From contig NHIP02000016.1 of assembly GCA_002170775.2 (NCBI GenBank), forward strand, positions 57,988-95,678: 37,691 nt of DNA. The letters are read 5' to 3'. Below the pieces are notes generated by a model. The model was not told the DNA's origin, made no database searches, and worked only from the letters and a program-made list of their open reading frames with translations. The stretch comes from Euryarchaeota archaeon TMED192. GTDB lineage: Archaea; Thermoplasmatota; Poseidoniia; Poseidoniales; Thalassarchaeaceae. Each line of letters begins with the position of its first letter. Position 1 is the stretch's first letter. The position numbers and the translations under genes are program-made. Of the stretch, positions 1 to 37,691 are shown one piece after another.

Positions 1-657
1 ATTCTACCAGACGGAACTACTGACAGCGGAGATGAATCATCAGGAGATTCTGATGAATGGATCTCCACGAATGGAACAATTCTGGAAACCAGTCAGTATA
101 TCGAAGATGCTGTGACTTGGGAGAGAACTGAATCTTGGCAGGAATGCTACTGGGATGACTGGGAGGAAAGGGAAATCTGCGATACGTACTATGAGACCTA
201 CTACGAGGACGGATACGAATGTACGGTCGAGATTGACTACGAGTATACAGTGAATGGAACGGTCTACAACAGCAGTGAGTCTCTTCTCTTCAGTGATTAC
301 AGTCCTTGTCTAGATTGGGTATACATTGATTACCCGAGAAATGGTACTGTAGAAGTCTGGTACAATGAAGGTGATCCTGGAGAGAGCAGGCTTACTGAGC
401 CTTTGGAATGGGATATAGCCGAGGGTTTGTTGGGCGTATTCTTTGGCTGCTGCTCGTTCTTCTTTTTGATATTCATAGTGGTTTCCATAAGCAAATGGCA
501 ACAAAGAGGGTCGGGCGATTATACATCTGGAATGGAATCGTCAGGAGGCAGCTCTAGAAGAAGGAGATCGAGAAGGGGTCGATCTGGGAGAAGGGGGCCT
601 GGTAGAAGTCGCTCCTCTAGAAGAACAGTCGGCAGGTCTGGAAGACGGAGTAAATGA
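1..657 (+). CDS. DUF3592-like membrane protein with Arg/Ser-rich tail, 5' partial
   Basis: The frame is open from base 1 to the TGA at 655-657, so the start lies outside the window. At least 218 residues are visible. They comprise an acidic, Tyr/Cys-rich outer segment, the stretch 'VEVWYNEGDPGESRL', one strong transmembrane helix (about nt 415-490), and a tail rich in Arg, Ser and Gly. The V-x-V-x-Y-N-x-x-D-P-x-x-S-x-L pattern resembles the signature of DUF3592 proteins, where a small extracytoplasmic domain lies between two membrane helices. The first helix would be upstream of the window. The positive-inside rule puts the basic tail in the cytosol. It converges on the SAP-domain gene, five bases away. 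The function is unknown. The RS-like tail could bind nucleic acid or anionic lipid, which is inference. The family assignment is moderate because it rests on one motif plus topology. Confidence 0.7.
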   Translation: MLPDGTTDSGDESSGDSDEWISTNGTILETSQYIEDAVTWERTESWQECYWDDWEEREICDTYYETYYEDGYECTVEIDYEYTVNGTVYNSSESLLFSDYSPCLDWVYIDYPRNGTVEVWYNEGDPGESRLTEPLEWDIAEGLLGVFFGCCSFFFLIFIVVSISKWQQRGSGDYTSGMESSGGSSRRRRSRRGRSGRRGPGRSRSSRRTVGRSGRRSK

Positions 658-662
658 TTGCC

Positions 663-992
663 TCATAGAGACAGGATGACTAGTCCCAGTGCCAAAACCA
701 CAGCTCCGATGAGCATCATTGTCTGGAAAGTCACATCTGATTCCTCAGGAGTAACTGGGCCATCTCCGATATCAGAGACTACTGTTTCAATCACCTCGGC
801 TGCTGTATCCTGTCTAGATTCTAAAATACCGATTTCCTCTTCCTTGTCCGAATTCCCTCCTCGAGGGTCTTCCTGATTCTCGATAAGCCTGTCAATCAAT
901 TCTGCCTTTCGCCCTGAAACTGGCAGAGAATGCTCTGCGAGTAATTTCTTGAGTTGTGCAACCGTCATCAGCTCTAGACTATCGCGTTCCAT
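663..992 (-). CDS. SAP-domain protein with C-terminal membrane anchor
   Basis: The protein has 109 residues in three parts. Residues 8-40 read as a SAP motif, with 'LMTVAQLKKLLAEHSLPV' followed by a Gly-Arg-Lys-Ala-Glu-Leu helix. This is the helix-extension-helix DNA-binding fold of SAF-A/B, Acinus and PIAS. Residues 40-87 are an acidic, low-complexity linker. Residues 88-109 are a hydrophobic helix that ends the protein. With no N-terminal signal, the layout predicts a tail-anchored protein holding a DNA-binding domain on the inner membrane face. SAP domains usually bind DNA or RNA; the tethering role here is inference. It converges on the DUF3592-like gene and is followed upstream by the tRNA thiolase gene on the same strand (52-base gap), so the two may be co-transcribed. 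Confidence 0.75.
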   Translation of the reverse strand: MERDSLELMTVAQLKKLLAEHSLPVSGRKAELIDRLIENQEDPRGGNSDKEEEIGILESRQDTAAEVIETVVSDIGDGPVTPEESDVTFQTMMLIGAVVLALGLVILSL

Positions 993-1044
993 GGTGTTGG
1001 CTTCACTATATGGTACTTAATGGACGGGTGGTTTGTAATACAGT

Positions 1045-2058
1045 TTACTTCTGTTCATCTAGCCATGCACGCATAACACATGACTGGCATATTTCTCGGC
1101 TTGTGACACCTCCGCATGACGAGCATGAGCGAATCTCTGAAGAAGTGTTCCCAGAGGATGCATGCATCTGACGAATCTGTTCTAGACTGTGTAATAGGCC
1201 GTGTCTTGCACCGGGTGTTTCTGTCTCAAGGGCTGCTATGATCTCTCGGCTTCGTTGACGTTGGGCTCCGGCTGCGTGGGGGCAGTCTCCATGATGGAAT
1301 GGGATATTGAGCACCATGGCAAGTGCATGGACTTCTTGTTCAGGAATCCATCTCAGCGGTACAATCCTCGGAGGGAGCCCATCTATTGGGGTAGAGGTAT
1401 GTGGTGCCAGCCTGACCGATCTGTCAACTTCTCCCTTCTGGAGATTCATGAGTATAGATTGAGCCATATCATCCAAATTGTGGCCCAGTGCCATGACGTC
1501 TGCTCCTGATCGTTCAGCGAGAGTGTTCAGGCTCTGTCTTCTAAAAACACCACAGAACGAGCAGGGCATCATTCCATCCGCTTGTGGATTCTTGATTGCG
1601 ATATCAGGCATCATACGGACTACTTCATCCATTCTTGAATACCCCATTTCCTCATACCCCAATTGGAGTAATTCTATCCCGAGAGACTCGCACAATTCCT
1701 CTATGCAAGCGATGGAAGGGGAGCGATATCCATCTATTCCTTCATCGATCACACCTGCTATGATTTCCAGATCTCTTCTACGTCCGAGTATGTCTTTAAT
1801 GAGTTTGAGCATGATAGCAGAATCCTTGCCCCCGCTCACGGCTGCAAGTATTCGTAATGGGCTTCCATCCTCTTTTCTAGCATCCTTTGGGAGAGGTAGT
1901 TGGACTCTTAGATCCCTCGATACTCTCCGTCTTATTGACTCGTGCAAATGCCGTCCACATAGTCTCTGACCACTGTACGGCTGATGTATTAGACTGGTAT
2001 GGTCACACCGGCTACATGACTCGACCTTCAGCCCGCACATAACATTGGGAGGCGCCAT
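1045..2058 (-). CDS. Ncs6/TtuA (NcsA)-family tRNA 2-thiolation protein
   Basis: This is a PP-loop ATPase of the TtcA/Ncs6/TtuA group, which adenylates a tRNA uridine and replaces its 2-oxygen with sulfur. It acts at U34 (Ncs6/NcsA) or U54 (TtuA), using a ubiquitin-like sulfur carrier. From the ATG at 2058 the protein has 337 residues. An N-terminal zinc-binding CxxC...CxxH occupies residues 15-37, the PP-loop SGGKDS lies near 75-80, and a central 'CSFCGVFRR' supplies cluster or catalytic cysteines. 'GHNLDDMAQ' follows, and a C-terminal zinc ribbon (CSSC...CQSC) closes it. This is the full family architecture. An in-frame ATG at 2118 would overlap the divergent gene, and ATG 2040 is another possibility. 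U34 or U54 specificity cannot be settled from motifs alone. Confidence 0.9.
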   Translation of the reverse strand: MAPPNVMCGLKVESCSRCDHTSLIHQPYSGQRLCGRHLHESIRRRVSRDLRVQLPLPKDARKEDGSPLRILAAVSGGKDSAIMLKLIKDILGRRRDLEIIAGVIDEGIDGYRSPSIACIEELCESLGIELLQLGYEEMGYSRMDEVVRMMPDIAIKNPQADGMMPCSFCGVFRRQSLNTLAERSGADVMALGHNLDDMAQSILMNLQKGEVDRSVRLAPHTSTPIDGLPPRIVPLRWIPEQEVHALAMVLNIPFHHGDCPHAAGAQRQRSREIIAALETETPGARHGLLHSLEQIRQMHASSGNTSSEIRSCSSCGGVTSREICQSCVMRAWLDEQK

Positions 2059-2105
2059 CTGTGTTTCAACACGATGGAAGTAGCGAGAGGTTCTTGCGAG
2101 GCAGC

Positions 2106-2372
2106 ATGGTGCAGACATCCATGGATGTAAGCCCAGAACTTCCAGACTCGGAAAAATGGGACGGAAGAGTATCCAGTCCTTGGCTAGAGCGTATACTGTT
2201 TGTATCCTCGATATTCATATTCGTAATACTTGCAGGCGAAATCCGGCCTCCACTCTCTGAGTCGTTTGGTTCTTCAGTATCACTGCTAATTTATCCAATA
2301 TCGATACTCGTCTCATTTATTGTAACTGAACACCTTGTGCGTCTGATAGAACGGCTACTTGGGATAAGGTGA
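2106..2372 (+). CDS. small two-helix membrane protein, unknown
   Basis: The protein has 88 residues from the ATG at 2106, which GAGG precedes with a 4-base spacer. In-frame ATGs at 2061 and 2121 are alternatives, but 2061 would run into the start of the divergent thiolase gene. It has a short polar N-terminus, then two hydrophobic helices (about nt 2190-2245 and 2275-2345) joined by a Pro/Ser-rich loop, and an Arg-containing C-terminus. I recognise no family. It lies head-to-head with the thiolase gene and ends two bases before the stop of the convergent polytopic membrane protein at 2375. The frame is open with sensible composition and is not explained by a gene on the other strand, so it is probably real. 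Confidence 0.55.
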   Translation: MVQTSMDVSPELPDSEKWDGRVSSPWLERILFVSSIFIFVILAGEIRPPLSESFGSSVSLLIYPISILVSFIVTEHLVRLIERLLGIR

Positions 2373-2374
2373 GA

Positions 2375-3607
2375 TCACGACTCTGTTTCTTCGGAGCGGG
2401 ATCCGGAGAATCCTCTGAAGATTGACTCAAACCACCCTAGAACTGTTTGCCATGGTACCAGATATCTGAGCATACTAACAAAGAGAAGGAATAAACCAGC
2501 GGATATCACCTTGCCATAGGTCATTTGCAATTCAAGAGAGTCGTTGACCTGTTGGCTCCATTGATTGGGTTGGAACTCTGATATTACCATGATCATTATC
2601 TCGTCGAAATCAAGTGCTACCGCAGTCAACACGGTGGCAAGGGAAAGAACTCCGACGAGTTGAGACAAGTGTGTATTTAGGACTGTCTGGAACATCCGAA
2701 TATGCTCATTATCCGTCCTAGCGCTCTCCGGCAACATGGCTACATACTCAAATAACCGGATGACCATGTGTGATGACTCGAAAAACAAGAAGAGGAGGAT
2801 CGATATGGTGATTAGCTCGAAAGCCAAAGGCGATACCAGGCCCCCGAACAGTGTGGAGTCGCCAATTTGAGCAGGGAGCGGCTTGAGCCCTATTCCCTGT
2901 ACAGATTCCAGTACTGCCTCGAAAGTCAGTAAAGCATGGAAAATTATGAACATGATGCTGTAGCTGATGGTTGCAATTATGGCGCGCATTGAGATATTCC
3001 ATATCCCGATCAGGCCAAATAGGACTGGTGTGAAAACAACCCCCATCACTATTATTTCTGATATTGCCTGCATCGCCAATGAGAGTCTGTCTCCATGATT
3101 CCATGCAGGAAACTCTTGACCGAAAGGAATGTACAACCTCTGATAGCTTATCATGCTCGCAATCCATTCGAACAGGAAAGGCCCAAATCCTGCGATGATG
3201 ACTATTGCGTAAATAGTATTCTTGATTCTTCGGCGTGTTTTGGAGCTCCTGCTTGACGCATAAGCATGAGCACCTGTCAGCAACAGGCAAAATAGGGAGG
3301 GTATGAGTAACGCTGCTTCTCCTACCTGATCCGCTCCTGTGATTAAATCAGGAAGTATTGAATCACGCTCGAATGCTTCTTCGACATAAGCCATACCTCG
3401 CGTGTGTTCGAAAGCGGGGCACCAATAGGTGGAGCCCTCGGCCTCATCGATGAAATCTTGATTACATCCACCATACACTGAGGTCATTGTTAGGATTAGC
3501 GCTCCAAGAGCCAATGTGGCAACCAATTGGAGGGTCAATATCTGCCATCTCGTACGCAATGAGCGAAGCCTCAAGGTGTGTTTTGGTTCCAAATTTTCAT
3601 CTGCCAC
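2375..3607 (-). CDS. polytopic membrane protein, last gene of the Cdc48/DUF58 operon
   Basis: The protein has 410 residues and starts with GTG at 3607. A strong Shine-Dalgarno, GAGGTGA, lies four bases upstream and overlaps the stop of the DUF58 gene, which argues for translational coupling. Seven or eight hydrophobic helices are visible, near residues 26-44, 95-115, 127-150, 185-205, 208-230, 255-278, 315-335 and 370-388. An outer loop after the first helix contains two cysteines (about residues 48 and 63). The C-terminal tail is acidic and rich in Ser. No family is recognisable. MoxR/DUF58 operons often end in membrane proteins that act as partners or targets of the complex; that role here is inferred only from position. 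Confidence 0.75.
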   Translation of the reverse strand: MADENLEPKHTLRLRSLRTRWQILTLQLVATLALGALILTMTSVYGGCNQDFIDEAEGSTYWCPAFEHTRGMAYVEEAFERDSILPDLITGADQVGEAALLIPSLFCLLLTGAHAYASSRSSKTRRRIKNTIYAIVIIAGFGPFLFEWIASMISYQRLYIPFGQEFPAWNHGDRLSLAMQAISEIIVMGVVFTPVLFGLIGIWNISMRAIIATISYSIMFIIFHALLTFEAVLESVQGIGLKPLPAQIGDSTLFGGLVSPLAFELITISILLFLFFESSHMVIRLFEYVAMLPESARTDNEHIRMFQTVLNTHLSQLVGVLSLATVLTAVALDFDEIMIMVISEFQPNQWSQQVNDSLELQMTYGKVISAGLFLLFVSMLRYLVPWQTVLGWFESIFRGFSGSRSEETES

Positions 3608-3611
3608 TCAA

Positions 3612-3618
3612 TCACCTC
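3612..3618 (-). promoter_or_regulatory. Shine-Dalgarno GAGGTGA, four bases before GTG 3607
   Basis: On the minus strand GAGGTGA is followed by TTGA and the GTG start of the polytopic membrane protein. It overlaps the TGA stop of the DUF58 gene (3619-3617), so ribosomes finishing DUF58 end on the next initiation site. The same block followed by TTGA and GTG recurs before sdhA. Confidence 0.75.
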
Positions 3619-4870
3619 AACCCTTTTTGACCTGCAGCAACGCCTGTGCCAGATCAATATCTGGAACCCAGTCGATGACATTCGCCCCGTATCCATTAAG
3701 GGACATGAGTCTATTCTGTCGTTCCATCTTGAGTACCTCGTATGCCATCCTAGGTATCCTGCTAACGAGCCTCTCGAGATCTATTGAATTGGGAGATAGT
3801 ACATACACAGTATGGCCGTGACTGGATAGCGCCCTTATGGCGGGAAGTGTTGTTCCATCCCCCTCTAGGCTACTCACCACGAATACTGGAGACCCTCGGT
3901 TCATTCTAGGGATTAGTGCGTTTGTAACCGCTTGAAGAGGCATTGACCCCCCAGCAGAAACTCCTGCTAGAAGGCTCAGAATCTTGTACTGCTGCTTATC
4001 GCCAGCCTCAGCGGGAAGGTGGTCCATTCTCCTCCCGTAAGTCGTTAGTGAGACAGCATCACGTCTTCTGATGAAGTGATTGGATACCGAGGCAGTGGCG
4101 ACTGCCCCCATTTCCAGAGGATTTTTCAAAACGGTTCCAATTCTGGATATATCCCTAGTGTCAAATAAGATATGAACATCAGTAACTGCGTCCCTGACCT
4201 TCTCATTCACCATCAAGTCTCCAGTTCTGGCAAAGGCCTTCCAATTGATTGACCTGAACGAATCACCGGGCATGTACTCTCGAAGAGAGTAGAATTCGGT
4301 TCCTTGGCCGGGCGTTCGAAGAGTCGTTGCGCCAGTGTACAACTTTGGGACGTTTGATCTGAGAAGAGCGTCTTCAATATCCCTCACTTGAGGGAAAACA
4401 ATGACATCGCTTCTTGTATCGGCAACGCCTTCGTCTGTGAAAAGTCCGAAGACATCCCGATATCGAAGAGAAGTTGGACCGATGGAATAGTGGCCTCGAA
4501 GAGGGCATCTCACAGTGTATCTGAGAGTTGTAGATTGTCCTGGCCCTAGATTGGCTCGAATCAGGTTGATTCCACGCCTTATTTTCATTTCATGCGGGAC
4601 GTTGTCGTAGATATCCAGTGTCTGGGTTCTACGGCGAGAGGGGTTCTTTATCCTCAAAGTGACTGTAATATCATCCCCCTTGTACACATTCTCTTCAGAT
4701 AACTCACGTTCTACCACCAACCGCGGAAATCCACTGATCCAGCTAGCCATAACTAGAATTGAAACCATTAGCATCCCGAGAATCATTAGATGGAAATGGC
4801 TGACCATCATGCCGACAAGTATCAGAGATACTCCTCCGACAATCATCATTGTAGCTTTCCTAGTCCACAA
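3617..4870 (-). CDS. DUF58 protein with N-terminal membrane hairpin
   Basis: Two membrane helices (about residues 7-24 and 27-46) are followed by a beta-rich extracytoplasmic-type region (about 50-160) and then the DUF58 core. The core shows 'GTEFYSLREYMPGDSFRSI', then 'NWKAFARTGDLMVNE' and 'HILFDTRDIS'. This is the DUF58 signature leading into a von Willebrand A-like fold. DUF58 proteins normally work with MoxR-type AAA ATPases in complex assembly or stress response. I prefer the TTG at 4870, because GGAGGTG lies five bases before it. A GTG at 4876 would sit inside that Shine-Dalgarno. The preceding gene stops at 4873, so the two are coupled. Here the AAA partner encoded in the operon is Cdc48, not MoxR. 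Confidence 0.9.
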   Translation of the reverse strand: MWTRKATMMIVGGVSLILVGMMVSHFHLMILGMLMVSILVMASWISGFPRLVVERELSEENVYKGDDITVTLRIKNPSRRRTQTLDIYDNVPHEMKIRRGINLIRANLGPGQSTTLRYTVRCPLRGHYSIGPTSLRYRDVFGLFTDEGVADTRSDVIVFPQVRDIEDALLRSNVPKLYTGATTLRTPGQGTEFYSLREYMPGDSFRSINWKAFARTGDLMVNEKVRDAVTDVHILFDTRDISRIGTVLKNPLEMGAVATASVSNHFIRRRDAVSLTTYGRRMDHLPAEAGDKQQYKILSLLAGVSAGGSMPLQAVTNALIPRMNRGSPVFVVSSLEGDGTTLPAIRALSSHGHTVYVLSPNSIDLERLVSRIPRMAYEVLKMERQNRLMSLNGYGANVIDWVPDIDLAQALLQVKKG

Positions 4871-4872
4871 AG

Positions 4873-6522
4873 TCACACCTCCATTAGATCATCGTCAGGC
4901 TCATCGTCATCTGGGCCCCATTCCTTCATCCGCTTGACTATTGCAACTAATTCCTCTGTCTTATAACGACGGTTGTCGTAGATGAATCTGATCAGTACAG
5001 GATCTTCAACAAGTGCCTGCAAGTCTTCGGAAGAGAGCGCATCAAATTCTTCCCTGGCCAGAGTGTTGCTACTTCTGATTCTGGAAAGTAATACCTGTCT
5101 AATCTTATCTGGATGTTGATAAAACTCGTATCTTTTAGCGTCCCCGAAGCCATAGTAGATGATTCTGAAAACATGTCTCCAATCTTCGGGGTCTTCTTTG
5201 CGTATTAGCACGACTTCGAGCATCATGAAGAGAGCGAGAAACAGGATGAGCATAGCCATCCAATCATTTGTGAAATAAACAAGAAAGTAGTACGCTAAGT
5301 TGTATGTGTCGGAAAGTGGATTGGACTGCTGATGTCTACTCTCATCGAATATGACGACCGCGTTATCACTTGGTACTAGCGATCCGTTGCCAACTAGCAA
5401 TGCATCTGCGATGATGTCGAGTGCCCACATTCTATTGTCGTTCTCAGGCACTGCGGAATCATCGATATCTGAGGCTGAGTATATTGCATTGATGAGTAAT
5501 GATCCATCTGACGCAATATGTACCTGCCCTGAGGAAGGCTCTGCACACAATCTTGATGAGCAGATTCTTGCATATACTGCAAATGGGCCTTGTTCGTCGC
5601 CCTGTATGCCTGCTGCTTCAAACGCGGGCGTCAGATCTCCGTCATCATTCGAGTCCAAATACGAATCTAAGGTTGATGTAACAACTGGATATCGATTTTC
5701 TGCCGGAGAGAATGCAGATTCTTTATCGAATGCTGACGGGGTACTGGTCAGAAGATCATAATCTTCGCTAAAGTCGTAGACTCCATCGACATCATTCCAA
5801 CGATGACTGCAGAGACCGAATGAGACGTCATCAGGAGTGAATCCCATATCGGGAGAATCTGGATTTGGGTCTATGGAGTCTAATATTGCATCTCCGTCTC
5901 TGTCAGCAAGACAGGGGTGATAATTTGATGTTGAGCCAGACGTTTGTGTCAAATTGTATGCGTCTGTTACGTTTGTCCACACATAGTTGTAATCTAGTTC
6001 TCTTGCCCATGCCTCTCCATCGTAAAGCTGGTGACTTGAGAATACAATATTGTATTCTTGTGCAAGTGCAGACGAGTATCCAAAATCGTCCATAAGAAGC
6101 AAAGTTCCGCCGGCCTGCACATACTGCACTATAGCTTCAATTTCTGATCCCGTATATCCGTCTGAGTCGGAGAGCTCGATCACAGAATCATCATCTGTGA
6201 AGCGGGGGAGGGAGATTGTATCACGCTCTACGCCAGATATCACAAACACTGTCTCATCAGGATTGTCGATTTCCCCTAGCAGGAGTGGGCTCGACACCAT
6301 GGCAGTTGTTTCAACCCCCATGTCATTGATGTCTGAACGAAAATCACCGAGATCATTCCAATCGTTGCCATATGCTGACTGTTGGGTCTTCCCATCTACG
6401 ATATATGTAGAAGCGATAAATGCCACAAGTAGTGTTAAAACAGACCAAAATGAGAACATTAGGAACCTTCTTCGGTTCGCTGCGTTGAAGAATCGGGATG
6501 CTCTTCTTGGTCTCTCTATCAC
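4873..6522 (-). CDS. DUF4350-like membrane protein with acidic calcium-type insert
   Basis: The frame is open well upstream, but GTG 6522 has GAGGTGA four bases before it and gives 549 residues that begin just before the first helix. Helix one (about residues 20-41) is followed by a DUF4350-like domain (about 50-160), with a Rossmann-type strand 'TVFVISGV' and 'YVQAGGTLLLMDDFGYSS'. A long outer insert (about 200-380) has acidic loops such as 'DRDGDAILDSIDPNPD' and 'DSNDDGD', typical of calcium-binding repeats. 'VVIFDESRHQ' (about 389-398) matches the DE-x-H motif of the family. Helix two (about 421-440) leads to a charged cytosolic tail of about 110 residues. DUF4350 genes accompany MoxR/DUF58 genes, and this one is coupled to DUF58 at 4873. 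Family assignment is good; substrate is unknown. Confidence 0.8.
   Translation of the reverse strand: MIERPRRASRFFNAANRRRFLMFSFWSVLTLLVAFIASTYIVDGKTQQSAYGNDWNDLGDFRSDINDMGVETTAMVSSPLLLGEIDNPDETVFVISGVERDTISLPRFTDDDSVIELSDSDGYTGSEIEAIVQYVQAGGTLLLMDDFGYSSALAQEYNIVFSSHQLYDGEAWARELDYNYVWTNVTDAYNLTQTSGSTSNYHPCLADRDGDAILDSIDPNPDSPDMGFTPDDVSFGLCSHRWNDVDGVYDFSEDYDLLTSTPSAFDKESAFSPAENRYPVVTSTLDSYLDSNDDGDLTPAFEAAGIQGDEQGPFAVYARICSSRLCAEPSSGQVHIASDGSLLINAIYSASDIDDSAVPENDNRMWALDIIADALLVGNGSLVPSDNAVVIFDESRHQQSNPLSDTYNLAYYFLVYFTNDWMAMLILFLALFMMLEVVLIRKEDPEDWRHVFRIIYYGFGDAKRYEFYQHPDKIRQVLLSRIRSSNTLAREEFDALSSEDLQALVEDPVLIRFIYDNRRYKTEELVAIVKRMKEWGPDDDEPDDDLMEV
4876..4882 (-). promoter_or_regulatory. Shine-Dalgarno GGAGGTG that favours TTG 4870
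   Basis: GGAGGTG on the minus strand, then TGACT, then TTG. The spacing matches the other strong sites in the window. The alternative GTG start would use the last bases of this same motif, which is unlikely. Confidence 0.6.
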
Positions 6523-6526
6523 CCGG

Positions 6527-6533
6527 TCACCTC
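6527..6533 (-). promoter_or_regulatory. Shine-Dalgarno GAGGTGA for GTG 6522
   Basis: GAGGTGA then CCGG then GTG on the minus strand. It fixes the start of the DUF4350-like gene at 6522. The longest open frame begins at 6675 and would overlap the PRC-barrel gene by more than 80 bases. Confidence 0.7.
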
Positions 6534-6593
6534 TCAGCAGCAAGGCATAACCCAATCCAACGATATAAGACGCTTGTCCGGCCTTGGGACGTA

Positions 6594-6836
6594 TTACTGA
6601 TGCAAACGTATGGCATTTGATAGCTCGGCGACCTCTTCGACGGGAACTTCGAGTAATCCTTTCTTTACGGGCCACGGAAGTAGTGCGGGATCGAGTTCTT
6701 CCGATATTAGTACAAGTAAGGAGACTACTTTTCCAGATCTTGGATCGAATATTAAATCGGACAGATAACCCAGGGTGTCTCCAGCACCATCCAGAATTGG
6801 CCGGTTTAGAATTTCACGGCCGAATCCCGAAGGCAT
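6594..6836 (-). CDS. PRC-barrel domain protein
   Basis: This small single-domain protein has 80 residues from the ATG at 6836. 'DTLGYLSDLIFDPRSGKVV' followed by a hydrophobic strand and 'PWPVKKGLLEVPVEEV' is a classic PRC-barrel pattern: a beta-strand, a G-x-V/L-x-D turn, then a conserved Gly-Lys-Val. PRC-barrels are protein- or RNA-binding modules found in RimM and photosynthetic reaction centre H subunits, and many archaea have stand-alone versions of unknown role. An alternative GTG start at 6845 would overlap the cdc48 stop by four bases, while GGTGTGA lies five bases before the ATG. Tight coupling to cdc48 suggests an adaptor or regulator of that ATPase, which is inference. Confidence 0.85.
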   Translation of the reverse strand: MPSGFGREILNRPILDGAGDTLGYLSDLIFDPRSGKVVSLLVLISEELDPALLPWPVKKGLLEVPVEEVAELSNAIRLHQ

Positions 6837-6841
6837 CAAGA

Positions 6842-9064
6842 TCACACCGACTCAATGCCCTGAAGAGTGTTCGAGTCTCTCTTAACCGACTCTAAGCCGC
6901 TAACGAGGGTCTCTTCCATCTTGGAATAGTAATCTAACATGTCTTTATTGACGGTTGGTCTGACCCTGTTAATGGCATCCTCGAAGTGGCTTTTTGAAAC
7001 GCTCTTTCTACCTGCCCTCATCGCAATAAGTGCTGCTTCTCGGCATATTGCCTCTATATCGGCGCCAGTATAATTCTCAAGTCTATCAACGAGATCGTCG
7101 AGATTGAATCTGCCCAATGGCATCTCTGAAGAATGAATCTTCAAAATTTCCAGTCTTGACTTACGATCTGGGGGCGGGACATGCAGAACACGTTCAAATC
7201 GTCCACTTCGTAAGAGTGCAGGATCAATCATCTCAGGCCGATTAGTCGCGGCTACAACGATGACCCCTTCCATCGACTCAACACCGTCCATGCTTGAGAG
7301 AATCTGATTTACCACTCTATTCATGACATCTGACCCATCTCCAGACATTGATCTACGAACGCCAGCAATTGATTCGAATTCATCAAGGAAGATGATTGAG
7401 GGTGCTGCTTGTTTCGCCTTCTTGAAAACCTCCCGTACGGCTCTTTCTGATTCTCCGACCCACTTGGAAATCATTTCCGGGCCCTTGATTGAGATGAAAT
7501 TGGCCTTTGCTTCGTTTGCTATAGCCTTTGCAATTAGGGTTTTTCCGGTTCCTGGGGCGCCGAATAGAACAATGCCTCGTGGAGGTTTGATACCAAAGTG
7601 CTCGAAAGTTTCTGGTTGATTCAACGGCCATTCGATACTTTCCTTAAGCCTCTCTTTGATTTCGTCCAATCCACCGACATCGTCCCAAGAAGCCGTTGGA
7701 ACCTCGACATAAATCTCCCTGAGAGCACTGGGCTCTATCTCTTTGATTGCCTCGCGGAAGTCGACCATTTTGACTTCCATCTTCTCGAGTACCTCGGCGG
7801 GTATCTCATCTTCATCTAGGTCAATCTCTGGGAGATATCTTCGCAAGGCTTTCATTGCAGATTCACGTACTAGAGCCGATATGTCCGCTCCCACGAAACC
7901 ATATGAATTCTCGAGAAGCCAATCCATCTCGAAATCATCACTTATTGGCATGCCGCGTGTGTGGATGTCGATGATCTCTGAGCGACCATTTTTGTCTGGT
8001 ACACCTATTTCCAATTCCCTATCGAATCGACCGGGCCTTCTCAAAGCGGGATCTATGGCGTCCCTTCTATTCGTGGCCCCAATTACAACCACATTATCCC
8101 GGCCCTGCATGCCATCGAGGAGCGTTAGAAGTTGAGCGACTACACGCCTCTCTACTTCCCCACTAACATCTTCCCGCTTGGGCGCGATTGAATCTAATTC
8201 GTCTATGAAAATGATGGCAGGGGCATTGGAAGCGGCTTCATCGAATATTTCGCGCAGCTGCTTCTCACTTTCACCGTAGTACTTGGAGATAATTTCAGGG
8301 CCATTAATTGATGTGAAGTGTGCCTGTGTCTCAGCAGCAACAGCCTTGGCAATCAACGTCTTTCCAGTCCCGGGAGGGCCATGAAGAAGGACGCCTCTAG
8401 GCGGGTCTATTCCCAGTCTACGGAACAATATAGGATGCTTGAGAGGCAATTCAATCATCTCCCTGACTTTCTGAAGCTGGTCTCCTAGACCACCTATATC
8501 CTCATAGGAAATCGTCTGAATAGTACTCTCGTCTTCTTCATCAACTGGATCTTCCTTGATGACTATCTCTGTGGAAGGTAAAACCTGCACGATACCCTTT
8601 GGCTTAGTACTGACTATCTGAAATGGCAGAGCTTCGGCGAACAAAGTCATACCTGGTATGAATATCCTGTCTCCGGCTACAACAGGACGCTTGTTTAGGC
8701 CCCTACGAGCGAACCCTTCGATACCGGGCCCAAAACGGACCTTTTGCTGCTTGGCCATTACTGGAGAGAGCACAAGTTTCTCACACTCAGAAACCTCGAC
8801 TTTGCTAATGTTTACTCTATCGCCCAGGGATACTGCAGCATTTTTTCGGATTATGCCGTCTATCCTTATGACTCCGAGATTCGCATCTTCAGGTCTGCAT
8901 CGCCATACAATGGCAGCAGTGGACTTCTCTCCTTTAATTTCGATAACGTCGCCGGGTTTGAGGTTCAGATCATTATCAAATGGTACTCTAGCTCTTCCGT
9001 GCCCCACGTCACTTGGAATTGCCTTTGCAACCCTAAGTGTAAGTTCCCCTTCTTCGTCTGACAT
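6842..9064 (-). CDS. cdc48: Cdc48/VAT-type double AAA ATPase
   Basis: The protein has 740 residues with the full Cdc48/p97/VAT order. The N-terminal double-psi barrel and 4-fold-barrel region spans about residues 1-180. D1 has Walker A GPPGTGKT (229-236), Walker B IIFIDE and pore loop KYYGESE. D2 has Walker A GAPGTGKT (502-509), Walker B IIFLDE and pore loop KWVGESE. Arginine fingers are present in 'RRPGRFDRE' and 'LRSGRFERV'. Archaeal Cdc48 unfolds proteins for the proteasome and acts in remodelling. The C-terminus ends in GIESV, without an obvious HbYX proteasome-docking motif. It is first in the five-gene minus-strand operon and divergent from the aldehyde dehydrogenase across a 140-base gap that should hold both promoters. 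Its role as sole AAA partner of the DUF58/DUF4350 proteins is inferred. Confidence 0.95.
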
Positions 9065-9204
9065 GGAGTATCCCTCGGAGATGGCTATGTATTGGGCTGC
9101 CTTAAACCCCCATATCCAAAGTCATCGTGTTTGTGCACTTACCAGACGACTTCTGCGATGACGACGTTAGCAGCATTCATGTGAATAACCGGGGTCGGCT
9201 TGTC

Positions 9205-10833
9205 ATGCCCCATGTACTTGAGACCGGATTTGAGGCGATAGCCAGCGAAAACCCCAATGGTTCACCGATGATTCGTGGATACAATATAATTGGAGGGCGA
9301 TTAGAACCTGCATCTGATGGTTCGACATTTGAATCGAAGAATCCTGCTATCCTTGCTGATTGTCTTGGAGTCTTCCCCCTATCTACCAAAGATGATGTTC
9401 ACAAAGCACTGAAGTCGGCAAAGTCGGCATTTCCCGGCTGGTCTTCTACGCCTGCTCCGACACGCGGCCAGATCATAGGCAACATGGGAAGGTTGTTGAT
9501 GGAGCACAAAGATGACCTTGTACGTCTGGAGACACGTGAAATAGGGAAGACGCTGAAAGAGAGTGCTGGAGAAATTCAAGAAGCGATAGATACGTGTCTG
9601 TTCTTCCAATCAGAAGGAAGGCGTCTGTACGGACAAACCGTCAATAGCGAGCTGCCTGACAAGGAGTTGTTCACATATCGAAGGCCCTTGGGGGTTTGTG
9701 GAATCATCAATGCGTGCAATTTTCCGTCTGCTGTGCCATTCTGGAAAATGATTCCGGCAATCATGTGTGGCAACACGTGTGTCTGGAAGTCGCCACAAGA
9801 CAGTCCTCTTCTTTCATTTGCATTGGCAAGAATAATGCATGAAGCTGGCTTACCAGATGGGGTTGTAAATCTCATTCATGGCAAAGGAAGTGGTGCTGGT
9901 CAGCATCTCGTTGATGCGGTTGATGAAGGAATGGTCAACAAGATTTCATTCACAGGTTCTACTTCGGTGGGCAAAATGATTGGAGAGATATGTGGTCGTA
10001 ATCTAGTTTCCTGCTCACTTGAGTTGGGCGGCAAAAATCCGCTAGTCATCATGCCCTCGGCCAATCTTGAGAATGCCGTAGAAGGGGCTTATTGGGCTGG
10101 ATTTGGTACTGCGGGTCAAAGATGTACAAGTCTCGGCAACCTAATTGTGCACGAAGACATCTATGATGATTTTATGGACAGTTTCATGGAAAAAGTTCGG
10201 AGTACAAAGATTGGTGATTCGATGAGTAACGATGATGTTCTTTATGGCCCAATGCTATCTGAGAAATATGCATTAGATTTTCTCAAAGGTTTGGAAATGT
10301 GTGAATCGAGTGGAGCGAAAAGGGTCTATGGAGAAGGACGAATAACAACGGATTCATCACCATCAGGCTTCGTTGCTGACGCTGAAAGTGGTGTATACAT
10401 GTGGCCTCACGTGTATGTAGATGTCACGGATGAGATGGAATGCTTCCATGAGGAGATTTTTGGACCCGCAGTCACGGTCGTCAAAGCCAAAGATTTCGAA
10501 CATGCACTCTATCTGGCAAATGCATCGCCATACGGGCTCTCCAGCGCCATTTACACGAATGACAGGCTGGAGGCATATCGATTCAAAACAGGCATAAGGG
10601 CAGGTATGACTGGCATAAACAACTCAACGACTGGTGCAGAGGCGCACCTTCCCTTCGGAGGTGTCAAGGGCTCTGGGAATGGTACCAGAGAATCTGGTAT
10701 TTGGGTGATTGAAGCATACTCATACTGGCATGCAGTCAACGATGAGCTTTCTGGAAAGCTTCAGTTGGCGCAGATGGATGTTGATGAGATCCATATCGAA
10801 GAGGCCGAGGCAGATTACGAATCTCTTGCATGA
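9205..10833 (+). CDS. aldehyde dehydrogenase, ALDH7-like
   Basis: This is a soluble NAD(P)-dependent aldehyde dehydrogenase. From the ATG at 9205 it has 542 residues. Visible landmarks are 'NACNFPSAVPFWKMIPAI', the nucleotide-binding 'FTGSTSVGK', catalytic Glu273 in 'LELGGKNP', nucleophile Cys307 in 'GQRCTS', and 'EEIFGPAVTV'. The ending 'FGGVKGSGNGTRESG' is in place. The 'NNSTTGAEAHLPFGG' stretch resembles the ALDH7 (antiquitin, aminoadipic semialdehyde) branch, which would point to lysine or other semialdehyde oxidation. Substrate specificity cannot be read with confidence. GTG codons at 9127 and 9181 are other possible starts, and none has a clear Shine-Dalgarno, so the mRNA may be leaderless. 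The acidic C-terminal extension of about 35 residues is not typical of the family. No pathway partner is adjacent. Confidence 0.9.
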   Translation: MPHVLETGFEAIASENPNGSPMIRGYNIIGGRLEPASDGSTFESKNPAILADCLGVFPLSTKDDVHKALKSAKSAFPGWSSTPAPTRGQIIGNMGRLLMEHKDDLVRLETREIGKTLKESAGEIQEAIDTCLFFQSEGRRLYGQTVNSELPDKELFTYRRPLGVCGIINACNFPSAVPFWKMIPAIMCGNTCVWKSPQDSPLLSFALARIMHEAGLPDGVVNLIHGKGSGAGQHLVDAVDEGMVNKISFTGSTSVGKMIGEICGRNLVSCSLELGGKNPLVIMPSANLENAVEGAYWAGFGTAGQRCTSLGNLIVHEDIYDDFMDSFMEKVRSTKIGDSMSNDDVLYGPMLSEKYALDFLKGLEMCESSGAKRVYGEGRITTDSSPSGFVADAESGVYMWPHVYVDVTDEMECFHEEIFGPAVTVVKAKDFEHALYLANASPYGLSSAIYTNDRLEAYRFKTGIRAGMTGINNSTTGAEAHLPFGGVKGSGNGTRESGIWVIEAYSYWHAVNDELSGKLQLAQMDVDEIHIEEAEADYESLA

Positions 10834-10898
10834 TTATCAAATATTCTTCAAATGGAATTTGTGAAAAGTTCTATCTCCCCTAGCCCTTGTCGCCATGC

Positions 10899-13800
10899 AT
10901 GAATAACAAGCGGATAGTGTCGTTTTCTCTCAGTTTATTGATGATCACATTCACAACAATAACGATTTTTACAAATCCTCTTTCCACAGAAGATTCTCTA
11001 TCTGATTCAGAAGTAAGATATGATACAAGCCATTTGCAGAATAACTCAATTGGAAGCCTTCAAGGGCACATCGATACTTATGACACTCTATCGATTGGTA
11101 TTCAGTTCACCTGCGTAGTGACTGACAACGCCAGCGTGATATGTTGGGGCAGGACAGATTACGGCGAGACAGGTATTGGTATGACTGGGAATGAAGCATA
11201 TCACAATGCTAGTTACGTTGTCGGACTAACTGGAATAACAGTGGTTGAAGTAGCTGCATACTGGGATCACGCATGTGCTTTGAGCGATATGGGCGAGGTC
11301 TACTGTTGGGGTAGGAATCATGAGGGGCAGCTTGGTAATGGCAATAGTGCGGATTCAACCACTCCAGTCCAAGTATCGTTCCCATCCGGTGTCGAGGTCG
11401 CCTCGCTTGCCCAAGGTCCGAGTGTTCATACCTGTGTAATCAGCACAAACGGCGATGGCTATTGCTGGGGCTATAATAATGCGGGACAGATAGGAAACGG
11501 CGAGGTATGCGCCCCTGTTGAAGCGACGAGTAAGTTGTCTTGTGCCGGAGGTGGTTCACTGGACCATGTTGTCACACCTCAACTAGTCAACATGCCGTCG
11601 AGCGTGGGTATAACGTCCATCAACGCGGGCGGTGAGCATACTTGCGCCACTGGTACCGATGGCGGGGTCTACTGCTGGGGGCAGGACAACAACTGCAGAG
11701 TTACGGGCGGGGATCCCGTCACAGACATGAGTGGCGATGCTGCATGTGGTTTTACTCACAGACAACCGTCTCCGAGAAAGATCATGTTCCAGAATACTGC
11801 TGTGACGATTCCTGATGCGCAAAATCTCTCGTTTACACAAGTCGTAGTTGGCTGGGTGTTCTCATGTGGTTTGGCCGATACCGGTGCCGTGATCTGCTGG
11901 GGCGCAAACACAGAGAGTCAACAGGGCATAGGTACGAACAACAACCAACCCGAAGATGTGGTTCCCACTCTGGCTATCGCTCCCTCCGGGGAACATGCCC
12001 TTAGCATATCTGCTTCAACAGCTCAAGCATGTGCACTATTCAACGAGTCTGGCGCATTCTGTTGGGGCGATAACTGGGGTGGAAATGCAGGTGATTATGA
12101 TGGCACAAATAACTGGTACTGCACCTACTCAGGGGGTTCCAATGGCGGCGGGAACCTTGATTGCGGAGATGTGTCTACACCGAATGCAGTTTGGAGCGGT
12201 GAAAACGATGACATCCACTTCACATCAGTCATCATGGGGGCGTCGAATACCTGTGGAATTATGTCCAACGGCAGTCTTTACTGCTGGGGGGCATATGCCT
12301 GGAACGGGGTGAATGGTTCGGTCCACAACACGAATACTGGGGTCAGACTCCCCTTATTCATGCCAATGCCGGGTAATGTCATAATTGCTCAAACCGATTT
12401 GGACATTGACGGCGATGGGGTACTTGTCCCATTCGACGCGTTCCCTAATGGCTGTCCTTCTGGTTGGTACCAAGACTCCTACAATTCTTGTAGTGAGGCT
12501 CCTCAGGGAGGCTATGCTGAGTCCTCAAATCCGTGGGATCTAGTTATGTGCTCACCAGGAACCTACCAACCAAACACCGGTCAAACAGAATGTGTAGAAT
12601 CGACTCCAGGATATTACGTCCCCGTCTCAGGAGGGTTTTCTCAAACGATTTGTCCAGCCGGAAGTTATCAACCCAATAGCGCAGCGGATTCTTGCATCCT
12701 GGCAGATCCTGGATATATGGTAGGAACGCCTGGAAAAATTGAGCAGACTGCCTGCAACGCTGGAAGGTTTTCATCCACTAGCGGATCGACAGACTGTGTC
12801 AGGGCACAGCCTGGTTTCTATGTATCAAATAGTGGCTCTTCAGAAGAGATTCCATGCCCACTTGGGTCATATTCGCCTTCATCGGGGTCGCTATCGTGTA
12901 TCTCTACTTCCCCCGGTGAATACACCGATACTCCAGCTTCCATACAGCCAATTTCTTGTGAACCGGGTTCCTACCAACCCGACTTCGGACAGAGTACATG
13001 TCTCCTGGCTCCTACCGGGCATTATGTCTCAATACCGATGGCTTCGACATACCAACCATGTCTCTCAGGTTACTACCAATCTGCCGAAGGGATGACTGGA
13101 TGTGAGGTCACGTCTCCCGGGTCATATACCCCGGGAGCATCCTTCACTGCACCTTTGGATTGTTCTGCAGGCACGTATCAACCCTCATCAGGGGCAGAGA
13201 GGTGTATCGATGCTTTTCCCGGCAGCTATGTTCCTTCAGAGGGAAGTATCGAGTCTACTGAATGCACCCCAGGAACATATCAACCACAGTCAGGGCAATC
13301 TGCATGTCTTGAGGCTGATTCAGGTCACTACATCACTTTAACAGCAGCGAAAAATCAAGTCCCATGTCCAGTAACTACGTTCCAACCTGAAACTGGTCAG
13401 ACGGTATGTTTGGACGCCGAACCTGGTCACTATTCAGATGGAATTGGGATGGCAGATCAGACGCCCTGCACTGAAGGTGAGTATCAACCTTCTAGCAAGT
13501 CGACGAGTTGCAAAATCGTTCCTGCTGGACATTATTCAATCGGTCTCGGTTCTGTTGATTTCATGGCTTGTATGCCTGGAACATACCAACCATCATCGGG
13601 AATGTCAGGTTGTATCGATGCTGATCAGGGCAACTATGTCGGAGAATCATCTCAATTGATGCAGACACCTTGTCCAAAGGGATCTTATCAGCCATTGGCT
13701 GCTTCCTCCGATTGTGTAAGTGCTGATGCGGGCTACTTCGTAGAGGAGGCAGGCGCCAAGGAACAGTCGCCCTGTGAGGCAGGATCTTATCAGCCAATTG

Positions 13801-14024
13801 AAGGGCGGTCGAACTGCATATATTCATCAATCAACAACTATGTTCCGGAAGCTGGATCTGCAGATCAGATAGCATGCCCATCAGGAGAACATCAACCAAT
13901 GCCGGGTCAGATCGGCTGTGTTGGGGAAGATGAAGAGGGATTGCTCCCAGGATTCTCTTCTTTCATGGTCCTCATCGCACTAATGGGTGCTGCATCGATG
14001 ATCTCTGCTCGGAAGCTGGACTGA
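10899..14024 (+). CDS. secreted RCC1-repeat and GCC2/GCC3-like Cys-rich protein with PGF-CTERM-like tail
   Basis: The protein has 1041 residues from the ATG at 10899; a TTG at 10887 is also possible. A signal peptide (N-region Asn-Lys-Arg, hydrophobic core to about residue 26) precedes seven RCC1-type blades (about residues 65-475). Each blade has a C-x(n)-CWG core, for example 'VYCWGRNHEGQLGNG'. A 'DIDGDGVLVPFDAFPNG' acidic loop follows. Next come 14 Cys-rich units of about 34 residues like eukaryotic GCC2/GCC3 ephrin-receptor-type repeats. The end is an acidic hinge, 'LLPGFSS' (PGF at 1017-1019), a hydrophobic helix and Arg-Lys. That is the layout of PGF-CTERM proteins processed by archaeosortase. 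It is probably a cell-surface adhesin or recognition protein. The paired cysteines predict a disulfide-rich rod carrying a beta-propeller. No archaeosortase is in the window. Confidence 0.9.
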   Translation: MNNKRIVSFSLSLLMITFTTITIFTNPLSTEDSLSDSEVRYDTSHLQNNSIGSLQGHIDTYDTLSIGIQFTCVVTDNASVICWGRTDYGETGIGMTGNEAYHNASYVVGLTGITVVEVAAYWDHACALSDMGEVYCWGRNHEGQLGNGNSADSTTPVQVSFPSGVEVASLAQGPSVHTCVISTNGDGYCWGYNNAGQIGNGEVCAPVEATSKLSCAGGGSLDHVVTPQLVNMPSSVGITSINAGGEHTCATGTDGGVYCWGQDNNCRVTGGDPVTDMSGDAACGFTHRQPSPRKIMFQNTAVTIPDAQNLSFTQVVVGWVFSCGLADTGAVICWGANTESQQGIGTNNNQPEDVVPTLAIAPSGEHALSISASTAQACALFNESGAFCWGDNWGGNAGDYDGTNNWYCTYSGGSNGGGNLDCGDVSTPNAVWSGENDDIHFTSVIMGASNTCGIMSNGSLYCWGAYAWNGVNGSVHNTNTGVRLPLFMPMPGNVIIAQTDLDIDGDGVLVPFDAFPNGCPSGWYQDSYNSCSEAPQGGYAESSNPWDLVMCSPGTYQPNTGQTECVESTPGYYVPVSGGFSQTICPAGSYQPNSAADSCILADPGYMVGTPGKIEQTACNAGRFSSTSGSTDCVRAQPGFYVSNSGSSEEIPCPLGSYSPSSGSLSCISTSPGEYTDTPASIQPISCEPGSYQPDFGQSTCLLAPTGHYVSIPMASTYQPCLSGYYQSAEGMTGCEVTSPGSYTPGASFTAPLDCSAGTYQPSSGAERCIDAFPGSYVPSEGSIESTECTPGTYQPQSGQSACLEADSGHYITLTAAKNQVPCPVTTFQPETGQTVCLDAEPGHYSDGIGMADQTPCTEGEYQPSSKSTSCKIVPAGHYSIGLGSVDFMACMPGTYQPSSGMSGCIDADQGNYVGESSQLMQTPCPKGSYQPLAASSDCVSADAGYFVEEAGAKEQSPCEAGSYQPIEGRSNCIYSSINNYVPEAGSADQIACPSGEHQPMPGQIGCVGEDEEGLLPGFSSFMVLIALMGAASMISARKLD
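12548..13919 (+). repeat. 14 tandem Cys-rich protein repeats of about 102 bases
   Basis: Each unit encodes a C-x13-C core such as 'CSPGTYQPNTGQTEC', followed by about 18 residues of the type 'A-x-PG-x-Y-V'. The protein consensus, including Tyr-Gln-Pro, is better kept than the DNA, so these are old, selected repeats rather than recent duplications. A degenerate unit at about 12453 ('CPSGWYQDSYNSC') precedes them. Confidence 0.85.
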
Positions 14025-14038
14025 TTTTTCATGACTGA

Positions 14039-14113
14039 TGGTGCGCACGCCGGGACTTGAACCCGGGTAACGAGGTTGGGAACCTCGTATCATAACCGCT
14101 AGATCACGTGCGC
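14039..14113 (-). tRNA. tRNA-Gly (anticodon CCC), CCA encoded
   Basis: Read on the minus strand, a seven-base acceptor stem GCGCACG/CGTGCGC closes the cloverleaf. A D-arm with a short ATC/GAT stem follows, then the anticodon stem CGAGG/CCTCG around the loop TTCCCAA and the T-arm CCGGG-TTCAAGT-CCCGG. Discriminator A (14042) is followed by CCA in the DNA (14041-14039). The anticodon bases pair with plus-strand 14078-14080. No intron is present. It lies in the short gap between the RCC1 protein gene and a membrane protein gene, with no sign of integration at its 3' end. Confidence 0.95.
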
Positions 14114-14200
14114 TTGGAATGTCCGATAGAACCTGCGGTCATGAATACTGGGGTACAGATTTCAGCCATGTTCAAGCACTAGTTAGCACCAGGCCGAAGC

Positions 14201-14758
14201 ATGGAAGTCTCTAGAGAGTTGGTTCGCACAGTGGTATTCGTACTCGGACCGATGGTTCTTGCGTCATATGTTATTGGAGTTCGTAGGATGGAAGATCCAA
14301 TGGAATTATGGGGCGGTATTCCCGAATCTTGGAGGGGTCTCAATGTGATTTGTATGTTCATTGCTGCCATTGGTTTTCTGATTGCCTGGTGGCAGCTTCT
14401 CTTTGGATGGGACGTTGTTGTTGTCGAGTCGACAGGATGGCCGTGGAGCGGGGATGTTTCAGAAGGTGGGCATGGACGAATCCTTATCGCCTTCCTCCTA
14501 ATCCTGATACCATCGATGCTTTGGCTCGAATTGACCCACATACACATACAGAATGATTCTTCACTCACTAAGTGGATCGTGATTGCAAACCTCTGGCTCG
14601 TGGTATCTGGTAATGTGCTTTTGATTCTCTTTGGATGGAGTGCGTGGAGCGGGGGTGCGAGCGGGACGGACATACTCCCCCTGCTTGGTGGCCTTATGCT
14701 TGGAATTCAAGTGATAGTGAACGATGGAATGCTCTGGGTCTGGAAATATCCTTGGTGA
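14201..14758 (+). CDS. five-helix membrane protein, unknown
   Basis: The protein has 185 residues with about five hydrophobic helices, near residues 8-26, 48-66, 97-115, 125-145 and 155-175. Its short loops are rich in Trp, Gly and Ser. Charged residues cluster at the N-terminus (Arg) and in the loops between helices. It ends in Trp-Lys-Tyr-Pro-Trp. I recognise no family. It sits alone on the plus strand between tRNA-Gly and the small minus-strand zinc-ribbon gene, whose stop is two bases away. No Shine-Dalgarno is visible before the ATG, so translation may be leaderless. Hydropathy and the long clean frame support it as real. Opposite-strand frames in this stretch have poor composition. Confidence 0.7.
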   Translation: MEVSRELVRTVVFVLGPMVLASYVIGVRRMEDPMELWGGIPESWRGLNVICMFIAAIGFLIAWWQLLFGWDVVVVESTGWPWSGDVSEGGHGRILIAFLLILIPSMLWLELTHIHIQNDSSLTKWIVIANLWLVVSGNVLLILFGWSAWSGGASGTDILPLLGGLMLGIQVIVNDGMLWVWKYPW

Positions 14759-14759
14759 T

Positions 14760-14897
14760 TCATGGAAAGAAAGGTTCTCCACATTCAGGGCATGGTACGC
14801 CGGGTAGGAAAACGCCCGGCATATGTCCACAATTGAGGCAGATCGAAGAGGAAATATCTCCCATTAAAGGCCCCCTGCAAACAACTTCTCCATTCAT
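14760..14897 (-). CDS. 45-residue zinc-ribbon microprotein
   Basis: On the minus strand an ATG at 14897 opens a 45-codon frame ending at TGA 14760. It contains 'CLNCGHMPGVFLPGVPCPEC' followed by Gly-Glu-Pro-Phe-Phe-Pro. The two CxxC knuckles are separated by 12 residues, the standard four-Cys zinc ribbon as in rubredoxin-like or RPA-type single domains. A second in-frame ATG at 14864 would give a 34-residue protein of little more than the ribbon. The gene is divergent from sdhC and converges on the membrane protein gene, fitting the space between them exactly. Its role is unknown; such minimal ribbons bind nucleic acid, or shuttle metal or electrons. Confidence is moderate because of size. 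Confidence 0.6.
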   Translation of the reverse strand: MNGEVVCRGPLMGDISSSICLNCGHMPGVFLPGVPCPECGEPFFP

Positions 14898-14975
14898 TAT
14901 TCATCAAGTTGATGCAGATGCAAAAATGGTCAGCCTTATGCAGTGCCTATCCGGGAGAGTGTCGGGGCACTGCGT

Positions 14976-15764
14976 ATGAGAGGGTACCAACGTCTGCCCC
15001 TAGTGAAGGGTTTTGGGAAAACACAGAGGATTGACAATTGGTGGAACCAGCCTGCAATGATGGCCGCCGCACTTGGATTAGCAATGCTCTACACAGGCCT
15101 CAGAGTGATCTTACTGGACGGCAGTATCCACTATGAGAATCATAGAGTTACTTCTCCAATATTCTCTCCAGACGTCTTGCACTTGTTCCACATTACTAAT
15201 CATCCCGGATGGATGAATTCTGCAATGCTGATTCTATGGATACCGTTTGGATTCAGAGGGACTTGTTATTACATGCGAAAGGTGTACCATCGTACCTTCT
15301 TACAGAATCCAACAGCATGCATGGTTGCGAAGCCCGGGATTAATCATGGAGTTGGTTACTCGGGGGAAAGAGGAATCTTCATCATCAACAATATTCATCG
15401 CTACATGCTATATCTTGCAGTAATCATCCTGTCAATGAAATACTACGATGTGATTCTCACAATGAGATTCGAAGGGTCTTGGGGATTTTCCTTAGGAACC
15501 CTGATACTAGCGTTCGAATCTTTTCTACTAACCATGTACGTAATCTCATGTCACGCATTCAGACATCTTTTTGGTGGTTCTCTAGATCAGTGGCGAGGCG
15601 GTATTTCTTCCATGGCTGGGCGGATATTCAGATTCTCAAGTCGCCATAATGCAAGCCACAATCTCTGGTTTTGGACCTCACTTGCAATGGTTTTCCTGGG
15701 AGACATATTCGTTCTTTCAGTTGCTGAAGGTCTAATTAGCGATCCTAGTTTCAAAATGGGGTGA
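14976..15764 (+). CDS. sdhC: succinate dehydrogenase membrane-anchor subunit
   Basis: The protein has 262 residues from the ATG at 14976 (GTG 14943 also possible), with about five helices. Histidines cluster after the first helix, in 'HYENHRVTSPIFSPDVLHLF' and 'HITNHPGW', and more lie before the last helix ('RHNASHNLW'). It anchors the flavoprotein and iron-sulfur subunits and reduces quinone in the membrane. A single large anchor upstream of the flavoprotein and iron-sulfur genes is the order I recall for actinobacterial Sdh1 (mycobacterial Rv0249c-Rv0248c-Rv0247c), and the size is close. No second small anchor (SdhD) is present. Whether haem is bound cannot be decided. Its stop is four bases before the sdhA start and lies within the sdhA Shine-Dalgarno. 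Confidence 0.85.
   Translation: MRGYQRLPLVKGFGKTQRIDNWWNQPAMMAAALGLAMLYTGLRVILLDGSIHYENHRVTSPIFSPDVLHLFHITNHPGWMNSAMLILWIPFGFRGTCYYMRKVYHRTFLQNPTACMVAKPGINHGVGYSGERGIFIINNIHRYMLYLAVIILSMKYYDVILTMRFEGSWGFSLGTLILAFESFLLTMYVISCHAFRHLFGGSLDQWRGGISSMAGRIFRFSSRHNASHNLWFWTSLAMVFLGDIFVLSVAEGLISDPSFKMG
15758..15764 (+). promoter_or_regulatory. Shine-Dalgarno GGGGTGA for the GTG start of sdhA
   Basis: GGGGTGA, then TTGA, then GTG 15769. The motif contains the sdhC stop codon, so sdhC and sdhA translation should be coupled. Confidence 0.7.
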
Positions 15765-15768
15765 TTGA

Positions 15769-17598
15769 GTGTACGAATACGAATGTCATGAGCACGATGT
15801 TGTGGTAATCGGGGCAGGCGGAGCGGGGCTCAGGGCTGCTATTGAGGCCAGTTCCATGGGAGTCAGTGTAGCATTAGTCTGTAAATCGATGTTGGGCAAA
15901 GCACATACTGTGATGGCAGAGGGGGGAGCGGCTGCTGCACTTGCTAACAAGGACTCACGTGATTCGTGGAAGACGCACTTCCGAGATACGATGAAGGGCG
16001 GAAAATATCTCAATGATTGGAGGATGGCGCGTATCCATGCTCAAGAAGCTCCTGATCGGATAAGAGAGCTTGAGACATGGGGGGCTGTATTCGATAGAAC
16101 TCGAGAAGGGCGAATAAATCAGCGTAACTTTGGCGGCCACACATACCCTAGGCTTGCACACATAGGAGATGCCACCGGACTCGAAATAATTCGTACTCTT
16201 CAGGAAAAAGGAGTCCATATGGGGATGGATGTTTTCATGGAATTTACAGTATGCAGATTATTCACCTCTGATGGACGGATATCCGGGTGTCTGGCATATG
16301 ATAGACAGAGAGGAAGGGCTCATGTCTTCAAGGCGAAAACTATCGTCCTTGCCACCGGAGGAATAACTCGATGTTGGTCGGTATGTTCGGGCTCTTGGGA
16401 ATATACGGGAGATGGCCATGCATTGGCATATTGGACAGGTGCAGAAATGGGCGACATGGAATTTGTTCAATTCCACCCGACGGGCATGATATGGCCGCCA
16501 AGCGTTCGTGGTATACTAGTCACTGAAGGAGTAAGGGGGGAGGGAGGTATGCTAAGAAACTCGGAAGGGGATCGTTTCATGTTCAACTATGTCCCTGAAA
16601 TGTACAGGGATGAGTTTGCAGATACTGAAGAAGAAGCTCTCGCGTGGGTTCAAGAAGTAATATCAGACAAGCAAGCCACGAATAGAAGACCTCCTGAACT
16701 CTTGACACGTGACGTAGTAGCCAAGGCAATTAACAGCGAAAAGGCAGCAGGTCGGGCAAGCGAACACGGAGGGGCGTATCTGAATATATCTTGGCGACCT
16801 GCCGATCAGGTTCGAAAGAAATTGCCCGGGATGTATCATCAATTCAAGGAGCTTGCGGGAGTGGACATAACCAAGCAGCCAATGGAAGTGGGGCCAACAG
16901 CGCATTATGTGATGGGGGGTGTAAAGGTAGATCCTGAATCCCAAGAGTCGACTGTTCCAGGGCTATATGCCGCAGGAGAGTCTGCAACGGGATTGCATGG
17001 CGCTAACAGATTGGGAGGGAATTCCCTTTCCGATCTTGTGACATTTGGACGGAGAGCAGGGCTATATGCCTCGAAGGCGGCATCTAGTATGGACGCATGG
17101 GGAGAAATAGAAGAAGATGAGATACAACAAGGGATAGATCACATGATGGCTCCATTGAATCGTGAGGGAGGGGAAAATCCAGCTGCTATTGTGCATGATC
17201 TTAGAGAGATGATGCAGGAGAAAGTAGGGATAATCAGAACTCGCGACCAGTTAGTAGAGGCGCTAGACGAGCTTGAGGCGTTGAGGGTTCGTTCACAAAA
17301 TTGTTCGCCCGGAGGAGGGGTAATTTACAATCCAGGTTGGCATCAGGCTCTAGAACTTGAGGCCATGATTGATGTAAGCCAAATGTGTGCTCTTTCAGCA
17401 CTAGAGCGGGAAGAGAGCCGCGGCGGGCATACGCGAGATGACTTTCCGATCCCAGATCATGACTCCTGGGGTAAGGTAAACAGCGTAATTACGAAAGATT
17501 CGGAAGGTAATATGAAAATTGAGCACAGGAGTTATCCGCCGATCCCAGATGAGTTGAAGCAACTACTCGACTCTGATGACCTGGATGGTGATTCATGA
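15769..17598 (+). CDS. sdhA: succinate dehydrogenase flavoprotein subunit, Sdh1 type
   Basis: The protein has 609 residues and oxidises succinate to fumarate with FAD. 'VVVIGAGGAGLRAAIEA' binds the FAD ADP moiety. 'GKAHTVMAEGG' supplies the histidine expected to bind FAD covalently. 'EFVQFHPTGM', 'GVRGEGGMLRN', 'GPTAHYVMGGV' and 'GANRLGGNSLSDLVTFGRRAG' are the substrate and capping motifs. Phrases such as 'GKAHTVMAEGG', 'KEAPDR/QEAPDR' and 'MYHQFKELAGVDIT' match mycobacterial Sdh1 as I remember it much more than E. coli or eukaryotic SdhA. The start is GTG 15769 with an ideal Shine-Dalgarno. Its stop overlaps the sdhB start (ATGA). It is the middle gene of a three-gene operon. Confidence 0.95.
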   Translation: MYEYECHEHDVVVIGAGGAGLRAAIEASSMGVSVALVCKSMLGKAHTVMAEGGAAAALANKDSRDSWKTHFRDTMKGGKYLNDWRMARIHAQEAPDRIRELETWGAVFDRTREGRINQRNFGGHTYPRLAHIGDATGLEIIRTLQEKGVHMGMDVFMEFTVCRLFTSDGRISGCLAYDRQRGRAHVFKAKTIVLATGGITRCWSVCSGSWEYTGDGHALAYWTGAEMGDMEFVQFHPTGMIWPPSVRGILVTEGVRGEGGMLRNSEGDRFMFNYVPEMYRDEFADTEEEALAWVQEVISDKQATNRRPPELLTRDVVAKAINSEKAAGRASEHGGAYLNISWRPADQVRKKLPGMYHQFKELAGVDITKQPMEVGPTAHYVMGGVKVDPESQESTVPGLYAAGESATGLHGANRLGGNSLSDLVTFGRRAGLYASKAASSMDAWGEIEEDEIQQGIDHMMAPLNREGGENPAAIVHDLREMMQEKVGIIRTRDQLVEALDELEALRVRSQNCSPGGGVIYNPGWHQALELEAMIDVSQMCALSALEREESRGGHTRDDFPIPDHDSWGKVNSVITKDSEGNMKIEHRSYPPIPDELKQLLDSDDLDGDS

Positions 17599-18386
17599 TG
17601 AAGAAGCAAGTGACGTTCCGAGTATTCAGAAGCCATACAGGGGAACGGCCCTATGCTAGCCACCCGAGAACTGAATCATCAGTCGGTAAAATGTCTGACT
17701 ATGAAGTCGAATATGATGAAGGGATGGTTGTTCTGGATGTTATCCACAGAATCCAAGCAGAACATGCTCCTGATTTAGCATGTCGTTGGAACTGCAAAGC
17801 GGGGAAGTGCGGCTCTTGCTCTGCCGAGGTAAATGGCAAATCCCGTCTTATGTGCATGACTAGGATGTCAGACATCATGGAGGAGACGCCGGAAAATGAG
17901 CCGGTTACTGTGCGTCCGATGCAAGGTTTCCCACTAATTCGTGATCTGGTCACTGATGTTAGTTGGGCTTATGAGATGAATAAGAAGATGGTTCCGGTAA
18001 ACGGTCCCGACAAACTTGACTGGGAGTTCAATCAAAACGAAGCAGATAGGATTCAGGAGTTCAGACAGTGCATAGAGTGCATGCTATGTGTGAATACGTG
18101 CCATGTTCTCAGAGAACATGAGAAATTTGACGAGTTTGCAGGTCCAAGATTCTTTGTGAGAATGGCAGGACTAGAAATGCACCCACTTGATACTGAAAGT
18201 CGTATACCTCAGATCAAAGAAGACTTCGGCATAGGCTACTGCAACATCACAAGGTGTTGTACTGAAGTATGCCCTGCGGGAATAAACATAACAGATAATG
18301 CGATTATACCCCTCAAAGAAAGAGTTGTGACAGAGTACTATGACCCAATTGCAATGATTGCCAAGAAAATTGGAATCAAGCGTTAG
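17595..18386 (+). CDS. sdhB: succinate dehydrogenase iron-sulfur subunit, Sdh1 type
   Basis: The protein has 263 residues and carries electrons from FAD to quinone through three clusters. The 2Fe-2S ligands are in 'RWNCKAGKCGSC' and 'LMC' eleven residues later. The 4Fe-4S site is 'CIECMLCVNTC', without the usual Pro after the last Cys. The 3Fe-4S site is in 'GYCNITRCCTEVCPAGI'. 'LEMHPLDT' and the run to 'ITDNAIIPLKERV' closely resemble mycobacterial Rv0247c as I recall it. The start ATG 17595 overlaps the sdhA stop; ATG 17598 follows directly and is equally possible, since GGTGA lies 3 or 6 bases upstream. It ends the operon. The 110 bases after it hold only weak inverted repeats before the MC1 stop. 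Confidence 0.95.
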   Translation: MMKKQVTFRVFRSHTGERPYASHPRTESSVGKMSDYEVEYDEGMVVLDVIHRIQAEHAPDLACRWNCKAGKCGSCSAEVNGKSRLMCMTRMSDIMEETPENEPVTVRPMQGFPLIRDLVTDVSWAYEMNKKMVPVNGPDKLDWEFNQNEADRIQEFRQCIECMLCVNTCHVLREHEKFDEFAGPRFFVRMAGLEMHPLDTESRIPQIKEDFGIGYCNITRCCTEVCPAGINITDNAIIPLKERVVTEYYDPIAMIAKKIGIKR

Positions 18387-18487
18387 ATTTGCAGAATATC
18401 TTGACTTATCGATAATGGTTTGATATCCCCCCGAGAGCAGACGCCCTCGAGGGTGTTGCGTGATTCTAGCCTATGATCGAGGCAGAT

Positions 18488-18509
18488 TTAGGCACTCAAA
18501 GGCGCCTAA
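18488..18509 (-). terminator. possible 6-bp hairpin at the end of the MC1 gene
   Basis: TTAGGC and GCCTAA pair around a ten-base loop and straddle the MC1 stop codon. There is no following T-run, so terminator function is uncertain; it may be chance. Confidence 0.25.
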
Positions 18510-18762
18510 TACCTGACTTCTTCACATTGGCTTTCTTGATCTTAGCAGGAAGCCAAGCAGGGCCAGAAGCTGGCCTGTCTACCATAGACACTGAGCCAGA
18601 GAAACAGTGAACCCTGTTGGTTCCCCTCTCTCTCAGCTCAATGCTGGTATGTCCTCGAGTTGCGGCCTTTAGGGCAGCTCCTCGGGGTTGCTTCGAAACG
18701 AACACGTGGTCCGAATCGCTTCCGTCTTTGTTTAGCAGTACGAAGTACTTCTTGTCACTCAT
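18496..18762 (-). CDS. chromosomal protein MC1
   Basis: The protein has 88 residues from the ATG at 18762, preceded by GGAGG with a nine-base spacer. 'KKYFVLLNKDGSDSDHVF', 'SKQPRGAALKAATRG', 'ELRERGTNRVHCFSG' and 'RPASGPAWLPAKIKKANV' follow the MC1 pattern end to end. MC1 is a monomeric basic protein of about 90 residues that bends DNA sharply and compacts the chromosome in Methanosarcina and Haloarchaea. A start at 18789 would add nine residues without homology. The gene is single, flanked by the convergent SDH operon and the RAM-domain gene on the same strand. A histone or HU gene is not seen in this window, so MC1 may be a main chromatin protein here. Confidence 0.92.
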   Translation of the reverse strand: MSDKKYFVLLNKDGSDSDHVFVSKQPRGAALKAATRGHTSIELRERGTNRVHCFSGSVSMVDRPASGPAWLPAKIKKANVKKSGIRRL

Positions 18763-18888
18763 GGTACAAATCCTCCGGCATACTATCATACTGTTGTATA
18801 TATATCCGTTTCCCCGATTTCGATTGACTGCGAGGGTGAGAGGGCTAAAATTGGCATTACGGAGGAGGAAAAAACGTCTTTTCGCCCT

Positions 18889-19122
18889 TCAAAATTCAGC
18901 ACATGCGAGGGTCTTTGTGGTCGTCACACCGTTTATTGATCGTATACTCTCGACCACCATTCTGGCTATATCGCCAACTGAATCTGCCTCGACCTTGACA
19001 ATCAGATCGTGGTCGCCAAATAGAACGTTTGCCTCAGACACAAAATCCATTTTTGACGCTGCCATTTGGACCTCTATTTCAGATCCCGGTTCGACGTTGA
19101 TCAGCACGAATCCTGTTGCCAT
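18889..19122 (-). CDS. stand-alone Lrp/AsnC RAM (ligand-binding) domain protein
   Basis: The protein has 77 residues from the ATG at 19122; an ATG at 19143 adds seven. 'GFVLINVEPGSEIEVQ', 'VSEANVLFGDHDLIVKVEAD' and 'INGVTTTKTLACAEF' form the beta-alpha-beta-beta-alpha-beta ferredoxin-like RAM domain of Lrp/AsnC regulators. There is no helix-turn-helix. Stand-alone RAM proteins oligomerise, bind amino acids and may modulate full-length Lrp proteins. No full-length Lrp gene is in this window. It is divergent from the macro-domain gene (94-base gap) and on the same strand as MC1 downstream, with a 126-base gap, so an operon with MC1 is possible but not shown. Confidence 0.85.
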   Translation of the reverse strand: MATGFVLINVEPGSEIEVQMAASKMDFVSEANVLFGDHDLIVKVEADSVGDIARMVVESIRSINGVTTTKTLACAEF

Positions 19123-19216
19123 GTGGGGTAATGACAGTATCAAAGTGATGAATGCTTCGTAAAATTACCCCTTTTAGTCGATGGGGATATAGGTCGGGGT
19201 CGGTTCGGCCGGCTGT

Positions 19217-19858
19217 ATGGCTGACACCATCATCGTGCGAGAATGCCTGCATGGGCAAGTTCGTGTAATGTACGGAGACCTCACAAAAGAGGAGGGTGAC
19301 GTGCTAGTAACGCCTGCAAATAATCGCCTCGCAGGCAGAGAAGGTGTCGATGAAATGGTCCATCAAGCCGCTGGTCCCGAGCTTCGAGAGCATACTCATG
19401 GAATCGCAGTTGAGCGGCGAAAAGAGAATCTGCCGCCCTGTGGTGTCGGCGAGGCAGTGGTGACTCCAACATTCTCACTTCCGCATGGAAGTCTTGTCCA
19501 CGTCGTTGGACCCGATTGTCGACGACCAACGCAGGACACTGATCGAAGAGAGCTTCTGAAAACGGCCTATGCATCGCTGTTCAAGGAGATTGAGGGGATA
19601 CAGAACCGAGATACGATTGTTTTGCCGCCTCTCAGCATGGATATATTCCAATATCCTCATCGGGAAGGTGCAAGGATGACAATGGAGATCGTTCTTGCAT
19701 GGATGGATTCTGGAGATGACCCTGGGGTAAAGAAAGTCAAAATCATCACTCAGGAGTCGAATTTCATAAACAATATGAAGACGGTGTACAGAGAATCAGA
19801 GGACAGGTTCCCCGGTGTCGACCGTACGAGAGAATATCGACGTGGCCTGATTGATTAG
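19217..19858 (+). CDS. divergent macro-domain protein
   Basis: The protein has 213 residues. 'VMYGDLTKEEGDVLVTPANN', then 'LAGREGVDEMVHQAAG', 'CGVGEAVVTPTF', 'LVHVVGPDCR' and 'TIVLPPLSMDIFQYPHREGA' trace the macro fold in order. Macro domains bind ADP-ribose and related nucleotides, and MacroD-type members remove ADP-ribose from proteins. Two ligand loops differ: the usual Asn-Ala-Ala-Asn is Thr-Pro-Ala-Asn-Asn, and the Gly-rich S/T-G-I-Y-G-F-P loop is S-M-D-I-F-Q-Y-P. Binding may therefore be altered and hydrolysis lost, which is inference. The C-terminal 40 residues are polar and not part of the fold. Its stop overlaps the stop of the convergent RuvC-like gene by three bases. Confidence 0.8.
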   Translation: MADTIIVRECLHGQVRVMYGDLTKEEGDVLVTPANNRLAGREGVDEMVHQAAGPELREHTHGIAVERRKENLPPCGVGEAVVTPTFSLPHGSLVHVVGPDCRRPTQDTDRRELLKTAYASLFKEIEGIQNRDTIVLPPLSMDIFQYPHREGARMTMEIVLAWMDSGDDPGVKKVKIITQESNFINNMKTVYRESEDRFPGVDRTREYRRGLID

Positions 19859-20634
19859 TTGGCTGCAGCTCGATTGGAATGTGCCTTTATGGCATCATGC
19901 ATAGACATACGACCAACGGCTACTGCCTTGGCAAGGGATCTTGGAATTGTAAGCCTGCCCTCAGATATTGTGCGAGATCTCCTCTGTATCTCCCTTAGTT
20001 CTCCATCTGAAGGATCGACTACCAATCGCTGAATGACTCGAGTTCCAATTTTTCGTGCTATTCTTGCAGCCGAAGCTGAATGATTATGCCTCGAACCTCT
20101 TGAGGTTCTTCTCTCATCCACAAATTCGACAATATGGCCTCTTGCCAAACATACGTTGGCAAGTCTTCTTGCAATAGTTCGTGAGCCGTCGCCCACGCGG
20201 ACAACGTAGGTTTTGGGAGAAATATTGTCAACAATTAACCCTATGTGGTCAGGTGCTTCGTCCACTGACTCAAGTTGAATTGCTCCCAACAATTTACCAC
20301 AGGCCATCCACGCAAGACCTGGCCTGGGGCCGGGATCTACACCAAAGACGAGATGCTTGACAGGCATCGTTGGGCCTAGTATAGCATAGGATATCGCTGT
20401 CTCTAAATTATCTACTGTACAGGCTATCCCCCGTGAGTCGTGCTGTGACTCGACCTCGGAAGGCGTTCCAAACCATATCGGCATTGAAGCGGGAACAGGA
20501 TCTTCTGGAGCGAGTTGTATGGGCCTTATGCCCGAAGAGCGAAGTGCATCGATTAACCTGTATGCAAGTTGGTAATCCCTAGTGCGGATACCTGCGCATT
20601 CCACAATAAGGGCTGTGAAGGAGGCGGTGTTCAA
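19855..20634 (-). CDS. RuvC/YqgF-like RNase H-fold protein
   Basis: The protein has 259 residues with a TTG start at 20634; an internal GTG at 20604 is an alternative. An N-terminal region of about 90 residues matches nothing I know. 'LVFGVDPGPRPGLAWMACG' (about 95-113) is the first strand-turn-strand of an RNase H-fold nuclease with its first acidic residue (Asp100). 'HIVEFVDERRTS' (about 167-178) is like the DER-x-T-S/T of YqgF/RuvX. Near 184 'HNHSASAARIARK' takes the place where an Asp usually begins the last helix, so one catalytic acid may be missing. It is possibly a Holliday-junction or RNA-processing factor, made more likely by the divergent Hjc gene next door. The function is otherwise unassigned. 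Confidence 0.65.
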   Translation of the reverse strand: MNTASFTALIVECAGIRTRDYQLAYRLIDALRSSGIRPIQLAPEDPVPASMPIWFGTPSEVESQHDSRGIACTVDNLETAISYAILGPTMPVKHLVFGVDPGPRPGLAWMACGKLLGAIQLESVDEAPDHIGLIVDNISPKTYVVRVGDGSRTIARRLANVCLARGHIVEFVDERRTSRGSRHNHSASAARIARKIGTRVIQRLVVDPSDGELREIQRRSRTISEGRLTIPRSLAKAVAVGRMSMHDAIKAHSNRAAAN

Positions 20635-20741
20635 GCCTTGCTGTGAATAATCAACCGCAGATGTAAATATCTGCCATTATATCGAATTAACAATCTTCGA
20701 TGACCGGTGTCGTCATTAGCCTACCCGTTACGATTGGAAGT

Positions 20742-21287
20742 ATGAGCGGCCCATATGAGCGAGAGTTACGATCTGTCTTGGCAGGGGAGAAAAAGGGCGT
20801 AATTGCGGTTACGAGATCGTGCAATGAGGTCGAGAGGGCTCGGGCTATGCAAGTGTGTGAAAGACCATTTCTTGTTGTCAGGGCACCAGGTAGTGGTTCT
20901 GAAGGAACTGGTGATTTATTAGTTCTAAGAGGAGATGTTTGTTTTCCAATAGAGGTTAAATCATCCAAGGTTAGCAAAATATACCTTTCAGGCAGAACGA
21001 TGACGCAATACGAAGCATTTCAGAAAACTGGTGAGCGTTGTGGCCTTGTACCACTTTACGCCTTCAGATTGAAAGGTGTTAGGGGTGACAGTTGGAGATT
21101 ATTTTCTGTTCCCGTGGAAGGTTTGAGGGGGAAAATGAGGTTGATAGCAAATCGTGTACCGGAACTTCCCCTTACTCGAAATGGGGCCCCACATCTTGAC
21201 TGGGAGAAGGGGATGCCGCTAAATGGATTCATAGCAATGGTCTGTCGTTCAGACGGTTCCAGACCAGCCTTGGACATCAATCTTTGA
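20742..21287 (+). CDS. hjc: Holliday junction resolvase, Hjc type
   Basis: The protein has 181 residues from the ATG at 20742; ATG 20700 adds 14 residues without family similarity. 'GPYERELRSVL' carries the N-terminal Glu of archaeal resolvases, 'PFLVVRAPGSGSEGTGDLLV' carries the active Asp, and 'FPIEVKSSK' the E-x-K. Hjc cuts four-way junctions symmetrically during recombination and fork repair. About 27 residues are inserted between the first helix and first strand, and the protein runs about 40-50 residues beyond the usual 130-140. The gene is divergent from the RuvC-like gene across about 107 bases that include an A/T-rich ATTATAT box near 20676. Its last 11 bases overlap the convergent coiled-coil gene. 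Confidence 0.85.
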   Translation: MSGPYERELRSVLAGEKKGVIAVTRSCNEVERARAMQVCERPFLVVRAPGSGSEGTGDLLVLRGDVCFPIEVKSSKVSKIYLSGRTMTQYEAFQKTGERCGLVPLYAFRLKGVRGDSWRLFSVPVEGLRGKMRLIANRVPELPLTRNGAPHLDWEKGMPLNGFIAMVCRSDGSRPALDINL

Positions 21288-21441
21288 GTTCATTCTCAAT
21301 TGCTTCGATGGTCTTCTTGGTCTCATAGATTTCGGATTTTGATGTATCGAGATTGATTCTTTCCAGTCGCGCTGATACCGCATCGCGCTCTTTTTTGATG
21401 CGATTTAAAATTCTCTTAGCACGCTTGCCATCGCCATCCAT
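21277..21441 (-). CDS. small coiled-coil protein
   Basis: The protein has 54 residues from the ATG at 21441, preceded by GGGGAG with a five-base spacer. Nearly the whole sequence is one charged amphipathic helix rich in Lys, Arg and Glu, with heptad-like Ile/Leu spacing ('RILNRIKKERDAVSARLERI', then 'IEAIENELKD'). A longer frame to 21522 has a Cys/Trp-rich start that looks non-coding and would run into the site-2 protease gene. No family is recognised. It lies divergent from the protease gene and overlaps the 3' end of hjc by 11 bases. Dimerisation or bridging is likely from sequence; the partner is unknown. Confidence 0.6.
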   Translation of the reverse strand: MDGDGKRAKRILNRIKKERDAVSARLERINLDTSKSEIYETKKTIEAIENELKD

Positions 21442-21520
21442 GCTATCTCCCCATTGACGATGAACTTGGGTGTTGCTATTCACACGACATATTGAAGCAG
21501 GGGCCCAATTGCAGGAAACC

Positions 21521-23020
21521 ATGGAGAATCAGCCGATAGGGACGAATCAGATTCTCTTATTGCTTGGAATAGCTCTTCTTACGTTAAATGGAGTGTTCTC
21601 TATTTTAATCGGGTTTATGCTATCGATGTGGTATGTTAGTATCATTATTCTAGAGCATCGGGGCGTTCTGGATAAATGGAATTCAACTAGAGTACTTGGC
21701 CTGATACTTATGATTAGGACCAATCGGGGGAAAAAGGCTGCAGAATGGATCGCTCGTCCCCGACGTCTTTGGCGTATTTTTGGAGAGATGTCCATTTGGC
21801 TCTGCTTTAGTGTCATGATTCTGCTAATTATCGGCATCCTTGCAAGTGCTCTTCAAACTGCAAGAGCTCCGGCTGAACAGCAAGTTCTCCCTGCTACAGA
21901 CATACTTTTCATCCCTGGTGTGACGAGTTTCGTACCAATATTCTGGCCTCTTCTAGCACTAATCGTAACAGTAGTGATTCACGAATATGGGCATGGACTT
22001 CAGGCAAGAGCACATGGAATGCGGATTCGAAGTTTTGGAGTGCTACTCGCAGGAATCATTCCAGTTGGGGCTTTTTATGAGCCCGAGCAAGAAGAAATCC
22101 GAATCGCGCCCTCGCGGGAAAGACTTCGACTGTTCGCAGCTGGGCCATCAATAAATATCGTTCTGACGTATGTTCTGATTATTTTACTGGCAGGGGCGTC
22201 ACATGGCCTCGTAGCGACTGAGAAAGGAGTTTATGCAGTAGGTATTGTTGAAGACTCAGGGGCTGAAGAGGCGGGCCTCCTGCCGTATGAATTGATTATG
22301 CAGGTAGATGACATTACTCTCGAGGATCCTGAAGATTTGACCAATGTACTTGATGCGCATGTGGCGGGGGACACGATTCTTCTGACCGTCGGAACTAATC
22401 CATTCTATGGGCCTATGGAAACTAGAACAATGGAAGTAACACTCACAGACAAGAAGGCCTACTATTACGAATTATGTGGGGAAGATTCGGAATGCAAATC
22501 TAACGTTGACCAGGCAGGAATAGAAGAGGGCGAGGGTTTTCTTGGGGTTAGCGGCATAAAGTCTGCAGATAGTGCCGCCCGAGTATATGGGCTCCCGTTT
22601 GAGGATGGTCTGACCATAGGACAGCGTACAATTTTGGTGGCCTTTTCCCCCTTGTTATTTGGAGCGATTCCGATTCAGAACCAAGGACAGACTATGGTGC
22701 TGCAGGAGAGGGCTTTCCTGAGTGCTGGAGAAGGGCTGATTCCCTCTATTTTCGGAACAGTTGGGATGTTGGGGCTCTTTGACTTCCTATTCTGGATAAT
22801 GTGGATCAGTTTCCTACTAGGTGTTGCAAATCTGATACCCCTGATACCTTTTGATGGGGGGCATATGGTTAGGGATGCAGGACACATAGTAGCAAAGAAG
22901 ATTATGCCTGGTTCTAATCCCTTGAAAATTGAACGTCTCGCTGATAGGTTGAGTGGTTACAGCAGCCTACTCGTCCTCGCCTTGGTTATGATCCCCATCA
23001 TTCTCCCCCGATTCTTCTAG
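21521..23020 (+). CDS. site-2 protease family (M50) membrane metalloprotease with PDZ domain
   Basis: The protein has 499 residues from the ATG at 21521. Several N-terminal helices precede 'VTVVIHEYGHGLQ', the zinc-binding HExxH (HEYGH, about residue 154) in a membrane helix. A PDZ-like domain lies at about 238-308 ('VGIVEDSGAEEAGLLPYELI'). Near the C-terminus 'ANLIPLIPFDGGH' (about 437-448) is the second zinc motif, usually N-x-x-P-x-x-x-LDGG and here with Phe before Asp. Such proteases cut transmembrane segments in regulated intramembrane proteolysis. The last 54 bases overlap the convergent signal peptidase gene. A cysteine-containing insert (about 318-335) in the outer loop is unusual. 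Substrates are unknown. Confidence 0.92.
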   Translation: MENQPIGTNQILLLLGIALLTLNGVFSILIGFMLSMWYVSIIILEHRGVLDKWNSTRVLGLILMIRTNRGKKAAEWIARPRRLWRIFGEMSIWLCFSVMILLIIGILASALQTARAPAEQQVLPATDILFIPGVTSFVPIFWPLLALIVTVVIHEYGHGLQARAHGMRIRSFGVLLAGIIPVGAFYEPEQEEIRIAPSRERLRLFAAGPSINIVLTYVLIILLAGASHGLVATEKGVYAVGIVEDSGAEEAGLLPYELIMQVDDITLEDPEDLTNVLDAHVAGDTILLTVGTNPFYGPMETRTMEVTLTDKKAYYYELCGEDSECKSNVDQAGIEEGEGFLGVSGIKSADSAARVYGLPFEDGLTIGQRTILVAFSPLLFGAIPIQNQGQTMVLQERAFLSAGEGLIPSIFGTVGMLGLFDFLFWIMWISFLLGVANLIPLIPFDGGHMVRDAGHIVAKKIMPGSNPLKIERLADRLSGYSSLLVLALVMIPIILPRFF

Positions 23021-23818
23021 ATCGTTTCTAAATGAGTCGATAATGAGTGGTGCAGCGATTATGCCGCCTATCACTAATGCAAGTTTCATCCAGCTAGATG
23101 ACGGTACTGCAGGCCATGCGCCAGTCGTTAGAAGTTTTATTGATCCGAGCCAAGGGATTTCAGTGGAAGCGATACCAATAACCCACTCGTCTTTGACGGC
23201 GAGAACCGGGTTACCATTCTCATCCTTGAGTCCTTGGCTCATTATGTACTGGTCAGAAGCATCTCTATCTGTGGCTCTGAGTTGATCAATCCTACATCCA
23301 TTCGATTTTTCATTATCTCCTGTTGTGAGATACCCCTCGTGACTAGGTATCCATCGGTCGATTCTCAGACTTCCGCCATGGGGATAGCACTCGTATTGAA
23401 GGGTCACGGATATCTCATCCACGCCTCTTAAATCAGTACCAGGTACATCCCACCCACCAGATTCATTGTTAATCGCCTTGAGTATGGCTCTATGAATCAC
23501 CGGAGTATCGCTTCCGCCATTCTTCTTGTAGATTATGACATCACCGGGCATACCGTGTCTTTCATACCCTTGATGTGGACTGCCTTCCTGAATTGACTCA
23601 GCGAATGTTATGATTCGATCCGCTCTTTCTGGGGCAGTTACCAGGATGAGGTCACCAGCGTCTATAGCTCCTACCTCACCATCCTCTGAATGAATCATGG
23701 AATTACTCTCGACCACAACAAGAGGTGGCCATGAACCGGTGATGGCCCACAAGCCGGACAGTATGATGACGACCAATGAAATGGATATCATTGCCTCCCT
23801 GATTATCGACGATGCCAT
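22967..23818 (-). CDS. archaeal-type signal peptidase I
   Basis: The protein has 283 residues from the ATG at 23818, one base after the stop of the upstream gene (TGA-g-ATG). An N-terminal helix is followed by 'VVVESNSMIHSED' with the nucleophile Ser, 'GMPGDVIIYKK', and 'TPVIHRAI', where His replaces the Lys base of bacterial enzymes as in archaeal and ER Sec11. 'GYLTTGDNEKSNGCRID' holds the conserved acidic residues. A second helix near the C-terminus and an acidic tail finish it. It removes signal peptides from exported proteins. The last 54 coding bases are shared with the convergent protease gene. An ATG at 23830 would overlap the upstream gene. Confidence 0.92.
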   Translation of the reverse strand: MASSIIREAMISISLVVIILSGLWAITGSWPPLVVVESNSMIHSEDGEVGAIDAGDLILVTAPERADRIITFAESIQEGSPHQGYERHGMPGDVIIYKKNGGSDTPVIHRAILKAINNESGGWDVPGTDLRGVDEISVTLQYECYPHGGSLRIDRWIPSHEGYLTTGDNEKSNGCRIDQLRATDRDASDQYIMSQGLKDENGNPVLAVKDEWVIGIASTEIPWLGSIKLLTTGAWPAVPSSSWMKLALVIGGIIAAPLIIDSFRNDLEESGENDGDHNQGEDE

Positions 23819-23819
23819 C

Positions 23820-24572
23820 TCATTCCACATCCTCTTCTATAGAACGAGCAGGGGTCGTCATCCACAATAACATCGAAAGTGCAAGTGCGATTACGGCGCT
23901 AACAGAATCAATATGCGGCGGCGGGTGGCTTTGTACTGGGTTCCCTACAATCATGTCATTTAAGGATCGAGAAGAAGCATCAAGGCCACCGAATACCGAT
24001 TCAAACACTATGAGTATAAGGAAAAAGGACGTGAGGAAAATTAGTGCTCTGTGTGTTTCCACTTTTTTCAGGGCGTTGAGATGTGGGAGAATAATTGAAA
24101 TCTTGGATCTCGGATTGGACCACCACGAGACTGACTCGGCACTATTTTTTGGACGTTCGCTCCATCTACGATTGGGTTTAATCTCAAGATTATGATACAC
24201 TTCTAGTAATCTGGATCTGTATCCGGCACCAAGCGCCTCTGCCGCATCCTCAGCCTCCTTCCTGCGCCTGATTACTTCAGTTCTAGAATCCAATGCACAA
24301 ATCTCTTCGAAGGTATCTCTAAGCGACAAGTAGGCGAAAAACTCGGGGAGCAGGAAGAAGCATCCTATGCCACCGACAATGAGGCAAGCCCAACTGAATG
24401 GGACCATGGATGAGGTTGCTGGGTCAGTTGCTCCTCCGAGCATCAAGAATAGGAGACCCCAGCCCATAGCACCTGCAAATAATATCGATGTGTAGGCCGT
24501 GACGGAGTAGTGTATGTCAGGATTAGCCCTCCACCATTTTCGAATCCTCTGTGTCGGCGACAGGCGGGCCAC
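23820..24572 (-). CDS. four-helix membrane protein, unknown, upstream of signal peptidase
   Basis: The protein has 250 residues with a GTG start at 24572. A basic N-terminus is followed by helices near residues 24-46 and 58-82, a charged cytosolic segment (about 83-170), and helices near 173-193 and 222-240. The segment contains 'EVIRRRKEAEDAAEALGAGY', a likely coiled helix. No family is recognised. Its stop lies one base before the preferred signal-peptidase start, so the two are translationally coupled, and a role in secretion or in regulating the peptidase is a reasonable guess. The upstream 89 bases separate it from the divergent Lhr gene and should contain both promoters. Confidence 0.7.
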   Translation of the reverse strand: MARLSPTQRIRKWWRANPDIHYSVTAYTSILFAGAMGWGLLFLMLGGATDPATSSMVPFSWACLIVGGIGCFFLLPEFFAYLSLRDTFEEICALDSRTEVIRRRKEAEDAAEALGAGYRSRLLEVYHNLEIKPNRRWSERPKNSAESVSWWSNPRSKISIILPHLNALKKVETHRALIFLTSFFLILIVFESVFGGLDASSRSLNDMIVGNPVQSHPPPHIDSVSAVIALALSMLLWMTTPARSIEEDVE

Positions 24573-24661
24573 GTCACTGGGCAGGGTAATTGGGATTAGG
24601 GCCTTCCGGGGCTTCGAGTCTGACGAAGAGGGCTTTTCTGCTTAGTCTCTAGCGACTGGGC

Positions 24662-27646
24662 ATGGCGGGCAAGATGTTCGAGCTTGAATCCCGGGTATCA
24701 GCCCTGCTTCAGGGGCTTGAATGGAACCCAACTCCGATTCAAAGAGAGAGTGAGAGAGTCCTCCTCTCGGGCAAAGATGCTCTACTAGTGGCCCCCACAG
24801 GCAGTGGGAAAACAGAGGCGGCAGTGATACCTCTCGTTTCTAGAGCCCTTGATCAGAATTGGGAGCCTCTATCCGTCCTCTACATAACCCCCCTTAGGGC
24901 ACTGAACAGAGACATGGATAAGCGACTTGGGCCATTCCTTGAACCTCTGGGGCTCGATGTTTCATTGAGGCACGGCGATACGAGTAAATCAGAACGTGCC
25001 AGGCAATCGAAAAATCCCCCACATATGCTGATCACGACTCCTGAAACTGCTCAAATTATGCTACTTGGTTCAAGGTTGCGTAGGCATCTTGCAAAGGTTC
25101 GTGCGATAGTTATCGACGAAGTTCATGATTTGGCGGGGTCCGAACGTGGTTCCCAACTTCTTGTGGGAATAGAAAGAATTCGCGCATTGTCAAAGAGGGA
25201 CATCCAAATTGTGGGGTTGTCAGCGACAATAGGAAATCCCAAAGAAGTGGCAAGATGGTTTTCGAAAGATGCTGTTGTTGTCGAAGGGCCTTCCCCCAGA
25301 GCTACTGAAGTACGAGTACATGTTGAACAGTCGACTCCTGAAGATGAGGCACTGGCTGTTACCTGGAATGTATCTCCAAGGGCGATATCCTCCCTCAGAA
25401 GGCTGTCTCATCTTATCGGGAAATCATCGCCGGCTCTTGTCTTCGTAAATTCGAGATCGAATTCCGAGACAGTCGCGCAGAGGATGCTCAAGATTGCTCC
25501 CGAGATTGAAATCGGAGTCCACCATGGAAGTCTCGCTGCAGATTCTAGAGAGGAAGTTGAGGAAGCACTTAGAGGAGGGAAAATCGATGCTATGGTCTGT
25601 ACGTCAAGCCTGGAGCTCGGAATAGACGTTGGTTCGATACGTGCAGTACACCAGCTACAATCCCCGAGAAGTGTAGACAGTTTGCTTCAACGAATTGGGA
25701 GATCCGACCACAGGGTTGGAGGGACAGGTAGAGGTGAAGTTCTCGTATGGGAAGATGATGACGTGGGAGAGTCTGCAGTAATAGCCAGAAGAGCTTTGGA
25801 AGGGGATATTCCAGACGTAGAATGGCGCACTGATCCGGCAATAGTTGCTGCTAATCAGCTTATGCAGATGGCGATGCAGGAAAGTGTCGTCTCAATCGAA
25901 GAGGCACATGTAGTGCTGACTTCTGCCTCGATATTCAAGAAATGGAGCATTGAAGATACTCTTGCTACTCTGAAAGTATTGGATGATAGGTGGCTTCTGA
26001 GATTATTCGATAATCCTCCAGAATCAGACATTATTACTTGGAGTCCAAAGATATGGGAAGCGATTTATTCAGGTCTTAAAGATGATTCGATTCCGAGTAT
26101 TAGGCCCTCTTCATCTGATGATATAGACCCCGTAAAGATTGAAAAATGGAAGAAAATCATGATGCCAAGACTTCCGAATAAGATTTCCAAAGGTTGGTTT
26201 CAACCTGCTGGGAAGTTGATGTCAACAAGGACTCAACATTACTCGATGATTCCTGATGAGTCATTATACAGAATCCGAGATGTTGTGAGTAGAAGAGTAT
26301 TGGGTACTGTGGATGAGGCATTCGTTCTATCTCTTGGCTCTGATGGGAGCGAAGAAGGTGCAGGGAGACCCAGAACATTTGTCATGGCTGGTCGAACTTG
26401 GCAGATTATCGATGCCGATCCTGAGCAAAATGAGCTCACTGTTGCTCCGATCTCAGAAATTGGCAATGCGCCAGTGTGGTCTGGGGAATTGCCGCCCGTA
26501 CCAAGAGAAGTTGCTCAGGAGGTAGGGCAACTAAGGAGGAGTGTTGCTGAAATGACCGGTTCCTTAGAGAAGCGAGTAGGAATCATCCCCTTCGATAGAT
26601 ATCCCCTCTCAAATGAGGCTGCATCGGGCTACATACAATCTGTCATGGATCATCTTGATTCTACAGGCCATATACCAGATGATCTCAAGCTAACTATTGA
26701 GGTGAGAGAGCATGCAATCGTATTGAATTGCTGTCGTGGTTCCAAGATCAACGAAACTCTAGCACATTTCATTCAAGCAATGGGGTCGGCACTCGGAGGT
26801 TCTACAGGGATGGCGGTGATTGACCCATACCGAATATCATTCAAGATACCAAGGGTAGATGCTGGGCATATCGAAGAATGGTTGAGAGGGACCTCTCCAT
26901 CTGCTCTTGAAGCAATTCTGAGAATGACTATCCCGAATGGTAGGGCGATCAGGGCCAGATTTGTACAGGTTGCTCGGAGATTCGGAGTACTGAGAAAAGA
27001 TGTAGACCCAAGAAGAGTGAATATCGAAGGCATGATGAAGCGATATTCGGGTACACCAGTGGTCGAAGAGACTCTGTCTAAATTATTCTATGAAAGAATG
27101 GACATAGAAGGAACGATGGATCTGATGTCAGATATACAGAATGGTCGTGTATCTGTTGTGGTTACGGGACCGGGGCCCCTTGGCCAGTCTCCCCGTTCTG
27201 AACGAGATATGCTACTCCCTGCGTGGAGTGACAAAGATCTGCGAGAGCGTCTCGAGACAAGGCTCCTTTCTGAACGATGCGTCCTGATATGTATCAACTG
27301 CTCATCTATCGAGAGGAAGCGTGTTGGACGTCTTGAGAATGGGTTGGATGATTGTTCGGTTTGTGGTGGCGGAATGAGATGCTGTGCTCCAGAGAGAATG
27401 GAGAATATGTTGTCCGGATGGGTCTCGAGTCGGGACCCCAAGGATCGTGGACGGGTTCAGAAAAATGCCGAATTAATACGAAATCATGGATTTGAGGCGA
27501 TTATGTGTCTCATGGCCAGAGGTGTTGGCGAGGAAACTGCTACGCGTATTCTAAGATCCCATTCTGGAAAGACTCGGACTAAACTTCTGAGATTGATACA
27601 CAACGCTGAGATCGAATATGCCCGTACTAGACGATACTGGTCTTGA
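24662..27646 (+). CDS. lhr: Lhr-family superfamily 2 helicase
   Basis: The protein has 994 residues. Q-motif-like 'NPTPIQ' precedes Walker A APTGSGKT (44-51), 'TPLRALNRDM', 'DEVHDL' (Walker B 152-155) and 'LSATI'. 'VFVNSRSNSE', 'SLELGIDVGSI' and 'QRIGRSDHR' complete the helicase core. A winged-helix and Lhr-specific middle domain follow. Near residues 873-910 a four-Cys element (C-x-x-C ... C-x-x-C) is present, followed by a helix-hairpin-helix-like end ('GVGEETATRILRS'). Lhr proteins are 3'-5' DNA helicases in repair and replication-coupled recombination. This is the archaeal Lhr-core length with a zinc knuckle. ATG 24674 is an alternative start. It is divergent from the membrane protein gene and followed by the kinase gene 36 bases later, perhaps in one transcript. 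Confidence 0.93.
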   Translation: MAGKMFELESRVSALLQGLEWNPTPIQRESERVLLSGKDALLVAPTGSGKTEAAVIPLVSRALDQNWEPLSVLYITPLRALNRDMDKRLGPFLEPLGLDVSLRHGDTSKSERARQSKNPPHMLITTPETAQIMLLGSRLRRHLAKVRAIVIDEVHDLAGSERGSQLLVGIERIRALSKRDIQIVGLSATIGNPKEVARWFSKDAVVVEGPSPRATEVRVHVEQSTPEDEALAVTWNVSPRAISSLRRLSHLIGKSSPALVFVNSRSNSETVAQRMLKIAPEIEIGVHHGSLAADSREEVEEALRGGKIDAMVCTSSLELGIDVGSIRAVHQLQSPRSVDSLLQRIGRSDHRVGGTGRGEVLVWEDDDVGESAVIARRALEGDIPDVEWRTDPAIVAANQLMQMAMQESVVSIEEAHVVLTSASIFKKWSIEDTLATLKVLDDRWLLRLFDNPPESDIITWSPKIWEAIYSGLKDDSIPSIRPSSSDDIDPVKIEKWKKIMMPRLPNKISKGWFQPAGKLMSTRTQHYSMIPDESLYRIRDVVSRRVLGTVDEAFVLSLGSDGSEEGAGRPRTFVMAGRTWQIIDADPEQNELTVAPISEIGNAPVWSGELPPVPREVAQEVGQLRRSVAEMTGSLEKRVGIIPFDRYPLSNEAASGYIQSVMDHLDSTGHIPDDLKLTIEVREHAIVLNCCRGSKINETLAHFIQAMGSALGGSTGMAVIDPYRISFKIPRVDAGHIEEWLRGTSPSALEAILRMTIPNGRAIRARFVQVARRFGVLRKDVDPRRVNIEGMMKRYSGTPVVEETLSKLFYERMDIEGTMDLMSDIQNGRVSVVVTGPGPLGQSPRSERDMLLPAWSDKDLRERLETRLLSERCVLICINCSSIERKRVGRLENGLDDCSVCGGGMRCCAPERMENMLSGWVSSRDPKDRGRVQKNAELIRNHGFEAIMCLMARGVGEETATRILRSHSGKTRTKLLRLIHNAEIEYARTRRYWS

Positions 27647-27682
27647 CACAATCGCTATTCGGGTGATGTTTGTCCGAGTAAC

Positions 27683-28225
27683 ATGCTGATTGGCCTCACA
27701 GGAAGGAATGCCTCTGGTAAAACCACTGTGGTTGGATGGTTCTCTGAACGAGGATTTGTTGCTGAATCATGCTCCGATTCGATTAGAACGTGGTTGGCAG
27801 AAAGGAGGATAGAATCAACCAGAGAAAATCTAATCGAGGGTGGAAGAGAATTGCGTAGACAAGGAGGAGGCGGCATTCTGGCTGAAATGCTTCTTGAACG
27901 TCTCAATGGGAGAAATGCCGTCATCGATTCGATACGTACTCCGGCGGAAGTGGAGGCCCTTCGAAAGAGAGAGGACTTCATTTTGATCGAGGTTATAGCC
28001 GATCCAAGAATACGATGGTCCAGAGCGAAAATCAGATCAAGACCTGGTGACCCATCCAGTGAAGCGGAGTTCATAGAATCAGAAAAAAAAGAATTGGAAG
28101 CCGCTGATCAAGCCGGTCAGGCACTTATCGCAACAGCAGCAATGGCCGATTTCAAAATCGAGAATGATGGCGATTTGGACTCTCTGGGTCATAAATTGAA
28201 CCGGATCATATCTGATATTTCGTGA
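27683..28225 (+). CDS. P-loop nucleotide kinase-like protein (dephospho-CoA kinase/UPF0200-like)
   Basis: The protein has 180 residues. 'MLIGLTGRNASGKTTV' is a Walker A at the very N-terminus, and 'NAVIDSIRTPAEVEALR' carries the DxIR motif seen in archaeal UPF0200 and dephospho-CoA-kinase-like proteins. 'FILIEVIADPRIRWSRAKIR' supplies lid arginines. It should phosphorylate a nucleotide or coenzyme precursor; the substrate is unknown. Its TGA ends at 28225 and the convergent dCMP deaminase stop begins at 28226, the two stops forming a TGATCA palindrome. Fungal dCMP deaminase (Dcd1), as I recall, begins with a degenerate domain of this kind fused to the deaminase, so a role in pyrimidine deoxynucleotide metabolism is plausible. 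Confidence 0.8.
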   Translation: MLIGLTGRNASGKTTVVGWFSERGFVAESCSDSIRTWLAERRIESTRENLIEGGRELRRQGGGGILAEMLLERLNGRNAVIDSIRTPAEVEALRKREDFILIEVIADPRIRWSRAKIRSRPGDPSSEAEFIESEKKELEAADQAGQALIATAAMADFKIENDGDLDSLGHKLNRIISDIS

Positions 28226-28663
28226 TCAGGCGGTTCTGATAGCCACACCAGACTCTCGCAATAGAGCCATAGAACGCTCGAAATCTTCCTTCCATCGACC
28301 TGGAATTTCAAGACCAGAGGGGATAACCACCTCAGATATACCGGCTTGGATCAGGCTTCTTGCACATCGGGTGCATGGGGGCCATGTCACATAGGCTGTG
28401 CAATCTTTGAGGGCAAGTCCAATTCTTGCTGCGTGCATAATCGCATTCTCTTCAGCATGGCATATAAGCGGATACTTGAGGTCTCGATCGGATAGTCTCT
28501 CGTCTGTATCGGCGATACCCCGGGGAAACCCATTGAAGCCTGTCGATCTAATCTCTCTGTCTGGACCAACAACGACGCAGCCGACCTTTGTTGAAGGGTC
28601 TTTGCTCCAGTTCGATATGTGGGTTGCAAGACTTAGAAAACGTCCGTCCCACTTCTCGCTCAT
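28226..28663 (-). CDS. dCMP deaminase-family zinc enzyme
   Basis: The protein has 145 residues. 'CHAEENAIMHAA' supplies the zinc His and catalytic Glu, and 'WPPCTRCARSLIQAGI' supplies the two zinc Cys. 'STKVGCVVVGPD' and 'STGFNGFPRGI' are typical of the deoxycytidylate deaminase/ComEB group, which converts dCMP to dUMP for dTMP synthesis. Length is close to the T4-phage and ComEB enzymes, without an obvious extra N-terminal domain. The P-loop kinase-like gene lies directly head-on, and folC is 23 bases beyond the start on the same strand. Folate and dUMP both feed thymidylate synthesis, so grouping with folC makes sense. Confidence 0.9.
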   Translation of the reverse strand: MSEKWDGRFLSLATHISNWSKDPSTKVGCVVVGPDREIRSTGFNGFPRGIADTDERLSDRDLKYPLICHAEENAIMHAARIGLALKDCTAYVTWPPCTRCARSLIQAGISEVVIPSGLEIPGRWKEDFERSMALLRESGVAIRTA

Positions 28664-28686
28664 ACCCCTATCTCATGCAGTCTCAG

Positions 28687-29919
28687 TCAAGAGGGTTGCC
28701 GAGGAGGATGCACCAACAAGGCATTGGATAGATCGTGTTTCAGAGGATTTAGTACAGCCAGCACATCACCGATCAAATGTATGCTACCCATGATGAGGAG
28801 TTCCACTTTTTTGTCAGATGCGCGTTGGAACGCCTCTTCGAAAGCTGATAGGGCATTTTCTGCAAATGAGTGCCTTATCGTCGTCCCGAAGGAGTCGCCA
28901 ATCTCTCTTGCAGGATGTGGTGGGAGTCTGCCATGTTCGGGTTCTGTAATGACTGCATGAATGATCTTTCTTGATGTCTCCTCACTCATCAAAGGTGCTA
29001 AAATTGCATCTAAATTGTCTTTTTGTGTAAATCCGATCATTATCACAGCATCCCTACTCAGGCGGGAGGCTTCATCACTGATTCCTTCCAAGTTATGCGC
29101 TGCACTTAGCCTTACAGCGACATTCCCTGAAGCATACACAGTCCCATCTCGTCCGGGCCACCTGATATTCATTGGATCTTTTTTCCACCCCATTTGTTGT
29201 CCGATCTTTGAGGCCATATTGTACCATTTTTTCCAGGGTTTGTCAGTTGAATTGTCCGTATGCAGGAGGAAATCCTGGCCAGTCAATCGACGCACTTGAG
29301 ATTCGATCTCCTCATTTTCTGGGTCGAACATGATGATTGGGACGCCTGAGCGATGGATTCCCGCTTTCTCCCTCGCAACATCGACGAGTGTGGGGCCGAG
29401 AATATCAAGATGGTCTTCCGAGATGGTTGTGATGGCGCAGAAATCGGCTTTAACGCATCTAGTGGCATCGAGTCTGCCTCCCAAACCAGTCTCAATTATT
29501 GCTCTACTAACTCCTGCTCTCTTGAAAGAAATTAGGGCGACTAGGAATGTCTTCTCATAGTACGTTATCTCGATGGAAGGTGCCTCCTCGCTTGCCTTCC
29601 TAACAAGAGCGAGGCATTCATCGAACTCTTTCTCATCAATCGGCATTCCATCAATCCTAGCACGCTCTTCAACATTTACCAAATGGGGTGAGGTGAATAG
29701 TCCGACCAAATTACCGGAAGCAGCGGCTCTGGCAGCGAGATGTGCGCAAAGAGAGCCCTTGCCATTAGTTCCAGCTACATGGATCGATGGAAATGCGTCC
29801 TGGGGATTCGACAAACGTGCAAGCATCTGTCTGACATGGGTTAGTCCGAGCCTCATTCGTCGGCGTCCTGGGACGGGAGCGAGCCATGCTCGAAGGTCCT
29901 CATGAGTCCAGTGCGCCAT
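28687..29919 (-). CDS. folC: folylpolyglutamate/dihydrofolate synthase
   Basis: This Mur-ligase-family enzyme adds glutamate to folates (and may make dihydrofolate from dihydropteroate). From the ATG at 29919 it has 410 residues. 'IHVAGTNGKGSLC' is the P-loop (about 47-58), 'GLFTSPHLVNVEERARIDG' binds folate, and 'IIETGLGGRLDATR' and 'TTISEDHLDILG' are the family core. 'MGSIHLIGDVL' near the end is the C-terminal domain signature. ATG 29937 is an alternative start that leaves less than 20 bases before the Shine-Dalgarno of the divergent presenilin gene. It is upstream of the dCMP deaminase gene on the same strand, and they may form a thymidylate-related operon. Confidence 0.93.
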   Translation of the reverse strand: MAHWTHEDLRAWLAPVPGRRRMRLGLTHVRQMLARLSNPQDAFPSIHVAGTNGKGSLCAHLAARAAASGNLVGLFTSPHLVNVEERARIDGMPIDEKEFDECLALVRKASEEAPSIEITYYEKTFLVALISFKRAGVSRAIIETGLGGRLDATRCVKADFCAITTISEDHLDILGPTLVDVAREKAGIHRSGVPIIMFDPENEEIESQVRRLTGQDFLLHTDNSTDKPWKKWYNMASKIGQQMGWKKDPMNIRWPGRDGTVYASGNVAVRLSAAHNLEGISDEASRLSRDAVIMIGFTQKDNLDAILAPLMSEETSRKIIHAVITEPEHGRLPPHPAREIGDSFGTTIRHSFAENALSAFEEAFQRASDKKVELLIMGSIHLIGDVLAVLNPLKHDLSNALLVHPPRQPS

Positions 29920-29968
29920 GCATCGGGGACGAGCCATCTTGATATGAGCCTAGGCGGTGAGATGGGGT

Positions 29969-31015
29969 ATGTCAGACGACAAGCACAGGCCCATGGCATG
30001 GTCATCGATGCTTGGGATGGCTGGAATGTTCATCTTCACTATATGCATGGGAATTTTCATCCAACCTGCATGGAATTTCGAAGAGGCGAAGGCTTTCGGT
30101 GAAGAGGGTTCCACGGAAGCGGCCAACATATTTTTCGAATTGTGCATGATTTTCTTATTCACTGCTGCAGTGATATGGCTTGCTAGAAAGGGGCTTCAAG
30201 TCTTGATTAAAGGATTCGTTCTTTTTGCACTCTGGATCTCGATGCTTTATGCTACTCTTCCCCTGATTGCACTGATTGGTTCAATTGTTGGAATGGGGGG
30301 GCAGGAGCCTTGGAATATGGCGTTTATCGCATCTCCCATTCTCTCCTTGGGTGCAATAATCGGGCTCTACAAATATCCTGAATGGTGGGTTGTGAATGGC
30401 GTGGGCATGATTGTGGGTTCTGGAGTAATTGTCATGATTGGGATTAGCTTCGTCCCGGTTCTGATATGCATATTCATGATCGCGGCGGCTATCTATGACT
30501 ACTGGGCAGTGCATCGCTCCAAACACATGCTTGAACTGGCTGATACTATGATTGATCTCAAACTCCCAGTCGTTCTCGTTGCTCCCAAGGACGCCAATTA
30601 CAGCTTCAGAAGTGAGCAGGGGAGTATGCGTGATTCAGAATCAACTACTGAAAGTTCTTTACTTCAGCAAGATGATGGAGTAGTATCAAACAAAGGCAGG
30701 GATGCGCTTTTCATGGGTCTGGGTGACGTAATCTTCCCGGGCATGCTTGTCATCTCAAGCTTAACTTACATGCCTGAGCTTGGAGGTGAAATATACAACC
30801 CGTATGGCTCGATGTATCTCAGCCAGGTATTGGTGGCATTGGGCACTCTCGTAGGAGGGCTGTTAGGATATGCGGCTCTGATGAGTTTCGTTGCAAAGGG
30901 TAAAGCTCAGCCGGGCTTGCCTCTTCTCAATGGGGGGGCGATCTTAGGATACATCATAACAGGAATTATCGTTGTCGGGCCTGCTGCTCTTTGGCAGGAC
31001 ATAACGTTCCTGTGA
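29969..31015 (+). CDS. presenilin/signal peptide peptidase homologue
   Basis: This intramembrane aspartyl protease has about nine helices. From ATG 29969 (348 residues) the first active-site motif is Tyr-Asp in 'AAAIYDYWAVHRSKH' (Asp177) and the second is 'FMGLGDVIFPGM' (Asp253). Between them is the variable cytosolic loop, here Ser/Glu-rich. The third conserved motif, usually Pro-Ala-Leu, reads 'QPGLPLLNGG' with Gly in place of Ala. The start follows GGTGA by eight bases; a GTG at 29957 is inside that signal. Archaeal homologues cleave membrane segments and leftover signal peptides. The serS gene follows on the same strand. It is divergent from folC across a very short gap. Confidence 0.9.
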   Translation: MSDDKHRPMAWSSMLGMAGMFIFTICMGIFIQPAWNFEEAKAFGEEGSTEAANIFFELCMIFLFTAAVIWLARKGLQVLIKGFVLFALWISMLYATLPLIALIGSIVGMGGQEPWNMAFIASPILSLGAIIGLYKYPEWWVVNGVGMIVGSGVIVMIGISFVPVLICIFMIAAAIYDYWAVHRSKHMLELADTMIDLKLPVVLVAPKDANYSFRSEQGSMRDSESTTESSLLQQDDGVVSNKGRDALFMGLGDVIFPGMLVISSLTYMPELGGEIYNPYGSMYLSQVLVALGTLVGGLLGYAALMSFVAKGKAQPGLPLLNGGAILGYIITGIIVVGPAALWQDITFL

Positions 31016-31069
31016 ATGCTGGAAGCCGAATCCCTCAAGTGGCCCGAGGATGGCCACGGATCGAGACTG

Positions 31070-32347
31070 ATGCTAGATATCCAGATCTTCCGCGAAAATC
31101 CAGGCAGCATCCGTGCTGACTTTTCGAAGAGGGGGATCGATGACGATCCTATCGACGAGGTGATACGTCTAGACGAGGGATGGAGGCAGATTCGATACGA
31201 AGTTGACCAACTTCGGAAGGAGAAGAATTCAGCAGCCAGGGGGATTGCTTCAGCGAAGAAATCCGGCGACGAAGACGAGTTCAAGCGTATCATGGACGAG
31301 GTATCCAATCTCGGAGAGATGATCGAGAGTTTGGAGTCGGACGCCAGGAAGATGATCGAGGAACGCGACGATATCAGAATGCGGATCCCCAATATCCTAC
31401 ATCCTGATGTTCCAGTCGGCAAAGATGATCAGAAGAACGTGGAGATTAGCCGGCACGGGCCGGAGAGAGTTTTCAGTTTCAACCCCAAGACCCACAATGA
31501 AATTATCGAGGAAAATGGATGGGTCGATCTTGCTCGTGGGGCCAAGGTTGCAGGATCGCGCCAATACTTCCTGATTGGCGACTTAGCTAGGCTCGAAATG
31601 GCGCTCCAGCACTATGCATCTGACTTCCTCATAGACAGGGCATACACGCTCGTACAACCGCCACTTATGATGAATAGGACTGCATACGAGGGAGTGACTG
31701 ATCTCTCCGACTTCGAGACGGTCATGTATGGGATAGAACCTGATGGGTACCACCTCATAGCCACTAGCGAACATCCACTCACTGCGATGAGGATGGATGA
31801 GATAATCGAGCCCTCTGAGCTTCCCATCCGGATGGTTGGTACCAGCCCCTGTTTTCGAAGAGAGGTTGGGGCGCATGGGCTTTCAGACAGGGGGATATGG
31901 CGAGTTCACCAATTCACCAAAGTCGAGCAGATTGTGATCTGCAGGCCTGAGGATTCCTGGGCTATGCATGAGGAGTTGCTTTCCAACGCAAAGGATCTCT
32001 GGGATAGCCTAGGACTCCACTACAGAGTTGTTGACATTTGCACAGGAGACATGGGGACTGTTGCCTCGAGAAAGTATGATTTGGAAGCATGGTTGCCTGG
32101 GGCAGGTGCTTTCAAGGAGGTTGTCTCATGCTCTAATTGCACGGATTACCAGGCGAATCGGCTTAGGATGCGCTATCGTACAAGCAAGGGAAATGAGGCA
32201 GTGCATACGCTCAACTCCACCGCTGTAGCGACAAGCAGGGCCCTAGTGGCGATAATGGAGCAATATCAGACAGAGGATGGGGGGGTTGCGATTCCGGCGG
32301 TCCTCCAACCGCTCATGAGTAGTCGAACTCACCTCGAACGAATTTGA
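31070..32347 (+). CDS. serS: seryl-tRNA synthetase
   Basis: This class II synthetase charges tRNA-Ser. It has 425 residues from ATG 31070, where the usual SerRS N-terminus ('MLDIQIFRENP') begins; a frame open back to 31016 is unlikely to be translated. The coiled-coil arm spans about residues 25-105 ('EVDQLRKEKNSAARGI'). Motif 2 is in 'GTSPCFRREVGAHGLSDRGI', and motif 3 in 'ALVAIMEQYQTEDGG'. It is the common bacterial/eukaryotic-type SerRS rather than the zinc-dependent methanogen type. It follows the presenilin gene by 54 bases. The last 35 bases overlap the convergent BNR-repeat gene. G+C in this gene looks higher than in the central part of the window. Confidence 0.95.
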   Translation: MLDIQIFRENPGSIRADFSKRGIDDDPIDEVIRLDEGWRQIRYEVDQLRKEKNSAARGIASAKKSGDEDEFKRIMDEVSNLGEMIESLESDARKMIEERDDIRMRIPNILHPDVPVGKDDQKNVEISRHGPERVFSFNPKTHNEIIEENGWVDLARGAKVAGSRQYFLIGDLARLEMALQHYASDFLIDRAYTLVQPPLMMNRTAYEGVTDLSDFETVMYGIEPDGYHLIATSEHPLTAMRMDEIIEPSELPIRMVGTSPCFRREVGAHGLSDRGIWRVHQFTKVEQIVICRPEDSWAMHEELLSNAKDLWDSLGLHYRVVDICTGDMGTVASRKYDLEAWLPGAGAFKEVVSCSNCTDYQANRLRMRYRTSKGNEAVHTLNSTAVATSRALVAIMEQYQTEDGGVAIPAVLQPLMSSRTHLERI

Positions 32348-33944
32348 TATAGCGCTGTTCTTCGTTCTCTTCAAACGGGTGTTGCCCTATATTCACCTGG
32401 TACGCTATTCCCATCCAAGTTCCGTCCGAGGAAGTCACTGTCTCGAAGAAATCATGTAGGGCGTGCACGTCCCCTTGAGACTCCTCGTATGCTGTGATGG
32501 TGTGCAGAGGTTCGGGGTCAGCTATGGTGAACGGCCATGTATCGTTGACTTGAGGGGATTGAACGGCACCAGCGTACAGGAACCACTCTTTGCCCTCGAC
32601 ATAACCGTCATCGCCGCCCCACTGATCATAATCCAGGCCATAGAATGCAAGGGTGACGACATCCTCCTCCGTGATTGAGATGAACGGGTACATCGAGATT
32701 CCCCGGAAAGATTGGACCTCCCACGAATCCGACCAATTGCTCCCATTGTCGTAAGATATGGCGAAGCGCATCTTCCAAGGATCGGTATCTGATCCGGGGC
32801 AATCGGCCCAAGCTACTGCGACTGTTCCCTTCTCGTTATTGTTGACCACGGGATATCCTTCTGGACAATTCCCATTTCTCGGACCGACTTCAATGGGATC
32901 TTGCCAGGTTCCATCGCCAGGACCCGGTCCTGTTCCCCTGCCGTAGTCCTCAGATATCCGTACATGCACGTATCCGGAGTCTGTATCGGCGTTTTCTTGT
33001 GCGACGAACACATAGGGCCCTGTTCGTTGTGATGAGATTGTAGACCAGCCTCCCGGCATCGAGTAGCACTGGCTGAATGATGCGCCGCCGTCTTCGGAAT
33101 GATAGTACCAGTATCTCCCGGAGTCTCCGCTGCACTCCGGGGGGGATGCTCCTGAGTTGCCCAGGTAATGGATGATTCCATCCCCCTGAGCAGCCACCCA
33201 GGGCCGATCATCAGCAGCCATGGTGTTCATTCTCTGACAGGGCCCATCCTCGTAACTCGTACCGTTGTCCGAAAACCGATGCCACCAGTTATCCTCCAAA
33301 GTGGTATCGAGATAGTATACGACGTCGTATGCGTCTACCGATATATCGCCCTCATCACCCAAGCACTCGGAGGCCCCCCCTGCGTAGTTGGCAAGTAGCA
33401 TGTTGCCGGGAGTGGGTGCAAACTGATCGCCATGATCCCATGTGAATCCACCGTCGTTGCTCGCCCAGAACCAGCTGGCCCAGTAATCCCAGGTGGTGTC
33501 TGCTCCATCGGTACAGGCCCACCATGGGCCAGGGTCGTCCGGATCGAGGATGATCGGCACAGGGGAGTCCTCGCCGCCCCATCTGAGATCCTTGTGGGCC
33601 GTGATGTACATGCTGCCGTCACTGGTGATGGATATCGATGGCTCGTATCCAACGCCGAACCCCTCGTAACCGGGGTCTTGCCCGTTGCTTGTATCTATGC
33701 ACTCCTCATGCCTCGGCATGAATACGGACTCGCCCCATGAAATCTGGATCGAGGATTCATCAACATCCGGAGATGTTTCGGTGACGTCGCTGACTATCAA
33801 GGAATAGAGGGGGACGGCAAGCAACAGAATCACGATAAACGCAAGTGCGGTATCCAAGATTAGGAACTCGACGATATCCTCGAATTTCCTTCTTTTCTTC
33901 ACGGTGTTCTCGGAGGGCGGACTGTCTTGGATATCCCCCTCCAT
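32313..33944 (-). CDS. membrane-anchored BNR/Asp-box beta-propeller protein
   Basis: The protein has 543 residues with a charged cytosolic N-terminus, one helix (about 28-52) as an uncleaved signal-anchor, and a large outer domain. The outer part shows Asp-box (BNR) motifs of the type S-x-D-x-G-x-x-W, in 'ASNDGGFTWD', 'SEDGGASFSQ' and 'SYDNGSNWSD', spaced as in six-bladed sialidase-type propellers. 'YEPSISITSDGSMYITAH' and 'YPFISITEEDV' are blade starts. Many acidic and Trp residues suggest calcium and carbohydrate contact. No sialidase arginine triad can be assigned, so enzyme activity is not claimed. It is convergent with serS, sharing 35 bases. A surface glycan-binding or hydrolytic role is inferred. 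Confidence 0.8.
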   Translation of the reverse strand: MEGDIQDSPPSENTVKKRRKFEDIVEFLILDTALAFIVILLLAVPLYSLIVSDVTETSPDVDESSIQISWGESVFMPRHEECIDTSNGQDPGYEGFGVGYEPSISITSDGSMYITAHKDLRWGGEDSPVPIILDPDDPGPWWACTDGADTTWDYWASWFWASNDGGFTWDHGDQFAPTPGNMLLANYAGGASECLGDEGDISVDAYDVVYYLDTTLEDNWWHRFSDNGTSYEDGPCQRMNTMAADDRPWVAAQGDGIIHYLGNSGASPPECSGDSGRYWYYHSEDGGASFSQCYSMPGGWSTISSQRTGPYVFVAQENADTDSGYVHVRISEDYGRGTGPGPGDGTWQDPIEVGPRNGNCPEGYPVVNNNEKGTVAVAWADCPGSDTDPWKMRFAISYDNGSNWSDSWEVQSFRGISMYPFISITEEDVVTLAFYGLDYDQWGGDDGYVEGKEWFLYAGAVQSPQVNDTWPFTIADPEPLHTITAYEESQGDVHALHDFFETVTSSDGTWMGIAYQVNIGQHPFEENEEQRYIKFVRGEFDYS

Positions 33945-34015
33945 CGTATCAGCACGTGAGGTGTTTCTTCATAGTGCTGAGCATCGATATCCGGTGATTC
34001 AGGTCTATGGAGCGA

Positions 34016-34252
34016 TTATTGGTTCGTGTCGGACGGTTTCCAGAGATTAGGCCAGCGCCTCTTGATGAGTCTGAATATAATGCGGCTCAGAATCATTGAG
34101 AACAGCAGGAATAAGATCGACGACCACCAAGGAGTCTCGTCATTAGTGGCCAGGAACCACGTGACTCCGAGTATCGCTGCACCGTAGATGGCCCGAAAGA
34201 TCGAGAAGATCAGAAAACCGCGAAAGAGGGGGTTTGCTAGAATCTTGGACAT
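34016..34252 (-). CDS. small membrane protein, unknown
   Basis: The protein has 78 residues from the ATG at 34252, the start closest to the hydrophobic part; the frame is open to 34351, but the extra N-terminus is His-rich and would reach the divergent Vsr promoter. Two helices are visible: 'FLIFSIFRAIYGAAILGV' (about 11-30) and 'SSILFLLFSMILSRIIF' (about 42-60). A basic tail then ends in a polar Ser-Asp-Thr-Asn-Gln. No family is recognised. It is transcribed away from the Vsr gene and towards the BNR gene on the same strand; 71 bases separate it from the latter. It is probably real from hydropathy and the positive-inside tail. Confidence 0.55.
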   Translation of the reverse strand: MSKILANPLFRGFLIFSIFRAIYGAAILGVTWFLATNDETPWWSSILFLLFSMILSRIIFRLIKRRWPNLWKPSDTNQ

Positions 34253-34356
34253 CAAGGACTCGTCATCCACAGTAGAATCGAAGGGGGCCAAGTGCATGAG
34301 AATGATGGTCGTATCCAATTCGATACGGTGATGTGCATGTTCCACGTGCAATCAAC

Positions 34357-34782
34357 ATGAGCGGCGTATCCCCCCCTGCTTCCTCTCCTGCGGTGAGGAA
34401 AACGATGCAGGGCAATCGAAGCCGGGATACGAAGCCTGAGCTAGCAGTACGACGCATGCTCAGGGATGCGGGTTTCCCGGGATACAGGATTCATTGGAGG
34501 ATCGATGACTCGGAGGGACGATACATATGTCGTCCCGACATCTGCTATCCAGGGAGAAAAGTTGCGATATTCGTTCATGGGTGCTTCTGGCATCGGTGTC
34601 CAAGTTGCAACCCTTCTATGCCGAAAACGAATGTCGGATATTGGAAGCCCAAGTTTGAGCGTAATGTGGAGAGGGATAGATCGAAACAGGAAAGATTGGT
34701 CAATCTTGGATGGGATGTAAGGACCATCTGGGAATGTGAACTTGACAGCGTAGATGCCGAGAGCATGATGAGCAGGGACTGA
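34357..34782 (+). CDS. vsr: Vsr-type DNA mismatch endonuclease
   Basis: The protein has 141 residues from the ATG at 34357. 'NRSRDTKPELAVRRMLRDAG', 'CRPDICYPGRKVAIFVHGCF', 'WHRCPSC', 'NVERDRSKQERLVNLGW' and 'TIWECEL' cover the whole Vsr fold. Vsr nicks next to T:G mismatches made by deamination of 5-methylcytosine. The catalytic Asp ('RPD') and His are present. The HGCFWH-x-C-x-x-C zinc site has Cys where E. coli Vsr has His, a common variant. No cytosine methyltransferase or restriction gene is in the window, although vsr normally travels with one. It stands alone on the plus strand between minus-strand genes. It may instead be a general homologue that repairs deaminated bases. Confidence 0.9.
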   Translation: MSGVSPPASSPAVRKTMQGNRSRDTKPELAVRRMLRDAGFPGYRIHWRIDDSEGRYICRPDICYPGRKVAIFVHGCFWHRCPSCNPSMPKTNVGYWKPKFERNVERDRSKQERLVNLGWDVRTIWECELDSVDAESMMSRD

Positions 34783-34804
34783 GATGTCTGTAGAAGGGAT
34801 TTTC

Positions 34805-35332
34805 TCAGACTGGACCGGGTGATTTGGAAGAGTCTTGAGTTGAGATTGAAATCAGAATTTCCCCCATGTCGACTCTGTCACCCTCTTTGAAATAGATAGA
34901 AGAGACCTCTCCCGACTCTGGTGCGGATATCTGATGCTCCATCTTCATAGCTTCGAGAATCATCATCGGCTGGCCCTCCCGCACTCGCTGACCGGTTTTC
35001 ACGAGGACCTCTCTGACAGTACCAGGCATAGGAGCCGTGAGGCCGCCTTCATCCATGTCTGATGAGGTAGATTCTTGGCCCATCTCTCGAACGATGTATG
35101 TCTTTCCTTCAAGCGATATCCACCATGCGTCTCCAACCTTTGTGACATCTGCCCGATACATTCTCCCAAGACTCTCGATGATGATTGACCCACGTGATTC
35201 ATCATAGTTGATTGAGAAGTCCTGATTCACTTCGGTATCTTCCGCTTGCAATCTATCGACGAACAGATTATTCTTCTCAGAACGTAGCCTCACTGACCAA
35301 GTTTTGTCATCTCCATCAATTTTCCAATACAT
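34805..35332 (-). CDS. biotin carboxyl carrier protein of an acyl-CoA carboxylase
   Basis: The protein has 175 residues. The last 75 residues are a biotinyl/lipoyl domain with 'MILEAMKMEHQI', whose Lys carries biotin, preceded by 'GGLTAPMPGTVREVLVKTGQ'. The N-terminal about 95 residues include a beta-rich region resembling the linker domain of propionyl-CoA carboxylase alpha subunits. The ATG at 35332 has AGGTGA four bases upstream. It lies nine bases after the biotin carboxylase stop on the same strand. The two encode the parts that eukaryotic and bacterial PccA joins in one chain. The carboxyltransferase subunit is not in the window. Substrate (acetyl- or propionyl-CoA) is not determined. 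Confidence 0.9.
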   Translation of the reverse strand: MYWKIDGDDKTWSVRLRSEKNNLFVDRLQAEDTEVNQDFSINYDESRGSIIIESLGRMYRADVTKVGDAWWISLEGKTYIVREMGQESTSSDMDEGGLTAPMPGTVREVLVKTGQRVREGQPMMILEAMKMEHQISAPESGEVSSIYFKEGDRVDMGEILISISTQDSSKSPGPV

Positions 35333-35341
35333 TGTATCACC

Positions 35342-36922
35342 TTATGGGAAATTACGAGACAAAGTCCGGAAGGGATCTCCGGAGTGGCCTGTATGCTGAT
35401 CAACAATGGATGGGGCGCTTGTGACTGCCGCCCTTTGGAGGCCGAGGCGCTCTGCTGCTGAGGCTATTACGGACAGTATGCCCCTGATCGGCTCCTCGGG
35501 CCGGGACGGGGGGTCCATGTCATCGAGGTGGTCGGTCGTGACGCCCGGTCCGGAGAAGGAGTCCGAGACCAGCATCTCCCTGCAAAATCCGATATTCGAA
35601 CGGACTCCGTGCAAGATGATTTGAGATAGGGCCTGATCGAGTCTCCTGATTGCTGATGCTCGGTCGGGTGCATGGACTATGACCTTGGCGAGCATCGGGT
35701 CGAATGCAGTGGTCACTTCGTCCCCCGTCCTTATGCCCGTGTCGACTCGTATGCCTGGTCCATTAGGCGTATCGAAACGGGCTATGGGGCCGATGGATGG
35801 CAGGAATCCTGTGGATGGATCCTCAGCGTACAATCGAGCCTCCATGGCATGCCCTGAGATTCCCACTTCGGCCTGTTTTATCGGAAGAGGTAGTCCGGCT
35901 GCAACTGAGAGCTGCATGTGAACAAGATCGAGGCCTGTGATGAGTTCAGTGACGGGGTGCTCGACCTGGAGCCTCGTATTCATCTCCAGGAAGTAGAACA
36001 CGTCCTTGTCCGATAAGAGGAACTCGACTGTTCCCGCGCCCACGTAATCAACCGCACGGGCTGCTTGCACCGCGGCCTCTCCCATCAAAGACCTCAGACG
36101 AGGATTCACTGCGGGGGATGGCGCCTCTTCTATCACCTTCTGATGCCTCCTCTGGAGAGAGCAGTCTCGCTCATTGAGGTGGATCACATTCCCATGGCGG
36201 TCTGCGAATACCTGGATCTCGATGTGCCTTGCCCTCCTGAGGAGGCGCTCGACATACACGGTTCCATCCCCGAAGGCTGCAGTTGCCTCTCTTGAGGCCG
36301 CATCGTACTCTGTACGGAGGCGCTTGGGCTCCTCGACCATGCGCATGCCCTTGCCGCCTCCCCCTGCACTTGCCTTGAGGAGTAGCGGGTAACCCACTTC
36401 TGCTGCAGCGACGGCTAGTTGGGGCAAGGGGTCTTCGTCACCTGAGACTTCGATTGATTTGCCGGGGATTACCGGTACCGAGGCATCGACCATCGCCTCT
36501 CTTGCTCTTATTTTGTCCCCCATGGTTCGAATCGCATCAGCAGATGGCCCTATCCAAACCAATCCGGATTCAATCACCCTATCGGCGAATTCTGATCTTT
36601 CGGAGAGAAAGCCATACCCCGGGTGTATTGCATCTGCTCCGGATGCCCTGGCGGCATCCAGTATCGCATCCATCGAAAGGTAAGTGCTCGCGAGGTCCTC
36701 TCCCGGTAGCCTGATTTTTTCATCTGCGAAATTGAGATGCATGGAATTGGAGTCCAGATCATTGTAAACTGCAACCCCCCTTAGTCCGGATTCACGGACG
36801 GCTCTGAGCACACGGACTGCAATCTCGCCTCTGTTGGCGACGAGTACGGAGCTGAAGGGAGTGGTCGCCTCCATCATCCACTCTGGCGTCCCCATGATGC
36901 CCCCCACTTCAGATGCGTTCAT
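35342..36922 (-). CDS. biotin carboxylase subunit of an acyl-CoA carboxylase
   Basis: The protein has up to 526 residues. It carboxylates biotin with ATP and bicarbonate. 'FSSVLVANRGEIAVRVLRAV' starts the BC fold, 'GYGFLSERSEFADRV' and 'PLLLKASAGGGGKGMRMV' form the ATP-grasp lid, 'NERDCSLQRRHQKVIEEAP' follows, and 'FLEMNTRLQVEHPVTE' is the catalytic core. The C-terminal cap runs to about residue 470, with a polar tail beyond it. ATGs at 36922, 36895, 36877 and 36874 are all possible; the latter two lie closest to the usual start. It sits directly upstream of the biotin carrier gene and 25 bases after the PqqB-like stop, all in one direction. G+C is high, as in serS. Confidence 0.95.
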   Translation of the reverse strand: MNASEVGGIMGTPEWMMEATTPFSSVLVANRGEIAVRVLRAVRESGLRGVAVYNDLDSNSMHLNFADEKIRLPGEDLASTYLSMDAILDAARASGADAIHPGYGFLSERSEFADRVIESGLVWIGPSADAIRTMGDKIRAREAMVDASVPVIPGKSIEVSGDEDPLPQLAVAAAEVGYPLLLKASAGGGGKGMRMVEEPKRLRTEYDAASREATAAFGDGTVYVERLLRRARHIEIQVFADRHGNVIHLNERDCSLQRRHQKVIEEAPSPAVNPRLRSLMGEAAVQAARAVDYVGAGTVEFLLSDKDVFYFLEMNTRLQVEHPVTELITGLDLVHMQLSVAAGLPLPIKQAEVGISGHAMEARLYAEDPSTGFLPSIGPIARFDTPNGPGIRVDTGIRTGDEVTTAFDPMLAKVIVHAPDRASAIRRLDQALSQIILHGVRSNIGFCREMLVSDSFSGPGVTTDHLDDMDPPSRPEEPIRGILSVIASAAERLGLQRAAVTSAPSIVDQHTGHSGDPFRTLSRNFP

Positions 36923-36947
36923 TGAATTGTTGTTGGATTGTCATCGA

Positions 36948-37691
36948 TTACAGGATTATCTCATCGCCCTCTGATGCTATCGACCAGCCCATCAGCTCTT
37001 CCCTGACATCGATCTGGCTCAATGCCCTATTGGAGTGATTGAGATGTATGAATCGTATATCTGGGTCATCTTCCCCCCTCGGGCCCAGTCTGCTGATCGA
37101 TTCAAGAATCGGCGGATGAGGGATGGAATTCTGACGTGGCAGGTCGTCAAGGCTCCAGAAGGTTCCATCCATGAGGACGACGTCAGCCTGCATGCTAGAG
37201 ATCCATTCTCTGATCGTATCGTATCCGACCTGTGCCAGGGTGTCGACCCAGTGGTCGTGATCCGGTAGGTGGAGCAGCGAGCGATTTGGCCCGCGCAGCA
37301 GATAGGCGTGCGTATCGCTCCACTCGTCTCGGTGTGGGACTTTTATCGGCACTAATGAGAGGTTTTTGGATACCTGGATCTCGTGTCCTGAATCGAACTG
37401 TTTCTTGATGAATACCCGTTGATCGAGGAGTGCGTTCCACAGTGGTGTTTCATGGATAAGGTGGAACATGGATTCACTGGCATGGAGTCGAATTCCCTTA
37501 GAAGCCATTACCTCCCTGCCGAATAGCCCGAGACCGTCAATATGACCGAGATGGCCGTGTGTGATCCATACGTCAGTTATCATCCGGGCGCCAGTATCTA
37601 GCATCCTCGTCTGCCTGTCCAGATCACGCGTCACATCGATTAGGTGGAGTTCATCTCCGTCCCTCACTGCGAGTGATGTGGGGGATAGCTG
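36948..37691 (-). CDS. PqqB-like metallo-beta-lactamase-fold protein, 5' partial
   Basis: The frame is open through the last base of the window, so the N-terminus is missing; a GTG at 37667 is not the real start. 'LSPTSLAVRDGDELHLIDV' before and after it matches the early strand of PqqB-like proteins, where self-evident 'SSIAV' and 'NASPD' segments occur. 'THGHLGHIDGL' is the MBL metal motif, H-x-H-x-x-H, with Gly replacing the usual Asp. 'HLPDHDHW', 'DVVLMDGTFWSLDDLP' and 'IRFIHLNHSN' follow PqqB order to the end. PqqB is an oxygen- and metal-dependent hydroxylase in PQQ synthesis. No other pqq gene is here, so a different hydrolase role is possible. It probably heads the carboxylase operon. 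Confidence 0.8.
   Translation of the reverse strand, partial: QLSPTSLAVRDGDELHLIDVTRDLDRQTRMLDTGARMITDVWITHGHLGHIDGLGLFGREVMASKGIRLHASESMFHLIHETPLWNALLDQRVFIKKQFDSGHEIQVSKNLSLVPIKVPHRDEWSDTHAYLLRGPNRSLLHLPDHDHWVDTLAQVGYDTIREWISSMQADVVLMDGTFWSLDDLPRQNSIPHPPILESISRLGPRGEDDPDIRFIHLNHSNRALSQIDVREELMGWSIASEGDEIIL

Follow-up and report, generated by a model that had tools for sequence, protein, structure and literature searches.

The seven-bladed RCC1 fold is known from UVR8, the RLD of HERC2 and RCC1 itself, and RCC1 propellers with paired cysteines are widespread in bacteria (Gemmatimonadota, Deltaproteobacteria and others). Animal proteins of the Ephrin_rec_like family (PF07699, which we take to be the model once named GCC2_GCC3), such as ELAPOR1 and the Eph receptors, carry GCC2/GCC3 units in receptor contexts. 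Haloarchaeal PGF-CTERM proteins end in a PGF motif, a hydrophobic span and a basic tail, in genomes that encode archaeosortase A. In MST1, the shaft protein of the Chlamydomonas mastigoneme (8wa2, 9b4h and 8tx1), residues 1176–1853 form one 26-nm growth factor receptor cysteine-rich domain with 26 disulfides, which makes antiparallel dimers within the filament; further parts of the protein are a polyproline helix and Ig-like domains, nine in number (PMC11015965).

We compared with these systems a protein encoded in a 37,691-nucleotide stretch of DNA (the window) from a Marine Group IIb archaeon (Ca. Thalassarchaeaceae), an origin that bears out the archaeal host assumed in an earlier reading of the letters alone (the sequence-only reading). 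The source assembly comprises 1.44 Mb in 16 contigs and is 87% complete; all genomes compared are metagenome-assembled genomes (MAGs). The open reading frame is complete, with its ATG at 10899 and a stop codon ending at 14024 on the window's + strand. It encodes, in order, a predicted signal, a seven-bladed cysteine-paired RCC1 propeller, a DxDxDG linker, fourteen GCC2/GCC3 units and an LLPGF-hydrophobic-basic tail:

10899–14024, + strand: whole gene, predicted RCC1-GCC surface protein of 1041 aa (ORF; Pfam; orthologues in 11/11 genus genomes).
10899–10985, + strand: predicted signal peptide, about aa 1–29 (sequence inspection: hydrophobic stretch after NNKR).
11076–12398, + strand: head, a seven-bladed RCC1 propeller, aa 60–500 (Pfam RCC1/RCC1_2/WD40_RLD; Foldseek; seven CWG motifs).
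12399–12452, + strand: linker with a DxDxDGxxxxFD loop (aa 502–513), putative calcium-binding hinge (residues invariant in 21 relatives).
12453–13928, + strand: rod, a C519/C531 cap and fourteen 34-aa GCC2/GCC3 units, aa 519–1010, 30 cysteines (PF07699; cysteine spacing; AlphaFold2; Foldseek).
13941–14021, + strand: predicted C-terminal anchor, LLPGF, hydrophobic span and ARKLD, aa 1015–1041, PGF-CTERM-like (layout; LLPGF in 10/11 orthologues).

All three RCC1 repeat models (PF00415, PF13540 and PF25390) exceeded their Pfam gathering cut-offs in the head, with WD40_RLD at 165 bits (cut-off 150), RCC1_2 at 134.1 (22) and RCC1 at 67.6 (21.7). Seven CWG motifs mark the blades, each with one cysteine pair, and three further pairs lie in loops (204/215, 266/283 and 408/422). 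The best Foldseek matches were UVR8, HERC2 and RCC1, and the superposition on UVR8 (TM 0.84 by target, E 1e-25) agrees with a seven-bladed fold. Sequence comparison likewise matched RCC1-like propellers. The full-length model, mediocre overall (pLDDT 66), recovered the propeller with low-confidence loops in the head and also matched Chlamydomonas mastigoneme structures. Unlike UVR8, HERC2 and RCC1, the archaeal protein is extracellular by its anatomy, with a cysteine pair in every blade and additional cysteine loops. We saw no sign that it acts as a Ran-GEF, photoreceptor or ubiquitin ligase, and the Ran-GEF activity of the founding RCC1 member is not expected in a predicted extracellular protein. 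The bacterial cysteine-paired proteins have the same repeated C...CWG blades, at 22–31% identity. Of the seven N-glycosylation sequons, six fall in the head, whereas the rod has none. The source genome also encodes a second RCC1 surface-type protein, a 4259-aa giant with many RCC1 blades and Ig-like and TSP3-like repeats but no GCC units (L057:2598–15374, − strand, contig C12).

Between head and rod, the linker reads DLDIDGDG...FD, and the invariance of D502, D504, D506, G507, F512 and D513 in 21 relatives suggests a calcium-bound hinge. The rod matched Ephrin_rec_like at 120.6 bits (cut-off 23.1) in 11 separate stretches. After an irregular pair at the head end (C519/C531), the spacing of its cysteines switches regularly between 14 and 20 residues over C551–C1007, with no indel, giving 14 units of exactly 34 aa; with Pfam scores far above the cut-offs, the RCC1 propeller and 14 GCC2/GCC3 repeats originally described at 10899–14024 are upheld. 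The units share on average 35% amino acid and 45% nucleotide identity, and the array is therefore old. Since they differ at about 65% of protein positions, their strict 34-aa length would be held by selection rather than be a trace of recent duplication. From first to last cysteine the rod measures 489 aa throughout the genus.

Modelled alone, the rod was predicted with confidence by AlphaFold2 (pLDDT 90.8), in keeping with the surface-type anatomy proposed earlier. It superposes on the cysteine-rich shaft of MST1 (Foldseek TM 0.75 normalised by the rod, E about 1e-24, rmsd 6.6–7.0 Å), and more weakly on ELAPOR1. This supports the suggested link of GCC repeats to eukaryotes, here as kinship with extracellular cysteine-rich rods. 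A PDB search with the rod sequence gave no match, and the kinship with MST1 emerged from fold comparison only. What the two proteins share is one long, continuous rod of the growth-factor-receptor type. The Ig-like domains and polyproline helix of MST1 are absent from the archaeal protein's sequence and Pfam result, which has its RCC1 head and PGF-like tail in their stead; whereas the animal proteins carry GCC units in receptor contexts, its 14 units, all of one length, form a single unbroken array. Scaled from MST1 (26 nm per 678 aa), the rod would be about 19 nm long. The protein has 50 cysteines, whose disulfides are predicted from cysteine spacing and fold. The expectation that the organism can form disulfides outside the cell fared less well: neither VKOR nor Thioredoxin_4 (DsbA-type) homologues were found in the 87%-complete source genome.

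The tail, LLPGFSSFMVLIALMGAASMISARKLD, places a PGF motif, a single hydrophobic span and a basic end at the extreme C-terminus, which is the PGF-CTERM layout, and LLPGF is retained in 10 of the 11 genus orthologues. The PGF-CTERM model itself (TIGR04126, cut-off 24.5 bits) gave no score, so that by the curated model the tail lies outside PGF-CTERM; two orthologue tails reach 21.2–21.6 bits. Thus, of the three models named in the sequence-only reading, RCC1 and GCC matched strongly and PGF-CTERM did not, and a PGF-CTERM-like tail stands on layout and conservation. Compared with haloarchaeal PGF-CTERM proteins, the protein falls below the TIGR04126 cut-off and has no S-layer domain. The one divergent orthologue (L077, genome G002) reads LLPALG in place of LLPGF, yet G002 encodes archaeosortase A.

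The search for an archaeosortase in the source genome was successful, with archaeosortase A at 87.9 bits against the TIGR04125 cut-off of 75; its SCSALQS, NAFRN and FEFAHS motifs presumably hold the candidate catalytic Cys, Arg and His. The enzyme was found in 88 of 98 relatives. An apparent absence from four sister MAGs was rejected because an adjoining gene, which two other genus members share at 90% identity, was missing from the same four, placing the region outside the bins. Archaeosortase anchoring of the predicted tail is thus likely. Two further source-genome proteins with near-threshold TIGR04126 tails (22.9–23.9 bits) are likely substrates by their sequence: a TSP3-repeat protein of 815 aa (L059:2633–5077, + strand) and one of 523 aa (L060:5226–6794, − strand).

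We found the protein matched in 112 of 146 related genomes (E ≤ 1e-10), many with full RCC1+GCC proteins, so that the combination, initially judged unusual, is not rare within its own lineage. Relatives joining RCC1 and GCC occur throughout the family and in some Poseidoniaceae. In 20 regions from 19 of the matching genomes, six or seven CWG blades with 13–15 GCC motifs were common, and longer RCC1-GCC forms of about 1700 aa were also present. The PGF-like ending is characteristic of the source genus; in other genera the relatives mostly finish with a transmembrane helix and, after it, a charged tail. Two other Thalassarchaeaceae genomes (L039 and L048) each hold three tandem RCC1-GCC genes, every one with a different C-terminal tail, which is a local expansion of the family. 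PF07699 occurs in 41 of 293 Thermoplasmatota genomes, all 41 within the two Poseidoniales families, and in the source genome the RCC1-GCC protein is its sole representative.

The search for GCC units beyond Thermoplasmatota covered 15 genomes of bacteria, 14 controls, and sets of plasmids, phages and viruses, and the combination may thus also occur outside Poseidoniales. The 15 bacterial genomes, chosen for cysteine-paired RCC1 proteins, gave no credible PF07699 match, one candidate being rejected because its locus was without any GCC protein. The loci of the bacterial proteins lack the GCC rod, unlike the archaeal gene, but the wide spread of cysteine-paired propellers in bacteria tempers the rarity first proposed for the combination. 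The plasmid set had no match to the rod, phage records matched weakly and over the propeller only, and viral contigs contained RCC1-only relatives, none with the rod. We found no open-licence paper that deals with RCC1 or GCC proteins of Marine Group II.

Within the genus the gene is fixed in place, with an orthologue in 11 of 11 genomes (the source included). All 11 loci have the order AAA ATPase, aldehyde dehydrogenase, RCC1-GCC gene, succinate dehydrogenase genes, the last seen only where the contig extends that far and synteny judged within each contig's reach. The gene is under purifying selection (dN/dS 0.08–0.20). One orthologue in archaeal-type gene order lies on a contig whose title names an Acidimicrobiaceae bacterium (isolate EAC9; L075), and the organism label of that record looks wrong. 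Elsewhere in the window, an RseP-like intramembrane metalloprotease gene (21470–23020, + strand) and an adjoining gene that weakly matches archaeal signal peptidase I (22967–23830, − strand) overlap at their 3' ends.

The history of the gene itself is divided. Alleles were compared in group A (the window, L071 and L072), group B (L073, L074 and L081) and group C (L076, L078, L079 and L080). Compared with groups A and B, the neighbouring genes of the window show 81–100% identity, the RCC1-GCC protein only 66–78%. Three groups have a single unrooted topology, which makes tree topology uninformative on a swap, and we therefore used synonymous divergence. At fourfold sites, where values near 0.7 are close to saturation, the flanks diverge by 0.33 (A-B), 0.71 (A-C) and 0.71 (B-C), and the rod (aa 607–1010) agrees with them at 0.42, 0.69 and 0.69. 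The head (aa 60–596) gives 0.72, 0.72 and 0.38. Head and rod therefore have different histories. The protein level repeats the pattern, with A-B, A-C and B-C values of.57,.57 and.84 in the head and.82,.55 and.59 in the rod. At sites that distinguish A from C, the B alleles are C-type almost throughout as far as aa 597 and turn A-type at aa 606 and beyond, with the identical breakpoint (aa 597–606) in all three B genomes. In the nucleotide identity profile the upstream edge is reached at about 10.8 kb, where the aldehyde dehydrogenase gene ends, which makes the cassette about 1.9 kb long; it covers the signal, propeller, linker and first one and a half rod units:

10800–12715, + strand: counterpart of the head cassette exchanged in group B, from the aldehyde dehydrogenase end to rod unit 2 (nucleotide identity profile, informative sites, fourfold sites).

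The B genomes are thus close to A except in the head, and the B head comes from a C-like lineage. Entry of a C-type head into B is the simplest direction; a second exchange, in A or C, is possible given the near-saturated large distances. Fourfold divergence between A and B is.51–.56 in the RCC1-GCC gene against.09–.47 in other window genes, while between two B genomes it is.13 against.25–.47. Among 25 other comparable genes of the 27 in the window, none had the head-exchange pattern, leaving this gene the sole outlier. A simple difference in rate was rejected, since B-B and B-C are less diverged, and A-B more diverged, than it would allow. In an AU test the flanks did not reject the gene's groups at 0.05 (p 0.06–0.07), a weak opposition only. 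L073 and L081, both of group B, diverge by 0.35 in the flanks and 0.12 in the gene, from which the B allele seems to have spread further after the exchange. In group C, L076 and L078 diverge by 0.29 in the gene and 0.61 in the flanks, probably reflecting whole-gene exchange. Every sequence comes from MAGs, and chimeric contigs from assembly or binning could in principle mimic a swap. We consider such an artefact very improbable, because one breakpoint recurs in three separate genome records on contigs with intact flanks on both sides, B heads are at once too near C and too far from A, and they differ from one another (L073-L081 gene divergence.12) and so are not one copied contig.

The anatomy of anchor, stiff stalk and broad head is that of a receptor or adhesin, and exchange of the head points to an exposed, diversifying module. 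On balance we favour an archaeosortase-anchored, stalked recognition or adhesion protein with an exposed head subject to diversifying selection. The N-terminal signal would export the protein, and archaeosortase A, which the genome encodes, would process and lipid-link the LLPGF-transmembrane-basic tail. The fourteen disulfide-stapled units, whose fold is confidently predicted, would form a stiff rod holding the propeller above the cell, where it would meet the outside world. By synonymous divergence, the propeller has moved between genus lineages as a cassette while rod and neighbouring genes track the species relationship. The driver is probably diversifying selection that viruses, grazers or changing ligands exert on an exposed binding surface. 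With dN/dS low, it is the cassette exchange, rather than any surplus of replacements, that suggests selection for diversity, and the exchange could also have arisen by neutral recombination. Recognition of prey or particles by the predicted head, as first suggested, is possible.

Alternatively, the protein might be structural, its rods packing laterally or pairing as in MST1 into hairs or a coat with the head as a cap. The superposition on the MST1 shaft, whose cysteine-rich domains form antiparallel dimers and filaments (PMC11015965), and the constant rod length are consistent with this. We nevertheless regard an envelope role as unlikely, since the Ig domains and polyproline helix of MST1 are missing and the part exchanged between lineages is the head, not the rod. 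We would give similarly little weight to a nutritional role, in which the head captures algal or particulate polymers for secreted enzymes. Polymer binding is common among propellers, which counts in its favour. Marine Group II archaea are also considered degraders of proteins and lipids that make use of particles (PMC6461757). Against polymer capture, the Pfam result holds no enzymatic domain, no polymer-binding signature was found, and exchange of a surface head fits recognition by antagonists at least equally well. Recent acquisition from an alga or other eukaryote, with no settled archaeal role, is hardly credible: the closest solved structure to the rod is algal, but rod identity to MST1 is about 20%, the gene shows genus-wide synteny, purifying selection and a wide Poseidoniales family, and the propeller type is widespread in bacteria. 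The GCC module by itself could have been transferred in the distant past.

Returning to the recognition or adhesion protein we favour, its bearers belong to Marine Group II, which is uncultured and ranks among the surface ocean's most abundant archaea. To our knowledge, their cell surface is known from genomes alone. Until now, adhesion in the group has been ascribed to archaeal flagella, thrombospondin-type proteins and flotillin (PMC6461757), and reports of viruses of Marine Group II are cited in PMC7838436. More speculatively, and as something of a long shot, Poseidoniales may bear modular stalked receptors in which RCC1 head cassettes are swapped between species, serotype-like, on a conserved rod, with rods forming mastigoneme-like hairs and the GCC rod a fibre module shared with algae. 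The rod offers a structural link, open to test, between an archaeal surface protein and the algal mastigoneme shaft. A head swapped on a kept rod is what would be expected where viruses, grazers or binding partners recognise the protein. This widespread, predicted-anchored head-on-rod protein is a concrete candidate for virus, grazer or particle recognition on Marine Group II.
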